Source: Bacteroidota bacterium (GTDB lineage Bacteria; Bacteroidota; Bacteroidia; Chitinophagales; Chitinophagaceae). Taken from it: DNA of 64,000 nucleotides. A model generated the notes under the pieces. The model had not been told where the DNA came from. It saw nothing but the letters and a program-made list of their open reading frames with translations, and did not search any database. Location of the stretch: assembly GCA_028876495.1 (NCBI GenBank), contig JAGWRO010000041.1, positions 1-64,000 of the forward strand, written 5' to 3'. The translations under genes were made by a program, and so were the position numbers. Shown here in pieces: positions 1 through 64,000 of the stretch; the stretch's first letter is position 1, and each line of letters starts with the position of its first letter.

Positions 1-143
1 CAATGATTAAAGGATTGTTTCTTAGAAAAATACATGCAGTAACCTTTAAAGGCTTTCTGCTGAAATTAATAATATTTATTGTCGCTTTTACTTTTGAAAA
101 ACTTGCTTAAGTAAATAGCAACTTGGGTTAATTAGCTAATTAT

Positions 144-1604
144 TTAATGCCCTCTGCCCCATCCAAACCAATCATTTCCGTTGGCGTAGATCAATAAGGC
201 AAACAGCAAAACCATGCCCACAATTTGCGCATATTCCAAAAACTTATCACTTGGTTTTCTACCAGTGATCATTTCAACAACGGTAAATACAACATGTCCT
301 CCATCCAGCGCCGGTATTGGCAATAAATTCATAAAAGCAAGAATGATGGAGAAAAAGGCAGTTATTTTCCAGAAAACCTGCCAATCCCAACCGGTACTCG
401 GGAAAATAGATGCCATGGTTTTAAATCCACCAAGCCCTTTATAAGCACCGGTTTCAGGATTAAAGATCATTTTGATTTGCTGAATATAAAAATCTAATTG
501 TTTACCTGTTTCTCTTACACCTGCCGGAAATGATGCAAGAAAACTATACTTTTTGTTTTCTATTTTTAATAATCCCAGGCTATCGGCCTGTAGAAAATTA
601 ATGTTATAAAACCCAATCGTACCGGATGTATCTACCAAAACTCTTGTTTTCACCGGGCTTCCATCCCGAATCACAGTGAGAGTAACGCTATCGCCCTTTT
701 TCTTTTTCAGCAAAGGTGCCATTTCATCAAAATAATTTACAGCAGTAGAATCCACAGCAACTATTTTATCATATTTGCGCAGCCGTTCCCGGTTTTCGTT
801 TATAGAGTCATTTACAGGGCCTGTGTTCGAATTTTTTATCCTGGTGTCAACATACACAGTTTCATTTCCTGAGGTGGATTTGTTTTTTGATCGCGGGAAT
901 TCTCCAATTATTACAGGAAGTCGTGGTTGAAAAAAATGTGTATTTCTCTTTCTTTTTTGCTCTATCAACTGCTCTATCATATTTACAGGAACATCAATGG
1001 TTTCCTGCTTTCCATTTCTTTCAACTGTAATTGTTTTACCTACCAAAATTTTACCTGGAAGATCTTCGAAATATTTTACAGGCTCTCCGTTTACAGCCAC
1101 TATTTTATCGCCATTTTTCAAACCAATATTACTCATGAGACTATCTGTAATCCATATTCCATTTTTCATGTCTTGCACGGGCAATTTAGTTTCGCCCCAT
1201 GTATAAAGAACCATCGCATAAATAACAAAGGCGAGCAAAACATTCATTGTAACGCCAGCCAATAAAATAATCAGTCGTTGCCAGGCCGGTTTACTTCTAA
1301 ATTCCCAGGGTTGCGGCTGCTGCTTCATCTGTTCTTTATCCATACTCTCATCCACCATACCGGCAATTTTTACATAACCGCCTAAAGGAAGCCATCCAAT
1401 TCCATATTCAGTTTCACCTACTTTCTTTTTAAAAATAGAAAACCATGGATCGAAAAATAAATAAAATTTTTCGACACGGCACTTAAACCACTTAGCGGTA
1501 ATAAAGTGGCCGAACTCATGAACGATCACCAAAATGGATAGTGAAAAAATAAGATAACCGGCTTGCAAACCTACGCCCGGCCAATTGATTGCTAATAATG
1601 TCAT
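144..1604 (-). CDS. rseP: RseP-type site-2 zinc metalloprotease (M50)
   Basis: Membrane-embedded intramembrane protease of the RseP/S2P family. It cleaves transmembrane segments, typically of anti-sigma factors after a first periplasmic cut, or of leftover signal peptides. The HEFGH zinc motif is at residues 29-33 in the first membrane segment, and the LDGG motif that completes the metal site is near residues 433-436 in a late one. Two PDZ-like regions lie between (about 130-210 and 265-345). Length 486 aa is usual for Bacteroidota. It lies 77 bp downstream of dxr on the same strand, the common dxr-rseP arrangement, so co-transcription is likely. Its substrates here are unknown. Confidence 0.95.
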   Translation of the reverse strand: MTLLAINWPGVGLQAGYLIFSLSILVIVHEFGHFITAKWFKCRVEKFYLFFDPWFSIFKKKVGETEYGIGWLPLGGYVKIAGMVDESMDKEQMKQQPQPWEFRSKPAWQRLIILLAGVTMNVLLAFVIYAMVLYTWGETKLPVQDMKNGIWITDSLMSNIGLKNGDKIVAVNGEPVKYFEDLPGKILVGKTITVERNGKQETIDVPVNMIEQLIEQKRKRNTHFFQPRLPVIIGEFPRSKNKSTSGNETVYVDTRIKNSNTGPVNDSINENRERLRKYDKIVAVDSTAVNYFDEMAPLLKKKKGDSVTLTVIRDGSPVKTRVLVDTSGTIGFYNINFLQADSLGLLKIENKKYSFLASFPAGVRETGKQLDFYIQQIKMIFNPETGAYKGLGGFKTMASIFPSTGWDWQVFWKITAFFSIILAFMNLLPIPALDGGHVVFTVVEMITGRKPSDKFLEYAQIVGMVLLFALLIYANGNDWFGWGRGH

Positions 1605-1681
1605 ACAATGTTAAATGTACAAATGTTGATGTACGGTATTTTTATTTTTGAATTTAAGCTTTCCTTTTTAGAGGTTTCAGT

Positions 1682-2848
1682 TTACATATTCAGCAAAGAT
1701 GCGGCAAAATTACGCGCCTCGCCGTCGGTTTCAAAATAATCGGAAAGATTTGGCTTTTCTATATAATTTATTTTTTGAAGGCATTTTTCAATTACGGCAG
1801 TTATATCCAGAAATCCAATACGGTTATTTAAAAAAGCCCAAACAGCGATTTCATTGGCCGCATTTAAAATGCATGGAAAATTTCCTCCCTTTTCAAGCGC
1901 CATTATTGCAAGACTAAGATTACGGAATGTTTTAATATCCGGTGGTTCAAAAGCAAGAACAGGAATTTTTTTAAAATTTGCACGAGGAGTATCATTGGCC
2001 ACCCTTTTAGGAAAAGTAAGTGCATATTGAATAGGAAGTTTCATATCGGGCAAGCCCATTTGAGCTTTGATACTTCCATCCTCAAATTGAACCATGCTGT
2101 GAATAATACTTTGCGGATGAACAATAACTTCTATCTGATCAGGTGCAAGATTAAAAAGCCACTTGGCTTCAATCATCTCAAGCCCTTTATTCATCAGTGT
2201 TGCAGAATCAATGGTAATTTTTGCCCCCATCTTCCAATTAGGATGCTGCAACGCATGATCTCTTTTCACATTCACTAAAAAGTTAGGCTTTTTGCCCAAA
2301 AAAGGGCCGCCGCTTGCAGTTAAAATTACTTTTTCAATTTTATTCCTGGTTTCACCGATCAAGCATTGAAAGATGGCTGAATGTTCACTGTCCACCGGAA
2401 TTATTGGAACTCTTTTTTCCACGGCTAACTGCATCACAAGATCACCCGCAACAACAAGCGTTTCTTTATTTGCCAAAGCAACCGCCTTCCCATTTTCTAT
2501 CGCTCTTAATGTTGGTTTCAACCCTGCAAAACCAACAATTGCGGCCAGCATCATATCATAAGTATCAAAATCAGCTACTTCATCCAAAGCGCTTTCGCCG
2601 CCAAAAACTTTTATATCTGTCGATCCCAACGCCTTTTTTACTTTTTCATATTTGCCTTCATCCACTATTACCACAGCATTTGGCTGAAACTTAAGCGCTT
2701 GTTCAATTAATAATTTATCATTTGTATGAGCTGTCAATATTTCTACTTCGAACAAATCAGGATGTGCTTCAATCACTTCCAAAGCCTGAGTGCCAATGGA
2801 ACCTGTTGAGCCAAAAATCGCAATCCTTTTTTTTATCGATTCTGCCAT
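1682..2848 (-). CDS. dxr: 1-deoxy-D-xylulose-5-phosphate reductoisomerase
   Basis: Catalyses the NADPH-dependent conversion of 1-deoxyxylulose 5-phosphate to 2-C-methylerythritol 4-phosphate, the committed step of the MEP isoprenoid pathway, in the cytosol. The N-terminal NADPH loop GSTGSIGT is at residues 13-20, and the metal-binding segment with Asp153 and Glu155 (DSE) is present. The substrate-binding segments ASGGPF and ATLMNKGLEMIEA are also visible. Length 388 aa is normal. It is followed by rseP, and preceded by argH with a 65-bp gap, so it may belong to the tail of the arginine transcript or have its own promoter. Confidence 0.97.
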   Translation of the reverse strand: MAESIKKRIAIFGSTGSIGTQALEVIEAHPDLFEVEILTAHTNDKLLIEQALKFQPNAVVIVDEGKYEKVKKALGSTDIKVFGGESALDEVADFDTYDMMLAAIVGFAGLKPTLRAIENGKAVALANKETLVVAGDLVMQLAVEKRVPIIPVDSEHSAIFQCLIGETRNKIEKVILTASGGPFLGKKPNFLVNVKRDHALQHPNWKMGAKITIDSATLMNKGLEMIEAKWLFNLAPDQIEVIVHPQSIIHSMVQFEDGSIKAQMGLPDMKLPIQYALTFPKRVANDTPRANFKKIPVLAFEPPDIKTFRNLSLAIMALEKGGNFPCILNAANEIAVWAFLNNRIGFLDITAVIEKCLQKINYIEKPNLSDYFETDGEARNFAASLLNM

Positions 2849-2913
2849 TTCATCTTCTTTAAAATATCAAATCAGGGAAATTTTCGCTAATTCCCCATAT
2901 GGAAGTTGGCAAT

Positions 2914-4245
2914 TTACTGTAATAATTTTTGTAAAGCATCATTCACAGCCTTAAAATTAAAGCGGTTGATAATGTTTTCCATCATTCTTTTTATCTCTTC
3001 ATTTTGAAGATTTCCTATTGAACCTTCGTGAGAATGGTTCATTTTCATTTCTGTTTTAAAGGTTCCCGCTTCCACATCAGCGCCAATTTTTTTATAAGCA
3101 TCGCGCAATGGCATACCTTCTAAAACCAATTTGTTCATTTCTTCCACCGTAAACAGGTATTTATATTTTTCATCAGAAAGAATATCATTTTTCACTTCTA
3201 TATTTTCAAACATCAATGTAGCCATACGAATACAATCTTTCAGATTTTTAATTGCCGGAAAAAGATGTTCTTTCAATAATTGAAAATCCCTGTGATATCC
3301 TGAGGGAAGATTGGTTGTCATCATCAGAATCTCGTTCGGAAGTGCTTGTATGCGGTTGCAATGACCACGAATCAATTCGAAAACATCGGGATTTTTTTTA
3401 TGGGGCATGATGCTGCTTCCTGTTGTAAGTTCATCAGGAAATGAAATGAATCCAAAGTTCTGGTTAAGGTAAAGGCATGCATCCATACTCATACGGGAAA
3501 GTGTAGACGCAATATTTGCCAATGCCTGTGAAAGGACTCTTTCTGTTTTTCCACGACTCATTTGCGCATAAACTACATTATAATTCAGGTCATCAAAACC
3601 AAGCAATTTTGTGGTTAATTTCCTATCGATGGGAAATGAAGAGCCGAAACCTGCAGCCGAACCCAAAGGATTTTTATTAACGATTTGCCAGGTAGCATGA
3701 AGTGAGATGATATCATCAACAAGGCTTTCAGCATAAGCTCCAAACCACAAACCAAAAGAGCTGGGCATGGCAAGTTGCAAATGAGTATAGCCCGGCAAAA
3801 GGTGGTCTTTAAATTTTTCGCTCTGTTGCAAAAGAAGATCAAAAAAGGCGTTCACTTCACGAACCAATTGTTCAATTTCACTTCTCAAAAAAAGTTTCAG
3901 ATCAAGAATCACCTGGTCGTTTCTTGAACGGGCAGAATGAATTTTTTTGCCTGAATCGCCCAGTTGCTTTGTTAAAAGAAATTCAACCTGCGAATGAATG
4001 TCTTCAACTCCTTCTTCTAAAGAAAAGGCTCCTCCTATTATACTGGCATAAATATCTTTCAACGCTTTCTCAAGCTCATCCAATTCTTCTTTGGTAAGTA
4101 AACCAACTTTCTCCAGCATTTTAATATGGGCAAGCGAACCCAGAACATCAAACGGTGCAAGAAACAAATCCAGTTCGCGGTCTTTTCCAACCGTGAAGGT
4201 TTCAACTTCTTTTAAAGATTCAATATTTTTTTGCCAGAGTTTCAT
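2914..4245 (-). CDS. argH: Argininosuccinate lyase
   Basis: Last enzyme of arginine synthesis: splits argininosuccinate into arginine and fumarate. It is a member of the fumarase/aspartase superfamily; the signature GSSIMPHKKNP is at residues 276-286, with the catalytic serine in the GSS loop, and the HSARSRNDQ segment is at 103-111. Length 443 aa is typical. It is the final gene of the minus-strand arginine operon but is separated from argE' by a ~380-bp segment holding a broken four-helix-bundle gene, which looks like an insertion. Whether argH is still reached by read-through from the operon promoter cannot be told from sequence. Confidence 0.96.
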   Translation of the reverse strand: MKLWQKNIESLKEVETFTVGKDRELDLFLAPFDVLGSLAHIKMLEKVGLLTKEELDELEKALKDIYASIIGGAFSLEEGVEDIHSQVEFLLTKQLGDSGKKIHSARSRNDQVILDLKLFLRSEIEQLVREVNAFFDLLLQQSEKFKDHLLPGYTHLQLAMPSSFGLWFGAYAESLVDDIISLHATWQIVNKNPLGSAAGFGSSFPIDRKLTTKLLGFDDLNYNVVYAQMSRGKTERVLSQALANIASTLSRMSMDACLYLNQNFGFISFPDELTTGSSIMPHKKNPDVFELIRGHCNRIQALPNEILMMTTNLPSGYHRDFQLLKEHLFPAIKNLKDCIRMATLMFENIEVKNDILSDEKYKYLFTVEEMNKLVLEGMPLRDAYKKIGADVEAGTFKTEMKMNHSHEGSIGNLQNEEIKRMMENIINRFNFKAVNDALQKLLQ

Positions 4246-4257
4246 TTATCAATTACA

Positions 4258-4276
4258 AATTAAAAATTACGAATTA
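4258..4276. repeat. Left arm of 19-bp inverted repeat bounding the four-helix-bundle gene
   Basis: AATTAAAAATTACGAATTA. The exact reverse complement occurs at 4638-4656. The stop codon of the restored four-helix-bundle frame falls inside this arm. Related sequences (aattcgtaattcttaat) occur at 54840-54856 and 54972-54988, so this is one member of a dispersed family. Confidence 0.8.
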
Positions 4277-4626
4277 CGGGTTTTTACAGTTATTTGGATT
4301 TTACCCAATATTTTACAAATTTCTTCGCCATCATTCAACATAATTTCTGCTTGTTCTTTAGAAAGAAAAGAAGATCAATATAATAATTTTAGCCAGTAAA
4401 TTATTTCTCTTGCTTCTTTATAAGCAATACTTAACTTTGAAACAAAATCTTTGTCAGACTGGCCTCCAATTGCTTCTTCGACATTTGCACCCACTGATGT
4501 ACCACTTCTTAAAAGCTGTTTTGAAAGAACAAACTCTTTCTTTTCCTCACACAAATATTTATAGAGATTCACAACACGAATTGCAAAAGCAAAACTTTTA
4601 TCCCGTATGATATTGTCCGTTTTCAA
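4267..4626 (-). pseudogene. Four-helix-bundle protein (rRNA-intervening-sequence/TIGR02436 type), interrupted by an in-frame TGA
   Basis: The open part (4375-4626) gives 83 residues with the family hallmarks: the early DKSFAFAIRVVNLY helix, then LLRSGTSVGANVEEA, SDKDFVSKLSIAYKEA and a REIIYWLKLLY helix. A TGA at 4377-4375 stops it. The same frame continues for 35 more codons to TAA at 4269-4267, with residues starting SSFLSKEQAEIMLNDGEEI that match the usual last helix, giving the normal ~119 aa. One substitution therefore explains the break. The start is a TTG overlapping the argE' stop as TTGA. Homologues sit in 23S rRNA intervening sequences or stand alone; function is unknown. Related by fold to Avd of diversity-generating retroelements, but no reverse transcriptase is nearby. 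Confidence 0.75.
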
Positions 4627-5717
4627 TTTGTAATTTCTAATTCGTAATTTTTAATTAATTGAATATACGTTTCAATACCATCTTTAATTTCTTTTTTATA
4701 AATAAATTCATCAGCACTATGGCTTCTTGCAGAATCACCCGGTCCCAATTTTAAAGAAGGAAAATCCATCAAAGCCATGTCTGAACAGGTTGGCGAGCCA
4801 TAAGAAGAAATTCCCATTTTTGCTCCGGCAATTACCAAAGGATGATTTTCTTTGATAAAAGAGGATTTCAATCTTACTGAACGCGGCTGAATCTCACTCT
4901 TAATATTCTCACTGATTATGGAAATGATTTCTTCAAATGTATACAATTCATTCACACGCACATCCACTAAAAATTTGCATTCTGAAGGAACAATATTATG
5001 TGTTTTATTTTCTGTATTAATTGATGTAACAGCAATATGAACTTCGCCCAAAAGAGAAGAAACTTTTGGAAACTGAAAAGTACTTAGCCATTCAATATCT
5101 TTCACCGCTATGTATAATGCATTAACACCTTCGTTGCGCGCAGCATGACCGGCTTTACCGTGAGCAACACAATCCAATACCAACAATCCTTTTTCAGCAA
5201 CAGCCATATTTAGTAACGTCGGTTCACCCACAATGGCACAATCAATTTCAGGAAGATGGTTTAATAAAATTTCAACTCCGTTTTTACCGGAAATTTCTTC
5301 CTCAGCAGTTCCTGCGAAAACAATATTAAATGGAATATCAGCGTCATAAAAATAAACGAATGTAGCGATTAGAGAAACCAAAGGACCGCCTGCATCATTG
5401 GAGCCTAATCCAAATAATTTTCCGTCCTTTTCAATTGGTTCGAACGGATTCAAAGTATAGCCCTTATTGGGTTTCACCGTATCATGATGAGAATTTAATA
5501 ACAGCGTTTTTTTATTTTTATCAAAATGCTGGTTGGTAGCCCACACATTGTTTAGATAGCGGTTGGTTTTTATATTTTTTCGCTGGAAAAATTCTTCCAA
5601 GCAATCAGCCGTTATATCTTCTTCTTTACTGAATGAAGGGATAGCAATTAATTGTTTTAATAAATTAACAGCGTCAAAATATAAATCATCAATATTTGTT
5701 TGTCTGCTACTCATCAA
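4623..5717 (-). CDS. argE: M20 family N-acyl-ornithine/citrulline deacylase (ArgE'-type)
   Basis: Zinc-dependent M20 amidohydrolase, 364 aa. By operon position it removes the N-acyl group (succinyl or acetyl) after carbamoylation in the Bacteroidota arginine pathway, freeing citrulline for ArgG. Metal-site motifs are visible: HHD at 77-79, the bridging aspartate in GSNDAGG around 108, the GTAEEE glutamates at 139-141, and a late SPTCSDMA segment. The start overlaps the argB stop as ATGA (translational coupling). Its last residues (NYELEITN) are encoded by the repeat arm at 4638-4656, so the native 3' end may have been replaced when the repeat unit arrived. The substrate acyl group is inferred from ArgF'. 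Confidence 0.88.
   Translation of the reverse strand: MMSSRQTNIDDLYFDAVNLLKQLIAIPSFSKEEDITADCLEEFFQRKNIKTNRYLNNVWATNQHFDKNKKTLLLNSHHDTVKPNKGYTLNPFEPIEKDGKLFGLGSNDAGGPLVSLIATFVYFYDADIPFNIVFAGTAEEEISGKNGVEILLNHLPEIDCAIVGEPTLLNMAVAEKGLLVLDCVAHGKAGHAARNEGVNALYIAVKDIEWLSTFQFPKVSSLLGEVHIAVTSINTENKTHNIVPSECKFLVDVRVNELYTFEEIISIISENIKSEIQPRSVRLKSSFIKENHPLVIAGAKMGISSYGSPTCSDMALMDFPSLKLGPGDSARSHSADEFIYKKEIKDGIETYIQLIKNYELEITN
4638..4656. repeat. Right arm of 19-bp inverted repeat
   Basis: Perfect reverse complement of 4258-4276. It lies inside the last codons of argE' and 11 bp upstream of the TTG start of the broken four-helix-bundle gene, so the two arms bracket that gene tightly. Confidence 0.8.
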
Positions 5718-6523
5718 AGAGAAATTTTTGTTCCGCCGGTTCCTTTTATTAAAGATGATAAGTGAGAAGAATTTCCAATAATTACTTCGTTCACTCCTTT
5801 ATTAATTGCATCAAACGCGTTATCAATTTTTGGCAAAATACCCGCGAATAATTTGTTCGATTTTTTTAAGGTTAAATAGTTTTCTTTATTGATCTTATGA
5901 ATTACTGAATTTTCATCTTCCACCTCCAAAAGCACACCGTTTTTTTCAAAACAAAAAACAAGTTTTACATCATAATAAGAAGACAAATTAACAGCGATAA
6001 CAGAAGCAATTGTATCGGCGTTCGTATTTAAAACATGACCATTGCCATCGTGTGTAAGTGCTGCTACTACCGGTGCAAGATCATTCTCCAGAAATAATTT
6101 CCAGTTTTTTGCATCAATATCTTCATCCCGTAAATCTCCTACCCACCCGTAATCAATTTCTTTTACCGGTCGTTTTTTTGCAGGCAACAAATTCGCATCA
6201 GCGCCGGTAACACCAAGTGCATTGCAATGTTTCGCCTGCAGTTGTGCCACAATTTTTTTATTCACCAGCCCACCATACACCATTGTTACTAAATCAATCG
6301 TTTTATCATCAGTAATTCTTCGTCCATTAATATAATTAGATTGAATATTTAATTGGTTACCGATAGAAGTAGCAATTTTTCCGCCACCGTGCACTAATAT
6401 TTTTTTATTGTCAATTTTTGAAAAATGGGTAAGAAAAGAATCCAGTTGAACAGCATCATCAATTACATTTCCGCCAATTTTTATAACAAAAAGTTTTTCA
6501 TTATCGTCGGAAGATGAAATCAT
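5714..6523 (-). CDS. argB: N-acylglutamate kinase
   Basis: Amino-acid kinase family enzyme that phosphorylates the gamma-carboxylate of N-acetyl- or N-succinylglutamate in arginine synthesis. The N-terminal KIGGNVID nucleotide loop, the LVHGGGK substrate loop and a C-terminal FAGILPKI segment are visible. I choose the ATG at 6523, which overlaps the argF' stop as ATGA and gives 269 aa; a longer frame to 6568 would add a cysteine- and glycine-rich tail that only reflects overlap with argF'. It sits between argF' and argE', with 4-nt overlaps on both sides. Confidence 0.94.
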   Translation of the reverse strand: MISSSDDNEKLFVIKIGGNVIDDAVQLDSFLTHFSKIDNKKILVHGGGKIATSIGNQLNIQSNYINGRRITDDKTIDLVTMVYGGLVNKKIVAQLQAKHCNALGVTGADANLLPAKKRPVKEIDYGWVGDLRDEDIDAKNWKLFLENDLAPVVAALTHDGNGHVLNTNADTIASVIAVNLSSYYDVKLVFCFEKNGVLLEVEDENSVIHKINKENYLTLKKSNKLFAGILPKIDNAFDAINKGVNEVIIGNSSHLSSLIKGTGGTKISL

Positions 6524-7482
6524 AATAATCCATTTAAAATGTCCGCCAGTACAGCCTGCGCAGCCCAAACGCGATTCCCGCTTTCTTCGGTAATAATGCT
6601 ATTATCGCTGTCCAATACCTCGTCACTTAATTCTACATTTCTGCGCACCGGAAGACAATGCATCACCCTTGCATTATTAGTAACTGCTAATTTATTTTTT
6701 GTAAGCATCCAGTCCTTTTCAGCAGGTATTATTTTTCCATAATATTTGTAGCTGCTCCAGTTTTTTACATACACAAAATCTGCATCTTTTAGCGCTTGTG
6801 CCTGATCGTTAGTAATGGTAGCATCCCCTGTAAATTCCTTATCAAGGTTATAACCTTCCGGATTGGCAATTATGAAATCCGCTTGCCCCCACGCATTTAT
6901 CCACTGTGAAAAACTATTGGCAACGCATTGAGGCAAAGCTTTTACATGTGGTGCCCACGTTAAAACCACTTTTGGTTTTGCTTTTGTTTTTACAGGAAGG
7001 TGCTCAGTGATAGTTATGATATCAGTTAAACTCTGCAATGGATGCACAGTGGCACTTTCCAGGCTTACAACCGGGATACCTGAATATTTTACAAATTGCT
7101 GGAGTATTTTTTCTGAATAATCTTCTTCACGGTTTTTTAAAGATGGAAACGTACGCACTCCCAGGATATCAAAATATTTTCCCAATATAGGCGCAGCATC
7201 CTTTACATGTTCTGCAGTGGAACCATTCATCACCGCTCCTTCTTCAAACTCTAACGACCATCCGTCCTGTCCGGCATTAAAAACGATTGCTTCCATACCC
7301 AAATTTTGTGCAGCGATTTGTGTGCTCAAGCGCGTGCGCATACTTGGATTGAGAAACATCAGACCAATGCGTTTTCCTTTTCCTAAAGTTTGAGAAGCTA
7401 AAGGATTCTTCTTGAAATTCAATGCAGTTTTTACAAGAAAATTAATATCGCCTGCATCGTTAACTGAAAGAAAATTTTTCAA
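6520..7482 (-). CDS. argF': N-succinyl-/N-acetyl-L-ornithine carbamoyltransferase (ArgF')
   Basis: Transcarbamylase of the Bacteroidota/Xanthomonas type, which carbamoylates an N-acylated ornithine rather than free ornithine. The carbamoyl-phosphate loop (SMRTR, 47-51) and the HCLPVRRN segment near the C-terminus are present. The residue that decides between acetyl and succinyl substrates in characterised members (Pro90 in the Bacteroides fragilis succinyl enzyme, Glu92 in the Xanthomonas acetyl enzyme) is Ala90 here, in GSTAEH, which favours N-succinylornithine. It overlaps argB by 4 nt and lies 27 bp after argD. Length 320 aa matches the family. Confidence 0.93.
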   Translation of the reverse strand: MKNFLSVNDAGDINFLVKTALNFKKNPLASQTLGKGKRIGLMFLNPSMRTRLSTQIAAQNLGMEAIVFNAGQDGWSLEFEEGAVMNGSTAEHVKDAAPILGKYFDILGVRTFPSLKNREEDYSEKILQQFVKYSGIPVVSLESATVHPLQSLTDIITITEHLPVKTKAKPKVVLTWAPHVKALPQCVANSFSQWINAWGQADFIIANPEGYNLDKEFTGDATITNDQAQALKDADFVYVKNWSSYKYYGKIIPAEKDWMLTKNKLAVTNNARVMHCLPVRRNVELSDEVLDSDNSIITEESGNRVWAAQAVLADILNGLL

Positions 7483-7509
7483 TAATAATTAAATTGTTTA
7501 AATGAATAA

Positions 7510-8685
7510 TTAATTAGCATTAACTGCAGAAGTAACTTCCTTTCCTTTTGAAAGAAATGAAACTTCTTCTTTAAGTGCGTTTAAAAATTTATCTGCATCA
7601 CTTTTTTTCAAAGCAAGTGAAGGTAACAACCTTATCACATTTGGTTTTGCTTCGCCGGTAAATATTTTATGCTTATGCAAAAGATTTTTCTTCAAATCTT
7701 TTAATTCATCGGGAACATCAAATCCTATCATCAATCCTTTACCGCGAACATTTTTTAAGCCTTCGACTTTTTCAATTTCCCGGATCAGGTAATTACCAAT
7801 TTCTTCAGCGTTTTTCATCAGGTCTTCTTTTTCCATCACTTCCAAAACAGCGATCGCCGCGGCACATGCAAGGTGATTGCCACCAAAAGTAGTTCCCAGC
7901 ATAAAATATTTTGGAGAAATCTCAGGAGAAATCGAAATGCCGCCAATCGGGAAACCGTTTCCCATTCCCTTTGCCATTGAATAAATATCGGCTTCAACTT
8001 CCGCATAATCATGAGAATAAAACTTTCCGGTTCTTCCGTAACCACATTGTACTGAATCGGCAATAAAAACGGCTCCATATTCTGTACACAAATTCCTTAT
8101 CAGTTGCAAAAAAGATCTTGACGCAACCCTTATTCCGCCTACACCCTGGATTCCCTCAACAATTACAGCACATACTTCTTTTCCTTGTTCTTCAAAATAA
8201 TCTTTCAAGGCATCTTCATCATTAAAAGGAAGAAAAATCACACTTGATGTTTCATTTACCGGGGCTATAATTGAAGGATTATCTGTGGCAGCAACAGCCA
8301 GTGAAGTACGGCCATGAAATGCTTTCGAAAATGCAATAATTTTTTTTCTGCCATTATGAAAAGAAGCAAGCTTTAAAGCATTTTCATTCGCTTCTGCGCC
8401 CGAATTACAAAGAAATAACTGGTAATTATTTTTGCCTGAAACCTTACCCAATTTATCGGCAAGTTCCTGTTGCAAAGGGATTTTCACTGAATTGGAGTAG
8501 AATGCAATTTTCTCCAACTGATCTTCAATTCTTTTTACCCAATGAGGGTTGGTATGTCCAATACTGATCACGGCATGGCCTCCATACATATCAAGGTACT
8601 CTGTACCTTTATCGTCCCAAACATAGGACCCAGAAGCTTTTACAATGTTAATGTCATTAATTGGATATACGTCGAATAGAGTCAT
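7510..8685 (-). CDS. argD: N-acylornithine aminotransferase
   Basis: PLP-dependent class III aminotransferase, 391 aa, that converts N-acylglutamate semialdehyde to N-acylornithine using glutamate. The PLP lysine is Lys239 in SMAKGMGNG, preceded by the Asp210 contact in IADSVQCGYGRTG. The phosphate loop NSGAEANENALK (94-105) is intact. It lies within the arg operon between argC and argF'. The 76-bp spacer to argC contains two direct copies of ATAAGTTTTAAG. Class III enzymes can share roles with ornithine or GABA aminotransferase, but the context makes ArgD firm. Confidence 0.94.
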   Translation of the reverse strand: MTLFDVYPINDINIVKASGSYVWDDKGTEYLDMYGGHAVISIGHTNPHWVKRIEDQLEKIAFYSNSVKIPLQQELADKLGKVSGKNNYQLFLCNSGAEANENALKLASFHNGRKKIIAFSKAFHGRTSLAVAATDNPSIIAPVNETSSVIFLPFNDEDALKDYFEEQGKEVCAVIVEGIQGVGGIRVASRSFLQLIRNLCTEYGAVFIADSVQCGYGRTGKFYSHDYAEVEADIYSMAKGMGNGFPIGGISISPEISPKYFMLGTTFGGNHLACAAAIAVLEVMEKEDLMKNAEEIGNYLIREIEKVEGLKNVRGKGLMIGFDVPDELKDLKKNLLHKHKIFTGEAKPNVIRLLPSLALKKSDADKFLNALKEEVSFLSKGKEVTSAVNAN

Positions 8686-8690
8686 GAGTT

Positions 8691-8716
8691 ATAAGTTTTA
8701 AGTAATAAGTTTTAAG
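8691..8716. repeat. Two 12-bp direct repeats in the argC-argD spacer
   Basis: ATAAGTTTTAAG occurs at 8691-8702 and again at 8705-8716. Short AT-rich repeats of this kind recur between genes in this window. No regulatory role can be assigned. Confidence 0.6.
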
Positions 8717-8761
8717 CACGGACCTTTGAAATCAACGAGATATTACGAATCATGCTGCATT

Positions 8762-9751
8762 CTAAAAATAATTAGCTTTCAATCTCAATCCTTCAGTTTC
8801 ATCCATGCCAAACATCAGGTTCATATTCTCAACTGCTTGTCCACTTGCACCTTTTAATAAATTATCAATCACAGAATGCACTACAAGAATATCTCCTTCT
8901 TTTTCCAAATGCAGGAAACAGTTGTTTGTGTTTACCACCTGTTTTAAAAAAATCGGTTCACTGCTGATCTTCACAAAAGGATGACTTTCGTAAAATTTCA
9001 CATAAGCTTCATGAATTTCACTCAGAGGTTTGATACATTTAATTTGTGACGTTACAAAAATTCCTCTCGTAAAATCTCCCCGCCAAGGCACAAAATGTAT
9101 TGAAGCATTTGAATTGCCTGAAAGACTGTTTAATGTCTGATTAATTTCGTGAAGATGCTGATGTGTCAAGGTTTTATAAGCCTGCACGTTATTTTCACGC
9201 CATGAAAAATGCGAAGTAGGCGATAAAGATTGCCCGGCCCCGGTAGAGCCTGTAATACCTGTTGTAAAAACATCATTCAACAATTTCATTTTTGCCAGTG
9301 GCAATAAACCTAGTTCAATTGCTGTGGCAAAACAACCGGGGTTTGCGACGTTTTCTGCTTTTTTTATTTGTTCACTATTAATCTCCGGAAGGCCGTAAAC
9401 AAAGTGACGATCTTTAAAAACTGATTTTTCTTTCAACCGGAAATCCTGTGAAAGTGAAATGATCTTTATATGCTGCGGCACTTCATTTTCTTCCAAAAAT
9501 TTTAGAGAATCACCATGTCCTACACACAAAAAAAGTACGTCAATCTCATCGCTCATTTCATGTGTAAACTCAATATCCGTTACGCCAACAAGATCGTGAT
9601 GAACCGCATGAACTTCTTTGCCAGCGTTACTTTTGCTGTGGATATAAATCATTTCTGCACAAGGATGATTGAGAAGCAACCTGATTAATTCTCCACCTGT
9701 ATAGCCGGCGCCACCAATTATACCAACCCTGATTTTATTTTTCATCGACAC
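8762..9751 (-). CDS. argC: N-acyl-gamma-glutamyl-phosphate reductase
   Basis: NADPH-dependent reductase that turns N-acylglutamyl phosphate into the semialdehyde. The Rossmann motif GGAGYTGGEL is at 13-22 and the catalytic cysteine is Cys140 in the ANPGCFATA segment. Length 329 aa. The frame overlaps the end of argG by 17 nt; a start at Met3 (9745) would reduce this to 11 nt and gives the more usual N-terminus MKNKIRV. Part of the tightly packed arg operon. Confidence 0.95.
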   Translation of the reverse strand: MSMKNKIRVGIIGGAGYTGGELIRLLLNHPCAEMIYIHSKSNAGKEVHAVHHDLVGVTDIEFTHEMSDEIDVLFLCVGHGDSLKFLEENEVPQHIKIISLSQDFRLKEKSVFKDRHFVYGLPEINSEQIKKAENVANPGCFATAIELGLLPLAKMKLLNDVFTTGITGSTGAGQSLSPTSHFSWRENNVQAYKTLTHQHLHEINQTLNSLSGNSNASIHFVPWRGDFTRGIFVTSQIKCIKPLSEIHEAYVKFYESHPFVKISSEPIFLKQVVNTNNCFLHLEKEGDILVVHSVIDNLLKGASGQAVENMNLMFGMDETEGLRLKANYF

Positions 9752-10943
9752 TGTTTTTTACCGCATGATAAATGGCTGTCTGGTTGCCAAAAATTTTGCT
9801 AAAGCCTCTTACATCTTGTCCGCTCCAACCGGTATTCATTTCACCATATTTGCCAAATTTACTACTCATCAAATCAAAAGGCGATTCGATCCCTGTTACC
9901 TGGAAACGATAAGGCATTAACTGAATGAATACATCACCCGTAACATTTTGCTGTGAGGAAGTAAAAAAGGCTTCAATATCGCGCATCACAGGATCAAGCA
10001 ATTGGCCTTCATGCAACCAGTTTCCGTAAAAATCGGCAAGTTGACTTTTTAAAGTGAGTTGCCATTTGGTGAGCACATTTTTTTCAAGTGCATGATGGCC
10101 TTTAATTATCAGCATAGCAGCAGCAGCTTCAAAACCAACTCTTCCTTTTATCCCAATTATGGTATCGCCTACATGCACATCGCGGCCAATGGCAAAAGGA
10201 CCAGCAATTTGTTGTAAGTGTTGAATTGCAGCAACCGGATGTTCAAATTTTTTATCGTTTACCCCAGTAAGATCGCCTTTTTCAAAATGCAATTTCACCT
10301 GCTCCGGTTCGTACTTGCTTAATTGTGTAGGCCATGCTTCTTCAGGCAACATGCCATTAGAGCTTAATGTTTCTTTGCCACCAACACTTGTTCCCCACAA
10401 ACCTTTGTTGATTGAATACACTGATTTTTCGAAATTCATTTTTACGCCTTTCGATTTCAGGTAATCAATTTCTTCCTGGCGTGATAACTGCATATCGCGA
10501 ATCGGCGTGATAATTTCAACCCCTGGAATCATTATATGAAAGATCATATCAAACCTCACCTGGTCATTTCCGGCACCTGTACTTCCATGCGCCACTGCAT
10601 CTGCGTCAATTTTTTTTACATGTTCAGCAATATGCAAAGCCTGTGAAACCCTTTCGGCACTTACACTTAAAGGATACGTATTGTTTTTCAATACATTTCC
10701 ATAAACCAGGTATTTTACAATCGTATCGTAATAACTTTTGGTGGCATCGACGGTTGTATGTGAAGCCACACCCAGCATTTTCGCATGTTGCGCTATTTGA
10801 TCCAATTCTTCTTTTGAAAATCCACCGGTATTTACAATGATACTGTGCACTTCATAATTCAATTCATTGGTAAAATACTTCACACAATAAGAAGTGTCCA
10901 ATCCGCCACTGAAACCAATTACAACTTTTTTGCTCATCGTCAA
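9735..10943 (-). CDS. argG: Argininosuccinate synthase
   Basis: ATP-dependent ligase joining citrulline and aspartate into argininosuccinate. The N-terminal PP-loop SGGLDTS is at 12-18 and the HGSTGAGNDQVRF citrulline/aspartate-binding segment is intact. Length 402 aa. Second gene of the arginine operon, 8 bp after the GNAT gene and overlapping argC. The true start may be Met3 (10937). Confidence 0.96.
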   Translation of the reverse strand: MTMSKKVVIGFSGGLDTSYCVKYFTNELNYEVHSIIVNTGGFSKEELDQIAQHAKMLGVASHTTVDATKSYYDTIVKYLVYGNVLKNNTYPLSVSAERVSQALHIAEHVKKIDADAVAHGSTGAGNDQVRFDMIFHIMIPGVEIITPIRDMQLSRQEEIDYLKSKGVKMNFEKSVYSINKGLWGTSVGGKETLSSNGMLPEEAWPTQLSKYEPEQVKLHFEKGDLTGVNDKKFEHPVAAIQHLQQIAGPFAIGRDVHVGDTIIGIKGRVGFEAAAAMLIIKGHHALEKNVLTKWQLTLKSQLADFYGNWLHEGQLLDPVMRDIEAFFTSSQQNVTGDVFIQLMPYRFQVTGIESPFDLMSSKFGKYGEMNTGWSGQDVRGFSKIFGNQTAIYHAVKNSVDEK

Positions 10944-10951
10944 TTCAACTT

Positions 10952-11647
10952 TTATAGGTTAAAGAAAAAACTCAATATAGACCTCGGCTTTTCCTGTTTT
11001 TTCTTTTTTAAATAATTTATAAGCCTGTTCTTTTTCAACCGCATAAATCTTTCATACACTTTCGATTTCTTTTTAAAATCACTTGCAGTTTCTTCCGGAG
11101 CATAATGATCTTTAGGATCGTAAAGCATGGCAGTACACATGCAATTTTTTCTTTCCTTGCTCATCAGAATATCATAATTGACACAACTTTTGCAGCCTGC
11201 CCAAAAGTTCTCGTCATCTGTAAGTTCAGAATAGGTTACCGGTTCATAGCCAAGATCGCTATTGATCTTCATTACAGCAAGGCCGGTAGTTAACCCAAAG
11301 ATTTTCGCCTCCGGGTATTTTTGCCTGGAGAGTGCGAAAATGCGTTGCTTAATCGTTTTTGCTATCCCTGATTTTCTGAATTCAGGAGCTACTATGAGTC
11401 CGCTGTTAGCAACAAATTTCTCATGGCCCCAGGCTTCAATATAGCAAAAACCTACCCATTTGCCCTCTTTTGTAACAGCTATGACTGCTTTTCCTTCACT
11501 TATCTTCTGAGAGATATATTCGGGTGAACGTTTGGCAATCCCGGTACCACGCGCCTGTGCAGACGAAGCCATTTCATCTGTAATGGCAGGTGCGTAAATT
11601 ATATCAGCAGGAATTGCAACACGAACAATTATATTTGATTGTTCCAA
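10952..11647 (-). CDS. GNAT acyltransferase heading the arginine operon, candidate N-acylglutamate synthase
   Basis: A 231-aa GNAT-fold protein with the acyl-CoA region (FVANSGLIVAPEFRKSGIAKTIK, roughly 79-101; arginine-lysine-glycine turn RKSGIAK). After the fold come clustered cysteines (CKSC and CMC, about residues 154-170) and a lysine-rich C-terminus. It is the first gene of the arg operon, and no other argA, argJ or fused synthase is in the window, so it is the natural candidate for acylating glutamate with acetyl-CoA or, given ArgF' Ala90, succinyl-CoA. The start is TTG at 11647; no Shine-Dalgarno is seen. The role is inferred from position. Confidence 0.75.
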   Translation of the reverse strand: MEQSNIIVRVAIPADIIYAPAITDEMASSAQARGTGIAKRSPEYISQKISEGKAVIAVTKEGKWVGFCYIEAWGHEKFVANSGLIVAPEFRKSGIAKTIKQRIFALSRQKYPEAKIFGLTTGLAVMKINSDLGYEPVTYSELTDDENFWAGCKSCVNYDILMSKERKNCMCTAMLYDPKDHYAPEETASDFKKKSKVYERFMRLKKNRLINYLKKKKQEKPRSILSFFFNL

Positions 11648-11704
11648 TTTGCACGAAATTTAAAATTTAAAAGAATAAGAGAGAAATCGGGGGATTTTTT
11701 TTCA

Positions 11705-11740
11705 CTGATAGGTGCGCTTTCAAACGCAAGGGCCTATCAG
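11705..11740 (-). promoter_or_regulatory. Hairpin in the arginine operon leader
   Basis: CTGATAGG (11705-11712) pairs perfectly with CCTATCAG (11733-11740), and inside it TGCG pairs with CGCA, leaving an 8-nt loop and a 4-nt bulge. In the minus-strand transcript it lies about 90-58 nt upstream of the first start codon and is followed by an A-rich, not U-rich, stretch, so it is not a simple terminator. It could be an RNA regulatory element or a dimeric-protein site. Confidence 0.5.
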
Positions 11741-11837
11741 CATCCACGTCGTAATAATAAATATACCGTTACCGGGGAAAGGGAATTATATAAATTATTT
11801 TTTTTCAAGGCTTGTCTTGATTTTTAAAGTGAGAAGA

Positions 11838-11867
11838 CAAAAATAATATAATATTTATTATCGCAAA
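11838..11867 (-). promoter_or_regulatory. Predicted promoter of the arginine operon
   Basis: On the minus strand TTTG (11867-11864), an 18-bp spacer, then TATTTTTG (11845-11838) match the Bacteroidota TTTG...TAnnTTTG pattern. This predicts transcription starting near 11830 and a leader of about 185 nt before the TTG start of the first gene. Confidence 0.5.
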
Positions 11868-12028
11868 TATTTTTATCCAAATATTTTGTTATGATGAAGA
11901 GAAATCACTACAACAGCAAATTCATCATAAAATTGCCATTAACAGTAAATTAATTAATAATGAATTTTTTTATTAGCACATGGCTATGCAAGGAGGCAAT
12001 AAAACCTGAATTTATTAAAGAAAATCTG

Positions 12029-13564
12029 TTACAATTTAAAACCAATAGTAGCAACCACATTTCCGTAATTAGCCTTAAGATAAGCCGGCGTATTGGGTTT
12101 ATCCTGAAGCAGGTAAGGATAATTTACGTCTTTATTCATTGAATAAACGTAGGCAAGATCGAGAAAAATGCCCTTATTTCTGTAGCCAAGCCCGCCAGTT
12201 ACTTTTACAACATCAGAAGTTTGATTCTGGTAAGGATTACCATAATAAGCGCCACCTAATCTTACCATAAAAGTGTTGAATTTTAATTCGCCACCAATGC
12301 GGGCGTTAATAGTACTTTTATAAAGATTATCAATCGTTTTGTTTAAAGAATTATAGTAATCAGCGGTGCTTGCATCATTAGTTACATCATGAAATGAAGC
12401 GTTTTTATAGTCTACGTATTCAACATCTGCTGTAATAAAACCTTTCTGGCTTTGAACATTTTCAATGTCGCTGCCAAACAAATAAGAACCACTTAAAATC
12501 ATTCTCCACGGTGTAGTCATATTATATTTTGATTCCAGGGGCTGTCCGTTAGTCAGGTCTGTTGAACTTTGTTGTTTTATCCCGGCTCCTCCATAACCTT
12601 CAAGATCAGTGATTACTTCTGTAGTGTAATCATCTGTAAGTTGGTAAACTGTTGGCGTATGAAATGCAAGTCCCAGCCTTATGTTTTCAACCGGTTTAAA
12701 AATAACACCCAATTTCGCATTAATGCCAATGCCTTTTGTTTGCAAAGATTCATTTGCCTGAAAATAATTAAAATTGTTATTAGGGTTAGAAGTTGCATCA
12801 CTTTCCTTATAGGAAGCATTTCGTTTATAATTTAAAAAAGGAATTGAAATCGTTCCGCCAAAATACCATTTGTCCTGCAGGTTCACTCCCATTCCAAAAG
12901 CCAAATCGGTAATGCCTCCGGTAGTATTGATCGTATTTTCCTGGATAAGACCGGTAGAAGGATTTGCTTGGGTTCTGTAACCACTCAGCGAGCCATCCGG
13001 CGCCTGAACGGTATCAATGAGATAAGTGTTAAACGCAAGGCTGCTTCCATAAGGATAATTACTTGCAGCAGCATTAGGATCGGTCACATTATTATTGACC
13101 AGTTCTTCTAGGTATTTTTCTGAATACGAAGATTTGTAATTGGTTCCTCTATAATAAACGTGGTTATTAAAATCGGCCACACGGTTTACTCCAACCCCAA
13201 ATGAAATACTTTTTACACTTTTACTACGTGTTGGGCCTCCAATAACAAATCCTGTGGCGCCCAAATTAAAATTATTATCAGTAGCGCTTTCAGAATTATT
13301 AAGATAATTTGAGCTGGTATTTTTAAAAGAAAGAGAGGGTGTCAAAACAAAGTCGCCCGTTTTATAAAAACCCAGTCCTGCAGGATTGATAAAAAGTGAA
13401 GTAAATTCTCCACCTAAAGAGCCACCCGCGCCTCCTATTGCCTGATTTCTTGCTGTACCGCCCGGCTGGGTTAAATAAGAATATCTTAATGCATCAGCAG
13501 GCTCCTGTGCATAAGAAAGGCTAACTGCAAAGGAAAAAAATACAATTAAATAGATTGCTTTCAT
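12029..13564 (-). CDS. FadL/OmpP1-family outer membrane protein
   Basis: Outer-membrane beta-barrel of the FadL/TodX type, which usually carries hydrophobic compounds such as fatty acids across the outer membrane. I choose the ATG at 13564 because it gives a clean signal peptide (MKAIYLIVFF... ending SYAQ); the longer frame to 13609 adds a charged head. The mature N-terminus and the TSLFINPAGLG segment (NPAG at about 60-63) are characteristic of the family. 511 aa with a C-terminal aromatic-ended strand (ATIGFKL). Substrate unknown. It follows the YG-rich lipoprotein gene but is separated from it by a terminator. Confidence 0.85.
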   Translation of the reverse strand: MKAIYLIVFFSFAVSLSYAQEPADALRYSYLTQPGGTARNQAIGGAGGSLGGEFTSLFINPAGLGFYKTGDFVLTPSLSFKNTSSNYLNNSESATDNNFNLGATGFVIGGPTRSKSVKSISFGVGVNRVADFNNHVYYRGTNYKSSYSEKYLEELVNNNVTDPNAAASNYPYGSSLAFNTYLIDTVQAPDGSLSGYRTQANPSTGLIQENTINTTGGITDLAFGMGVNLQDKWYFGGTISIPFLNYKRNASYKESDATSNPNNNFNYFQANESLQTKGIGINAKLGVIFKPVENIRLGLAFHTPTVYQLTDDYTTEVITDLEGYGGAGIKQQSSTDLTNGQPLESKYNMTTPWRMILSGSYLFGSDIENVQSQKGFITADVEYVDYKNASFHDVTNDASTADYYNSLNKTIDNLYKSTINARIGGELKFNTFMVRLGGAYYGNPYQNQTSDVVKVTGGLGYRNKGIFLDLAYVYSMNKDVNYPYLLQDKPNTPAYLKANYGNVVATIGFKL

Positions 13565-13619
13565 AGTAAACGAATAAATAATTCTCTTTTTTAATTTTAT
13601 ACAGATCAAGGCGAAAAAC

Positions 13620-13657
13620 AGTTTTAAATGGGATGAAAAATCATCCCATTTTAAAAA
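13620..13657 (-). terminator. Perfect 11-bp hairpin between lipoprotein and fadL-like genes
   Basis: AAATGGGATGA, four A, TCATCCCATTT (13626-13651), flanked by T and A runs on both sides. It lies directly after the lipoprotein gene on the minus strand and before the next start, as a rho-independent terminator would. Confidence 0.65.
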
Positions 13658-13671
13658 ATTTTATATAATTC

Positions 13672-14550
13672 TTATCTTCTGAAAGTCCTAACCGGAGCAC
13701 TACTACCGCTACCACCTTCTGAAGATGAAGATGGTGAATTGGAGGGTGTACTTGGAGTAAATGTTCTTTGTGGAGTTTCGTACGTATTATTATTATTGTT
13801 ATTGTTGTAGTTATATGTTCTCCTGTTGTTATTACTGTTACTGGGAGCCACATAAGTACTTCTTTGAGAAGGAGCAAAAACTCTCCTGATCACATTTCCC
13901 ACACCAGTTCCTCTTGATGGCTGAGTAGTGCCGGTGTTGATAGTACGAATTGGTTGAACATTTCCTCTTGGAGTGTTACTTCCTGAATTATTATAAACGT
14001 TCAGGTTGTATCTCCTCGGACCGGTATTCGTATTTACACTTTTGCCTGAAAATAAAATTGGCGAATAATAGGGCGAGAAGCCATAACTGTATGGAGAATA
14101 GCCATAACCACCAAGGGAATATGGATTATAATAGCCATAAGGAGAATTATAAAAATTCAGGTTATTATATCCAAATGAGTTATAATAAGGATCATACATT
14201 CCTTTCATGCCGTATGGATTATAACCATATCCATCATACCCGTAAAACGGATTATTAAAGCTGCTATAAGGATACATAGAATAAGGGCTGTAGCCATATC
14301 CCATGCCCATGCTAAAAGTTATCGCATTACGATAAACCGGATCATTGATACCTCTTCTAATGTCTGCATCTTCCTGGTTCCTGTATGAATATGAATTCTT
14401 ATCTTGTTCCGTCACTGTGGATACGTATGAATTTTCCTGCGGTGCCGGTGAATAATAAACATCATCGGGAGTTTGGCCTGTGCGATAAGCGGTACTGCAA
14501 CTGCTGAAAGCAGCCACCGCACCAAGCAACAGTAAATGTTTTATTTTCAT
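13672..14550 (-). CDS. Tyr/Gly/Asn-rich surface lipoprotein
   Basis: Signal peptide ends in a lipobox (AFSSC, Cys18), so the protein is a lipoprotein. Residues about 80-170 are a low-complexity run of short GY, PY, NPYG and YSPY repeats, followed by a Ser/Asn-rich tail with a poly-Asn stretch and a basic end (VRTFRR). 292 aa. Composition is like prolyl/vitelline-rich adhesive or envelope-coating proteins, but no domain is recognised and no function should be assigned. Repetitive codons such as TAT/GGA give a long mirror ORF on the other frame, which I do not call. Confidence 0.75.
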   Translation of the reverse strand: MKIKHLLLLGAVAAFSSCSTAYRTGQTPDDVYYSPAPQENSYVSTVTEQDKNSYSYRNQEDADIRRGINDPVYRNAITFSMGMGYGYSPYSMYPYSSFNNPFYGYDGYGYNPYGMKGMYDPYYNSFGYNNLNFYNSPYGYYNPYSLGGYGYSPYSYGFSPYYSPILFSGKSVNTNTGPRRYNLNVYNNSGSNTPRGNVQPIRTINTGTTQPSRGTGVGNVIRRVFAPSQRSTYVAPSNSNNNRRTYNYNNNNNNNTYETPQRTFTPSTPSNSPSSSSEGGSGSSAPVRTFRR

Positions 14551-14733
14551 GGCTTTGAGTTTTAGAAAGTTTAATAATGAAGCTTATTTTTGCCGCATCT
14601 TTCTGTAAATTTAAGAATAATAGTTTATTAACTACGCATTGTTTTTATGAATGGTTGTTAAAGTAACTAAAAACAAAATGTATTCTAAATCAACTAAAAT
14701 TGCAGGAAGAATAATTAAAAATATAAAATAATA

Positions 14734-16209
14734 ATGAGTAAAGAAATTACGGCGCGGGAAACTGATTATTCTCAATGGTATAACGACCTGATCATAAAAG
14801 CAGGACTTGCTGATTACAGCGCGGTTCGTGGTTGCATGGTGATAAAGCCTTACGGTTTTGCCCTTTGGGAAAATATGCAAAGCCAGTTAGACAAACGTTT
14901 TAAAGAAACAGGCCACCAGAACGCGTATTTCCCTTTATTTATTCCCAAAAGCTTTTTAAGCAAAGAAGCCGCCCATGTGGAAGGCTTTGCCAAAGAATGT
15001 GCAGTAGTTACTCATTACCGCTTAAAAAATTCCGAGGATGGAACCGGGATTATTGTAGATCCGGATGCAAAACTCGAAGAAGAACTGATCGTTCGTCCGA
15101 CTTCAGAAACCATTATCTGGAATACTTATAAAACATGGATCCAATCCTATCGCGATCTGCCGCTGCTCATCAATCAATGGGCAAATGTGGTAAGATGGGA
15201 AATGCGCACCCGTCTCTTTTTACGCACTACTGAATTCCTTTGGCAAGAGGGACACACAGCGCATGCCACTGCGCAGGAAGCGATTGATGAAACCATGCAA
15301 ATGCTGAATATCTATGCAGAATTTGCTGAAGAATGGATGGCAATGCCGGTAATAAAAGGGGTAAAAAGTGTAAATGAGCGTTTTGCTGGTGCGGTAGACA
15401 CTTTTTGTATTGAAGCGATGATGCAGGATGGAAAAGCTTTGCAGGCGGGCACTTCCCATTTTCTTGGGCAAAATTTCGCCAAAGCTTTTGATGTAAAATT
15501 CAGTGATAAAGAAAATAAACTGGATTATGTTTGGGCCACAAGCTGGGGCGTAAGCACAAGATTAATTGGTGCTTTGGTGATGGCGCACAGCGATGATGAC
15601 GGGCTCGTGCTTCCTCCAAAATTAGCTCCGATACAGGTTGTAATCGTTCCTATTTATAAAGGCGAAGATCAAAAAAAGGCAATTGATGAAAAAGTAATTC
15701 CTTTAATGGAAGATTTTAAAGCACTTGGCGTTTCGGTAAAATATGATGATGATGATAGCCGTCGTCCGGGATGGAAATTTGCCGAATATGAAATGAAAGG
15801 TGTTCCGGTAAGAATTGCAATGGGCGCACGTGATCTTGAAAATAATGTTGCCGAGGTAGCGCGCCGCGACAAAAAATCCAAGGAATCGGTTTCACTGGAT
15901 GGACTTGCCAATACTATTTGGGTTTTGCTGGAAGATATCCAGAACTCAATTTACGAAAAAGCAAAAACTTACCGTGATGAACATATTACCAAAGCCGATA
16001 CATGGGATGAATTTGTAAAATTATTGGATGAAAAAGGGGGCTTCATTTCAGCGCATTGGGATGGCACTGCCGATGCAGAAGAAAAAATAAAAGAATTGAG
16101 CAAAGCAACCATTCGCTGCATTCCTTTAAATAACCCAATAGAAGAAGGTAAAGATATTTTAACCGGAAAGCCAAGTAAAGAAAGGGTTTTATTTGCAAGA
16201 GCTTATTAG
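14734..16209 (+). CDS. proS: Prolyl-tRNA synthetase (archaeal/eukaryotic-type, short)
   Basis: Class II aminoacyl-tRNA synthetase that charges tRNA-Pro. Motif 2 runs from Arg154 ([15 protein letters not shown]) through QEGHTAH, and motif 3 is around 271-290 ([20 protein letters not shown]), followed by the anticodon-binding domain ([10 protein letters not shown] onwards) and a C-terminal domain ending in ARAY. Length 491 aa and absence of the bacterial INS editing domain place it with the ProS type common in Bacteroidota. It is transcribed alone, divergent from the lipoprotein gene. Confidence 0.97.
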
Positions 16210-16327
16210 TTTTTGATAAAGAAATCTAAAACATAAATCTCTATTATTTGTTGGTTTACTAATCAAACAGTTTTTTTTATTTTAATTTAAATTAATAACC
16301 TTTGGAATTAATTTAAAAACTACTGTA

Positions 16328-16780
16328 ATGGAAAATTTAGACCTGCTAAACTATGATCTGCAATTATCTCCCACCTCGCAAACCTTTTTAAGCGAAACCG
16401 CCAAATGGGGTAAATTTATTGCTATCATCGGATTTATTGGGTGCGGGTTTATCATTATTATCGCTTTCTTTATTCCCTCTATTTATTCCAGCCTGTCAAC
16501 CCTGCAAGGAGTGCCATCACAACTGGCTTCTGGCTCCACAATAGGAATCACCATTGGTTATATTTTAATTTCTGCTTTATTATTTTTTCCCTGCCTTTTT
16601 CTATATCGGTTTTCTACCAAGATGAAAGTAGCCTTAAAAACCGTAAGCCAGGAAAACTTTGATGCGTCTTTTAAAAATTTAAAATCGATGTTTAAGTTTT
16701 ATGGAATTTTCACCATCGTCATGTTGTCGATTTATGCATTAGTTTTCATTTTTGCAATGCTAGCCTTGGCGATGAGATAG
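16328..16780 (+). CDS. DUF5362-like small membrane protein
   Basis: 150 aa with three hydrophobic segments, about 28-50, 71-94 and 122-148, and a charged loop at 95-121. The first ~27 residues are polar. The arrangement resembles DUF5362 membrane proteins common in Bacteroidota. No catalytic motif is visible and the role is unknown. It stands alone 118 bp after proS. Confidence 0.75.
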   Translation: MENLDLLNYDLQLSPTSQTFLSETAKWGKFIAIIGFIGCGFIIIIAFFIPSIYSSLSTLQGVPSQLASGSTIGITIGYILISALLFFPCLFLYRFSTKMKVALKTVSQENFDASFKNLKSMFKFYGIFTIVMLSIYALVFIFAMLALAMR

Positions 16781-16874
16781 ATCCACTGAATTCCAGGAAA
16801 GTCCGGGACAAAAAACTTTATAAGGAAATTAGCTATTGCAACAAGTCCAAAAGTGCAGCCAAATATGAGGAGGG

Positions 16875-17312
16875 CTATTTCTTTGCTTCATCAGTAATAA
16901 TCTGTAATGTTTTTTGATCTTTTTCACCGCTAAAAAACTTATCAAGCACTCTTTGAAAAACCGGGTCTGCATTGGGCAACAGAGAAAATAAAGTCATTGA
17001 AGATTTTAATTTCAAATCGTCAGGGCTTCCGAAAATTATATTGGCATTATCAGTCGTAAGCCCAAGTAAAACATTAGAAATTTGAACCAACCTTTTTCCC
17101 AAAACCGGGTGATTTAAATAATTCTCGGCTTCCTCCATATTTATGATAGCATAAAATCTTGAAACTTCACTAAAACCCAATCCGTGTATTTGAGGAAAAA
17201 TATACCACATCCAATGAGATCGCTTTCTTCCATTCATAATTTCTGATAAGGCAATCTCATACTCCGATAACTGCGCATCAAGAAACCTTTGTAAATTTTC
17301 AGATTGGTTCAT
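16875..17312 (-). CDS. DUF1810 family protein
   Basis: 145 aa cytosolic protein with the DUF1810 hallmark segment SHWMWYIFPQIHGLG (32-46), preceded by an acidic helix (FLDAQLSEYEIALSEI). Family function is unknown; the fold is reported as all-helical. It lies 7 bp after the YdcF-like gene on the same strand, so the two are probably one transcript. Confidence 0.88.
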   Translation of the reverse strand: MNQSENLQRFLDAQLSEYEIALSEIMNGRKRSHWMWYIFPQIHGLGFSEVSRFYAIINMEEAENYLNHPVLGKRLVQISNVLLGLTTDNANIIFGSPDDLKLKSSMTLFSLLPNADPVFQRVLDKFFSGEKDQKTLQIITDEAKK

Positions 17313-17319
17313 GATGTTT

Positions 17320-17973
17320 TTATTTCATTAAATGTTTATCAAAACCCAGCGCTACTAATTTTTCAAATGCATCCCAAACTTCTGCAGGGATTTCCTGGTA
17401 AACCTGGAAGCCTTTTTCTGGATATAACTTGATTCTTTGCAAATCCCCCGCCATAATATTGATAACTCTTTCCATTGGTATTTCTTCGTTGGGGTATTCT
17501 TCGAAAGAAATTTTAGGAGAAGTAACCAGCAATTTTTTGCCAGGCCAGTGCTTTGTAAAAGTAGCGTAAGACCTGCGCTCCATATAAGGCTTTTGAACCA
17601 CAATAAAACTTTTCGGATCTAATCCTTTTTCTTCCAATAATTTTTGAGTGAAGACAATGTTCTCACCAGTATTAGTCGAATTGTTTTCGATCAATATCGC
17701 TTCCGGTGGAACGCCTTTTTTAATTGCAACAGCCGCAAATTTGTCTGCTTCTTTTTCTGTCCATAATCCCTGCGTGAAATTTCCCAGTCCGCCCGACATG
17801 ATCATCAAAGGGGCATAACCTTGCAAATACAATTCGGCAGCACGCTCCGGAACACGAAGATCATGACTCCCCAAAGCAAGAATACAATCCGTTTTTTCCA
17901 ACCTATTATTGAGAAGATGGTAATTCCAAAGTTTTTTTGCGAGAGTAATAATTTCCTGGTTAAGCATCAGCAA
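17320..17973 (-). CDS. YdcF/DUF218 family protein
   Basis: 217 aa, DUF218 (ElyC/SanA/YdcF) Rossmann-like fold. Visible motifs: CILALGSHDLRVPERAAELY near 26-45, IMSGGLGNF around 58-66, ENNSTNTGENI about 100-110, and VVQKPYMERRSYATF around 125-139. Without a signal peptide or membrane segment it is the soluble YdcF type. Its substrate is unknown; family members bind nucleotides or act in envelope metabolism. Paired with DUF1810. Confidence 0.88.
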   Translation of the reverse strand: MLMLNQEIITLAKKLWNYHLLNNRLEKTDCILALGSHDLRVPERAAELYLQGYAPLMIMSGGLGNFTQGLWTEKEADKFAAVAIKKGVPPEAILIENNSTNTGENIVFTQKLLEEKGLDPKSFIVVQKPYMERRSYATFTKHWPGKKLLVTSPKISFEEYPNEEIPMERVINIMAGDLQRIKLYPEKGFQVYQEIPAEVWDAFEKLVALGFDKHLMK

Positions 17974-18162
17974 AAATAAAAAAGGATATGGCTTAATTTA
18001 AGAAAAATATTTTTCATTAAAAATGGATAATTAAGCAGTATTTTAGTTTTTTAATTAAATAACGACCTCAGTTATTTAAAATAAAAGAATTCCCTAATTT
18101 CATCCTGCCTAAAATACTAAAATTGTTATATTAGGTGGATTTACTAATAAATTCAAAAAATA

Positions 18163-18726
18163 ATGGATAGGGTTATCAAGGCTGACTTATTCAGGTATGG
18201 TGGTCTTTCAAACACCAAAGGTTTTTTAAGAGGGCTTTTTATACCCGGATTTAGATTCACCTATTTGTTTCGAAAGGCCTCTAAGTGTAAAAAATATTCA
18301 ATACCGTGGTTCTTTTATGTTTTACTGCTTCGCAGATATTCATACAAATATGGATTTCAAATTGCCTGGTCTGCCAACATAGGGGAAGGTTTATATATTG
18401 GCCATCGCGGAACATTAATAATTGACAGAAGAGCAACAATTGGTAAGAATTTTAATATTACGCATGGAGTTACTGTAGGGCAGGCAAGCAGAGGCAAATA
18501 TAAAGGCCATCCTACTATAGGTGATAATGTATGGGTAGGGACGGGTGCAGTAATTATTGGAAAAATCACCATTGGGTCGAATGTATTAATTGCTCCCAAT
18601 TCTTTTGTGAACAGAGATGTTCCCAGTAATTCATTTGTAATAGGAAATCCAAGTAAGATTATTAGCAATGAAAAGGCAACTGAAGGCTATATTAATTTTA
18701 CTCTTGAGGATAAAATAATCCCGTAA
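18163..18726 (+). CDS. CysE-like hexapeptide-repeat O-acetyltransferase
   Basis: 187 aa. After a ~65-residue helical head comes a left-handed beta-helix of hexapeptide repeats (ANIGEGLYIG, ATIGKNFNIT, PTIGDNVWVG, ITIGSNVLIA). The segment ITHGVTVG with His101 matches the catalytic histidine region of serine acetyltransferases. Short proteins of this type occur in surface polysaccharide clusters as well as cysteine synthesis. It stands alone, so the acceptor (serine or a sugar) is open. The basic, aromatic head suggests membrane or glycan proximity. Confidence 0.8.
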   Translation: MDRVIKADLFRYGGLSNTKGFLRGLFIPGFRFTYLFRKASKCKKYSIPWFFYVLLLRRYSYKYGFQIAWSANIGEGLYIGHRGTLIIDRRATIGKNFNITHGVTVGQASRGKYKGHPTIGDNVWVGTGAVIIGKITIGSNVLIAPNSFVNRDVPSNSFVIGNPSKIISNEKATEGYINFTLEDKIIP

Positions 18727-18990
18727 CATAGTATGAAAAACACCAAATACATAGATGACAGTTCATTGTTTATTTGCATTTAAAGGCATAAGACCTCCTA
18801 ATTATTTCGGTTGGTAAATAAAACCTTATTATTCATTTCATGGAAGCAGGATTAAAGTGAACCAATAAAATAACAAGAATTTCCTTTTAAAAAATTTAAG
18901 TGCATTCAGGAAAAGTAAACTTCATAACTTCCCCATAAATTTAAAAAGCCTCTCAAACATACTGTTTAAAAGGCTTTGAAATTTTACTTG
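18727..18990. other. Intergenic region without a gene
   Basis: Only very short frames (the longest obvious is 16 codons from 18734). The one structure seen is the terminator at 18948-18978. Confidence 0.6.
18948..18978 (-). terminator. Terminator of tRNA-Asp
   Basis: Minus strand: AAAGCC...GGCTTT arms with a run of T immediately after, 13 nt downstream of the tRNA 3' end. An inner AAAC/GTTT pair extends the stem. Confidence 0.7.
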
Positions 18991-19064
18991 CGGACCGGAC
19001 GAGACTCGAACTCGCGACCTCCGCCGTGACAGGGCGGCATTCTAACCAACTGAACTACCGATCC
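18991..19064 (-). tRNA. tRNA-Asp(GTC)
   Basis: Full cloverleaf on the minus strand: acceptor GGATCGG with CCGGTCC and discriminator G, D arm GTTC/GAAT, anticodon stem CCGCC/GGCGG with loop CTGTCAC (anticodon GTC), and T arm GCGAG-TTCGAGT-CTCGT. CCA is not encoded. Confidence 0.97.
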
Positions 19065-19198
19065 AAAATAAATAATTTGGGAGCGCGAAGATAATAAAAT
19101 TTCAACTGAGCCCAACTTCTTCCACAAATTTTTTTGTCTTTTTTTTCAATAACCAAAATAACAGGAATCCAATCAAATCAAGGTCGTTTTAAAAAATA

Positions 19199-19226
19199 AA
19201 AAGGCTACCCTTAAGATAGCCTTTTT
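19199..19226. terminator. Bidirectional terminator
   Basis: AAAAAGGCTA (loop CCCTTAAGA) TAGCCTTTTTT. A and T runs on both sides let it work in either direction; on the minus strand it ends the ScyD-like gene. Confidence 0.85.
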
Positions 19227-19246
19227 TATGAAAATCTTCGAACTAA

Positions 19247-20374
19247 TCAAAATTTCGGTTTTCCGTGTATTTGGTCACACAATAAGCTTATTTGCAAAAT
19301 TTGTCCTCCACCGGGAGGCATTCCAAAGCCCCATTCAGACACGTATAATTTTTCATCAGGTCCAAAGATCATAGCTGTTGGCAAATTCAATCCTGATACA
19401 ATGGTTTGCCTGGTGCCATTAGGATCAACTCTTATGATATCACCTGTGCCTGGTGTTGGGAAAGGATTATTGGTAAAATTCTCCAGCACATACATTCCGC
19501 CCAACTGATCGAAAGCTACACCAAGAACCGCATTAAACCCGGTCACACTATCTACCATTTGTCCACTCATGCTAATTTTGTAAACAGCAGATTTACCCAT
19601 GGCAGGAAAAGTGTTTAAATTTCCAACATAGAAATACCCGTTGTTGTATGCAAGAGCGGTAGGAACAATATGGCCTTTTACTGCAGAAATATCTATGAGC
19701 CGGCTGACAGTTCCATCTGTAGTGATTTTATCAATTTCTCCATGATTAGGTTCTACTGCATACAGGTCTCCATTTACATTAATCATACTGTACCAGGTGC
19801 CATCCGGTTCAAAATCATCGGGCTCAGGATTGGCTACAGGATTATTCATTTGGAAAGTACTCAGATCAGCAATCATATTCCAGGATCTATTAGGGTTTAC
19901 CCTGATAACACCGTTTGGTACATCAGCCACACCATGCGAACAACCGGCCCCGGCAAAAATTGCATACAACGTATGTCCAACAAATGCCACATCTGCAACG
20001 CCGCTAATCAAGCTGCCTTGTGTTACAGCAGTTTGGGATGATGGAAGGTTGTTTACGTAAGTCATTACGTGACCAACAGTATTAATACTTAAAATACTGC
20101 TGCCATTATCGCTTCCGGTGTAAGGGCCTACAGGCGGAATAACCTGCGTGCACGTGGTTGAATTAGAACCACCAATACCTCCTTCTGCTACATAAAGATG
20201 ATTGTCAGGGCCAAAGGTTAAGCCTCTGGGATTATTAAGTCCGGTTGCAAATACCTTGGTGGACTGCATAATTACCTCGTTGCCATTACAAAAATGGGGA
20301 CCATTTTTTTTGCAGGAGGTAAAAAAAAGTATACTTATAATAATAGCTGTTTGAAAAATAATTTTTATTTTCAT
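19247..20374 (-). CDS. ScyD/ScyE-family beta-propeller lipoprotein
   Basis: 375 aa. Signal peptide with lipobox FFTSC (Cys21), then NHL/SMP-like propeller blades: LNNPRGLTFGPDNHLYVAEGG at about 46-66, the TALAYNNGYFYVGNLN blade, and a late LPTAMIFGPDEKLYVSEWG blade. This matches the ScyD/ScyE family of secreted propellers, named after scytonemin-cluster proteins but widespread in Bacteroidota with unknown role. It probably sits on the inner face of the outer membrane. Isolated transcription unit with a terminator downstream. Confidence 0.82.
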   Translation of the reverse strand: MKIKIIFQTAIIISILFFTSCKKNGPHFCNGNEVIMQSTKVFATGLNNPRGLTFGPDNHLYVAEGGIGGSNSTTCTQVIPPVGPYTGSDNGSSILSINTVGHVMTYVNNLPSSQTAVTQGSLISGVADVAFVGHTLYAIFAGAGCSHGVADVPNGVIRVNPNRSWNMIADLSTFQMNNPVANPEPDDFEPDGTWYSMINVNGDLYAVEPNHGEIDKITTDGTVSRLIDISAVKGHIVPTALAYNNGYFYVGNLNTFPAMGKSAVYKISMSGQMVDSVTGFNAVLGVAFDQLGGMYVLENFTNNPFPTPGTGDIIRVDPNGTRQTIVSGLNLPTAMIFGPDEKLYVSEWGFGMPPGGGQILQISLLCDQIHGKPKF

Positions 20375-20857
20375 TTTACTTTATTTTAAAGTTTGAAAAA
20401 ATAACCAGTTTTAAACATTGCATTTTAATTGAAATAATTAGCAATGGTTTTGATTAAAAATTATCGGGATCGTTACGGCAATGAAATAGGGTGAACCGGG
20501 AATGCTTTAATCCGGAAAGATTCAAACAACGTTTCATATAAAACTGTTTTTCTCTTACAAAAATTAAAAGTCAATCAAAAAAAATAAGTACGCAATACTA
20601 TACCACGAAATAAAGGATTTTTCATGTTACCTGTGGTGGGAGAAGCAGAGGGTGTAATTTATTCAGGGAAGTAAATTTAGGATTATTTTTTATTATAAAT
20701 AAAATATTTTTTAATACATCCCATTTCTTTTTTAACCTTAAAAGGCAAAATAAAAATCATTATTATTCCTTCGTTTGCTGGCATAAAAGCGCTTTCAAAA
20801 ACTTAAATAATACCTTCGGTACTTTAATTGCGTTTCACAAGTAAAAAAAACATTGTA
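20375..20857. other. 483-bp intergenic region, no gene seen
   Basis: AT-rich spacer between divergent genes (ScyD-like on minus, phosphatase on plus). I looked for ORFs, riboswitch cores and long inverted repeats and saw only a short CCGG...CCGG pairing near 20497-20516. It must contain both promoters, but no convincing TTTG/TAnnTTTG pair was found. Confidence 0.5.
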
Positions 20858-21520
20858 ATGGAAAGAATATTTGCAATCGGCGATATTCACGGATGTAGTA
20901 AGACTTTTGAAAAATTACTAAAAGATAAAATTCAACTCACAAAAGAAGATAACATCTATTGCATTGGTGATTATATTGACAGGGGAGATGACAGCAAAGG
21001 TGTTATCGACCTGATCATAGAGCTACGTGCTGAAGGTTATCCAATTTATACTTTAAGAGGAAACCACGAACAAATGATGCTGGACGCGGTAAATGATAAA
21101 AAATCATTGAACCTTTGGCTTGATAATGGTGGAAAAAAAACACTGAAAAGCTTTGGCATTAAATCACAAGATGAATTGCCCCAGGAATATTTTTCTTTTT
21201 TAAAAGAAACTGAATTTTACCTGCAAAAAGATAATTACATTTTTGTTCATGCAGGTCTTAACTTTAGGAATGAAAACCTTTTTGAAGATAAAGAAGCCAT
21301 GCTGTGGGAAAGAGATTTTTTTCCACAACAACCGGCGTTGGAAGACAGGTTGCTGATTCACGGGCACACGCCGATTCCACTAACTTTTATTTTAAAACAA
21401 AAAGGTAATTGTATCAATATTGATGGTGGTTGTGTGTATCGCAATCGCCCGCATTTCGGACATTTAGTAGCGATAGATCTTAAAAAAAGAGAATTTCTTA
21501 TTGAAGAAAATTGTGAGTAA
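20858..21520 (+). CDS. PPP-family metallophosphoesterase (serine/threonine phosphatase or ApaH/PrpE-like)
   Basis: 220 aa. The full set of PPP metal motifs is present: GDIHGC (8-13), GDYIDRG (37-43), RGNHE (67-71), HAGL and the late HGHTP. The ATG at 20858 is chosen since the motif GDIHG normally follows 5-8 residues after the start; the upstream frame adds only a lysine-rich stretch. Such bacterial enzymes dephosphorylate proteins or cleave dinucleoside tetraphosphates. Natural substrate not deducible. 42 bp before the SMP-30 gene on the same strand. Confidence 0.9.
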   Translation: MERIFAIGDIHGCSKTFEKLLKDKIQLTKEDNIYCIGDYIDRGDDSKGVIDLIIELRAEGYPIYTLRGNHEQMMLDAVNDKKSLNLWLDNGGKKTLKSFGIKSQDELPQEYFSFLKETEFYLQKDNYIFVHAGLNFRNENLFEDKEAMLWERDFFPQQPALEDRLLIHGHTPIPLTFILKQKGNCINIDGGCVYRNRPHFGHLVAIDLKKREFLIEENCE

Positions 21521-21562
21521 GTTTCTTTAAAATACACTAATGCTTAAACAAAAAAATATAAG

Positions 21563-22471
21563 ATGATACCAATTTTAAAACTTCTATTAATATTCACTCT
21601 CATGGCAAATTCAGAAGGAAAGAAAGTCGAAAATAATGCCAAACAAAAAATAAGTCCTGTTATTGCAGATGGCGCAAAACTGCATCTCGTTTCAGACCAG
21701 TTTAAATTTACAGAAGGGCCTGCAACTGATAAAAAAGGAAATGTATTTTTTACAGATCAGCCGAATGACAAAATATGGGAATATGACACACATGGAAAAC
21801 TTTCCGTTTTTATGGATGAAGCCGGGCGCTCTAATGGAATGTATTTCGATAAGAAAGGTAATCTCATTTCATGCGCTGATGAAAATGAACAATTATGGTC
21901 AATTGCTCCTGATAAAAAGGTAACGGTGCTTGTAAAGGATTATAAAGGGAAGCTCTTAAACGGGCCAAACGATGTGTTTGTAACTTCAAAAGAGAAAATT
22001 TATTTTACAGATCCTTATTATCAGCGTGATTACTGGACAAGAAAATCATCTGACCTTGATGGACAAAAGGTGTATTACTTAAAAGCAAAAAATGATCCGG
22101 AAGTGGTTGTAGATAATATGATAAAGCCAAACGGAATTATCGGAACTCCTGATGGGAAATATTTGTACGTAGCTGATATTGAAGCCAACAAAACCTATAA
22201 GTTTACCATTGCAGAAGACGGAAGTTTAAAAGATCAAACTTTATTTGTACCCCAGGGTTCTGATGGAATGACGATCGATAACGAGGGCAACATTTATCTT
22301 ACCGGAAAGGGTGTTACCGTTTATAATAAAGAAGGAAAAAAGATTGAACACATTGATGTTCCAGCGGACTGGACAGCTAACATAACTTTCGGAGGCAAAG
22401 AAAAAAACATTTTATTCATTACAGCATCTCAAAATATTTATACTCTGAAAATGAAAGTAAAAGGAACTTAA
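21563..22471 (+). CDS. SMP-30/gluconolactonase-like secreted protein
   Basis: 302 aa six-bladed propeller of the SMP-30/gluconolaconase/LRE family. The metal-ligand glutamate is Glu51 (KFTEGP), with the GPNDVFV asparagine and the GSDGMTID aspartate further on. A hydrophobic N-terminus (MIPILKLLLIFTLMANS) suggests export. It likely hydrolyses sugar lactones outside the cytoplasm. Probably co-transcribed with the upstream phosphatase; convergent with the phosphoribosyltransferase gene 20 bp downstream. Confidence 0.88.
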   Translation: MIPILKLLLIFTLMANSEGKKVENNAKQKISPVIADGAKLHLVSDQFKFTEGPATDKKGNVFFTDQPNDKIWEYDTHGKLSVFMDEAGRSNGMYFDKKGNLISCADENEQLWSIAPDKKVTVLVKDYKGKLLNGPNDVFVTSKEKIYFTDPYYQRDYWTRKSSDLDGQKVYYLKAKNDPEVVVDNMIKPNGIIGTPDGKYLYVADIEANKTYKFTIAEDGSLKDQTLFVPQGSDGMTIDNEGNIYLTGKGVTVYNKEGKKIEHIDVPADWTANITFGGKEKNILFITASQNIYTLKMKVKGT

Positions 22472-22491
22472 GTAGTTAAGATCATAAACAT

Positions 22492-23130
22492 TTAAGCCGC
22501 ATGACCACTCGCATTTAATTCTTGTAATAACGCAATTACTTCCTCATCAGTAGTTTGAGAAAAATCTTTATAAAATCTTCCTACTCCATAAAATGGAAAA
22601 GGCGTATGCAGACAAATAAATTCATCCACTACCCTTCTTATTCTTTCCGCAGCTTCCTGGGATGAAACCGGCACGGCTACTATCAGCTTACGCGGATTTT
22701 TTCGTCGCAACATTTCTAAAGTAGCCAGTATTGTTCTGCCTGTTGCTACTCCGTCATCCACTACAATTACAATTTTACCGTTGATATCAACCGGTTGCTT
22801 ATTGCCCATGAATTTTTTATATCGTTCTTTTAATTGGCTATGGATATTTGCTACTTCCTCGTCAATATATTCCGGTGAAATCCCCTGTGTTTCCTCAATA
22901 ATTTCATCTTCAAGTCCAACGGCACCAATAGCAAATTCCTCATTATAAGGATGACCCAACTTTTTAGACATCAACAAGTCGAGGTCAAAATGTAGATGTT
23001 TCGCGATATAAAAGCCAATGGGTACACCACCCCTCGGAACCGCAAGAACTACCCCCTCCTCACCTTTGTATTTTTCAAGCTTTTTTGCAAGTTGCATAGC
23101 AGCGTCGTACCTGTTTGTAAAGTATTGCAT
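22492..23130 (-). CDS. Phosphoribosyltransferase-domain protein
   Basis: 212 aa. Type I PRT fold with the PRPP loop VIVVDDGVATGRT at 121-133 and an early VLAVPRGGVPIG segment (28-39). Proteins like this often occur beside, or fused to, a dienelactone-hydrolase domain, exactly as here (9 bp downstream of the hydrolase gene). The substrate base is unknown; it may act in salvage or as an unusual transferase. Confidence is high for the fold, low for the reaction. Confidence 0.88.
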   Translation of the reverse strand: MQYFTNRYDAAMQLAKKLEKYKGEEGVVLAVPRGGVPIGFYIAKHLHFDLDLLMSKKLGHPYNEEFAIGAVGLEDEIIEETQGISPEYIDEEVANIHSQLKERYKKFMGNKQPVDINGKIVIVVDDGVATGRTILATLEMLRRKNPRKLIVAVPVSSQEAAERIRRVVDEFICLHTPFPFYGVGRFYKDFSQTTDEEVIALLQELNASGHAA

Positions 23131-23139
23131 GTTTACAAT

Positions 23140-23796
23140 TTACTGAGCGCGTTCCTCTATCATATTATTGCACAAATACAGATCAAACCAGGATGAAGCA
23201 AGATTGGCAACTTCATTTAAAGTGCCTGGCTCTTCAAATAAATGAGAAGCTCCGTTAACAATTTCTATTTTCCTGTCGCACTTAAGCTGATCATAAGCCT
23301 TCTTGTTTAAATTAATAACGTCTGTATCCAATGAACCTATAATCAGTAATGTAGGTGCTTTAACTGCCTTTAAATTTTTAGCCAAATCAGGGCGGCCACC
23401 GCGGCTCACAACTGCTTTAATTGTATCTCCAAGAAAGGCGGCAGCATCCAAAGCTGAAGCAGCTCCGGTACTTGCACCAAAAAACCCAATCGGCAAATCA
23501 TCGAAAGCAAATTGCTCAAGCGCCTTTTCAGTAAGCCTTATAAGCCTCTCGGTCAATAAATCAATATTGAACCTGTTCTCATAAATTTCATCTTCCTCAG
23601 GTGTGAGCAGATCCGCAAGTAAAGTGGTGATGCGATTTTGATTAAGCACATCAGCTACAAAATTATTTCTGGGGCTCAAATGGCTGCTACCACTTCCGTG
23701 GGCAAAAATCACCATTGCAACCGGATCTTTGGGTTGGGCAAGATTTGCGGCAACTGAAACATCGGATAGATCCAGTTTAATTTCACTTTTATTCAT
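23140..23796 (-). CDS. Dienelactone-hydrolase-like alpha/beta hydrolase
   Basis: 218 aa from the ATG at 23796 (MNKSEIKLDL). The nucleophile elbow is GASTG with Ser109, the oxyanion segment is FAHGSGSS, the acid lies in GSLDTDV and the histidine in GASHLFEEPG. Upstream frame to 23856 encodes an unlikely Cys-rich head. Pairing with the phosphoribosyltransferase 9 bp downstream is a recurring conserved arrangement of unknown purpose. Confidence 0.86.
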   Translation of the reverse strand: MNKSEIKLDLSDVSVAANLAQPKDPVAMVIFAHGSGSSHLSPRNNFVADVLNQNRITTLLADLLTPEEDEIYENRFNIDLLTERLIRLTEKALEQFAFDDLPIGFFGASTGAASALDAAAFLGDTIKAVVSRGGRPDLAKNLKAVKAPTLLIIGSLDTDVINLNKKAYDQLKCDRKIEIVNGASHLFEEPGTLNEVANLASSWFDLYLCNNMIEERAQ

Positions 23797-23952
23797 TGTT
23801 TTTGTTTTTAAAATGATCATTTCTTCAAAACATTCTCCGCACCCAAAAAACCACAATTTTTGTGCCCCAAAAAAGCAAAATTTAACATAATATGGCTTTG
23901 GGTAAGAAAATACAAATTCATGTTATTTGTTTGTTTACTGCCTTAGCGTAAA

Positions 23953-25281
23953 TTGCGCGCTTCAATTACTCAATATTATCATTCATTGACCTACGCAGAA
24001 TCTATACATTATCTCTACAATAAGCTCCCGATGTTCAGCAAGAGCGGTGTAAAAGCTTATAAAGCAGATCTCAAAAACACATTGGCATTGTGCCATTTTT
24101 TAAGTGATCCGCAGGATAAAATTAAAACGATTCATGTGGCCGGAACCAATGGCAAAGGATCTGTTAGCCACATGCTGGCTGCGATTTTACAAGAAAATGG
24201 GTATAAAACAGGATTGTACACCTCACCGCATTTAAAAGATTTTAGGGAAAGAATAAAAATAAACGGAGAAATGCTGGCTGAGGCATTCCTGGTAGATTTT
24301 GTTGAAAAAACAAAAGAGATTTCAGAGGAAATAAAACCATCCTTTTTTGAACTCACTTTTGTGATGGCGTTGGATTATTTTGCAGCGGAAAATGTTGAGG
24401 TAGCCATTATCGAAACAGGCCTTGGGGGAAGGTTAGACAGTACCAACGTAATTACTCCATTATTATCTGTCATTACAAATGTAAGTTTCGATCACATGGA
24501 CATCCTGGGCGATTCACTCGAAAAAATCGCCTTTGAAAAAGCAGGAATCATCAAAGAAAATATTCCTGCGGTGATTGGTGAAGCTTCATCTGAAACAAAA
24601 TCTGTTTTTGAAAAGAAAGCGATTGAGTCCCATGCGCCACTGATTTTTGCAAAGGAAAAATATGAAGTTGTTTCATCTTACTATGAAACAAAATCTTTGC
24701 AAGTAAAAATTATCAACAAAGAAAAGAGTGAAGAAAAGTTGATACGCCTTGACCTTAATGGCAACTATCAGAAAAAAAATATTGTAACTGTCCTCACAGC
24801 GATAGATTTATTAAAACCTCATTTTTCTTTAAAAGAAGAAAAAATAATAGCGGCCCTCAGCAATGTAAAAAAACTAACCGGGCTTTTTGGAAGATGGGAA
24901 ATAATTCACGAAAAGCCAACGGTGGTGCTGGATGTAGCCCACAATGAAGATGGAATAAACCAATTAATTCAACAGATCAAACAAATTAAATTCAATCACC
25001 TCCATATTATTTTTGGAATGGGAAAAGATAAAGAAATTAAAAAAGTGTTGAGCCAATTTCCAAAAGATGCCAATTATTATTTTACCAAGGCACATAACCC
25101 ACGGGCCTTACCTGAAGATGAATTGCAGAATATGGCAAAAGAATTTGATCTTAATGGTGAAATATTTTCTGATGTAAATAAAGCTTTAAAAACAGCGCTG
25201 AGCAAGGCATCCACAGAAGATCTTATCGTAGTTTGCGGAAGTGTGTTTGTAATAGCAGAGGTAGAAAGCCTTAAAAATTAA
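23953..25281 (+). CDS. folC: Bifunctional folylpolyglutamate synthase/dihydrofolate synthase
   Basis: Mur-ligase-like ATP-dependent enzyme adding glutamate to dihydropteroate and folates. P-loop GTNGKGS at 64-70; GLGGRLDSTN and SFDHMDILG segments are intact, as is a C-terminal HNPRALPEDE. The window shows no ATG before the conserved LTYAESIHYLY, so the start is a TTG, either 23953 (442 aa) or 23989 (430 aa, immediately before TYAES). The second fits homologues better. Solo gene. Confidence 0.95.
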   Translation: MRASITQYYHSLTYAESIHYLYNKLPMFSKSGVKAYKADLKNTLALCHFLSDPQDKIKTIHVAGTNGKGSVSHMLAAILQENGYKTGLYTSPHLKDFRERIKINGEMLAEAFLVDFVEKTKEISEEIKPSFFELTFVMALDYFAAENVEVAIIETGLGGRLDSTNVITPLLSVITNVSFDHMDILGDSLEKIAFEKAGIIKENIPAVIGEASSETKSVFEKKAIESHAPLIFAKEKYEVVSSYYETKSLQVKIINKEKSEEKLIRLDLNGNYQKKNIVTVLTAIDLLKPHFSLKEEKIIAALSNVKKLTGLFGRWEIIHEKPTVVLDVAHNEDGINQLIQQIKQIKFNHLHIIFGMGKDKEIKKVLSQFPKDANYYFTKAHNPRALPEDELQNMAKEFDLNGEIFSDVNKALKTALSKASTEDLIVVCGSVFVIAEVESLKN

Positions 25282-25302
25282 ATTGCTGCCTTAAATGAAA
25301 AT

Positions 25303-25842
25303 TTACAATTCTCCTAATTCCTTAAGTGCATAAAATATACAATTATTATGCGTTGCCTGCATAATCTTATTTTCAAGAAAAAGCTTTTTTAGTTCAGGCA
25401 AAGAAATTTTTTCTATTTCCAATTCTTCACTTTTATCCAACTTTTGTTCACCGGCTTTTTTACCACCTTTTGCCAAATAGAAATAAGTAAAATTATTAAG
25501 CACTCCCGGATTTGCAGCAATTTTACCAACATAGGTAAAGGAAGAAAATTCATAACCGGTTTCTTCTTTCAATTCTCTTTTTATTGCCTCTTCCACACTT
25601 TCACCTTCATCCACAAATCCACCGGGAATTTCAAGAAGCGTTTCTTCAATAGGATGCCTGTATTGCCTTACCATTAACACTTCACCTTCTTCTGTAAGTG
25701 CTACGCCACAAACCGTTAGCGGCAATTCAACCACAAAATATTCTTCGACAATATTTCCATCCGGCATTTCACATTTATCCCTGCGGGCCGTAAAATATTT
25801 ATGCCTGCTTATATATTCTGATGTTAATATTTTCCATTTCAT
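25303..25842 (-). CDS. NUDIX hydrolase, ADP-ribose pyrophosphatase-like
   Basis: 179 aa. The NUDIX box is complete: Gly75, Glu81, then REL KEETG at 89-96. The N-terminal strand region (KYFTARRDKCEMPDG) and EETLLEIPGG arrangement match ADP-ribose pyrophosphatases (NudF/YqkG type), which split ADP-ribose into AMP and ribose 5-phosphate. First line of a minus-strand group NUDIX / DinB / FKBP with short gaps. Confidence 0.9.
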   Translation of the reverse strand: MKWKILTSEYISRHKYFTARRDKCEMPDGNIVEEYFVVELPLTVCGVALTEEGEVLMVRQYRHPIEETLLEIPGGFVDEGESVEEAIKRELKEETGYEFSSFTYVGKIAANPGVLNNFTYFYLAKGGKKAGEQKLDKSEELEIEKISLPELKKLFLENKIMQATHNNCIFYALKELGEL

Positions 25843-25864
25843 AATTGTTTCCTGATTGCCTTTT

Positions 25865-26416
25865 TTAATTCCACCCTTCTCTTTCTTTCAGTTGCAAAAT
25901 GTGTGCAACATGGTGGCGACTGTGCCATGCATACGATTTTAATAGATCCCACAAACTCATTTCAATTTCTCTTTCAGGATGATAGATAGTACGCTGCCAT
26001 TCGCTTTCAGGCATATCGTCCATCAATTGACACCAACGTGCATGTAAAGCATAAAGAAGTGTAATTGAAATATTTACAGGTATTTTTTTTGAATCAGAAA
26101 GATTAGCCCAGGCTTCCTGATCGTATGGCTTTATGATTGGATTGTGTTCAGAAAGGCCAAGCTTAAAACGAATGTAGGCATTCAGATGGCTGTCTGCAAC
26201 ATGATGAACCACTTGCTGAACCGTCCATCCATTCGGTCTGTAAGGAGTTTCTAATTGAGAAGCATCAAGATTTTGAATAGCAAATTCCAAAGAAGAAGGG
26301 AGCATTTTTATATCGTTTATCAGCATGAATTTCAAATGCTCACTAAATTCACTTTTATAAGCTTCCTGGTCATTTTCCCTTCCTATCGGGTAACGAAGGG
26401 TTTCATCTTCTGCCAT
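25865..26416 (-). CDS. DinB-fold putative metal-dependent hydrolase (YfiT/BstA type)
   Basis: 183 aa four-helix DinB fold with the metal histidines in VVHHVADSH and in WHSRHHVAH near the C-terminus, the pattern of the YfiT family. In Firmicutes BstA of this family transfers bacillithiol to electrophiles. A bacilliredoxin is encoded 4 kb away, so a thiol-transferase role is plausible but not proven. It lies 7 bp downstream of the FKBP gene. Confidence 0.88.
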   Translation of the reverse strand: MAEDETLRYPIGRENDQEAYKSEFSEHLKFMLINDIKMLPSSLEFAIQNLDASQLETPYRPNGWTVQQVVHHVADSHLNAYIRFKLGLSEHNPIIKPYDQEAWANLSDSKKIPVNISITLLYALHARWCQLMDDMPESEWQRTIYHPEREIEMSLWDLLKSYAWHSRHHVAHILQLKEREGWN

Positions 26417-26423
26417 AAAAAAT

Positions 26424-27128
26424 TTATTTATTTACAATATCCAATAACTCTATTGTAAAGATCAAAGTGGCCCCTCCGGGAATTACTCCACCTGCGCCTC
26501 TGTCGCCATAGGCAAGATCAGAAGGAATATACAATTTCCATTTGCTTCCTACCGGCATCAATTGCAATGCTTCCGTCCATCCCCGAATAACTCCTGTAAC
26601 AGGGATGGTTAGGGGTTCTCCTCTTTTATAAGAGTTATCAAATTCTTTTCCATCAATCAATGTGCCGATATAGTTGGCATTAACCGTATCAATTGCTGTT
26701 GGTATCGGCCCTGTACCTTTAGTAATAATTTCGTATTGCATTCCATCAGGTAAGGTAACAACACCTGGCTTTTTTTTATTTTCTTCTAAAAACTTATTAC
26801 CTGAATCTTTTACAGCTTTGATTTTGTTGGCCATGAACTCTTGTAATTTTGTTTGTATGCACATATTGGCTTGTTCTTCTTGAATGGTTAAAGGTTTATT
26901 ATTATATACATCTATAATTGCTTTTTTCACATACTCAGGATTAATCTTATCTACATTTTGAGTTCCTTTATAATATTCCGCAACCTGAACCCCTATTGAA
27001 TAACTAAGGCTATCGATTGAATTCATTGCCTGCGTTTTCGAAGCTGTCGGCTTGGTTTTTACGGGCTTTTTCTTTTGTGCAAAAGCAGTAGAAAAAGGTA
27101 ACAATAGTATGAGGAAAATAGTTTTCAT
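26424..27128 (-). CDS. FKBP-type peptidyl-prolyl cis-trans isomerase, exported
   Basis: 234 aa. Signal peptide MKTIFLILLLPFSTAFAQ, FKBP N-terminal dimerisation helices (about 35-120), then the isomerase domain (about 125-234) with GTLIDGKEFDNSYKRGEP, the GWTEALQLMPVGSKW core and AYGDRGAGGVIPGGATLIF. Assists folding of envelope proteins in the periplasm. No lipobox seen, so probably soluble. A TATATTTG minus-10-like box lies ~40 bp upstream without a clear partner. Confidence 0.92.
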   Translation of the reverse strand: MKTIFLILLLPFSTAFAQKKKPVKTKPTASKTQAMNSIDSLSYSIGVQVAEYYKGTQNVDKINPEYVKKAIIDVYNNKPLTIQEEQANMCIQTKLQEFMANKIKAVKDSGNKFLEENKKKPGVVTLPDGMQYEIITKGTGPIPTAIDTVNANYIGTLIDGKEFDNSYKRGEPLTIPVTGVIRGWTEALQLMPVGSKWKLYIPSDLAYGDRGAGGVIPGGATLIFTIELLDIVNK

Positions 27129-27179
27129 TTAATCTTTTTTTTGGTCGGTTTGATTTTAAAAACAGAGCGCAAATATAGT

Positions 27180-27938
27180 TTAATCCTCCCTGAAATCTTT
27201 ACCTGTTAAGTTAATAAAAACATCTTCAAGATTAGCCGATTTTGTTTCTTTAGGCCTTTCAAAACCGGAATCCACCAAATCATCTATAAGCCTATCGGGA
27301 CTCTCCAACGCAATGATTTTTCCTTCATCCATGATAGCCACCCGATCGCATAAATATTCTGCTTCATCCATATAATGCGTAGTAATAATGACGGTGGTGC
27401 CTTCCTGCCTGATGCGTTTGATCAGTTCCCATAAGTTGCGGCGCGCCTGTGGATCAAGACCTGTGGTAGGTTCATCCAAAAAAATAATTTTTGGTTTATT
27501 GATCAAAGTGGTGGCGATAGAGAAGCGTTGCTTTTGGCCGCCGCTCATTTCCTTGTATTTGTTTTTTGCTTTGTCCTTCAGGTTTACCATTTCAAGTAAT
27601 TGGTTTGAATCTGCTTTTGTGTTATACAAGCCACAAAAAAGATCAATTAATTCAAGCAAATTCAAGCCAGGGTAAAAGCCTGAGGTTTGTAATTGCACCC
27701 CAATTATTTTTTTTATTTGCGCAGCATCATGATCAAGATCCAAACCATCTACAATTACTTTTCCTGAGGTTTTATCCCTAAGTGTTTCTATAATTTCGAG
27801 CGTGGTTGATTTGCCGGCGCCGTTTGGTCCAAGCAAACCAAATATTTCTCCTTTAAATACATCAAATGAAATTCCTTTGACGGCTTCAAATTTGCCGTAA
27901 TTTTTTTTCAGGTCTTTTACAGAGATTATCGTTTCCAT
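27180..27938 (-). CDS. ABC transporter ATP-binding protein (orphan)
   Basis: 252 aa ABC-2-type ATPase. Walker A GPNGAGKST at 37-45, signature MSGGQKQR at 131-138, Walker B IIFLDEPTTG at 151-160, H-loop in IITTHYMDE. The C-terminus (NLEDVFINLTGKDF) is typical of ATPases that pair with ABC-2 permeases for drug, lipid or export functions. No permease gene is adjacent on either side, so it must pair with a permease elsewhere or act alone. An inverted repeat just upstream (27976-27998) may be its operator. Confidence 0.92.
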   Translation of the reverse strand: METIISVKDLKKNYGKFEAVKGISFDVFKGEIFGLLGPNGAGKSTTLEIIETLRDKTSGKVIVDGLDLDHDAAQIKKIIGVQLQTSGFYPGLNLLELIDLFCGLYNTKADSNQLLEMVNLKDKAKNKYKEMSGGQKQRFSIATTLINKPKIIFLDEPTTGLDPQARRNLWELIKRIRQEGTTVIITTHYMDEAEYLCDRVAIMDEGKIIALESPDRLIDDLVDSGFERPKETKSANLEDVFINLTGKDFRED

Positions 27939-27975
27939 CTTTTTTATTTCACTTATTTTTTAAATACATTAATCT

Positions 27976-27998
27976 TTTATCACTTTTTGAGTGATAAA
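27976..27998. promoter_or_regulatory. 9-bp inverted repeat upstream of the ABC ATPase gene
   Basis: TTTATCACT, 5-nt spacer, AGTGATAAA, a perfect dyad 38 bp before the start codon. Its place in the promoter region and lack of a following T run favour an operator over a terminator. No regulator gene is next to it. Confidence 0.4.
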
Positions 27999-28320
27999 TA
28001 CTCCTTTTATTCTTTCACCATTTTAAACTTTATTGAAAAAGAGGTACGGTTCATGTAATTATTTTCAGTGGACAAAAGTAGGGCAATTAATTTTCATTTT
28101 ACTTCTGCCCCAGTTGCGTTTCTATAATTAAAACTCTCTGTTACTAATGGAAACCCACCTTCTATAGTAAACAAACAAATAACCTCAATTTTTGTTTTAA
28201 CTAAAAATCAACGCTTCGTATTTTCACTATTTAAAAGATCGTAATAATATCATCAGGACATATCGTTGAATTACGATACTTACAGTAAATATATATTCAA
28301 AAAAAAGAGCAATGTCTCTA
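27999..28320. other. Intergenic region, nothing recognised
   Basis: AT-rich sequence between the operator-like dyad and the small plus-strand unit. No frame over ~25 codons with a credible start, and no strong hairpin. Confidence 0.5.
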
Positions 28321-28351
28321 TTGTGTGATGTGCACACCATCTATATCTTTG
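28321..28351 (+). promoter_or_regulatory. Bacteroidota-type promoter of a small plus-strand gene
   Basis: TTG at 28321-28323, 20-bp spacer, TATCTTTG at 28344-28351. The second box matches TAnnTTTG exactly. Start of transcription expected near 28358, about 10 nt before the ATG of the 39-codon ORF. Confidence 0.6.
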
Positions 28352-28367
28352 TTCCAGAAGTTGATTG

Positions 28368-28487
28368 ATGTTCAACAACATTAATCAAAATCCAAATCCA
28401 TTGAAAACGAATGTTCCTTTAATCCAGGAAAAACCAAAAAAAGTCCGATATCAGTCAACTTCTACTTTTTTTGAATTCAATGCCTAA
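28368..28487 (+). CDS. Small protein, 39 aa, function unknown
   Basis: ATG...TAA encoding a polar peptide: Asn/Pro-rich head (MFNNINQNPNPLK), a basic middle (EKPKKVRYQ) and a Ser/Thr/Phe tail (STSTFFEF). No membrane segment or signal peptide. Support for a real gene is its setting: a well-formed promoter 17 bp upstream and a strong terminator 88 bp downstream, with no other gene on this strand in the 850-bp gap. Alternatively the transcript is an sRNA and the frame is incidental. No homologue is recognised. Confidence 0.5.
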   Translation: MFNNINQNPNPLKTNVPLIQEKPKKVRYQSTSTFFEFNA

Positions 28488-28574
28488 GAAAAATATATTA
28501 TCCCAATGAAAACCAGGCCGAAAGGTTTGACCAGATTTCTTCCTGCTTAAACAAACCCCCAGGAATAAATTACT

Positions 28575-28608
28575 AAAGGCTTCTCCATAAATTTGGTGAA
28601 GCCTTTTT
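28575..28608 (+). terminator. Rho-independent terminator of the small plus-strand unit
   Basis: AAAGGCTTC pairs with GAAGCCTTT across a 14-nt loop, followed by further T. It faces the plus strand, where the only possible gene upstream is the 39-codon ORF. Confidence 0.8.
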
Positions 28609-28787
28609 GTTTTAACTAATTTATGGTTCCTTAGTAATCATAACATTTATGAAGCCACATTAATTTTAGCTTTTCTTCAGTTCAACAAAAACCAGAGAGT
28701 ACCAAAAAATTAGAAGAGATAACGTTTAGAAATTAAACTTTAAGAAAGAAAATCAAAAACAAGTACCGATTACAGAAAGAAATTTGT

Positions 28788-30125
28788 TTACTTGTAATCC
28801 AAAGCGGGCTTTTCATTTTTAGTAAAATAAATAATGCCGATAATTCCTGTAATCACCAATGCCGCTGAAATTAATTCTGCCTGTGTTGGATGAATTCCGA
28901 AAATAGAATAAGTAGTGTTGACACGAATTGTTTCTACCAAAAATCTTTCAACACCATTCATGATCAGATAAATGCAAAAGAGCACACCGGGTACCTTGAT
29001 CTTTTTTCGGATAGCCCATAAACTGAAAAACAAAATGAAGCAGGCTACAATTTCGTAGAGGGATGTAGGAAATACGGGAAGGGGCAAGGCGCGGCAATAT
29101 TTTCCGTTACAATCAGGCAATAAAATTCCATCTTCATTTACATTGTGTGGAAAGGTAAAAGCAAACATCCATGCAGGCAACCACTTTGGCCCTCTGAAAC
29201 TTTTATGTGGAACTTTATCAAGGGAAGTTTCAATACGATCGGTAACCATGGTAGTTGTGCCATTAGGATCTGTAACTGTACCAGCTAAAAAGTAAGTAGA
29301 ATATTGTTTCAGCTTTTGTTGAAATTCGTCAGAAGTTGCCGGAACCACATGCCCCGGAACATCTGAAACATAAGCGCTGTTAAAAATGCCCCAATCACCG
29401 TCACCTGCAGATTGGCAACCCATGCGCCCGATAGCATACGCAATCATTAAAACCGGAGCGGCTGCATCAATCAAATGAAGTATACCAATCCCCTTTTTTC
29501 TTGCATAAATTAAAATGGCAACTGTGGCAAAAATAAGTCCGCCGTAAAATGTAAGTCCGCTTGGTGCAATTAAATTAGCAATCGGATCAGCAATAAACCT
29601 GTCCCAATTCTCAAGGTTGTCAAAAATTTTAGCGCCAATGATTCCAAAAATTAAAGCAAATATTACAATATCTCCTACCCTATCATGTGGCCATATCCTG
29701 ATGGTTCGTTTCTCAGGTTGGGGAAGTTTTTGTTTTTCTTTTTCCTTGTATTTTAAATAGATGAGTGCAGCAGCAATTATAAGTCCGCCAAGCCAACTTC
29801 CCTCTGATGAAAAAATATATTGCTGCAAATCGATACCGGCGTGGCGGCTTGCCATAAAAGCGCCTATGAGTTTATAACCAAATAAAAACCCTACAAGCCC
29901 GTTTATAAATAATTCAAGTAAAGAAGCAGGTTTTCCGGTGGTGATAGTTTCTTCGCGCGGTAATAAAAGTCCTTGTTTTTCTTTTCTTTTTAATTCTTTA
30001 GTCAGAATATAGGCAGAAACAATAAAGGCTATGGCTACAAAAATGCCGAAAGTGTAAAAGATTTTAAAAGCATTGATTTCCCACCCAAACCAGTCCTTAA
30101 ATACAAAATATAAATTCGGATACAT
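28788..30125 (-). CDS. lgt: Prolipoprotein diacylglyceryl transferase
   Basis: Inner-membrane enzyme that adds diacylglycerol to the lipobox cysteine, the first step of lipoprotein maturation; several lipoproteins are encoded in this window. The Lgt signature region is GRMGCQSAGDGDWG at 233-246, and about seven hydrophobic segments are visible. At 445 aa it is longer than enterobacterial Lgt (about 290), with extra loops at about 45-70 and 250-310, as is common in this family of Bacteroidota. The C-terminal membrane helices include FPTSLYEI and NGVERFLVE. Confidence 0.95.
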   Translation of the reverse strand: MYPNLYFVFKDWFGWEINAFKIFYTFGIFVAIAFIVSAYILTKELKRKEKQGLLLPREETITTGKPASLLELFINGLVGFLFGYKLIGAFMASRHAGIDLQQYIFSSEGSWLGGLIIAAALIYLKYKEKEKQKLPQPEKRTIRIWPHDRVGDIVIFALIFGIIGAKIFDNLENWDRFIADPIANLIAPSGLTFYGGLIFATVAILIYARKKGIGILHLIDAAAPVLMIAYAIGRMGCQSAGDGDWGIFNSAYVSDVPGHVVPATSDEFQQKLKQYSTYFLAGTVTDPNGTTTMVTDRIETSLDKVPHKSFRGPKWLPAWMFAFTFPHNVNEDGILLPDCNGKYCRALPLPVFPTSLYEIVACFILFFSLWAIRKKIKVPGVLFCIYLIMNGVERFLVETIRVNTTYSIFGIHPTQAELISAALVITGIIGIIYFTKNEKPALDYK

Positions 30126-30186
30126 GTTTACTTTTTAGTTTCGGAAAAACTTTTTACGATCTTTTACAAGTGATATTTTTAAAAAT

Positions 30187-30215
30187 AAAAACCTCCAAAT
30201 GTACTGAAGGTTTTT
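30187..30215 (-). terminator. Terminator after the bacilliredoxin gene
   Basis: AAAAACCT / AGGTTTTT arms around a 13-nt loop; T-rich on the minus strand, 11 bp after the stop codon. Confidence 0.7.
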
Positions 30216-30225
30216 ATTTTATTAA

Positions 30226-30639
30226 TTAGCAATAAGCTTCAAATGCGGCGGCAAGATTATTAGCGATCATTGGTGCAGACGCGCCTTCTATATTATGCCT
30301 TTCTAAAAAATGAACCAATTTACCATCTTTAAACAGAGCTACTGATGGAGAGGAAGGAGGATAAGGAAGCAAGTGTTCGCGCACTTTGTTTACGGCATCA
30401 AAATCAAAACCTGCAAATACGGTAGCAAGATGATCTGGTTTTTTGTCAGCGTTTTTAAGGGAAAGTAAAATGCCAGGACGTGCACTGCCTGCTGCACATC
30501 CGCAAACGGAATTGACTACAACAAGTGTAGTTCCTTCCTGATTGATGGCCTGCTCTACCTGGTCGGCTGTTACCAAATCTTCAAAACCATTTTGTGTTAA
30601 TTCCCCTTTCATGGGAATTACTATTTCTGCTGGATACAT
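30226..30639 (-). CDS. BrxA/BrxB-family bacilliredoxin
   Basis: 137 aa from ATG 30639 (MYPAEIVIPMKGEL), the usual family N-terminus; a longer frame to 30669 adds ten residues. The thioredoxin-like fold carries the CGC motif (Cys46-Gly-Cys48, in SVCGCAAG), the active site of bacilliredoxins, which strip bacillithiol from oxidised proteins. Together with the BstA-like DinB protein it hints that this organism uses bacillithiol, though synthesis genes are not in the window. A TAAATTTG box lies 40 bp upstream. Confidence 0.9.
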   Translation of the reverse strand: MYPAEIVIPMKGELTQNGFEDLVTADQVEQAINQEGTTLVVVNSVCGCAAGSARPGILLSLKNADKKPDHLATVFAGFDFDAVNKVREHLLPYPPSSPSVALFKDGKLVHFLERHNIEGASAPMIANNLAAAFEAYC

Positions 30640-30854
30640 ATCTTTTAAATTTAAAATTTTAGAGTGCAAATTTACAATACTTAAATCTTTTATGAATCAT
30701 TGATTTTCATAAAGATTTGGAAAAAATGACAGACACTTTTCTTTTCATAAGACTTTTTGTCTTAATATATTCTCAAAATTGCAGAAAAAATCCATTGGTA
30801 TTTTTTTTGATCATTCGAAGGAAAATTAATAAACAAACTTTAAAAAATAAAATT

Positions 30855-31280
30855 ATGACAACCTTAAAATTCAATCAGCCAACCTTGAAAACTTTAGATA
30901 GTTTTCTTGATAACTTATTAAGCGATTTGCCGGTAGCTAACACCAACGGCATGAATACTCCAGCGGTAAATATTTGCGAAACCAACGACAATTATGAGTT
31001 GGAATTCAATGCCCCAGGCAGAAAAAAAGAAGATTTCAAAATTACTGTTGATAAAAATATTCTAACAGTTTCTTTTGAAAAGAAGGAAGAACAAGCCGAA
31101 GAAAAAAGACAATTTATCAAAAGGGAATTCAGCACCCAATCTTTCAAAAGGTCATTTACCCTTGATGAAAAAATAAATGCTGATGCGATCAACGCAAAAT
31201 ATGAAAATGGAATTCTGTACCTCACTCTTCCTAAAAAAGAAGAAGTAAAAGTGATGCCCAAGGAAATTGTAATAAGCTAA
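30855..31280 (+). CDS. Hsp20-family small heat shock protein
   Basis: 141 aa alpha-crystallin chaperone that holds unfolding proteins. Start at ATG 30855 (MTTLKFNQP); an upstream extension to 30717 is non-conserved. The crystallin domain runs about 35-130 (NICETNDNYELEFNAPG through KYENGILYLTLPKKE). A C-terminal tail KEIVIS carries the I-x-I/V oligomerisation motif (IVI). A second paralogue is at 38538. Followed by a strong terminator. Confidence 0.93.
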   Translation: MTTLKFNQPTLKTLDSFLDNLLSDLPVANTNGMNTPAVNICETNDNYELEFNAPGRKKEDFKITVDKNILTVSFEKKEEQAEEKRQFIKREFSTQSFKRSFTLDEKINADAINAKYENGILYLTLPKKEEVKVMPKEIVIS

Positions 31281-31307
31281 TTTGAGTGGAAAATGTAGAT
31301 TAAAAAG

Positions 31308-31334
31308 CCTCCTCATTTTTTGAGGAGGTTTTTT
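31308..31334 (+). terminator. Terminator of the first hsp20 gene
   Basis: CCTCCTCA / TGAGGAGG with a 5-nt T loop and a six-T tail. Confidence 0.85.
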
Positions 31335-31398
31335 GTTTATAAAAATTAGCATTTGGAGTGAATAAACAAAAAACCGGTATTTCTATTTGATAAAATTT

Positions 31399-32796
31399 CT
31401 ATTTATAACCGAGTATCTTCAGCATGCTTTGAGCGCTTTGTTCCTTGGCATAAACCCAGTCCACCAGTTTCCCGTTCTTATCATAATCAAGCACAATATA
31501 TTTTGGAGAAGGAATAAGACAATGTTTTATTCCGCCATATCCGCTTATCTGGTCCTGGTAAGCGCCGGTATGAAAAAAGCCAACATACAACGGTTCGCCT
31601 TCGCCCACTTTTGGTAAAAAAACTTCGTTGATATGTTCTTCAGAGTCGTAATAATCGTGACTATCACAGGTAATGCCTCCAAGAGTTACCCTTTGATATT
31701 CGTTATCCCATTTATTAATGGGAAGCATCAAAAATTTTTCACCAATGCCCCAGGTATCAGGCAGAGTAGTAATAAAAGATGAATCGATCATATACCAGGT
31801 TTCGCGGTCGTTTTGCCTTTTATCACCTATTACACTGTAGATATGCGCCATGCTTTCTCCTACGGTAAAACTGCCAAATTCAGTAAAAATATTGGGCATC
31901 GGCACTTTGCTTTTTTTACAACCTGCTTTTATGTTTCTTACAATTTCGTTGATCATGAATTGGTAATCGTAATCAAACCCTAAAGAATGTTTGATAGGAA
32001 ACCCGCCGCCAATATTAATAGAATCCAGTTCAGGGCAAATTTTTTTTAACTGGCAATAAAGATTGATCACCTTATTCAATTCGCTCCAGTAATATATGTC
32101 ATCTTTAATTCCCTTGTTCAAAAAGATATGAAGCATTTTTAACTGGAACTTGTCTTCATTTCCTTCAATTTCATCCACATAAAATTCAAGAATATCTTTT
32201 GCACGTATGCCTAACCGTGAGGTATAAAACGGAAAGGTAGGCTCTTCTTCTGCGGCCACGCGAATACCAATATTAAAAGGAACTTTTACTGATTTACGGT
32301 AAGCTTTTAATTCCTCTTTATTATCAAGAACAGGAATCACATTTTTGAAACCTGAATTTATTAACCGTGCAATACGGCTTGTGTAAGATTTTTGTTTAAA
32401 ACCGTTGCAGATGATAAATGTATCTTTTGTAATTTTTTTTCTTTCATACAATTTTTGAATGATCTCAATATCGTATGCATAGGAAGTTTCAAGGTGTATA
32501 TCGTGTTTTAATGCTTCTTCAACTATGAAAGAAAAGTGTGAACTTTTGGTACAATAACAATAGTTGTATTTACCCTCGTACTTGTGTTTTTTAATGGCAT
32601 TGGCAAACATTTTTTTTGCCTTATTGATCTGCATTCCTATTTTAGGGAGATAAGTAAATTTTAGAGGCGTTCCATATTTATCAATCAAAGCTTTTACATT
32701 CACATCATTGTATTCCAGGTAACCATCCTTTAAGTCGAATCCTTCCTGGGGAAAATTAAACGTCTGATCTACCAGGTCCTTATAGCTATTAGTCAT
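31399..32796 (-). CDS. speA: Arginine decarboxylase (fold type III PLP, short SpeA-like form)
   Basis: 465 aa decarboxylase of the alanine-racemase fold. The PLP lysine is Lys84 (YCTKSSHF), and the phosphate-binding glycine loop INIGGGFP is at about 262-269; ITCDSHDYYD near the C-terminus matches the CDS-type catalytic cysteine segment of this family. It makes agmatine for polyamine synthesis. Bacteroidota use this ~465-aa form rather than the ~650-aa biosynthetic SpeA; an ornithine/lysine decarboxylase role is less likely. A minus-10-like TACATTTG is ~40 bp upstream. Confidence 0.88.
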   Translation of the reverse strand: MTNSYKDLVDQTFNFPQEGFDLKDGYLEYNDVNVKALIDKYGTPLKFTYLPKIGMQINKAKKMFANAIKKHKYEGKYNYCYCTKSSHFSFIVEEALKHDIHLETSYAYDIEIIQKLYERKKITKDTFIICNGFKQKSYTSRIARLINSGFKNVIPVLDNKEELKAYRKSVKVPFNIGIRVAAEEEPTFPFYTSRLGIRAKDILEFYVDEIEGNEDKFQLKMLHIFLNKGIKDDIYYWSELNKVINLYCQLKKICPELDSINIGGGFPIKHSLGFDYDYQFMINEIVRNIKAGCKKSKVPMPNIFTEFGSFTVGESMAHIYSVIGDKRQNDRETWYMIDSSFITTLPDTWGIGEKFLMLPINKWDNEYQRVTLGGITCDSHDYYDSEEHINEVFLPKVGEGEPLYVGFFHTGAYQDQISGYGGIKHCLIPSPKYIVLDYDKNGKLVDWVYAKEQSAQSMLKILGYK

Positions 32797-32863
32797 TCAA
32801 AACTTTTAAGATTTTAAAAAATATGTACAAATGTAATTGAATGATTAATTAATGAAATAAAAA

Positions 32864-32891
32864 AAACCGTCCCCATAATTAAGGACGGTTT
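32864..32891 (-). terminator. Terminator of the rpmI-rplT transcript
   Basis: AAACCGTCC / GGACGGTTT arms with an eight-T run on the minus strand, 22 bp after rplT. Confidence 0.88.
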
Positions 32892-32912
32892 CAGAAATAT
32901 GAAATTGAAAAA

Positions 32913-33257
32913 TTATTTTACAGATAATATAAGATTCTTAAAGCTTTCCGGTTCGTTCATTGCCATATCAGCAAGAACTTTCCTGTTAAGATCAATATTT
33001 TTTTCGTTTAATTTATGGATAAACTGGCTGTAAGTCATTCCTTCTGCTCTTACGGCAGCATTGATACGTGCGATCCATAAGGCGCGGTATTCACGCTTTT
33101 TAAGCTTGCGGCCTACATAACTATAAGTAAGGCCCTTTTCCATTACATTCTTAGCAACGGTATAAACGTTTTTCCTTTTACCGTAATAGCCTTTAGCGGC
33201 TTTAAGAACTCTTTTTCTTCTTGCCCTTGATGCTACTGCATTTGATGAACGTGGCAT
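32913..33257 (-). CDS. rplT: 50S ribosomal protein L20
   Basis: 114 aa, the basic RNA-binding head ([26 protein letters not shown]) and [17 protein letters not shown] segment are unmistakable. Binds 23S rRNA early in 50S assembly. Downstream of rpmI by 56 bp, ended by a terminator. Confidence 0.98.
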
Positions 33258-33313
33258 AATTTAATATTTTTAATTTTTTGAAATTGTTTATCGTTTTTTT
33301 CTTTCAATGGAGC

Positions 33314-33511
33314 TTACTTCATCCGAAGCAAACGCATTACAAAAGGCCTGTTGGCATCGCTTACGCTTCCTTTTTTGCGTAAAGCGCGTTTACGTTTAGT
33401 AGATTTTTTAGTAAGAATGTGACGTTTGTAAGCTTTTTGATAAGTAATTTCACCTGTACCGGTTACTTTAAAGCGCTTTTTCGCGCTGGAGTTGGTTTTA
33501 ACCTTTGGCAT
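33314..33511 (-). CDS. rpmI: 50S ribosomal protein L35
   Basis: 65 aa with the typical [20 protein letters not shown] start and the [16 protein letters not shown] body. Normally preceded by infC; here the upstream gene is an oxidoreductase and rpmI has its own predicted promoter and a ~120-nt leader containing a GC-rich hairpin. Confidence 0.98.
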
Positions 33512-33546
33512 TTTAAAATATTTTACTTTTACACCCTCGCCGGCGC

Positions 33547-33562
33547 CCCGAACAGACGGGAA
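33547..33562. repeat. GC-rich palindromic core (copy 1) in the rpmI leader
   Basis: On the minus strand TTCCCGTCTGTTCGGG, a CCCG/CGGG hairpin. The near-identical TTCCCGTCCATTCGGG at 57209-57224 (plus strand) is inside the RsmB-like gene. GC content is well above the surroundings. Confidence 0.55.
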
Positions 33563-33636
33563 CTTATGGAGCCATGTGGGTAATATGTTTTATAAGAAAT
33601 CCGCTTTAGCCAAAACACAAAATGCTAAAAGGGCTG

Positions 33637-33670
33637 CAAAAGTAATAAAAAGTTTGATGATAAACACAAA
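33637..33670 (-). promoter_or_regulatory. Predicted rpmI-rplT promoter
   Basis: Minus strand TTTG (33670-33667), 22-bp spacer, TACTTTTG (33644-33637). The second box fits TAnnTTTG. Transcription would begin near 33630. Confidence 0.4.
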
Positions 33671-33787
33671 ATTTTGGCGGGAACTTCTGTTCAAAATGCT
33701 TATGTTTCTAATTCCGGCTTTTCTTTTTCCAAAAAAAAGTCAATTGCAAATTTAATCTGGCAGTTAACGAACCGGAAATATACGATT

Positions 33788-34735
33788 CTATCTGATCTTC
33801 ACAATAACTTTTCCATCTGTTCCATGCGTTTCAATCGCTTTATGCGCTTCAACAATATCATCAAGGACAAAAATCTTATCAATTTTTACCACTAACTTTT
33901 TTTCTTCCAGTAAACCAGCAATTATGCTCATTTCCTCTCCGCCAGGATGCATCATCGGCCAAATCAGTTCAACATTGAATTGCCTTGCAAGTTCAATCGC
34001 TTTAGGATCATTTTTGGTCGAAGAAGGAAGACAAACTACTCTCCCACCCTTTTTTACGCAGGAAAAAGAACGATACAAAATTTCTCCACCCATCGCATCC
34101 AATGCAGCATCTCCGTTTTTAAAAACCTTCTCAAATTTTTCTTTTTTGTAATTAATAAACAGATCAATACCGATCGATCTTAAAAAGTCTTCATTTTTTC
34201 CTGAAGCGGTACCGGCGACAAAAGCGCCATTCAATTTAGCAAACTGAACCGCCAAATGACCAACGCCACCTGCGGCAGCCTGTATCAATATTCTTTGTCC
34301 TTCAGAAACTTTCAAATGCTCATGGATCGCCTGGTAAGCCGTAAGCCCGGCCAACGGAACTGCAGCAGCTTCCTCAAAAGAAACATTTGCGGGTTTTTTT
34401 GTAATTAATTTCGGATCAGCAACTGCAAACTCAGCATAGGTTTTTCCCAAGCCCGGAAAGCCAATGCACCCAAATACTTCATCACCGGTTTTAAATTCTG
34501 AAACATTTTTACCAACGCTCTCTATCGTTCCACTTACATCCCAGCCAAGAATTGCAGACAATTGAAGATTTTTCGACATGCCACTGGTACCTGCTCTTAC
34601 TTTGGTATCAACAGGATTTATTCCGGCAAATTTTATTTTGATTAAAACTTCGTCGTCGTTCGGGACAGGTTTTTCGATTTCTGTTATTTCCAAAACTTCA
34701 GGAGGACCAAAATGGTTGATTATTGCTGCTTTCAT
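33788..34735 (-). CDS. NADPH:quinone oxidoreductase-like zinc-type alcohol dehydrogenase superfamily protein
   Basis: 315 aa MDR superfamily reductase. The NADPH-binding turn AAAGGVGHLAVQFAKLNG is at about 148-165 and PLAGLTAYQAI precedes it; the structural-zinc cysteine cluster of true alcohol dehydrogenases is absent, as in quinone reductases. Starts with an ATGA overlap on the NDH-2 stop, so the two redox genes are translationally coupled. Substrate unknown. Confidence 0.88.
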   Translation of the reverse strand: MKAAIINHFGPPEVLEITEIEKPVPNDDEVLIKIKFAGINPVDTKVRAGTSGMSKNLQLSAILGWDVSGTIESVGKNVSEFKTGDEVFGCIGFPGLGKTYAEFAVADPKLITKKPANVSFEEAAAVPLAGLTAYQAIHEHLKVSEGQRILIQAAAGGVGHLAVQFAKLNGAFVAGTASGKNEDFLRSIGIDLFINYKKEKFEKVFKNGDAALDAMGGEILYRSFSCVKKGGRVVCLPSSTKNDPKAIELARQFNVELIWPMMHPGGEEMSIIAGLLEEKKLVVKIDKIFVLDDIVEAHKAIETHGTDGKVIVKIR

Positions 34736-36030
34736 TGAACGGTATCATTTTGAATTTCTAATACTTCTTCTTTTTTGGGGCGGATAATTAAACGCAACGT
34801 CGGGTTGTTGGTAATGAAAGACCAGAACCAGCTAAATGCAAGTTTGACTTTATTTCTGAAACCTACCAACGGTATTATATGAACGAAAAGCCAGATGAGC
34901 CATGCAAAAAATCCGGTGAAGGAAACTTTAGGAAGATCTGCAACAGCTTCATATTTCGAAATAATTGCCATACTTCCTTTGTTGTTATAATTGAAAGGTT
35001 TCAGTTGTTCATCCGTTTCCATTCTTTTTAAGTTCTCTCCCAGCAACGTTCCCTGCTGAATGGCAACCTGCGCCAATTGTGGATGCCCATTAGGATAGTT
35101 TTTATCGGAGGTTTGCAAACATAAATCGCCGATGGCAAAAATGTTTGACAAATCTTTTACTTTATTAAATTCATCCACCAAAATTCTTCTTCCGTGCCCT
35201 AATTGTTCAGGCAAAATCCCCGGTACTGCACGGGCTACCACTCCTGAAGTCCAGATTAATGAATTAGTAGGAATGGTATTTCCGTTTCCCAACACCACAT
35301 TTCCATCCGCATAGTCTTTTACCAAGGTATTCAGTTGGATTTGCACACCCAGATCACTCAGCACTTTGAACGCCTCCTCCTGCGCTTTTTTACTCATCGG
35401 CCCCAACAGATGCGGTGATGCATCAATCAAATGTATTCGTGAATTGCCACGTTTTATTTCAGGATATTCTTTTCGTACGACGGTTAGTCCCATTTCCGCA
35501 AGCATTCCCGCAAGTTCCACACCGGAAGGCCCACCGCCCGCAATCACGATATTTAAATTTCTTTCTTTTTCTTCCGGATCATCAGTAATGGTTGCCTTTT
35601 CCATATTAAGTAACATGTGATTCCTCAGATTGATCGCATCTTCAATCGATTTCATGGGCAAGGCATTTCGCTTTATATTCTCATTTCCAAAAAAATTGGT
35701 TTCAGTTCCGATGCCAAGAACGAGATAATCATAATCAAGAATTCCGGTAGTAGTTTCAATGGTATTTTCTGAAGGATTTACCTTTTTTAAAGCGCCATAG
35801 TGAAAACGCATATTATTTTTTCCCTCAAACATTCTGCGAAAAGGGTAGCTAATGTTAGAAGGTTCAATAAATGCAGTGGCAACCTGGTAAAGCAATGGAG
35901 GAAAAAAATGATAGTTATCAACATCCACCATTGTAACCTCAAAGCGCGAATCTTTCCATATTTTTTTTATCAAATTGATTCCACCAAAACCCCCACCTGC
36001 TACCACAACTTTTTTCTTTGTATGCACCAT
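34732..36030 (-). CDS. ndh: Type II NADH:quinone dehydrogenase (NDH-2)
   Basis: 432 aa flavoprotein. N-terminal FAD loop VVAGGGFGGINL (9-20) and the second dinucleotide loop IVIAGGGPSGVEL at about 163-175; NIFAIGDLC near residue 300 is the conserved FAD contact. The C-terminal part has amphipathic/hydrophobic stretches (GFFAWLIWLFVHIIPLVG) for membrane association. Oxidises NADH and reduces menaquinone without pumping protons. Overlaps the downstream quinone reductase gene by 4 nt. Confidence 0.92.
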   Translation of the reverse strand: MVHTKKKVVVAGGGFGGINLIKKIWKDSRFEVTMVDVDNYHFFPPLLYQVATAFIEPSNISYPFRRMFEGKNNMRFHYGALKKVNPSENTIETTTGILDYDYLVLGIGTETNFFGNENIKRNALPMKSIEDAINLRNHMLLNMEKATITDDPEEKERNLNIVIAGGGPSGVELAGMLAEMGLTVVRKEYPEIKRGNSRIHLIDASPHLLGPMSKKAQEEAFKVLSDLGVQIQLNTLVKDYADGNVVLGNGNTIPTNSLIWTSGVVARAVPGILPEQLGHGRRILVDEFNKVKDLSNIFAIGDLCLQTSDKNYPNGHPQLAQVAIQQGTLLGENLKRMETDEQLKPFNYNNKGSMAIISKYEAVADLPKVSFTGFFAWLIWLFVHIIPLVGFRNKVKLAFSWFWSFITNNPTLRLIIRPKKEEVLEIQNDTVQ

Positions 36031-36214
36031 AAATTATTTGTTTAAAAAGGACAGGAGAAAATTTTCCTGTTACTCAGTTCACAATGTATCTCAAATTTTA
36101 TTCCTTAATTCCGGCAAAATAAAAATTGGAAGGAAAAGTTAGTTTACTGCCAACAAGTTTGCTAACTAAAATAAAATGTAGGAAATTTATTCAAATATTT
36201 TCAAAACAACTACC

Positions 36215-36490
36215 ATGGAAGAGGAATCAATTTGCGATCATATAAAAGCGATAAAAGAACTAAAACAGCCCGTGGACCTCGTTTGCGACGAATGTGTAAA
36301 AACCGGAAGCCATTGGGTTCATTTAAGAACGTGTCAAACCTGCGGCGCCACCTTGTGTTGTAATCAATCGCCGAACAAACACATGACACAACATTTTCAT
36401 CATACAAAACACCCGGTGGTAATTTCTGCCGAACCCGGTGAAAGATGGATGTGGTGTTATGAAGATGAAATCTTTGTGGAATACGACTAA
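36215..36490 (+). CDS. UBP-type zinc-finger protein
   Basis: 91 aa made almost entirely of a ZnF-UBP domain: Cys7/His9, Cys24/Cys27 (CDEC), Cys40/Cys43 (CQTC), Cys48 and the His56/60/63/66 group (HMTQHFHHTKH), plus the Trp78-Trp80 end. In eukaryotes the domain binds the free C-terminus of ubiquitin; bacterial solo copies are widespread and their ligand is unknown. Divergent from NDH-2. Confidence 0.9.
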   Translation: MEEESICDHIKAIKELKQPVDLVCDECVKTGSHWVHLRTCQTCGATLCCNQSPNKHMTQHFHHTKHPVVISAEPGERWMWCYEDEIFVEYD

Positions 36491-36493
36491 GCT

Positions 36494-37396
36494 TTAGTCT
36501 TCTAAAATCTTCCTGTCCCATTTAGCCAGATCCGCGCCTGCCGCATAGGTACTTTTCAAAAATTGCAATAAACTATTTTCGGGATCTGCGGATTGCTGAA
36601 CTGCAGCATAAGGCAAGATAAATTCGCCAAGAGTTTTGTTATAATAAGCCTCTTTCGGTTGAAGGATAGCTGTTTTATATCCTTCCGGCTCCGGGTACAA
36701 ATAACAATAAAACGCTGCTTCCGGAAAGGTTTCATTGCCTGTCCAAAATCCGCAACTACTTACTTCACGACAATAGGCTTCTTCAGCTACTTTATCCGGC
36801 AAACCCGGTACGCCACCCGGATGTTTCGGCGCTCTTCTGCCGGAAAAAAATGAAAGTGCCAGGTCAAAACTTCCCCAGAAAAAATGGATGGGACTGGCTT
36901 TGCCTTTAAAGCCACTTCTGAATTTCAAAAAAACTTTCTGCATTAAAATCAAAGCCTGGTGAAAAGCTTTTACATCTTCATCAACATAAGAAGCGTGAAT
37001 CGAATCTTCTTTAAAAGGAATAGGATTCGCAATTTCAACAGGTACCGGTTTTATTTTCAAATCGATGTTTAACTCAGCTAATAACACAAAAATTTTCTGA
37101 TAAAAATCCGCTACAGAAATATTATGTAAATCAAATTGACGAAACTCTCCCTTGCTTGTTGTGATCTTTAACTGATGTTCTATAAAATCAAAATCAATTT
37201 GAAACTGCTCATCTTTATAAGGCATCATTTGTGTAGTTAAACCATGTGTTGTAATGTGCAGTGTAATGTGCCACGAATGGTTAACCCATGGCAACGTGGC
37301 TAATTTTATTTTGCCCACAATTTGTGTCCACATGTGCAAAGTATCAAACGTCGATTGGCTCTTTTCGTAAGAAAGAACGGGCCATTGTTGTTGCAT
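36494..37396 (-). CDS. DUF5996 family protein
   Basis: 300 aa. The N-terminal segment (WPVLSYEKSQSTFDTLHMWTQIVGKI) and PWVNHSWHITLHIT motif, the FFWGSFDLALSFFSGRRAP core, and the late CGFWTGNETFPEAAFYCYLYPEPEG are typical of this uncharacterised family. Convergent with the zinc-finger gene, 3 bp apart. Ten base pairs downstream of the next upstream gene (esterase), so probably cotranscribed with it. Confidence 0.88.
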   Translation of the reverse strand: MQQQWPVLSYEKSQSTFDTLHMWTQIVGKIKLATLPWVNHSWHITLHITTHGLTTQMMPYKDEQFQIDFDFIEHQLKITTSKGEFRQFDLHNISVADFYQKIFVLLAELNIDLKIKPVPVEIANPIPFKEDSIHASYVDEDVKAFHQALILMQKVFLKFRSGFKGKASPIHFFWGSFDLALSFFSGRRAPKHPGGVPGLPDKVAEEAYCREVSSCGFWTGNETFPEAAFYCYLYPEPEGYKTAILQPKEAYYNKTLGEFILPYAAVQQSADPENSLLQFLKSTYAAGADLAKWDRKILED

Positions 37397-37406
37397 AATA
37401 TATTTT

Positions 37407-38039
37407 TTATTTAAAAATCAATTCATTCGCCATTGCAATTTCATCTTCTGAAATCGTGTGTCCCATGCCGTTATAAATCTTTTCGGTAACGTCAGCATGC
37501 ATACTTTTTAAAATTCCTGTCGTCTCCCTAACACGTTGTACCGGAACATGCGGGTCAGGATTGCTGCTGCCGATAAAAATCGGTGTTCCTTCAAAATTGC
37601 CTTTGTAATTTTCTGTATGAATTTTATCGCCGATCAAACCGCCGGTAAAAGCGACAACACCATCAAACTTTTGTGCATTCCTTGCAGCAAACTCCAAAGT
37701 AAGACATGCACCTTGAGAAAATCCGAGTAAACAAACATTTTCTGCAGAAATTCCTTCTGCCGTTATCTCATCCAATGTTTCTTTTATGAGATCTAAAGCA
37801 GACGAAAGCCACGGTTCGTTTTGAGAAACCGGGGCAATAAAAGAATAAGGATACCAACTATGATCTCTTGCCTGCGGCGCGAGCAAAGCATAATCTTTTA
37901 CATTTAAATATTTGCCGAGAGAAAGAATATCTTCAGCGCTACCGCCACGGCCGTGTATCATGATCAATACTTTTTCAGCTTCTTTTAAAGGAATGCCAGC
38001 ATTAATAATATTTTTTGTATGTATTTTATCAGTTGCCAT
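37407..38039 (-). CDS. Phospholipase/carboxylesterase-family hydrolase (MhqD-like)
   Basis: 210 aa alpha/beta hydrolase. Catalytic serine Ser108 in GFSQG, likely Asp162 (NPDPHVP) and His194 (GMGHT). The family includes MhqD, which accompanies ring-cleaving dioxygenases in quinone resistance in Bacillus; such a dioxygenase and related genes lie 5 kb away. Four bp after the GNAT gene. Confidence 0.88.
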   Translation of the reverse strand: MATDKIHTKNIINAGIPLKEAEKVLIMIHGRGGSAEDILSLGKYLNVKDYALLAPQARDHSWYPYSFIAPVSQNEPWLSSALDLIKETLDEITAEGISAENVCLLGFSQGACLTLEFAARNAQKFDGVVAFTGGLIGDKIHTENYKGNFEGTPIFIGSSNPDPHVPVQRVRETTGILKSMHADVTEKIYNGMGHTISEDEIAMANELIFK

Positions 38040-38042
38040 TTT

Positions 38043-38333
38043 TTATTTTTTAATGATGTCCGAATACTCTTCAGGATGGCGATTAAATTGTGCACGTACA
38101 AACGGACAAAGTGCCCTGACTTTTAAATTATTTTTCCTCGAATAGTCAACCATTTCACTCAAAAGTTTTTTTGCAATACCTTTTCCTTCCGCCTTCGGAA
38201 TTACTTCTGTATGAAATACCGTTAACTCATTCTCTAATATCCCGATTTCCATTTCCCCTAAAGTTTCGGCAGCTTCTTTTAACAAAAAATATCCTCGTCC
38301 ATTCTTGTTCAGGGCTAATTCTATTTTTTCCAT
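38043..38333 (-). CDS. Small GNAT-like acetyltransferase (YidJ/Yjdj type)
   Basis: 96 aa mini-GNAT with the acetyl-CoA loop EGKGIAKKLLSEMVDYSR (about 54-71) and CPFVRAQFNRHPEE ending. Proteins of this size have unknown acceptors. First gene of the GNAT-esterase-DUF5996 transcript. Confidence 0.85.
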   Translation of the reverse strand: MEKIELALNKNGRGYFLLKEAAETLGEMEIGILENELTVFHTEVIPKAEGKGIAKKLLSEMVDYSRKNNLKVRALCPFVRAQFNRHPEEYSDIIKK

Positions 38334-38526
38334 ACAGATGAAATTATTTTTATCAATAAATACCTAAAAAACAAGTGCTTTCAACTCCAGTTTAAAAAAG
38401 AAAAAATGTCCCTTCGAAATGACATTTTTTTCTCGTCCTCAGACAATTTTTCATTAACAAACCTAAATCATAAAACGGTATTTTTTTTGTGATTTTTCAA
38501 GTAAATTATCATTAACCAATAAAAAA

Positions 38527-38532
38527 AGGAGG
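38527..38532 (+). promoter_or_regulatory. Strong Shine-Dalgarno before hsp20
   Basis: AGGAGG five bases before the ATG at 38538. Most genes here have no such sequence, so it stands out and fixes the start. Confidence 0.7.
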
Positions 38533-38537
38533 ACATT

Positions 38538-38993
38538 ATGAATCTAATTAAAAGAAATGGAAATTCCATGAATCAATGGCCCCTGCTGTTCGACGATTTT
38601 TTTAACCGGGATTTTTTTGACTGGGGCCTCAGTAATTATTCTGACACTAGCACGTCTATTCCCAAGGTAAATGTAAAAGAAACAAAAGACAACTTTGAGG
38701 TGGAAGTGGCTGCCCCTGGTATGAACAAAAACGATTTTAAGATCCAGCTCGACGGAAATATGTTAAGTATTTCTTCAGAGAAAAGTAATGAGCGCGAAGA
38801 AAATAACGAAGACGAAAAATATTCACGCAGGGAATTCAGCTATCAGTCATTTCAAAGATCTTTTACCTTGCCGAAAGATGTGGTTGATGCAGACAAGATC
38901 GAAGCGAAGTATGAAAATGGTTTGCTTCACCTGGTAATTCCTAAAAAAGAAGAAGCTAAACAAAAACCGCCGAAGCAAATTCAGATTCACTAA
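38538..38993 (+). CDS. Hsp20-family small heat shock protein (second copy)
   Basis: 151 aa. Short aromatic head (WPLLFDDFFNRDFFDW), crystallin domain at about 40-135 (KVNVKETKDNFEVEVAAPG to KYENGLLHLVIPKKEE) and an IQI tail motif. Unlike its neighbours it has a consensus AGGAGG 5 bp from the start, suggesting high expression. Followed by a terminator. Chaperone of denaturing proteins in the cytosol. Confidence 0.94.
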   Translation: MNLIKRNGNSMNQWPLLFDDFFNRDFFDWGLSNYSDTSTSIPKVNVKETKDNFEVEVAAPGMNKNDFKIQLDGNMLSISSEKSNEREENNEDEKYSRREFSYQSFQRSFTLPKDVVDADKIEAKYENGLLHLVIPKKEEAKQKPPKQIQIH

Positions 38994-39005
38994 TTCGAAA
39001 ACTTT

Positions 39006-39030
39006 AAAACTGCCAAAAGGCAGTTTTTTT
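39006..39030 (+). terminator. Terminator of the second hsp20 gene
   Basis: AAAACTGCC AAAA GGCAGTTTT followed by T; the end of the convergent flavin-oxidoreductase gene at 39030 touches it, so it can serve both directions. Confidence 0.85.
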
Positions 39031-40064
39031 TATACTTTAATTTCTTTCCTGATAACAGGCACCACTTTCGTTCCAAATAATTCAATAGAATGCATAATTA
39101 ATTTATGCGGCACATTACCTACGCTTGCCTGAGCTAAAAAACGGGTATTGCCAAACAACTCATGTTCATATAAAATTTTATCAACCACTTCCTGCACACT
39201 TCCTACCATTAACGCTCCTTTTGGTGAGCGTAAATATTCATATTGCTCTCTTGAAAGTGGCGGCCATCCTCTTTCACGTCCGATCCTGCTCATCACTTCT
39301 GCATAGTGTGGATAAAATTCATCAGCAGCCTGATGCGAATTTTCGGAAACATAAAAATGATTGTTTACGCCAAGTTGAAGTTGCGATAAATCCTTTCCTG
39401 TTTTTGCAAATGTTTCTTTATACAAATTAATAAAAGGAACAAACTGTTCAGGCCTTCCACCAATAATAGCCAACATCAAAGGAAGGCCCAAAGTAGCAGC
39501 TCTCACTGCGGAAACTGGCGTACCGCCTGCAGCAATCCAAACCGGAATTGATTTCTGATAAGGGCGAGGATAAACTCCCAGATTATTTATCGAAGCGCGA
39601 TGTTTTCCCTGCCACGAAACTTTTGTGCTTTTATTCAAATTGAGAAGAAGATCCAGTTTTTCGGTAAAGAGTTCATCATAATCCTGAAGATCATATCCAA
39701 ACAAAGGAAAAGATTCGATAAAAGAACCACGGCCCGCCATAATTTCTGCTCGGCCACCGGACAAAAGATCGACGGTGGAAAAATTTTGAAACACACGAAC
39801 CGGATCATCTGAACTAAGCACCGTTACAGCGCTTGTAAGTTTTATATTTTTTGTAATTGCTGCTGCCGCTCCCAGAATTACCTCGGGTGAAGAAACTGCA
39901 TAATCAGGGCGATGATGTTCACCTAAACCAAAAACATCAAGTCCCAGTTCATCGGCAAGCTTTATTTCTTCCATCAAATCCTTCAGCCGCTGGTGCGCGC
40001 TTATTCCGTTGCCTGAAAGGCTTTCCGGTTGCATGTCTGCAAATGACATAAGACCTAACTCCAT
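39030..40064 (-). CDS. LLM-class (luciferase-like) flavin-dependent oxidoreductase
   Basis: 344 aa TIM-barrel bacterial-luciferase-like monooxygenase. FGLGEHHRPDYAVSSPEVILGAAA (about 45-68), the GGRAEIMAGRGSF segment around 99-111, and a C-terminal GTKVVPVIRKE are typical. Uses FMNH2 or F420-like cofactors; substrate unknown. It heads toward the detoxification cluster but has its own spacing of 41 bp from the pirin gene. Confidence 0.86.
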   Translation of the reverse strand: MELGLMSFADMQPESLSGNGISAHQRLKDLMEEIKLADELGLDVFGLGEHHRPDYAVSSPEVILGAAAAITKNIKLTSAVTVLSSDDPVRVFQNFSTVDLLSGGRAEIMAGRGSFIESFPLFGYDLQDYDELFTEKLDLLLNLNKSTKVSWQGKHRASINNLGVYPRPYQKSIPVWIAAGGTPVSAVRAATLGLPLMLAIIGGRPEQFVPFINLYKETFAKTGKDLSQLQLGVNNHFYVSENSHQAADEFYPHYAEVMSRIGRERGWPPLSREQYEYLRSPKGALMVGSVQEVVDKILYEHELFGNTRFLAQASVGNVPHKLIMHSIELFGTKVVPVIRKEIKV

Positions 40065-40105
40065 TTTATTGCAAATTAAAATTGTGAATATTTATTGGTT
40101 TACTG

Positions 40106-40963
40106 TTATTCTTCAAGCCAGTTACCGAATTTCCCCGTACGGTAATCATGATAAGCCTGTCTTATTTCTTCTGAAGAATTCATTACAAAAGGTCCTTGCG
40201 CCACAATAGGTTCGTCGAACGGAAGCGCATGCCCAAGCAAAACGATACTTTCTTCCTGCGCTTCAATTTCAATTTCATTTCCATCATTATTGAATTCCAC
40301 CAACTGGTGTATTTCAGCTTTACTTCCGTTTACTTTCACCTTTCCCTTTATCACATAAAAGAAAATATTTCTTTCTGCGTCTATGCTTATACGGTATATA
40401 CCACCGGTTTTAAAATCAATGGTGGCCAATTGAATATCAACCAAAGGATGAAACGCGCCTTTTTTTCCTTCCCAATCGCCGGAAACTGCGTGTATAATAA
40501 CTTTTCCATTATCGCAAATAATTTCAGGAATATCTTTTTCCTGCAAACCTATATACTTTGGTTCGGTCATTTTTAGTCTTGCAGGAAGATTCACCCAAAG
40601 TTGCAAAAGCTCCAGTTCACCTCCATTCTTTTTAAATTCTTCGGAAGAAATTTCAGAATGTATCAATCCGCGTCCTGCCGTCATCCATTGCACACCACCA
40701 GCTTTAATTACACTTTCAGAACCACCACTGTCTTTATGTGTCAGGTCGCCATGAACAATAAAAGTAACAGTTTCAAATCCGCGATGAGGGTGCGGCCCGA
40801 AAGGCAAACCGTAATTGTTTTCTGGATAAACCTGGTATCCGTGGTGATTTAAAAATATAAACGGATCAATATGATCAATTGAGTTGGTTGGAAGCGCACG
40901 AAATGTGATAAGATCACCAACCGGCTCGTTCACCGCTTCATCAATTTTTTTTATAGTTCGCAT
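40106..40963 (-). CDS. Pirin family protein (quercetinase-like bicupin)
   Basis: 285 aa bicupin. The metal motif PHPHRGFETVTF with His58 and His60 and the following GLIHSE histidine are intact. Bacterial pirins act as quercetin 2,3-dioxygenases or redox sensors. Frequently near FMN reductases and ring-cleaving dioxygenases, as here. Confidence 0.92.
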   Translation of the reverse strand: MRTIKKIDEAVNEPVGDLITFRALPTNSIDHIDPFIFLNHHGYQVYPENNYGLPFGPHPHRGFETVTFIVHGDLTHKDSGGSESVIKAGGVQWMTAGRGLIHSEISSEEFKKNGGELELLQLWVNLPARLKMTEPKYIGLQEKDIPEIICDNGKVIIHAVSGDWEGKKGAFHPLVDIQLATIDFKTGGIYRISIDAERNIFFYVIKGKVKVNGSKAEIHQLVEFNNDGNEIEIEAQEESIVLLGHALPFDEPIVAQGPFVMNSSEEIRQAYHDYRTGKFGNWLEE

Positions 40964-40992
40964 ATTTCAAATTATTTCGGAAAAGAAAATTT

Positions 40993-41565
40993 TTAGTCAT
41001 GATCTTCTTTGATCGCTTTCAATCCTTTTGCCCAACGAACGAGTTGTTTCAACATATTTTTCGCTGCTTTTTCAGATACCTCGTTAACCACAAATTCATT
41101 TTGATCATTAAGATTTTGCTGAAAAAAAGGAAAGTTGACGGACTCAGTCAATGGAACCATTCTGAAGGTTGAAAGGTCAGCCTTTAAAGCATTCGCCGCT
41201 CTTGTTCCCGCTGAGACACCACCATAACTCACAATAGCCGCCGGTTTATAATTCCATTCCTGCGAAAGATATTCCAGCGCGTTTCTTAACGGCGCAGGGT
41301 AATTATAATCGTATTCGGCAGTAACAAAAATAAATGCATCTGCTTCCTCAATCTTTGCACTCCACCATTTCGTGTGTTCATGTTTATATTGCTTCATCAC
41401 AGGATGATTCGGTTCATCCATCATTGGCAATTTAATCTCCCCCAAATCCAGTAATTCCACGTTAAAATTTCCGTTTTCTTTTGCTAATTCCGCAATCCAA
41501 TTTGCTACCAGCGGCCCTTTCCGTCCCGGCCTCACTGTTGAAGAAATTATTTTTAAATTATACAT
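40993..41565 (-). CDS. NADPH-dependent FMN reductase family protein
   Basis: 190 aa flavodoxin-fold reductase. FMN phosphate loop SSTVRPGRKGP at 8-18, AEYDYNYPAPLRNALE around 99-114, and SYGGVSAGTRAAN at about 128-140. Reduces FMN or quinones/azo compounds with NADPH. 29 bp before pirin, same strand; likely one transcript. The region upstream is a 22-bp tandem repeat. Confidence 0.9.
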   Translation of the reverse strand: MYNLKIISSTVRPGRKGPLVANWIAELAKENGNFNVELLDLGEIKLPMMDEPNHPVMKQYKHEHTKWWSAKIEEADAFIFVTAEYDYNYPAPLRNALEYLSQEWNYKPAAIVSYGGVSAGTRAANALKADLSTFRMVPLTESVNFPFFQQNLNDQNEFVVNEVSEKAAKNMLKQLVRWAKGLKAIKEDHD

Positions 41566-41568
41566 CCA

Positions 41569-41612
41569 TCTTTAAGTTTATTTATTAAAATCTTTAAGTT
41601 TATTTATTAAAA
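41569..41612. repeat. 22-bp perfect tandem duplication
   Basis: Two head-to-tail copies (41569-41590 and 41591-41612) of a unit starting TCTTTAAGTTTATTTATT. They lie just upstream of the FMN reductase start codon, so copy number may affect its promoter. Confidence 0.8.
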
Positions 41613-41632
41613 TTATTAAGCATTCAGCCTTT

Positions 41633-41675
41633 ACTTTTGCCCATTGCCTTTTGCCTTTTGCCTTTTGCCCATTGC
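41633..41675. repeat. Short cttttgc/cccattgc tandem repeats
   Basis: Runs of CTTTTGC interleaved with CCATTGC immediately after the dioxygenase stop codon. Low-complexity intergenic repeat; similar family to the cattcag runs near 54780. Confidence 0.7.
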
Positions 41676-41680
41676 CTTCA

Positions 41681-42517
41681 CTATCCCCCAATCAAAACCG
41701 ACGTCATCGTAAGCGAACCTGCAATTGCTTTATCATTGAAAAAAGAAATGTTGTCTTTACTTCCTTTCAATCCCAAAGAATACAACAACGGCAAATAATG
41801 TTCGGGTGTCGGAATGGCCAGTCGGCTTTCTGCTCCCAGGCTTTCATAATTGATTAACGGTTTGAAGTCACCGTCACTAATAAGTTGCTTGAATCGATCA
41901 TTCATCTGTAAAGCCCAGTCGTATCCGTAGCCCGGCTCATTTATTTTTGCCCATGATACCATCCGCAAGTTGTGGACCATATTCCCGCTTCCCATAATTA
42001 ATACACCTTTCTTCCTCAATTCATACAATTCTTTAGCCAAATCAAAATGGTATTGCGGCTCCCTTGTGTAATCGATACTTAATTGCACAACAGGAATTTT
42101 CGCATCAGGATACATCCGCCTTACAACGGTCCACGCACCATGATCCAATCCCCAGTCATGATCTAATTCCACCTTCGCAGAATGCAGCAATGAAGCGGTT
42201 TCCTTTGCCAGCACGGGATTGCCGGGAGCCGGATATTGCACATCAAATAAAGCCTGTGGAAATCCACCAAAATCGTGGATTGTTTCAGGAAAATCCATTG
42301 CAGTTACACGTGTCCCTTTCGTGAACCAATGTGCCGAAACGACCAGTACGGCTGCCGGAACCGGAATTTCTTTTGCCATTTGTGACCATCTTTGGCTAAA
42401 CTCATTGTCCTCAATTCCATTCATCGGAGAACCATGCCCTATAAACAGAACTGGCATCAGTTGATCCTGTTCTTTAAGGTCATCGGTAAACTTATTGAAT
42501 GCTGACAAACTTGTCAT
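41681..42517 (-). CDS. 4,5-DOPA-extradiol-dioxygenase-like protein (YgiD/LigB type)
   Basis: 278 aa class III extradiol dioxygenase. Metal histidine His28 in FIGHGSPMN, SAHWFTKG around 70-77, DHGAWTVVRRMYP about 144-156 and the NMVHNLR histidine near 197 are all present. Opens catecholic rings; in plants and E. coli YgiD it acts on DOPA. In this neighbourhood it may remove catechols and quinols. Confidence 0.92.
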   Translation of the reverse strand: MTSLSAFNKFTDDLKEQDQLMPVLFIGHGSPMNGIEDNEFSQRWSQMAKEIPVPAAVLVVSAHWFTKGTRVTAMDFPETIHDFGGFPQALFDVQYPAPGNPVLAKETASLLHSAKVELDHDWGLDHGAWTVVRRMYPDAKIPVVQLSIDYTREPQYHFDLAKELYELRKKGVLIMGSGNMVHNLRMVSWAKINEPGYGYDWALQMNDRFKQLISDGDFKPLINYESLGAESRLAIPTPEHYLPLLYSLGLKGSKDNISFFNDKAIAGSLTMTSVLIGG

Positions 42518-42560
42518 TTTTACTCCTTTTTTTTATTATAACGGTTATGATTATACGATT

Positions 42561-43496
42561 TTAATCGAGTTGCGGCAACACCTTTTCAATTTCTTTTCTC
42601 GCTGGCTCATATTGCTTAGGCAATTTCAAATGAGTTCCCAACTCGCTCAATGGCTCATCTTTGTCGAAACCCGGATTTTCTGTAGCCAGTTCAAATAAAA
42701 CGCCCCCCGGTTCCCTGAAATAAAGAGAGAAAAAATAATCACGATCAATTTTCGGCGTAATATCCAGGCCTTTACTCAAAACTTTCTCACGATACTCCAT
42801 TAGAATATTATCGTCCTTAACCCTGAAAGCCACGTGGTGATTCGTTCCTGCGGAATTTATGCCTCTGCCTAAACCCGGCGCTTCAATGATGTCGACAATG
42901 CCCGCGTTATCTATTGCATCAGTAATAAAACGATACCGATTTCCTTCGTGCTTTAATAATTTATAACCTAAAATATCAGTAAGCACTTTTGCTGTAGGCT
43001 CTACTTTATTCAAAGTCAGGGTTACGCTGTGAAATCCTTTTGTAGCATGTGCGCTTTTTATTTCATCCGATTCCCATGGTTTTCTTTTGTCTTCGTTTTC
43101 GCTTGCAATAAAATCAAGTTGCAATCCATCCGGATCCTGGAAGTGAAGATATTTTTCTCCGAAACGCTCTCCTATTTCATCTTGCTTTACATTGAATCTT
43201 TTAAAACGTTCTTTCCAAAACTCAAGGCTATCAACAGGAACAGAATAGCCTATCCCTGTTGCCATGCCTGCACCATTTTGTCCGCGCCTAACGCCTGCCC
43301 ACGGGAAAAATGTAAGAATACTTCCCGGGGTTCCCTTTTCGTCGCCGAAATAAAAGTGATAAGTACCGGGGTCATCAAAATTCACCGTCTTCTTCACAAA
43401 CCTTTGTCCGAGCACTTTTGTATAAAAATCCAGATTTTGTTTTGCATTACCGGCTATCGCCGTAATATGATGCAACCCTAAAATTCTATTTTCCAT
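42561..43496 (-). CDS. VOC-family ring-cleaving dioxygenase (MhqO/MhqA/PcpA-like)
   Basis: 311 aa from ATG 43496 (MENRILGLHHITAI). Two vicinal-oxygen-chelate modules; His in LHHITAI, the FHSVTLTL strand of the second module and a glutamate in REPGGVLFELAT. Homologues cleave hydroquinones and are induced by quinone stress. The longer frame to 43550 runs through the palindrome at 43516-43548 and is unlikely. Confidence 0.92.
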   Translation of the reverse strand: MENRILGLHHITAIAGNAKQNLDFYTKVLGQRFVKKTVNFDDPGTYHFYFGDEKGTPGSILTFFPWAGVRRGQNGAGMATGIGYSVPVDSLEFWKERFKRFNVKQDEIGERFGEKYLHFQDPDGLQLDFIASENEDKRKPWESDEIKSAHATKGFHSVTLTLNKVEPTAKVLTDILGYKLLKHEGNRYRFITDAIDNAGIVDIIEAPGLGRGINSAGTNHHVAFRVKDDNILMEYREKVLSKGLDITPKIDRDYFFSLYFREPGGVLFELATENPGFDKDEPLSELGTHLKLPKQYEPARKEIEKVLPQLD

Positions 43497-43515
43497 TTTT
43501 AATTTTTTTAAATAT

Positions 43516-43548
43516 GAAGTTACCATGTTCAGTGAACATGATAACTTC
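43516..43548. promoter_or_regulatory. 33-bp near-perfect palindrome between yceI and the ring-cleaving dioxygenase gene
   Basis: Arms GAAGTTA-C-CATGTTCA and TGAACATG-A-TAACTTC around a central G at 43532; only one symmetric position mismatches. Twenty bp before the dioxygenase start. No T run follows on either strand, so it is not a standard terminator. Operator or mRNA-processing hairpin are the options. Confidence 0.65.
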
Positions 43549-43566
43549 ACTGGTTGTAGCCTTCCT

Positions 43567-44124
43567 TTATGCAGCTTCCTGTTCTTTTTGTTGCTGTTGC
43601 TTTACCAACTGTATTTCGGCGTTAATCTTAATATCGTCGCTTACTACCACATTTCCTGCTTCTGTAACTGCATTCCAGGTTAAGCCAAATTCTTTGCGGC
43701 TTATTTTTCCGGTAACGGTAAAACCAGCTTTTGTTTGTCCATAAGGGTCTACTACAATTCCTCCAAAATCTACGTTCAGAACAACAGGCTTTGTAGTTCC
43801 CGCCATGGTTAAGTTGCCATAAAGCTTTCCTTCGTTTCCATTAGCCTCATATTTTGTGCCTGAAAATTTAATTTGAGGATGTTCTTCTGCTTTGAAGAAA
43901 TCAGCAGATTTCAAATGTGCATCACGTTGTTCGTTGTTGGTATCGATTGAATCGACATCTGCTGTGAATTCAATTTTTTTAGCGGTATTAAAATCGTTGG
44001 TTTCTGTTTCACCTTCAAGGTTAAATTTTTTGAACTGCCCGGTTACGGTAGAGATCATTAAATGTTTTACTTTAAAAGTAATTTCACTGTGTGTCGGATC
44101 GAGATTCCATTTTGTTGTTGACAT
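43567..44124 (-). CDS. YceI family protein
   Basis: 185 aa lipocalin-like fold binding polyisoprenoid or fatty acyl chains. WNLDPTHSEITFKVKHLMISTVTGQFKKF at the start, then FTADVDSIDTNNEQRDAHLKSADFF are family hallmarks. No signal peptide, so this is a cytoplasmic variant, as usual near DoxX. The C-terminus is Gln/Glu-rich. Thirty bp after doxX on the same strand. Confidence 0.93.
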   Translation of the reverse strand: MSTTKWNLDPTHSEITFKVKHLMISTVTGQFKKFNLEGETETNDFNTAKKIEFTADVDSIDTNNEQRDAHLKSADFFKAEEHPQIKFSGTKYEANGNEGKLYGNLTMAGTTKPVVLNVDFGGIVVDPYGQTKAGFTVTGKISRKEFGLTWNAVTEAGNVVVSDDIKINAEIQLVKQQQQKEQEAA

Positions 44125-44154
44125 GATTTTTTAATTTTTGTTTTGTTTTAAAAT

Positions 44155-44637
44155 TTATTTTGATTGTGTTTTAACTGCGTAATTATTCTTTATTTTCTTT
44201 TGAATTGCCGCATCTATACTGGCTTTACCTCCTCCTAAAATCAAACTGATAATTGCCAGGCCGAATAACAGGATAAAAAATTCCCATCCTTCACCTTTAT
44301 TCGGTTGCATCCCCCAGTTCATAAAAAACCCATTAGCGGCATGAACGGTAATAACTACTCCTGCGTACAATCCGGTAAATCCAATGGCGGCAATCCTTGT
44401 TAAGAAGCCAAATATGAGGAACAGTGATCCGAAAAATTCGATAAGGATAACCAGCAAGCCAATCACATATGGCAAATGCATTGTACCGGTTAAAAAGCCC
44501 ATTGTACCATTAAATCCATATCCACCAAATATTCCCAGCAGCTTTTGTGCGCCATGAGGAAAAATGGTGAAACCTAGGGCCAGCCTGGAAATCAATGCGG
44601 GCCAGTTGTTAGAATCTGTTGCGATTAACTTGTTCAT
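44155..44637 (-). CDS. DoxX family membrane protein
   Basis: 160 aa with four hydrophobic segments (about 13-32, 55-80, 83-103 and 120-140) and the LALGFTIFPHGAQKLLG start typical of DoxX. DoxX proteins occur in thiosulfate/quinone reductase complexes and in detoxification operons. ATG overlaps the stop of the upstream Rossmann gene by 4 nt, so the two are coupled. Confidence 0.92.
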   Translation of the reverse strand: MNKLIATDSNNWPALISRLALGFTIFPHGAQKLLGIFGGYGFNGTMGFLTGTMHLPYVIGLLVILIEFFGSLFLIFGFLTRIAAIGFTGLYAGVVITVHAANGFFMNWGMQPNKGEGWEFFILLFGLAIISLILGGGKASIDAAIQKKIKNNYAVKTQSK

Positions 44638-45143
44638 TTTTCTGTTTTTAAATTTTTATTTGTCGATTGAAGTATGGTGTTATAACCTGCCTGTTTAAAA
44701 ATTTCTAATATTTCTTCGTTTACTGTTTCACAGCTTCCGGAAAGAAAAATTTCTTTTTCTTCCAGGTTGACAAAAGCCTTTACAATCTTTGAATAAGGCA
44801 AAACTTTCTGCAACTCTCTACACTCATTTTCATTTTGAGAAACCACTACTACTATTTTTTGAGTAGCAACTTCTTTCATCAATTCAGCCACTCTTTTTTC
44901 TTCTGCCGCTTCAACCGCTATTATAATTATATCAGCTTCCCAACATCCGTCTTTAACACATTCAAGAGATTCTATTTCAGCACCTGGATATTGTTTGTTG
45001 ATTTTTTCATTCAATTCATTCAACTGCCCCGGTTGGTGAGAAATTAGCAACAAACGGTAAGGCATAGACGCAAATTGATTAACGATTGCCCTTCCGGCTG
45101 TCTCCGTTGCTCCCACAATAGCTATCGTTTTTTTAGTTGCCAT
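44634..45143 (-). CDS. NAD(P)-binding Rossmann-fold protein
   Basis: 169 aa from ATG 45143 (MATKKTIAIVGATETAGRAIV, dinucleotide loop GATETAG). It covers only the Rossmann half, similar to the cofactor domain of NADP oxidoreductases (F420-dependent or SDR a5). ADIIIIAVEAAEEKRVAEL is the typical strand-helix after it. The longer frame to 45278 lacks sense. First gene of the set ending at yceI, downstream of a promoter and FNR-type site. Confidence 0.8.
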   Translation of the reverse strand: MATKKTIAIVGATETAGRAIVNQFASMPYRLLLISHQPGQLNELNEKINKQYPGAEIESLECVKDGCWEADIIIIAVEAAEEKRVAELMKEVATQKIVVVVSQNENECRELQKVLPYSKIVKAFVNLEEKEIFLSGSCETVNEEILEIFKQAGYNTILQSTNKNLKTEK

Positions 45144-45162
45144 TTCTTTGCTTTTTGTTACA

Positions 45163-45194
45163 CAAAGGTAGAATGACAATGAGGCGGCCTCCAA
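45163..45194 (-). promoter_or_regulatory. Promoter of the Rossmann-doxX-yceI set
   Basis: Minus strand TTG (45194-45192), 21-bp spacer, TACCTTTG (45170-45163), an exact TAnnTTTG. Start expected near 45157, 14 nt before the ATG. Confidence 0.6.
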
Positions 45195-45239
45195 TATGAT
45201 ATGATAATAATTAACCTTGATGTTTGTTAAGAATTTCTC

Positions 45240-45253
45240 TTGATGTAGATCAA
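45240..45253. promoter_or_regulatory. FNR/Crp-type binding site
   Basis: TTGAT-GTAG-ATCAA, the exact FNR-class consensus, embedded in a longer dyad TTCTCTTGAT / ATCAAGAGAA (45235-45258). It is centred about 90 bp upstream of the predicted doxX-set start, a spacing used in class I activation, and 136 bp before the divergent aldo/keto reductase. Confidence 0.6.
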
Positions 45254-45388
45254 GAGAATGAAAGCTGGTAATGACCAAAAACCAATAATGACAAGCAATA
45301 GAAACCCTTTTAAATAAATATTAAAAGACAGAAGCCTGTTTCTTTTGGAGAGAAATTTGTGGTCTTCCTTTTACAAAAAATAATAACA

Positions 45389-46264
45389 ATGAGCAAAATG
45401 TATAACAACAAAACGTGGACAATTGGAAAAGATCTGAAAGTAAATCGCTATGGTTATGGCGCAATGCGCATAACCGGTAAAGGTGTATGGGGAGAACCTG
45501 AAAATGAAGATGAAGCGATAAAGGTTTTAAAGAGAGCGGTAGACATGGGCGTAAATTTTATTGATACCGCCGATAGTTACGGGCCTTATGTTTCTGAAAA
45601 ACTGATTGCTAAAGCGCTCTATCCTTATCCCAAAGATCTGGTGATAGCGACCAAAGGCGGATTGGAACGAAGCGGTCCGGATCAATGGTCAATGAATGCA
45701 AGGCCCGATCATTTGAAAGAAGCCCTGGAAGGAAGTTTGAAAAGATTAAAACTGGATCGCATTGATCTGTACCAGCTTCATCGCATCGACCCGAAGGTGC
45801 CTTTTGATGAAACAATCGACTTTTTAAAAGACGCACAGCAAAAAGGTTTGATCAAATATATCGGCCTCTCTGAAGTGAGTGTTGATGATATTAAAAAAGC
45901 CAAAGAGCAATTGGAAATCGTTTCTGTTCAAAATAAATACAGCCTTACTTATCGCCAATGGGAATCCGAACTGGAATATTGCAAAGACAATGACATCGCA
46001 TTTATTCCATGGAACCCGATGATTGCAAGCCGTTTGAATCCTGATGAGACAATTACTAAAATGGCGGAAAAATATAAGATATCAGAAAAACAACTGATCT
46101 TAAAATGGTTGTTCAATCATGCGCCGAATATTTTACTGATTCCCGGAACTTCTTCAGTAAGACATTTGGAGGAGAATTTGAATTCGGAAAAAATTGAATT
46201 GAGCGAAGAAGATTTTGACACCATCAATGAATCTGCAATAGAATCGGCAGGCGCCAGACATTAA
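45389..46264 (+). CDS. Aldo/keto reductase
   Basis: 291 aa from ATG 45389 (MSKMYNNKTW). TIM barrel with the catalytic tetrad visible: Asp and Tyr in FIDTADSYGP, Lys in IATKGGL, His in YQLHRID. NADPH loop IPGTSSVRHLEEN near the C-terminus. Reduces aldehydes or quinones. Divergent from the doxX set and convergent with the dehydrogenase gene; stops touch (46264/46265). Confidence 0.92.
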   Translation: MSKMYNNKTWTIGKDLKVNRYGYGAMRITGKGVWGEPENEDEAIKVLKRAVDMGVNFIDTADSYGPYVSEKLIAKALYPYPKDLVIATKGGLERSGPDQWSMNARPDHLKEALEGSLKRLKLDRIDLYQLHRIDPKVPFDETIDFLKDAQQKGLIKYIGLSEVSVDDIKKAKEQLEIVSVQNKYSLTYRQWESELEYCKDNDIAFIPWNPMIASRLNPDETITKMAEKYKISEKQLILKWLFNHAPNILLIPGTSSVRHLEENLNSEKIELSEEDFDTINESAIESAGARH

Positions 46265-47245
46265 TTATCCTGCTTCATAAATTTCAGGATTAACAGGATG
46301 GGGAAGCCGTTGCCCGTTTAAACCGGCGATGAGATTGGCGGCTGCAATTTCAGCCATGGCATTTCTTGTTTCAACAGTGGCACTGCCGATGTGTGGCAAA
46401 ATAGCCGCATTCGGCATTGCCAGCAGCGGATTGTCTTTATGCATCGGTTCCGGATTGGTAACATCCAGTCCTGCGCCCCAGATAATTCCATTTTGCAATG
46501 CATCAATGAGATCTTCTTCATTATGAATTCCGCCACGAGCGGTATTGATAAAAATTGAAGAAGGTTTCATTTGTGAAAACGCATTTTTATCAAAGGTACC
46601 TTTTGTCTCATCAGATAAATTGGTATGAACTGACAGCACATCACTTCTTTTTAGCAATTCTTCAAACGAAACACATTCTGCGTTGAATTCTTTTTCTGCT
46701 TTCAAATTACGATGACGATTATGATAAATCACTTTCATATCATAAGCGCCCACGCAACGTTTCGCCATTTCATAACCAATATTTCCCAGGCCAAAAATTC
46801 CCAAAGTTTTTCCTTTGATTTCAATTCCCAAATCCGCAGTTGGTTCAAAAAATTTCCATTCACCTTTCATGATTTTATTATGCAGGTAAAAAGCTTTTCT
46901 TGAAACAGCAAGCATCAACAAAAAAGCTACATCGGCCGTAGGGCCGCTTAAAACACCCGGCGTATTTCCTACCGGAATTTTCAATGCATTGGCAGCAGCA
47001 ATATCTACATTATCATACCCAACCGAGTGCAGCGATATCACTTTTAAATGTTTGCATTCATTCAGAAAAAAAGCGTCAATATTATTAAAACCTGCAGAAA
47101 GAAGCGCGTCGCATTGTTTAGAAAATTCGATTAACTCGGCCTGGATCAACGGCCTTTTCTCATCCCATTCGATCACTTCAATGCCTGCGTCCGTTATCAT
47201 TTTCAATCCGATATCCGGAATTTTCCGTGTTATAAATACTTTCAT
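46265..47245 (-). CDS. D-2-hydroxyacid dehydrogenase (glyoxylate/hydroxypyruvate reductase-like)
   Basis: 326 aa from ATG 47245, which overlaps the crp stop as ATGA. NAD loop GIFGLGNIGYEMAKR, catalytic Arg in NTARGG, His in LPHIGSAT. Resembles GhrB/GyaR that reduce glyoxylate and hydroxypyruvate. The frame to 47353 is only overlap with crp. Coupled with the Crp/Fnr regulator. Confidence 0.92.
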   Translation of the reverse strand: MKVFITRKIPDIGLKMITDAGIEVIEWDEKRPLIQAELIEFSKQCDALLSAGFNNIDAFFLNECKHLKVISLHSVGYDNVDIAAANALKIPVGNTPGVLSGPTADVAFLLMLAVSRKAFYLHNKIMKGEWKFFEPTADLGIEIKGKTLGIFGLGNIGYEMAKRCVGAYDMKVIYHNRHRNLKAEKEFNAECVSFEELLKRSDVLSVHTNLSDETKGTFDKNAFSQMKPSSIFINTARGGIHNEEDLIDALQNGIIWGAGLDVTNPEPMHKDNPLLAMPNAAILPHIGSATVETRNAMAEIAAANLIAGLNGQRLPHPVNPEIYEAG

Positions 47246-47835
47246 TTTACTTCTGATTTTCTTGCTGCCATCTGGCTGCGGATACGACTTAATGTTTCGG
47301 GTGTAATCCCTAAAAACGATGCGATCATGTGTTGCGGCACTCTCTGAAGGCAAGTTGGAAAATTATCTATCAGCTTTGTATACTGGTCCTCAGCAGATTC
47401 TGTCATCGAACTGATTAAACGCCTTTGGGTAGCAATTAAATTATTTTGAATAAGGATACGAAAATATTTCTCAAATGCGGGAACTTTTTCAAGAAGGGTT
47501 TCCCACGAAGGCTTGGTGATGAGGAGTAATTCACAATCTTCCAGCGCTTCAATGTTATAGCGCGACGGCTCATCAGTCAGGTAACTATAAAGATCTGTTA
47601 CCCACCATCCTTCCATTGAAAATTGCAGGATCGGTTCATTGCCTTTATCATCCACAGTAAATGTCCGTAACATTCCTTTTTCAACAAAAGCGGTATAACG
47701 GCAAACATCTCCTTCCTGCAACAGGTATTGTCTCTTGCGTAATTTCTTCGGAATGAAAAGTGTTTTGCAAAATTCAAATTCTTGATCGGTTATTGAAATG
47801 TGCTCTTTTACACTTGCCAAAAAAAGTTCGAACAT
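47242..47835 (-). CDS. Crp/Fnr-family transcriptional regulator
   Basis: 197 aa. Cyclic-nucleotide-like N-terminal jelly roll (about 25-115) and a C-terminal winged helix with VPQHMIASFLGITPETLSRIRSQ (166-188). The recognition helix carries Glu180-x-x-Ser183-Arg184, the ExxSR pattern by which FNR reads TTGA half-sites; a matching site is at 45240. The four cysteines (23, 45, 101, 162) are not in FNR's cluster pattern, so an oxygen-sensing Fe-S cluster is unlikely. Ligand unknown. Confidence 0.92.
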   Translation of the reverse strand: MFELFLASVKEHISITDQEFEFCKTLFIPKKLRKRQYLLQEGDVCRYTAFVEKGMLRTFTVDDKGNEPILQFSMEGWWVTDLYSYLTDEPSRYNIEALEDCELLLITKPSWETLLEKVPAFEKYFRILIQNNLIATQRRLISSMTESAEDQYTKLIDNFPTCLQRVPQHMIASFLGITPETLSRIRSQMAARKSEVK

Positions 47836-47948
47836 TGAGATGGATTAAATATTGAACTGCAAATTTAGTCTTTCTCTTCACTTTTTGGTTTATCACCCAA
47901 AAGACAAACCCACTGATTGTACCTTTGCAAAAATGAAACAGAAAGAAA

Positions 47949-48545
47949 ATGGAAAATAATTTTGATGTAAAAGAATTTAATTCGATCGTTCAGAACAGGA
48001 GAAGTGTTTACCCCAATCAATTTCAAAAAGACAAACAAATTCCTGATGAAATCATTCATGAAATTTTAGAAAATGCCAATCGCGCGCCTACTCACAAACT
48101 CACGCAGCCGTGGCGTTTCACCGTTTTTGCCGGCGAAGGACGCGAACTTTTTGCCAATCTTCAAACAGATATTTATACAAAATATGCCGGCGAAAAGTTT
48201 AATGAAAAAAAGCTCAAAAACTTAAGGGAATATCCGTTGCTTTCATCCCATGTAATCGTAGTTGGAATGAAAAGATCAGATAGTGTAAGCATTCCCGAAA
48301 TTGAAGAAGTGATTGCAACTGCTTGTGCGATAGAAAATATTTTCTTATCGCTCACTCCCTATAGTTTGGGCGGATATTTATCAACAGGCGGCATTACTTA
48401 TATGGAAGAAGCAAAGTCGCATTTTGATCTGGGACCCGATGACAAATTGATAGGCACTTTCTTTATTGGCTATCCCGAAGATCTTTCAAATCCTTTGACA
48501 AAAAGAACGCCAACAGATGAAAAGGTGAAGTGGGTGACTGGTTAA
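47949..48545 (+). CDS. Nitroreductase family protein
   Basis: 198 aa FMN-dependent reductase. Starts FNSIVQNRRSVYPNQF (Arg cluster binding FMN phosphate), NRAPTHKLTQPWRF around 43-56, GGYLSTGG and FFIGYPED near the end. Reduces nitro compounds or quinones. Divergent from crp with a 113-bp gap; a TACCTTTG box at 47920-47927 lies 21 bp before the start, without a clear partner. Confidence 0.9.
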   Translation: MENNFDVKEFNSIVQNRRSVYPNQFQKDKQIPDEIIHEILENANRAPTHKLTQPWRFTVFAGEGRELFANLQTDIYTKYAGEKFNEKKLKNLREYPLLSSHVIVVGMKRSDSVSIPEIEEVIATACAIENIFLSLTPYSLGGYLSTGGITYMEEAKSHFDLGPDDKLIGTFFIGYPEDLSNPLTKRTPTDEKVKWVTG

Positions 48546-49012
48546 ATGGCTCTGAATCTTTTAAAGCAGTAAACGAAGAAAAAAGAAAGATTTTTATTTT
48601 AGCCTGAAGAAATATAAATAATATGTACTCCCTAAACTTTACAGAATATCCCTTTTCTATAGAACGGTTTTTAAAGCAAAGAGTGATAATTGCGAATCAT
48701 TCTTTATCATCTTGTAAAATAAAAATCTCGCTTATTTCTTGGTTTACTATTGAAGTCAAAATTCCAGTTTCGAATAAACGCGATAAACTGAAGCTTCAAA
48801 CAATATCACCAAAAAATCATTTTTTCTTTATTTTTCGAATTTTTTTGCTGTCCTTTCCAAATTAATTGATAATGTTGCTGCCTTTATAAATTTATCTTAA
48901 TAAAACGTACGATATTTGTATTAAAATTATTGCTATTCAACATTAATAATACTCCCATCTCCTGAAAGCAAACTCTTTTCAAGAGAAAAAATTGCAAAAT
49001 TTCCTTTTCATC
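48546..49012. other. 467-bp intergenic region before sucA
   Basis: AT-rich. An 80-codon frame (48623-48865) has no recognisable features and is not called. Presumably contains the sucA promoter; no firm TTTG/TAnnTTTG pair seen. Confidence 0.5.
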
Positions 49013-51760
49013 ATGAAAGATTTCTCGTATATAACCAGTTCGCATCCCGCTTATATTGAAAGCTTATATACTGATTTTAAAAAGAACCCCGAAAGTGTAG
49101 ATGCAGACCTGAGAAAGTTTTTTGAAGGGTTTGATTTTGCCGTTTCCACTCAAAACGGAAATGGGAAAGCTGCGACTGTTACAGAAACCAGCCCGGTATC
49201 TGTTTCTAACCTGGATAAAGAATTCGGCGTGTATCAACTGATACTTTCCTACAGGGAAAAAGGCCATCTTGTTGCAAAAACAAATCCTATAAGAGAAAGA
49301 AAAGACCGAAGGGCCAACCTTGGACTTTCCTATTTCGGTTTGAATGAAAGTGATCTGAATACAGAATTTGTTGCCGGCCGGTTTGCCGGAGTAGGCAAAG
49401 CCACTTTACAAACGATCCTCAATCATTTAAAAAAGTGTTATGCAGAATCTGTAGGTATAGAATTTAGTGCTTTAAATGATCCTGAAAAAATTGACTGGAT
49501 TATTAATGCCGTGGAAAATACTATGCAGCAGCCGGTTCCTTTGGAACAAAAAAGAAGGATTCTTCAAAAACTGAATGAAGGCGTGATATTTGAAAAATTT
49601 TTACAAACCAAATACGTTGGCCAAAAAAGATTTTCACTGGAAGGCGGAGAAAATACCATCTCAGCTCTGGATGCCATCATTAACACCGCTGCCGAAAATG
49701 AGGTACAGGAAGTAGTGATCGGTATGGCCCATCGCGGAAGGTTGAACGTGCTTGCCAACATTTTGGGAAAAACCTATGAACAGATATTCACTGAATTTGA
49801 AGGAAATGCAACAGTGGATTCTACCATGGGAAGTGGTGATGTAAAATATCATAAAGGCTATAGCAGCGACATCGAAACGCCTTCCGGAAAACTGGTTCAT
49901 TTAAAATTAAGTCCTAATCCTTCTCATCTTGAGGCGGTAGATCCTGTGGTATTAGGTTTTGCAAGAAGTAAGGCAGACGTCATTTATGAAAGTGATTATG
50001 ATAAAATTCTTCCTATTTTAATACACGGCGATTCTTCACTGGCAGGCCAGGGAATTATTTATGAAGTTTTGCAAATGAGCGGACTGAATGGATTTTGCAC
50101 AGGTGGAACTTTGCATTTTGTGATCAATAACCAGGTGGGTTTTACTACTGATTTTGATGACGCTCGTACTTCTGACTATTGTACTTCTGTAGCGGCAACC
50201 GTAAAAGCGCCCGTGTTTCATGTAAATGGCGATGATGCGGAAATGGTAGTAAAGGTTTCACAAATTGCCATGCTCTACAGGCAAAAATTCAATTCTGATA
50301 TTTTTGTAGATATGGTTTGTTACCGCCGTCATGGGCACAATGAAGGTGACGATCCAAAATTTACGCAACCGGGTTTGTATGCCTTGATTGAAAAACAACC
50401 CAATCCGCGTGAAACTTATATAAAATGGCTTTCACTTCATGGGGATGAAGCTACTGCCGGGCTTGCCAAAGAAATGGAAGAAAAATTCTGGAGCGATCTC
50501 CAGGAGCGCCTGGATGAAATTAAGCAAAACCCGCTTCCTTACAGTTATCAGAAGCCAGAATTGTGGTGGCAAAGCCTTCGAAAGGCTAAGCCGGAAGATT
50601 TTAAAAGTTCGCCCATTACCGCAGTTTCAAAAGCAAAAATTGAAAAGTTATTCCATGCTATCATGGAAGTGCCGGAAGATTTTACGCCGCTCAAAAAGAT
50701 CAAAAAGATATTACAGGATAAAATTAAATTGTATGATGCAGAGGGGAAATTTGATTGGGCAACCGGGGAATTGCTTGCGTATGCGAGTATTTTAGAAGAA
50801 GGCAAAGATGTAAGAATGAGCGGCCAGGATGTAAGGCGTGGCACTTTCAGCCATAGGCATGCCGTGATACGCGACGAAAAAACAGATGAGTTTTATAATA
50901 GGCTAAGCCGGATTTCTGATAAGCAAGGTTTATTAAGAATATGGAATTCTCTTTTGAGCGAATACGCGGTGCTTGGTTTTGAATACGGATATGCAATGGC
51001 CAATCCTAATAACCTGGTTCTGTGGGAAGCACAATTTGGTGATTTCGCCAACGGAGCCCAAACCCTAATTGATCAGTTTATAACAGGGGCAGAACAAAAA
51101 TGGCAACGCATGAATGGACTGGTTTTGCTCTTGCCTCATGGATATGAAGGACAAGGCCCGGAACACAGTAGCGGACGAATGGAGCGGTTTTTACAAATGT
51201 GCGCCGAACTGAACATGGTAGTTACTAATATCACGACTGCCGCTAATTTTTTCCATGGATTGAGAAGACAACTTGCATGGCCTTTCAGAAAACCAATGAT
51301 CAATTTTTCACCCAAAGCCAATTTGCGCCACCCGGGAAGCTACAGCAAAATTGAAGAATTTACCCAGGGAGGATTTAAAGAAGTAATAGACGATGAGTGG
51401 ATAACAGACGTGTCTTCTATTACTAAAGTATTAATGTGTTCAGGTAAAATTTATTTCGATCTGAACGAGAAAAGAGAAAAGGATCAGCGCAAAGAACTGG
51501 CAATTGTGAGAATGGAGCAACTATATCCACTGCCATTAAACCAGTTGGAAGATCTTTATAAAAAATACAATAAAGCCATCTGGTATTGGGTGCAGGAAGA
51601 ACCTTTGAACATGGGTGCGGCCACATTTTTAAGAATGAACCTGACTTCTATCAATTTTGGTATCATCAGCAGGCAGGCCAGCGCTTCTACTTCTTCAGGC
51701 TATGCAAGAATTCATGCAGAAGAGCAGGAAGAAATTTTAAACACTGCATTTTCTATTTGA
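49013..51760 (+). CDS. sucA: 2-oxoglutarate dehydrogenase E1 component
   Basis: 915 aa thiamine-diphosphate enzyme decarboxylating 2-oxoglutarate in the TCA cycle. ATG 49013 (MKDFSYITSSHPAYIESLY) is the usual start. Landmarks: VVIGMAHRGRLNVLAN, the ThDP/Mg region GDDAE plus HNEGDDPKFTQP, and the C-terminal pyrimidine half (LWEAQFGDFANGAQ, HGYEGQGPEHSS). Works with SucB, encoded 3.3 kb downstream past an opposite-strand pair, and with a lipoamide dehydrogenase not in the window. Confidence 0.97.
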   Translation: MKDFSYITSSHPAYIESLYTDFKKNPESVDADLRKFFEGFDFAVSTQNGNGKAATVTETSPVSVSNLDKEFGVYQLILSYREKGHLVAKTNPIRERKDRRANLGLSYFGLNESDLNTEFVAGRFAGVGKATLQTILNHLKKCYAESVGIEFSALNDPEKIDWIINAVENTMQQPVPLEQKRRILQKLNEGVIFEKFLQTKYVGQKRFSLEGGENTISALDAIINTAAENEVQEVVIGMAHRGRLNVLANILGKTYEQIFTEFEGNATVDSTMGSGDVKYHKGYSSDIETPSGKLVHLKLSPNPSHLEAVDPVVLGFARSKADVIYESDYDKILPILIHGDSSLAGQGIIYEVLQMSGLNGFCTGGTLHFVINNQVGFTTDFDDARTSDYCTSVAATVKAPVFHVNGDDAEMVVKVSQIAMLYRQKFNSDIFVDMVCYRRHGHNEGDDPKFTQPGLYALIEKQPNPRETYIKWLSLHGDEATAGLAKEMEEKFWSDLQERLDEIKQNPLPYSYQKPELWWQSLRKAKPEDFKSSPITAVSKAKIEKLFHAIMEVPEDFTPLKKIKKILQDKIKLYDAEGKFDWATGELLAYASILEEGKDVRMSGQDVRRGTFSHRHAVIRDEKTDEFYNRLSRISDKQGLLRIWNSLLSEYAVLGFEYGYAMANPNNLVLWEAQFGDFANGAQTLIDQFITGAEQKWQRMNGLVLLLPHGYEGQGPEHSSGRMERFLQMCAELNMVVTNITTAANFFHGLRRQLAWPFRKPMINFSPKANLRHPGSYSKIEEFTQGGFKEVIDDEWITDVSSITKVLMCSGKIYFDLNEKREKDQRKELAIVRMEQLYPLPLNQLEDLYKKYNKAIWYWVQEEPLNMGAATFLRMNLTSINFGIISRQASASTSSGYARIHAEEQEEILNTAFSI

Positions 51761-51813
51761 TTCTGAAAAATAAAAATCTATAAAATTGGTTCGTTTACTA
51801 TAACCAAAAAATA

Positions 51814-51846
51814 AAAAAAGCCGGAAATTACTGTTCCGGCTTTTTT
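51814..51846. terminator. Bidirectional terminator after sucA
   Basis: AAAAAAGCCGGAA / TTCCGGCTTTTTT with a 7-nt loop, between the convergent sucA and T9SS protein genes. Confidence 0.9.
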
Positions 51847-51861
51847 ATTGAAAAGATTTTT

Positions 51862-53010
51862 TTAATTTTTAACGACTGATAAAGTTTTACTATTTTCTCC
51901 TGCCTGTATCCTGACCATATAAGTTCCGCTTGGTACGTTAGAGAGATCAAGTGTTTTTTCATTCATTCCTTTTAAGCCTGTTATCTGTAGTTGTTGTACT
52001 ATATTACCCAAAGCATCATTAACACTTACTTTTATTACCTGTGCCTGATCGAGTGTAATGTTGAGTTTAGTGAAGCTTTGTACCGGGTTCGGATAAAGCG
52101 TAACTGCGAATCCTGAATTAGCAAATTGTACGCTCTTAATATCACTGTAAGCAAATTGTCCGTCTTTATCAACCATTTTTAAACGATAATATACGGTGCC
52201 CGAAAGATTAATAGTATTGTCAGTATAAGAATACGATGCTTGTGAAACTGAAGTTGCATTAACTGTTCCAATCTGGTTAAAATTGGTTCCGTTGGTACTT
52301 CTTTCAATTGCAAAATAACTTGAGGTGGCATCCTGGTTTTCAACAGTCCAGTTTAGAAGGGCATCGTTATTTTTAGCATTTACATTAAAGGTTGAGAGTT
52401 TTACGGGAAGGGCAATTCCTGTGATGTATACCCAAGAAGAACCGGAATACCCATTGCCATCATTAGAAAAATTTGAAGAACTTACATTTGAATAGAATTG
52501 TGCTGGTTGATTCGTAACATCAAAACCTCTATCAGCGATATAAAAATTCACATTACCTGTTGAGCCACCTCCGGGAAGTTGCATCAATCTCACCTGGCTG
52601 GTAGCTAAAGGATTTCCGGTAAAAAAGACCTCCGCAATTGTATATTCTACTCCTGCTGTATAAGTAGTTCCTGAACCAGTAAGCGAGCCATTACCACTAA
52701 ATCCATATCCATAATAAGGAATACTATTCTGGGTTTCGGTCGCTCCATCAGTTGCGTAACTTACTGTTGGGTCTAAAGAAGTAATTGAAAAACCAGGCTG
52801 AGTACCAACGCTGGTTGGTATGCCAATTTCAAATTGAAAAGTTGACAACTTGACACCAGTTAATGTTGTATTCGATTTGATTACAACATAAACGGAGTTT
52901 GTTTGACTTCCTGGTGTTATAGTTGCAGAAATATAATTACCTGCTGATTGTGAAAAGCTTGTAAGAACAAAGAAAATGAGGAGAGTTAAGAGTAAAAAAT
53001 GTTTTTTCAT
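51862..53010 (-). CDS. T9SS-sorted surface protein with candidate cohesin-like N-terminal domain
   Basis: 382 aa. Signal peptide ends near SFSQS (about 22). Residues ~24-165 form a beta-rich domain of cohesin size (YVVIKSNTTLTGVKLSTFQFEIGIP, then EYTIAEVFFTG), ~200-297 a fibronectin-III-like domain (LLNWTVENQDATSSYFAIERS), and 305-382 a T9SS type A sorting domain (LYPNPVQ ... GTYMVRIQAG ... VVKN). It is exported by the type IX system and attached to the cell surface or released. Ten bp downstream of the dockerin-like gene on the same strand. Cohesin similarity is a judgement by eye. Confidence 0.78.
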   Translation of the reverse strand: MKKHFLLLTLLIFFVLTSFSQSAGNYISATITPGSQTNSVYVVIKSNTTLTGVKLSTFQFEIGIPTSVGTQPGFSITSLDPTVSYATDGATETQNSIPYYGYGFSGNGSLTGSGTTYTAGVEYTIAEVFFTGNPLATSQVRLMQLPGGGSTGNVNFYIADRGFDVTNQPAQFYSNVSSSNFSNDGNGYSGSSWVYITGIALPVKLSTFNVNAKNNDALLNWTVENQDATSSYFAIERSTNGTNFNQIGTVNATSVSQASYSYTDNTINLSGTVYYRLKMVDKDGQFAYSDIKSVQFANSGFAVTLYPNPVQSFTKLNITLDQAQVIKVSVNDALGNIVQQLQITGLKGMNEKTLDLSNVPSGTYMVRIQAGENSKTLSVVKN

Positions 53011-53020
53011 TTTATAAAAA

Positions 53021-54598
53021 TTATGGTAATTTTTGTGTTACGGAATTAGTCGCTATACCTGATAATACTTGTGAAAGTAAAAAATCTTTATCGTTATTGG
53101 GGCTTGAGTACTTAACAACTCCATCCATATTCAGATCTCCATTGCTATAACCAGATACTTGAGAAGTAGATACGCCTACTAAAATAGCACTTAGGAGGTA
53201 ATCCTTATCGTTAGAAGGTCCTGTATATTTCACATTTCCATTCATATTCGCATTGCCCGCCCACAAAACATACTTCCCATCACCTGCAACACCATGCGCA
53301 GATGCTCCTCCGTATAAAAAAGCAGAAGTGGTAAAATCAACTAATGGAGCTGTAGATTGTTTTTCAGATAATAATGGAGTAAATGATGAAGGATCAGTAC
53401 TTAAACCAAGATGGTTGCGATGCCTAACCACAATGGTATAATTAGCTGAAGAAACATTATTAAAAGTAACCGGGCTTTTTCCATCTACATCTACAATATC
53501 ACCGTCTCTTTGTACCAAAGCAGGTCTTGTTTGCACAACGGTAGTTCCGGCAGAATTTCTTAATTCTAAAAATACCCAATCTACAATATTGTCGTTTTGT
53601 GAAGCTTGATAACCTAAAACGGCAGCATTTATCGTATCAGCAGCGGCATCATTTACTTCGGTAAAAGCACTACTGTAAGGAGAAGTTTTGTATGGATCAG
53701 AATGAGGAATAACACCTGCGGATCTTAATTTATCTGACATTAAATGGGTTGTTGTATCGTAGGCACCTTGCAAAAATACTTTTCCTTTTAAAAGGTCGAA
53801 CTTATCCATTGCTGTAATATTGGCAGTGTCAATGATTATGGGAAATGAGATCGTATTTGAAGTAGTATTAACTGTTCCACTTGCTGAAGACCAATCAGTG
53901 CCGTCAAATAAATAGCTTTTTAAATTGTTTTCGGTCCCCGAGATATCAGTGGGATCGGTATAGCGGGCATCTACATTTAAAGAGCCACTGATACCTGTTT
54001 GTGTAATTGTCCAGTTAGCCTTTAAATAATCAGTAGTGGATGGTGGTTTATGGGCACTTGCTGAATCCAGCACTTGTACGCCTACTTTGGCTCCACTGTA
54101 ACTTCCGGATGTGGTAAGAAATGCTGGCCGGTAAACCGTTCCCGCGCCTACCGGGATTTCGTTCGAAGTAAGGTTGGAAGAAATTTCTTTAAATACCTGG
54201 CCTGCACTATCTGTTTCAATAAATTTTCCTGTTCCCATTCCGGAAAGACTTGTTATATCGGCGAGTGAAAAATTATGATTGTTAATAATGAATTTTCCAT
54301 TGGTAAATAAAAGCGAATTGGAAACTCTCATATCGCCGGTTAACCAAACTCCATTAGAATTATCGATTTCCAGGTTAGGAATGGAGTTGCCATTCATATT
54401 TACTGATTGAGAATCAATTCCTTGTAGTAGAAATTTACCAAAACCAGGCAATCCCTTTGCACTTGAAATATCGCCTGTAACAGTAACCACGGCGCCGGTT
54501 TGTACAACAAAACTAACTGAATCAATAGTTAGCTGTGCGTTGACTCCATTATACATAAAAACGACACAAGAAATAATGAATAAAACTTTTTTTCTCAT
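53021..54598 (-). CDS. Secreted protein with C-terminal dockerin-like repeat pair
   Basis: 525 aa. Signal peptide MRKKVLFIISCVVFMYNGVNA. The middle is beta-rich and uncharacterised. The C-terminus has two copies of a calcium-loop repeat: GNANMNGNVKYTGPSNDKDY (448-467) and GDLNMDGVVKYSSPNNDKDF (487-506), each followed by LLS; the D-x-N-x-D-G-x-V start matches a dockerin/EF-hand loop with an extra 4-residue insertion. Unlike its neighbour it has no T9SS sorting domain. The likely model is that it docks to the partner encoded 10 bp downstream. Confidence 0.78.
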   Translation of the reverse strand: MRKKVLFIISCVVFMYNGVNAQLTIDSVSFVVQTGAVVTVTGDISSAKGLPGFGKFLLQGIDSQSVNMNGNSIPNLEIDNSNGVWLTGDMRVSNSLLFTNGKFIINNHNFSLADITSLSGMGTGKFIETDSAGQVFKEISSNLTSNEIPVGAGTVYRPAFLTTSGSYSGAKVGVQVLDSASAHKPPSTTDYLKANWTITQTGISGSLNVDARYTDPTDISGTENNLKSYLFDGTDWSSASGTVNTTSNTISFPIIIDTANITAMDKFDLLKGKVFLQGAYDTTTHLMSDKLRSAGVIPHSDPYKTSPYSSAFTEVNDAAADTINAAVLGYQASQNDNIVDWVFLELRNSAGTTVVQTRPALVQRDGDIVDVDGKSPVTFNNVSSANYTIVVRHRNHLGLSTDPSSFTPLLSEKQSTAPLVDFTTSAFLYGGASAHGVAGDGKYVLWAGNANMNGNVKYTGPSNDKDYLLSAILVGVSTSQVSGYSNGDLNMDGVVKYSSPNNDKDFLLSQVLSGIATNSVTQKLP

Positions 54599-55052
54599 AA
54601 AAAAATCTGCTTACTGTATTATGATAAATTTCCGGGTATATAAAAATAAAGAATAATGGTGGCACAACAATAAATCTCAAAAAACAAATCGCAAACTTTA
54701 AGCCAGAAAGATTTATTTTAAAGAGAACATGGAATTAAAAGATGCTTATTTTGTTAGTTTACTGGGGTTCTCTCAGCATTCAGTGTCCAGCATTCAGCAT
54801 TCAGTATTCAACGAACTTTCGACTTTCTTTGCTATTCGCAATTCGTAATTCTTAATTCATCTTGCCTCTTCAAAAAACGAAGTTTTTCTTTGTGCCCTTC
54901 GTGTCTTAGTGGTAAAACTGTTACACTTTATCACGATCTCCACTCCACTACTTACGAAATTCTTAATCCGTAATTCGTAATTCTTAATCCTTCCCTTTGC
55001 TTTTTGTGTATTTCTCATTTTAGCTTAGGTTTGTAACTCTTAAAAAAAATTC
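54599..55052. repeat. Repeat-rich intergenic region upstream of sucB
   Basis: Contains several cattcag units (54777-54808), two copies of AATTCGTAATTCTTAAT (54840-54856, 54972-54988) related to the arms around the four-helix-bundle gene, and a gtgcccttcgtgtcttagtgg stretch. No gene is seen. The sucB promoter should lie here. Confidence 0.65.
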
Positions 55053-56315
55053 ATGTCAATAGAAATTAAAGTGCCTGCGGTAGGCGAAAGCATTAGTGAA
55101 GTAACACTTACAAAGTGGATAAAAAAAGATGGCGAATGGGTTGACAGAGATGAGGTAATTGCTGAGTTGGAAAGTGAAAAAGCAACTTTTGAGATTAATG
55201 CAGAGCAGGCAGGAATTTTACATACCATTGCCAAAGAAGATGATGATTTACAAATTGGCGATGTTGTTTGCACCATTGATGAAACCGCGGAGAAACCGGC
55301 TGGCAAAAGTGAATTGAAAGAAGATAAAAAACCGGAAGCAGAACAAAAAGAAACCAAACCGGAACCCAAAGCAGAAGATATTTCTGTAAAAACAATTTCT
55401 CCTGAAGAAAATAAGCGCCTACAAAATGAAGGCGTAAAAGCAACTCCGGTTGCGGCAGCCATTCTCGCTGATAAGAAAGTAGATGTTTCAAAAATAACGG
55501 CTACAGGCTCTCATGGTAAAATAACGAAGAATGATGTAATTGATGCACTTTCAAATCCGGGAAGAGCGATAGACAAAGAACTTTTCAGCAGAGAGGAAAA
55601 GACTGAAAAAATGAGCAAGCTGCGCAAGACGATCAGCAGAAGATTGGTGGAGGCAAAAAACAGTACTGCCATGCTTACCACTTTCAATGAAGTGGACATG
55701 AGTGCTATTATGGAGTTGAGAGCGAAGTATAAAGAGACTTTTAAAAAAACGCATGAAGTGAACCTGGGTTTCATGAGTTTTTTTACCAAGGCCTGCTGTT
55801 TTGCTTTGCAGGAATGGCCTTCGGTAAACGCAAGGATCGAAGATGAAAATATTATTTATCATGAATTTTGTGATATTTCAATCGCTGTTTCCTCTCCGAA
55901 AGGATTGGTAGTTCCCGTGATACGAAATGCTGAAAGCCTTAGTATGGCAGAAATTGAAAAAGAAGTGGTTCAACTGGCTGTCAAAGCGAGGGAAAGTAAG
56001 CTCACTATTGAAGAAATGACGGGTGGCACTTTCACCATCACCAATGGTGGCATATTTGGCTCTATGATGAGTACACCTATTATCAATATTCCTCAAAGCG
56101 CCATTTTAGGAATGCACAATATTATTGAGCGTCCTGTGGCCGTGAAAGGACAGGTAGTAATTAAGCCAATGATGTATTTGGCATTAAGTTATGATCACCG
56201 CATAATTGACGGCCGTGAATCTGTAAGCTTTTTGGTAAGGGTAAAACAGATGCTTGAAAACCCTGAACAGCTTTTATTTGGCAAAGACCCTGTCAAAGCA
56301 CTTTTGCAGATTTAA
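55053..56315 (+). CDS. sucB: Dihydrolipoyllysine-residue succinyltransferase (2-oxoglutarate dehydrogenase E2)
   Basis: 420 aa. Lipoyl domain 1-75 with lipoyl-lysine Lys43 (ESEKATFE), a Glu/Lys/Pro-rich linker, peripheral-subunit-binding domain around 128-166 ([14 protein letters not shown]), then the catalytic acyltransferase domain with His382 and Asp386 ([10 protein letters not shown]). Passes succinyl groups to CoA. The start ATG is 55053. Separated from sucA by an opposite-strand surface-protein pair. Confidence 0.97.
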
Positions 56316-56330
56316 TCCTTAATAATTTTT

Positions 56331-57563
56331 ATGCAATCAGGTGAAGTCCCTTCCCATACAAATGGAAATTATTTTCACCGTTATTTAAATTATGCAGTTT
56401 CTCTGCTTGATAACTATCACGGCAATGAGCCCTTTCATTTGTATTTGAAGAAATATTTTTCGGTAAACAAAAAACACGGTTCAAAAGACAGGAAAATTAT
56501 TTCTTCCCTTTGTTATGATTTTTTTCGTTTAGGTTTTGGCGTTAGTTCGGTTATTTCTATTGAAGAAAAATTGCTTTTAGCGACTTTCCTTATTGAAAAT
56601 AATTCGTCTTTCATACTTCAAAAATTGAAACCGGATTGGAATGAAAAAATACAATTGAGCCTTTCTGAAAAAATTAAAACCGTCAAAAATATTTTTACTG
56701 CAGCAAACATTTTTCCCTTTAATAATGAACTTAGTGATGAAATAAATATTGATCAATTCAATTTGTCTTTTTTAACCCAACCAAAATTATTTATCAGGAT
56801 AAGGCCCGGACAGCAAAAGTTGGTTTTCGACAAACTAAAAACTGCGAATATTTCTTTTGAAAAGCTTAATAATAGTTGTCTTGCTTTTTCAAACAATGAA
56901 AAAGTGAGCGATGTTCTTTTAATTGATAAAGAAGCAGTGATACAGGATTATAATTCTCAGAAAACGCTAAATCTTCTTGCATCATACATCGAATATCCTA
57001 CATCATCCATTTCGATTTGGGATTGCTGCGCAGCAAGCGGTGGCAAAGCTATTCTTGCACACGATCTGTTAAAAGATATAAAACTTACGGTAAGCGACAC
57101 ACGCAAAAATATCCTTCAAAACCTAAAGTTGCGTTTTGAAAAAGCGGGTATAAAAAATTACACTTCCTTTATTGCGGATCTTTCTGGTTCCCCTCCCCCG
57201 GAGAGCTTTTCCCGTCCATTCGGGAGGATTAATGGGAGGCCGCCCTTTGATTTAATCATTGCAGATGTTCCATGTTCTGGTTCGGGAACGTGGGCAAGAA
57301 CGCCGGAACAGCTTTCTTTTTTTGATAAAAAGGAAATAAAAAGATATACTGAATTGCAACAAAAAATTGTTTTAAATGCGGTTCCGTATTTAAAAGAGAA
57401 TGGTTTCTTACTTTACATCACCTGCTCTGTTTTTAAAAGAGAAAATGAAGAAAATGTAATCTTTATTCAAGAAAAAACAGGTCTTCAATTGGTAAAAGCT
57501 GAATATTTAAAAGGCTCTGAAATGCAGGCAGATACTTTGTTTGTGGCATTATTTAAAAAGTAA
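56331..57563 (+). CDS. RsmB-like 5-methylcytosine RNA methyltransferase with an in-frame inserted element
   Basis: 410 aa NOL1/NOP2/Sun-family SAM-dependent methyltransferase. SAM loop CCAASGGKA near 230, motif IV PCSG with Cys315, and catalytic Cys365 (ITCS). An N-terminal NusB-like helical part precedes. Between the strand ending FIADLS and FDLIIADVPCSG is a ~20-residue insert (Gly286-Pro305, Pro/Arg/Gly-rich) encoded by a GC-rich palindromic sequence; family members normally have few residues here. Sixteen bp after sucB, likely same transcript. Target (16S C967 or other) inferred only. Confidence 0.86.
   Translation: MQSGEVPSHTNGNYFHRYLNYAVSLLDNYHGNEPFHLYLKKYFSVNKKHGSKDRKIISSLCYDFFRLGFGVSSVISIEEKLLLATFLIENNSSFILQKLKPDWNEKIQLSLSEKIKTVKNIFTAANIFPFNNELSDEINIDQFNLSFLTQPKLFIRIRPGQQKLVFDKLKTANISFEKLNNSCLAFSNNEKVSDVLLIDKEAVIQDYNSQKTLNLLASYIEYPTSSISIWDCCAASGGKAILAHDLLKDIKLTVSDTRKNILQNLKLRFEKAGIKNYTSFIADLSGSPPPESFSRPFGRINGRPPFDLIIADVPCSGSGTWARTPEQLSFFDKKEIKRYTELQQKIVLNAVPYLKENGFLLYITCSVFKRENEENVIFIQEKTGLQLVKAEYLKGSEMQADTLFVALFKK
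57186..57245. repeat. GC-rich palindromic element (copy 2) inserted in frame in the methyltransferase gene
   Basis: Sixty-base GC-rich segment with CCTCCC/GGGAGG pairings and a TCCCG-TCCATT-CGGGA hairpin. Its core TTCCCGTCCATTCGGG (57209-57224) matches the rpmI-leader copy at 14 of 16 positions. Length is a multiple of three, so the reading frame is kept. Confidence 0.55.
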
Positions 57564-57620
57564 TTATGGCTGATGTTTTTCCGCTTAAATCTAAAATGAG
57601 AATCACGGGTATTTGTTGCT

Positions 57621-59330
57621 TTACTGAACCAGTAATTTAAAACTCTCTTTGTTTTTACCATCACTGAATTTTAAAATGTACAACCCTTTTTGAAGCGCCT
57701 GCATTTGATCAAAACTAATCGTTTGTATTACTCCTTGCTGTAGAGAAACCTGTTTTGAAAAATAAAATTTTCCTGATGCGTCATATAATCTAAAGGTAGC
57801 TGTAGAAGTAATTTGTGGCTTTATGGCAACGGTAAAATTATCTTTAAAAGGATTGGGAAACACTTTTATGAATTGATTGCCTAAAATGGCTGCAACATTT
57901 TTGGCAGCTCTTTGCTGGCTAAGATCATCAAAAGCTTTTTTGAAATCAGGAATACCGTATCCAATTCTGTCATCGGGATTATTATAAATGCTGCTGCTTT
58001 TTTTAACTGCTTCAATAATTTGCATATTGGTAAACTCAGGAAATGCCTGCCACAAACAAGTGACTAAACCAGCAAGATTGGGTGTTGCAAAGGAAGTTCC
58101 ATAACCAACCTGGATAGGGCCGGTTGTGGATGAAAGTGCAGTTCCTGAACCAACAGAAGCTGCTGTAGGCTTCACTCTTCCATCGCTTGCCGGGCCATAA
58201 CTGCTAAAACTTGCCACATTTCCAGATACATCGGTTGCCCCAACGGTTATTATGCTGTCAGCGTCAGCAGGTGTTATAATATAATGCCAGCTGTTATCAC
58301 CTTCATTGCCGGCAGCGGCAAGTACGATCATTCCTTTTTTTGCAGCAAGTGTGGCTGCTTTGGCAATCATGGTGGTGTGCCCATTCATGTCAGAATATGT
58401 ATAATCGAAAACAGGATTATCAAATAAATTATAACCAAGAGAAGTTGAAATAATATCAGCGCCTGCACTATCCGCTCTTTCAGCAGCCGCGATCCAATAT
58501 TGTTCTTCCACAGGCGATTCTGAATTTACATCTTCCGAGCGGTACAATAAAAATCTTGCATCCGGGCAACTACCCACCAACTGGCCGGGAATATTTCCTG
58601 CAATCACAGAAAAGCACATCATGCCATGATAAAAATCCTCATCAACGCTTGTTTCGTTCGCTACAAAATCGTAAGTGTCAATCACCTGGTTATTGATATT
58701 TATGCTGTCAAAAGCAGGCAAAGTTTTGTAATGATAAAAACCTGCGTCAAGAATGGCTATCAACATTCCCTGCCCACTAAAACCCTCGTTGTGTAAATAT
58801 TCACCGTTATGAATATGAATCTGGTCGTAAGAATTGCCGTACGAATAATAGTTTCCCGGAACCGGTGGCGATGCTGGCGAAGTAATTCCTTTTATTTGTT
58901 CATTAAATTTATCTTTTAATATTTCATTGTCCGATTGATTTCGATGAACTAAATTCGGACTCATCAATCTTTTTACCGGCTCAGTTTTTACTACAAAAGA
59001 AAAACTGTTGATCTTAGAAAGTGCAGTAGAATCTGTAGTTGAAATACAAACCTGGTTGAACCATTTTGATTGATCAAGAACGGTAACATTGCTTACCGAT
59101 TGAATGCTATCTATATAAGCAGGAACAATGGGCAAATCTGTTTCATCAATCGCAATACCTTGTTTGGCTCTTCTTTCAATGGCTTTTGCAGATAGAAATT
59201 TTGAAGGATCATTTATTGAAAAAGGAGTCCCTGTTTTGTCTTTAAACCTTACAATGTATTTTGTAAACTGGGCAGAGAGATGCAGAGAAAAAAAAGTGAT
59301 AGCGAAAAGAAGCAAATATTTTTTTCTCAT
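57621..59330 (-). CDS. S8 subtilisin-like serine protease, T9SS-sorted
   Basis: 569 aa. Signal peptide to about residue 20, propeptide-like region, then the S8 domain with Asp195 (AILDAGF), His235 (FYHGMM), Asn342 (AAGNEG) and Ser413 (GTSFATP), all intact. C-terminal T9SS type A domain (VFPNPFKDNF ... GLYILKFSDG). Secreted endopeptidase. The HGMM context of the histidine differs from the usual HGT but is seen in this Bacteroidota group. Lies 53 bp downstream of a lipoprotein gene. Confidence 0.92.
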   Translation of the reverse strand: MRKKYLLLFAITFFSLHLSAQFTKYIVRFKDKTGTPFSINDPSKFLSAKAIERRAKQGIAIDETDLPIVPAYIDSIQSVSNVTVLDQSKWFNQVCISTTDSTALSKINSFSFVVKTEPVKRLMSPNLVHRNQSDNEILKDKFNEQIKGITSPASPPVPGNYYSYGNSYDQIHIHNGEYLHNEGFSGQGMLIAILDAGFYHYKTLPAFDSININNQVIDTYDFVANETSVDEDFYHGMMCFSVIAGNIPGQLVGSCPDARFLLYRSEDVNSESPVEEQYWIAAAERADSAGADIISTSLGYNLFDNPVFDYTYSDMNGHTTMIAKAATLAAKKGMIVLAAAGNEGDNSWHYIITPADADSIITVGATDVSGNVASFSSYGPASDGRVKPTAASVGSGTALSSTTGPIQVGYGTSFATPNLAGLVTCLWQAFPEFTNMQIIEAVKKSSSIYNNPDDRIGYGIPDFKKAFDDLSQQRAAKNVAAILGNQFIKVFPNPFKDNFTVAIKPQITSTATFRLYDASGKFYFSKQVSLQQGVIQTISFDQMQALQKGLYILKFSDGKNKESFKLLVQ

Positions 59331-59382
59331 AAAATAAAAAAACGGCTTTTTTGTTGTTTCACTGAATTCTTATTTGAACCAA

Positions 59383-60120
59383 TCAATTATAATCAATGAT
59401 GCTTAATTTTTCTCCAAAACCTTTGTAAGTGTTATCAGTGCCCTGGTATTCCCAATGAATAAAATCTTTATAAATCAACCCTACGTTTTTTGCATACTTT
59501 TCAATACTATATGTCTTTTCAGCGTATTGGGTTCCGGAAATCTTTGGGTCACCGGTTGAATCAGAAACTTCAAAAACAGTGATTGTATTCTGAAAATCTT
59601 TTGAATTGATCGTTAAAGGCGAGTCCACATTTTCGTAAGTATAATTCCAATCTTCCATAAAAGCCGGATTGGCAAAAACATAGGACCGGTAAGGATCGAA
59701 GGCTAAGTAACTATTCCCTTTCCACGAAAAGCCATCTGTTATTGGTTCCATTAATTTTATAAAACGAAGATTATCCTGGATGTACTCAATTGATTTGCCG
59801 GTAGGGAAAACTGTAAAAACATTATCAATTGCCCAGTTTTGGGTTGAATCCGCGCGCAAATAGCGATAAATAGTGTATCCCGGTCTTCCTAAATTGTCAG
59901 TAGTTTGTGCCTCCACTTTATATTGAGCCTGGTAATGTCTTACCGTTTCTGTTTGATTGAAATTGGTGAAAATTGTTGAATCAAGATCGTAAGTAATGTA
60001 TTTTCCAACTTGCAGGGGAAAATAATCATTAACTGAAGCAGTTGTAAAAATTTCGGTTTCTTTCTTACATGAAGCAAACAGGAAAATAATAAAAGCAAAA
60101 CTGATTAAACGTTTTGTCAT
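59383..60120 (-). CDS. Lipoprotein of unknown function
   Basis: 245 aa with lipobox LFASC (Cys18). The rest is beta-rich (NDYFPLQVGKYITYDLDSTIF at the start of the mature part), a pattern common in Bacteroidota outer-membrane-associated lipoproteins. No domain recognised. It sits between mnmA and the subtilase on the same strand and may be exported to the periplasmic face of the outer membrane. Confidence 0.82.
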   Translation of the reverse strand: MTKRLISFAFIIFLFASCKKETEIFTTASVNDYFPLQVGKYITYDLDSTIFTNFNQTETVRHYQAQYKVEAQTTDNLGRPGYTIYRYLRADSTQNWAIDNVFTVFPTGKSIEYIQDNLRFIKLMEPITDGFSWKGNSYLAFDPYRSYVFANPAFMEDWNYTYENVDSPLTINSKDFQNTITVFEVSDSTGDPKISGTQYAEKTYSIEKYAKNVGLIYKDFIHWEYQGTDNTYKGFGEKLSIIDYN

Positions 60121-60183
60121 ATTTCAGGATTAAAAATGCTTTTGAAAGTTACGGAAAGGGAGCATTGGAAATCAGCTTTAAAG

Positions 60184-61281
60184 TTAATTTCTTTGGATGA
60201 TTCCGCCGCCAATCACATCATTTTCTTCGTAAAAAACTGCACTTTGTCCGGGTGCAATCCCTTTTACGTTTTCATAAAAACGGACTTTTAATCCATTTTC
60301 GTATGCAAAAAGATTAGAAAGCGCGCCTTTATCTTTATACCTGATTTTGGTTACCGCTTCCATTCCTTCAGAAATACCGTCGTATTTTATCCAGTTAATT
60401 CCTTTTACCGTCATTTCACTTCCTTTCAAATCTTCTTCATCTCCTAAAACAATTGTGTTGGTTTCAGGGATTATTTTGGTAACGAAGGCAGGTTTACCCA
60501 AAGCGATATCAAGCCCCTTTCTTTGGCCAACCGTATAAAAAGGATAGCCCTTGTGTGGACCCAGGATTTTCCCTTCCTTATCCACAAAAAATCCTCCTGA
60601 AACTTTTTCTTCAAGGCCTTCTACTTTTCTTTTTAAGAAACCACGGTAATCATTATCCGGAACAAAACAAATTTCATAACTCTCATTCTTTTTTGCCAGT
60701 TCAGGATAACCGAAATCAATAGCCATTTGCCTTATTTCACTTTTCCGGTAAGTTCCGAGTGGCAAGATAGTCCGCCTCAGAAGATCCTGTTCCAATCCCC
60801 ACAAAACATAGCTTTGATCTTTGGTTTCGTCAATCCCTTTCCTGATGAAATATCTGTTGTTAGAATGTTGATGAATCTGGGCATAATGGCCTGTAGCAAT
60901 AAAATCACAGCCAAGCGCATCGGCTCTTTTTGAAAGTGCGCGCCATTTTATGTGTGTATTGCACAAAACACAAGGGTTGGGAGTACGACCTGCAATGTAT
61001 TCTTCTACAAAGTTGTCTATCACAAAATCCCCGAATTCTTCACGGATGTCCAAAATAAAATGAGGGAAACCGTGTTGAACGGCCGCCATCCTCGCATCAT
61101 TAAAGCTATCGATATTGCAGCAGCCGGTTTCTTTGTTACTTTTTCCTCCACTCGTTGCGTAATCCCACGTTTTCATGGTGATGCCCACCACTTCATAACC
61201 TTCATTATGAAGCATTAAGGCAGCTACGGTGCTGTCAATACCACCGCTCATTGCCATCAAAACTTTTCCTTTTTTACTCAT
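60184..61281 (-). CDS. mnmA: tRNA-specific 2-thiouridylase
   Basis: 365 aa from ATG 61281 (MSKKGKVLMAMSGGIDS). PP-loop SGGIDS at 12-17 (usually SGGVDS), catalytic cysteines Cys104 (NPCVLC) and Cys205 (YEICF), and the PFYTVGQRKGL segment. Adds sulfur at position 2 of U34 in Lys, Glu and Gln tRNAs. The longer frame to 61383 starts before the terminator hairpin and is not used. TATCTTTG minus-10 box lies ~20 bp upstream. Confidence 0.96.
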   Translation of the reverse strand: MSKKGKVLMAMSGGIDSTVAALMLHNEGYEVVGITMKTWDYATSGGKSNKETGCCNIDSFNDARMAAVQHGFPHFILDIREEFGDFVIDNFVEEYIAGRTPNPCVLCNTHIKWRALSKRADALGCDFIATGHYAQIHQHSNNRYFIRKGIDETKDQSYVLWGLEQDLLRRTILPLGTYRKSEIRQMAIDFGYPELAKKNESYEICFVPDNDYRGFLKRKVEGLEEKVSGGFFVDKEGKILGPHKGYPFYTVGQRKGLDIALGKPAFVTKIIPETNTIVLGDEEDLKGSEMTVKGINWIKYDGISEGMEAVTKIRYKDKGALSNLFAYENGLKVRFYENVKGIAPGQSAVFYEENDVIGGGIIQRN

Positions 61282-61341
61282 GCTCAAAAATAATTCGCAA
61301 AGATACAATTTTCGCCTGTGGAGAAGGTTGAATCTTATGCT

Positions 61342-61371
61342 AAAAAACCGGCCATCTTTCGAAGGCCGGTC
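61342..61371 (-). terminator. Terminator of the Spy-like gene
   Basis: ACCGGCC / GGCCGGT stem with a 10-nt loop and six T on the minus strand, between the Spy-like gene and mnmA. Confidence 0.85.
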
Positions 61372-61401
61372 TTTAATTTTCATAGAATTTTTTTAGCCAC
61401 A

Positions 61402-62073
61402 TTAAGATTGCTGGGGTTGCTTCATTTTGTTTTGGTTGTTGTGCATCTTACGGTTTTGCATTCTTTGCTGCCTGAAAGCTTTCATTTTTGCCTGTTGATC
61501 AGGGGTGAGGATTGCATTTACTTTACCCATTTGGTCTTTATGCAATGCTTTCATTTTTTCTTTCTTTTGATCTGCCGAAAGGCCTGCATCATTTTGAATG
61601 GCATTTCTTTGTTGTTGCATACTTTCATGCAAAGCCTTCATCTGGTTTTTTTGATCCGTGGTCAGACCGAGTTGATCATTCATCATTTGATGACCTTTTT
61701 GCATTCTTTGGTTTTTTCCACGTTGTTCCCTGAACGCTCTCATTTTTGCCTGTTGGTCGGGGGTGAGAATGGCGTTCATCTTTTGCATTTGTGATTGGCG
61801 CAATGATTTCATCTTTTCCTTCTTTTGATCTGCAGTAAGACTTGCATCGTTTTGGATGGCACTGTGTTGCTGTTTCATTTGTTCGCGCATCGATTTTAGC
61901 TGCGTTTTCTGATCTTCAGTCAGGTTGAGATCCTGCATCATTTTTCCTTTTTGAAAATGATGGGACGAATCGGATTTAATTCGCTGATGCTGAGGCATTT
62001 CTCTTTGAATTTGCGCATTGCTATTTGCTATAAAAAAGAGGCCTGCAACTGCAACGAGGAGTAACTTTTTCAT
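61402..62073 (-). CDS. Spy/LTxxQ-type periplasmic protein with internal duplication
   Basis: 223 aa from ATG 62073. Signal peptide MKKLLLVAVAGLFFIANSNA. Two tandem 86-residue modules (51-136, 137-223), each starting L-T-x-D-Q-K and containing SADQKKEKMKAL, AILTPDQQAKM and a basic RxQR tail; the duplication is also visible in DNA (258-bp offset). LTxxQ helices are the hallmark of Spy/CpxP, periplasmic chaperones and metal/stress sensors. Highly charged, Gln/Met/Lys-rich. Earlier frame to 62220 overlaps the neighbouring terminator. Confidence 0.85.
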   Translation of the reverse strand: MKKLLLVAVAGLFFIANSNAQIQREMPQHQRIKSDSSHHFQKGKMMQDLNLTEDQKTQLKSMREQMKQQHSAIQNDASLTADQKKEKMKSLRQSQMQKMNAILTPDQQAKMRAFREQRGKNQRMQKGHQMMNDQLGLTTDQKNQMKALHESMQQQRNAIQNDAGLSADQKKEKMKALHKDQMGKVNAILTPDQQAKMKAFRQQRMQNRKMHNNQNKMKQPQQS

Positions 62074-62113
62074 GTGTGTAATTTTATGTTTTATTTCAAG
62101 GATAGATAAAACA

Positions 62114-62142
62114 AACAGGCCGAAGTTTAACTCCGGCCTGTT
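62114..62142 (-). terminator. Terminator of glutamine synthetase gene
   Basis: AACAGGCCG / CGGCCTGTT with an 11-nt loop and T-rich minus-strand tail (GTTTGTTTT), 25 bp after the stop codon. Confidence 0.8.
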
Positions 62143-62167
62143 AAAAAAAGTACAACACTTTTGGATA

Positions 62168-64000
62168 TTAGCGTAAGAAAAGTAACTCTCTGTATTTAGG
62201 TAATTCCCAGTACTCATCATCTACCAAAAGCTCCAGTTTATCTACGTGATAGCGTATTTCATCAAAATACTTTTTAACGTCATCACAATACTTAATTGCT
62301 TTTTCTCTTGAATCTGATTCTTTATTTGCCTCTTTTCTGGCTTCAATCATTTCTTTAACTTTTGCACCGATTACGCCAATGTGCTCGGATATTTTCTGCG
62401 CGATCTGCATCTGGGAAGCATATGCACTTCCATCAAAGCCGAGATCCTTTAAACCTTTTATGTTTTCAATTAAAACATTTTGATATTTAATGGCAGGAGG
62501 AAGGATGTAGGTGCTGGCAAGGTCGCCGATAATTCTTGCTTCAATCTGAAGTTTTTTGATATAATTCTCCAGTTGAATTTCATGACGTGCTTCCAATTCC
62601 TTTTTGGTATAGATGTTGAAATTCTCAAAAAGTTTCTTGGCACCGTCTGTAACAAAAGCATCTAATGCCAGAGGGGTAGTTTTTACATTGGGTAAGCCTC
62701 TTTTTTCAGCTTCTTTTGCCCAGGCTTCGCTATACCCGTCTCCTTCAAATAAGATCTTTTTGCTTTCAACAATATACTTTTGAATGACCTGCATTAAGGC
62801 AATTTCTTTCTTTTCTCCTTTATCGATCAAAGCATCAACGTCAGTTTTAAACTGTGTAAGCGCATCACACATGATGGTATTCAAAACTGTCATTGGTGCA
62901 GCACAGTTTGCGGAAGAGCCCACTGCCCGGAATTCAAATTTGTTTCCGGTAAATGCAAACGGAGAAGTTCTGTTTCTATCTGTATTATCAAGCATCAACT
63001 CAGGAATACTTTTATGAATATCCAGTTTCAACATTGCTTCATCCTGCTCATCAAAATTATCACCAACACGCTTTTCTACTTCATTCAATACATCGGTTAA
63101 ATATTTACCGATAAATATTGAAATAATAGCAGGTGGTGCTTCGTTTGCTCCAAGCCTGTGATCATTTCCTGCACTTGCTATTGAAGCCCTGAGCAGGTCT
63201 GCATGATCGTGTACTGCTTTTATAGTATTTACAAAAAATGCCAGGAACATCAGGTTGGTTTTCGGAGTTTTTCCTGGTCCGAGGAGATTAACGCCTGTGT
63301 TAGTAGCCATACTCCAGTTATTGTGTTTACCGCTTCCGTTAATTTGTGCAAACGGCTTTTCATGTAAAAGCACAATAAGGTTATGTCTTTTTGCAACCCT
63401 TGTCATTACGTCCATCAATAAAATATTATGATCAACGGCAAGGTTTACTTCTTCAAAAATAGGAGCACATTCAAATTGAGACGGCGCTACTTCATTATGC
63501 CTGGTTTTTAAGGGGACGCCTAATTTATAGGATTCATCTTCAAAATCGCGCATAAAAGCATACACTCTTTCAGGTATTGCGCCAAAATAATGATCTTCTA
63601 ATTGCTGGCCTTTTGCAGGAGCGTGACCGAAAACAGTTCGTCCGGTCATGATAAGATCGGGGCGGGCGCTTGCTAAAGTTGCATCAACTACAAAATATTC
63701 CTGTTCCCAACCTAAAGTTGGTTTTACGGAAGTGATATTTTTGTCAAAATACTGGCAAACATCAACAGCTGCTTTTTCAAGAGCAACAGCAGATTTTAAT
63801 AGCGGAGTTTTAGCATCCAGTGATTCGCCTGTATAAGAAACAAATATAGTAGGGATACACAATGTTCTGCCGTTACCGATTTCTACAATAAATGGCGGAG
63901 ATGAAGGATCCCAGGCAGTATAACCACGGGCTTCAAAAGTTGCTCTGATACCTCCACTTGGAAATGAAGATGCATCAGGCTCCTGTTGAATCAGCGCCGC
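62168..64000 (-). CDS. glnN: Glutamine synthetase type III (partial, N-terminus beyond window)
   Basis: 610 residues are in the window; the frame remains open to base 64000, so the start lies outside (full family length about 725 aa). The edge holds [20 protein letters not shown], and the active-site strands follow: [34 protein letters not shown], and [16 protein letters not shown]. Assimilates ammonium with ATP. An internal TTG at 63862 could be mistaken for a start, but the preceding 46 codons are conserved GSIII sequence. Confidence 0.96.

Follow-up and report, generated by a model that had tools for sequence, protein, structure and literature searches.

How might a secreted protein that carries no T9SS sorting signal of its own be held at the surface of a Bacteroidota cell? 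The question is raised by two adjacent genes in a window of 64,000 nucleotides, the whole stretch of DNA that was analysed, from a member of the Chitinophagaceae. We refer to the upstream gene and its product as DOC and to the downstream gene and its product as COH. Our analysis indicates that the two are probably dedicated to docking with each other in the manner of cohesin and X-dockerin, with COH anchoring DOC at the surface.

Both open reading frames (ORFs) were found where the first-pass annotation had placed them, on the minus strand, as are all features within them given below. DOC (53021–54598, 525 aa) is followed by COH (51862–53010, 382 aa) after a gap of 10 bases (53011–53020), in which no terminator-like hairpin was listed on that strand. 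A terminator-like hairpin matching the consensus lies immediately 3' of COH on the minus strand (51814–51846), although the number of such sites, three found against 1.9 in shuffled sequences, is not significant. The pair is flanked by two plus-strand genes, sucA (2-oxoglutarate dehydrogenase E1; 48992–51760) and sucB (2-oxoacid dehydrogenase E2; 55053–56315), and this site is common to relatives.

COH begins with a signal-peptide-like N-terminus (residues 1–20, 52951–53010), recognised by eye and helical at residues 2–18 in the model. It is followed by the N-terminal domain, or N-domain (residues 21–198, 52417–52950), which the model, profiles and co-variation mark as a putative dockerin receptor, by an FnIII-like domain (residues 201–300, 52111–52410) that matches FnIII structures such as 2ibb (Z 10.6, rmsd 2.3, 93 residues), and by a T9SS type A sorting tail (residues 302–382, 51865–52107). 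Both Pfam (Por_Secre_tail, 2.8e-12, residues 305–376) and NCBIfam (TIGR04183, 1.9e-10) recognise the tail, in agreement with the earlier view that COH is T9SS-sorted. The window genome also encodes SprA (SprA_N, 4.2e-156), and COH thus combines the two marks of a type A substrate, a sorting domain at the C-terminus and, in the genome that encodes it, a T9SS. As a substrate of this type, COH would have its tail cleaved and become attached to the surface.

DOC also has a signal-peptide-like N-terminus (residues 1–21, 54536–54598; by eye, with a helix at 2–14 in the model). Its AlphaFold2 model (pLDDT 89.9) continues with a beta-rich, solenoid-like passenger (residues ~22–186, 54041–54535), for which an adhesin domain, a tailspike and other beta-solenoid proteins were weak structural matches (Z 4–6), and with a second beta domain (residues ~195–265, 53804–54016). 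The rest is, in the model, an X-dockerin-like module. Its first part, an X-module-like domain (residues ~267–436, 53291–53800), carries the conserved motifs IVDW..ELR and RHRNHLG, and in the window protein Pfam does not recognise it significantly; its second part is a dockerin-like tail (residues 437–525, 53024–53290) with two loop-helix repeats (helices 464–472 and 503–511). Full-length DOC gave no significant match in Pfam or NCBIfam and hence has no T9SS tail and, by Pfam, no enzyme domain; a T9SS signal in DOC was discarded on this ground. Among 162 DOC ORFs examined, none ends in a T9SS tail, and in all of them the module ends within 22 residues of the C-terminus. A permissive scan picked out T9SS-like stretches in two DOC ORFs (L123 and L126), of which standard filters leave the one in L126, located internally. 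The division into an anchored and an unanchored protein, as originally proposed, is supported by these counts.

The calcium-type loops of the tail, NANMNGNVKYTGPSND (residues 449–464, 53207–53254) and DLNMDGVVKYSSPNND (residues 488–503, 53090–53137), are followed by KDYLL and KDFLL, respectively. Classical dockerin calcium loops have 12 residues; those of DOC have 16 each, and the extra loop mentioned in the first-pass annotation corresponds to these four additional residues per loop. The D-x-N-x-D-G-x-V pattern, originally ascribed to both, holds for loop 2, whereas loop 1 reads N-x-N-x-N-G-x-V. The tail therefore has the two tandem calcium-loop–helix repeats of a dockerin at its C-terminus but departs from Dockerin type I (Dockerin_1, PF00404) in loop length. 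A search of the window tail with dockerin profiles, the check initially suggested, gave no Dockerin_1 match at the gathering threshold, which we relate to the 16-residue instead of 12-residue loops. Homologues from the same two-gene setting did score above the cutoff (L059, 1.1e-7; L068, 4.4e-8; L065, 3.7e-5), while L064 and L067 scored below it and L066 gave no match. Because only 3 of the 26 scanned DOC family members (set A8) matched Dockerin_1 at E ≤ 0.01, usual annotation would miss most of the scanned family. A regular expression for the tail gave no match, and the tail was searched for by profile. Elsewhere in the window genome, three weak Dockerin_1 matches (8e-4 to 6e-3, below the cutoff and covering at most half of the profile) fall in frames of ~1,000–1,130 aa.

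The fold points in the same direction. When the model of residues 266–525, the last ~260 residues of DOC, was compared with known structures, the best eight matches by Z were all X-dockerin-type chains (Z 7.6–9.0, rmsd 3.7–4.0, 145–151 residues), and the next, unrelated match had Z 6.2; Foldseek's own E values for the listed X-dockerin matches were 0.1–0.4. Six of the eight come from structures deposited under titles that name type II cohesin-(X-)dockerin complexes (4u3s, 4wi0, 5g5d, 5m0y, 2b59 and 5k39), and the other two to Clostridium thermocellum scaffoldin entries (4fl4 and 3kcp), of which we take the matched part to be the X-dockerin. The modelled region thus appears to have the overall fold, an Ig-like X-module followed by a dockerin, of the type II X-dockerin dyad, a likeness at the level of fold. 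In a search of PDB sequences with the DOC family profile, the first seven matches were dockerins or enzymes known to carry a dockerin (best E 0.0035, others 0.02–0.2). Model fold, Dockerin_1 matches in some homologues and profile matches together support the dockerin half of the original proposal.

The cohesin half fared differently. A beta domain with strands between residues 27 and 160 was modelled where a cohesin-sized beta sandwich had been suggested, but no sequence link to cohesins was found. The cohesin profile PF00963, named earlier as a check, matched neither the window N-domain nor the other 12 partners of set A1, and at E ≤ 0.1 it had no match at the partner genes of 99 relatives or anywhere in the window genome; in 11 of these relatives cohesins scored above the cutoff, never at partner genes. 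The COH N-domain had no match in Pfam, NCBIfam or PDB sequences. When 17 or 52 N-domains were aligned by hhalign with 24 PF00963-type sequences, the probability was 0.3%, and no grouping gave a link, the best (5.5%) being obtained with partner N-domains of other families, found beside dockerins with 12-residue loops. The other partner N-domain family (A10) has no match in PDB sequences, and N-domains paired with 12-residue-loop dockerins show no detectable homology with the window type (hhalign E 0.004–0.03, probability ≤9%). For the nine-stranded jelly-roll fold of cohesins, the one hint came from a structure search with whole COH, in which 2w1n was matched over its cohesin and FnIII domains (Z 9.4, 203 residues, rmsd 14.2), tentatively, as this Z is not above that of FnIII pairs; the list was filled by FnIII domains, and the absence of other cohesins from it is uninformative. 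At L250, a T9SS protein clustered with a DOC gene has a PF00963 cohesin (5.2e-7) adjoining an N-domain of the window type.

If the two proteins are partners, their genes should occur together, and homologues found mostly apart had been named as evidence against the idea. Among 244 Chitinophagaceae genomes, 25 of the 30 strong N-domain places lie directly downstream of a DOC gene; the other five are in G228 (four) and G280 (one). This adjacency is partly circular, since most of the sequences used to build the COH profiles came from genes next to DOC, and 11 of the 30 places belong to that training set (G000, G020, G023, two in G028, G045, G053, G249, G099, G137 and G236:C16, the last four corresponding to L081, L083, L087 and L108). 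Outside the training set the count is 14 of 19. All 21 genomes with an N-domain also hold DOC (hypergeometric 6e-18, with the tree not modelled), and the window genome has one DOC-family and one COH-family match. When loci were picked solely for their similarity to DOC, a gene for an N-domain or an FnIII-plus-T9SS protein came after 24 of 96 DOC ORFs, whereas an N-domain or T9SS gene came after 8 of 359 other ORFs. Chance adjacency was dropped on the strength of these recurrences, and neither the DOC tail nor the gene order is fortuitous, since both recur in other Bacteroidota.

The converse relation is looser. In a phylum-wide sample of 296 genomes, the X-dockerin-like module occurs in 39 (E ≤ 1e-15), including all six genomes with COH, while COH is not detectable in the other 33. 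Three of the seven COH places in this sample are training sequences, and three of the remaining four adjoin DOC; the 16 phylum loci examined were a manual selection, in which four were included for their COH matches. Across the 162 DOC ORFs, counted after removal of those with an open C-terminal end, of duplicates judged on their last 200 residues and of matches weaker than 1e-20, a recognised partner comes next in 61, a figure inflated by the many loci fetched for their COH matches. For the others, the next gene is on the opposite strand (44), of another kind (19), another DOC (17), distant (9) or one whose product shows nothing but a T9SS-like tail (5), or no ORF follows in the sequence examined (7). 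In the Cytophagales loci L113 and L143 the N-domain protein lacks a T9SS tail. Thus COH is mostly found beside DOC, while many DOC genes have no such neighbour.

A partnership should also leave a trace in the domains that would touch. Over 48 pairs, the divergence of the COH N-domain follows that of the dockerin tail (Spearman 0.612) far more closely than that of the DOC X-module (0.289) or of its own FnIII and T9SS part (0.172); only pairs with FnIII and T9SS parts in the partner were used, and the aligned N-domains are not all demonstrably homologous. In three reduced sets, which leave out pairs with 12-residue loops and N-domains of ≤140 residues, the partial correlations were 0.467, 0.544 and 0.437 (0 of 999 permutations each; like the hypergeometric value, these ignore the tree). 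We therefore rejected the idea that co-variation results solely from two dockerin classes, as the signal persists with one class removed. At the sucA–sucB site, L066 pairs 12-residue loops with another N-domain family, and the window, L081 and L086 pair 16-residue loops with the window type. Neighbour conservation and co-variation both support the pairing proposed at the outset.

The many lineages in which several DOC-tailed proteins have no adjoining COH invite another reading: the tail itself could direct sorting or retention, as a signal that the secretion machinery or the cell envelope recognises, with COH only co-transcribed and taking part in the same process. The position of the module at the very C-terminus of proteins without a T9SS tail would suit such a signal. 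We nevertheless consider it unlikely, as the tail co-varies with the COH N-domain and little with the COH FnIII and T9SS part, and as its modelled fold is X-dockerin-like. The tail might instead dock to a receptor encoded elsewhere, COH being a second, separate adhesin in the operon. Genomes in which DOC genes outnumber COH genes (DOC counts per genome are lower bounds; G228 has at least 11, against six COH) and the PF00963 cohesins away from the partner genes of relatives are compatible with this, yet in the window genome DOC is matched once and PF00963 not at all at E ≤ 0.1, and co-variation together with the paired loop and N-domain difference at the sucA–sucB site points to the neighbour, which makes a distant receptor decidedly improbable. 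That the loops have only a thrombospondin-3 or RTX-like role, giving the C-terminus stability in calcium with no protein partner, accords with their consensus and is very improbable in view of the X-dockerin-like fold, the Dockerin_1 matches of homologues and the partner co-variation.

The best reading is that COH is a T9SS-anchored receptor that tethers, and perhaps co-exports, the anchorless DOC. DOC would be exported by Sec, lacking a T9SS tail, and its X-module and dockerin-like tail would plug into the N-domain of COH. The type A tail of COH would provide passage through the outer membrane and then anchoring, so that DOC would be held on the cell surface via COH. Binding would presumably depend on calcium, and the two proteins may cross the outer membrane as a single complex or come together only outside the cell. 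More speculatively, we can envisage a piggyback T9SS route, in which DOC crosses the outer membrane only when docked, already folded, to its tailed partner; with related plugs and sockets in several Bacteroidota orders, one T9SS tail could serve many kinds of client, the specificities diverging by lineage. If confirmed, binding would assign both a place and a partner to secreted proteins whose role is unknown, provide plug and socket pairs for surface display, and make T9SS export of a protein without its own signal directly testable.

Cohesin- and dockerin-like modules outside cellulosomes were reportedly, by its title, the subject of a 2009 paper. A cellulosome, with a multi-cohesin scaffoldin and several dockerin-bearing enzymes, was rejected here, as the window genome has only one pair and DOC no enzyme domain by Pfam. 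The Clostridium perfringens GH84C cohesin-FnIII structure (2w1n) has the same domain order as COH, by the tentative match above with its rmsd of 14.2 over both domains, and presumably no T9SS tail. In a system of Cloacimonadota, a cohesin-type receptor stays attached to the cell through its C-terminal domain and receives dockerin-bearing clients, an arrangement like that proposed here. There, the cohesin and dockerin domains are recognised by InterProScan, one scaffoldin has 3,755 aa and the clients are enzymes, whereas here a single Pfam-invisible domain in the 382-aa COH would receive a client in which no enzyme domain was recognised. Also close are the clostridial type II cohesin/X-dockerin systems (2b59, 4u3s and 5g5d), which share with DOC an X-module and a C-terminal dockerin with two loop-helix repeats. 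Clostridial X-dockerins dock to an anchored partner, and clostridial cellulosome partners carry Gram-positive surface modules. Unlike these pairs, DOC has loops of 16 rather than 12 residues, COH has a T9SS tail and no PF00963 signal, and one plug and one socket are encoded by neighbouring genes.

The two genes lie on the minus strand, flanked on either side by the plus-strand sucA and sucB (2-oxoglutarate dehydrogenase E1 and E2). The upstream gene, DOC (53021–54598), encodes 525 aa, and the downstream gene, COH (51862–53010), encodes 382 aa. Searches of all 525 residues of DOC against Pfam and NCBIfam gave no significant match and no T9SS tail, and COH carries a T9SS type A sorting tail at its C-terminus (Por_Secre_tail, 2.8e-12); with a gap of 10 bases between the genes, the first-pass annotation was correct in describing an unsorted product encoded next to a T9SS-sorted one. 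The closest named relative of DOC is a Ferruginibacter MAG protein (58% identity). A consensus scan placed a terminator-like hairpin 3' of COH and listed none between the genes on the minus strand, which fits a single transcript for both. SprA is encoded in the same assembly, and thus the T9SS is likely present. The window also encodes a subtilase (57621–59330; Peptidase_S8, 1.5e-36) with a C-terminus that, by eye, is similar to a T9SS tail; at two loci from other Bacteroidota (L066 and L067), a protein with a T9SS-like tail likewise lies one gene past sucB.

In its AlphaFold2 model (pLDDT 89.9, pTM 0.83; 33 aligned sequences), the C-terminal part of DOC is predicted to fold, at the level of fold only, like an X-module followed by a dockerin. 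Among the chains ranked highest by Foldseek, the top eight rows by Z (Z 7.6–9.0, 145–151 residues, rmsd 3.7–4.0) comprise six chains of type II cohesin–(X-)dockerin complexes and two of C. thermocellum scaffoldin entries, all matching within model residues 266–525; the ninth is an unrelated protein (Z 6.2). Foldseek gave no E-value below 0.001 with this model, listing X-dockerin-type rows at E 0.1–0.4 and probability 0.23–0.87, and the assignment is based on eight related structures agreeing along almost the entire X-dockerin. Residues 267–436, which correspond to the X-module and include a conserved RHRNHLG, had no significant Pfam match in the window protein. The proposed recognition by dockerin models held for some homologues and not for the window protein: the DOC tail has no Dockerin_1 match by sequence, and of six scanned homologues from the same two-gene setting, three scored above the cutoff, two more at E <0.01, and one had none. 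Three weak Dockerin_1 matches occur elsewhere in the window's genome. When the DOC family profile was compared with PDB sequences, the first seven matches were dockerins or dockerin-bearing enzymes (best E 0.0035, others ≥0.02); unrelated proteins and some further dockerins came next. The calcium loops of the window-type tail have 16 residues each instead of 12, four more per loop. Together, the model fold, the homologue matches and the PDB comparison bear out the dockerin-like layout noticed earlier.

COH consists of a signal peptide, an N-domain (residues 21–198), an FnIII-like domain (201–300) and the T9SS tail; its model is weaker than that of DOC (pLDDT 79.9, pTM 0.50; 14 sequences). Profile comparison (hhalign 94–96%, E 8.6e-8 and 4.1e-9) shows the N-domain to be homologous to that of quite different partners from Flavobacteriales MAGs. 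Because other domains follow it there, the N-domain is the common part of the partners. No similarity to PF00963 cohesins was detected by sequence. FnIII dominated the structural matches of the COH model, and the one cohesin–FnIII construct, 2w1n, matched over both domains with Z 9.4 (203 residues, rmsd 14.2), no better than the Z of FnIII pairs. We therefore term the N-domain cohesin-like only in role: the suggested partner function is supported by pairing and co-variation, and the suggested kinship with PF00963 is not supported by sequence.

Among 244 Chitinophagaceae genomes, the N-domain occurs at 30 strong places in 21 genomes, all of which also hold DOC, and 25 of the 30 lie directly downstream of a DOC match; after removal of 11 profile-training places, 14 of 19 adjoin DOC. 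The non-adjacent places are in two genomes with several DOC genes, G228 and G280. In the phylum sample (296 Bacteroidota genomes), there are seven places in six genomes, each with DOC. Six of the seven adjoin it (3/4 outside the training set), and in the seventh, locus L250, the N-domain is in the second gene downstream. At loci fetched by DOC similarity alone, an N-domain gene or FnIII+T9SS protein followed 24 of 96 distinct DOC ORFs; for other ORFs, an N-domain or T9SS gene followed 8 of 359. Over all loci, including those chosen for holding COH, 61 of 162 DOC ORFs are followed by a candidate partner gene (39 N-domain and 22 FnIII+T9SS, the N-domain of the latter being unrecognised by the profile). 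Of 16 DOC loci selected by hand from the rest of the phylum, 12 have a gene with a T9SS-like tail directly downstream, as do 8 of the 12 that were not chosen for a COH match. No T9SS tail follows the DOC module in any of the 162 ORFs, and in each of them at most 22 residues separate the end of the module from the C-terminus.

G228 (L210–L220) encodes at least 11 DOC-tailed proteins, scored among 34 candidates, with tails that look much alike, and six N-domain proteins, three of which come from open frames 1,316–2,271 aa long. A many-to-few docking network is possible in this genome.

Plug and socket also vary together. Across 48 pairs, pairwise distances of the COH N-domain gave a rank correlation of 0.612 with those of the dockerin tail, of 0.289 with those of the X-module, and of 0.172 with those of COH's own FnIII+T9SS part. 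Given the X-module and FnIII+T9SS part, the partial correlation was 0.467, 0.544 and 0.437 after removal of 12-residue-loop pairs (35 left), removal of near-duplicates (29) and restriction to one loop motif (27), respectively, and was reached by 0 of 999 permutations in each set. The two components differ together at one genomic site, between sucA and sucB (Pfam-confirmed in the window, L066 and L081): L066 combines 12-residue loops (by eye) with another N-domain family, A10, and the window, L081 and L086 each pair extended loops with an N-domain of the window family. At L067, a pair of the L066 type lies next to sucB (by eye), and its opposite neighbour is a different gene. In the L250 cluster, PF00963 cohesins occur in both a DOC protein (L250:1–1512) and a T9SS protein (L250:3352–4848), in the latter beside a window-type N-domain.

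The expectation that homologues would be constant neighbours largely holds from the side of the N-domain and fails from that of DOC, as no adjoining partner was recognised for most of the 162 DOC ORFs. In the phylum sample, profile search detected no COH in 33 of the 39 genomes with DOC. Either the profile no longer recognises their diverged sockets, or the tail serves other purposes. Anchoring is not universal, since a small N-domain protein in Cytophagales (L113, L143) lacks a T9SS tail; the gene order there (Spirosoma and Emticicia; L143:3–8155, L113:1577–6878) is DOC, this protein and two genes of ~280 aa. Genomes G051 (L051–L055) and G070, G086 and G098 (L069–L080) each encode several DOC-type proteins, with no recognised partner beside those examined. 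Some DOC genes in MAGs of Flavobacteriales and other Bacteroidota share 4 bases with a gene whose T9SS-tailed product resembles a beta-propeller by eye (L090:1357–2640, L105:4925–6178, L151:5729–6988), possibly a further partner type. In several genomes of the window's order, recognised cohesin and dockerin domains lie close together in single long open frames (contigs G089:C11, G004:C12, G037:C1 and G058:C1).

We propose that Sec would carry both proteins to the periplasm and that COH would cross the outer membrane via its T9SS tail. Most likely, DOC would dock onto the COH N-domain through its dockerin-like tail and would thereby be placed at the surface. Binding before export (piggyback) may be favoured over binding afterwards, because DOC has no T9SS tail and would otherwise need another way out; according to a review, the T9SS passes folded substrates (PMC9251779). 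The front half of DOC is modelled as beta-rich and solenoid-like, with weak structural matches, as in adhesins. Elsewhere, the DOC module is found on a polysaccharide deacetylase-domain protein and on a beta-helix protein (L254, L262).

Searches of open-licence PMC literature on dockerins with T9SS/type IX secretion, or on CTD-less co-export, yielded no description of such a pair. We file DOC–COH as a variant of cohesin–dockerin docking previously undescribed in that literature, outside PF00963 and PF00404 because sequence tests of membership in both families were negative. The nearest published case that we found is in Cloacimonadota, where, according to PMC8542988, a proposed cohesin scaffoldin is held by a C-terminal domain.
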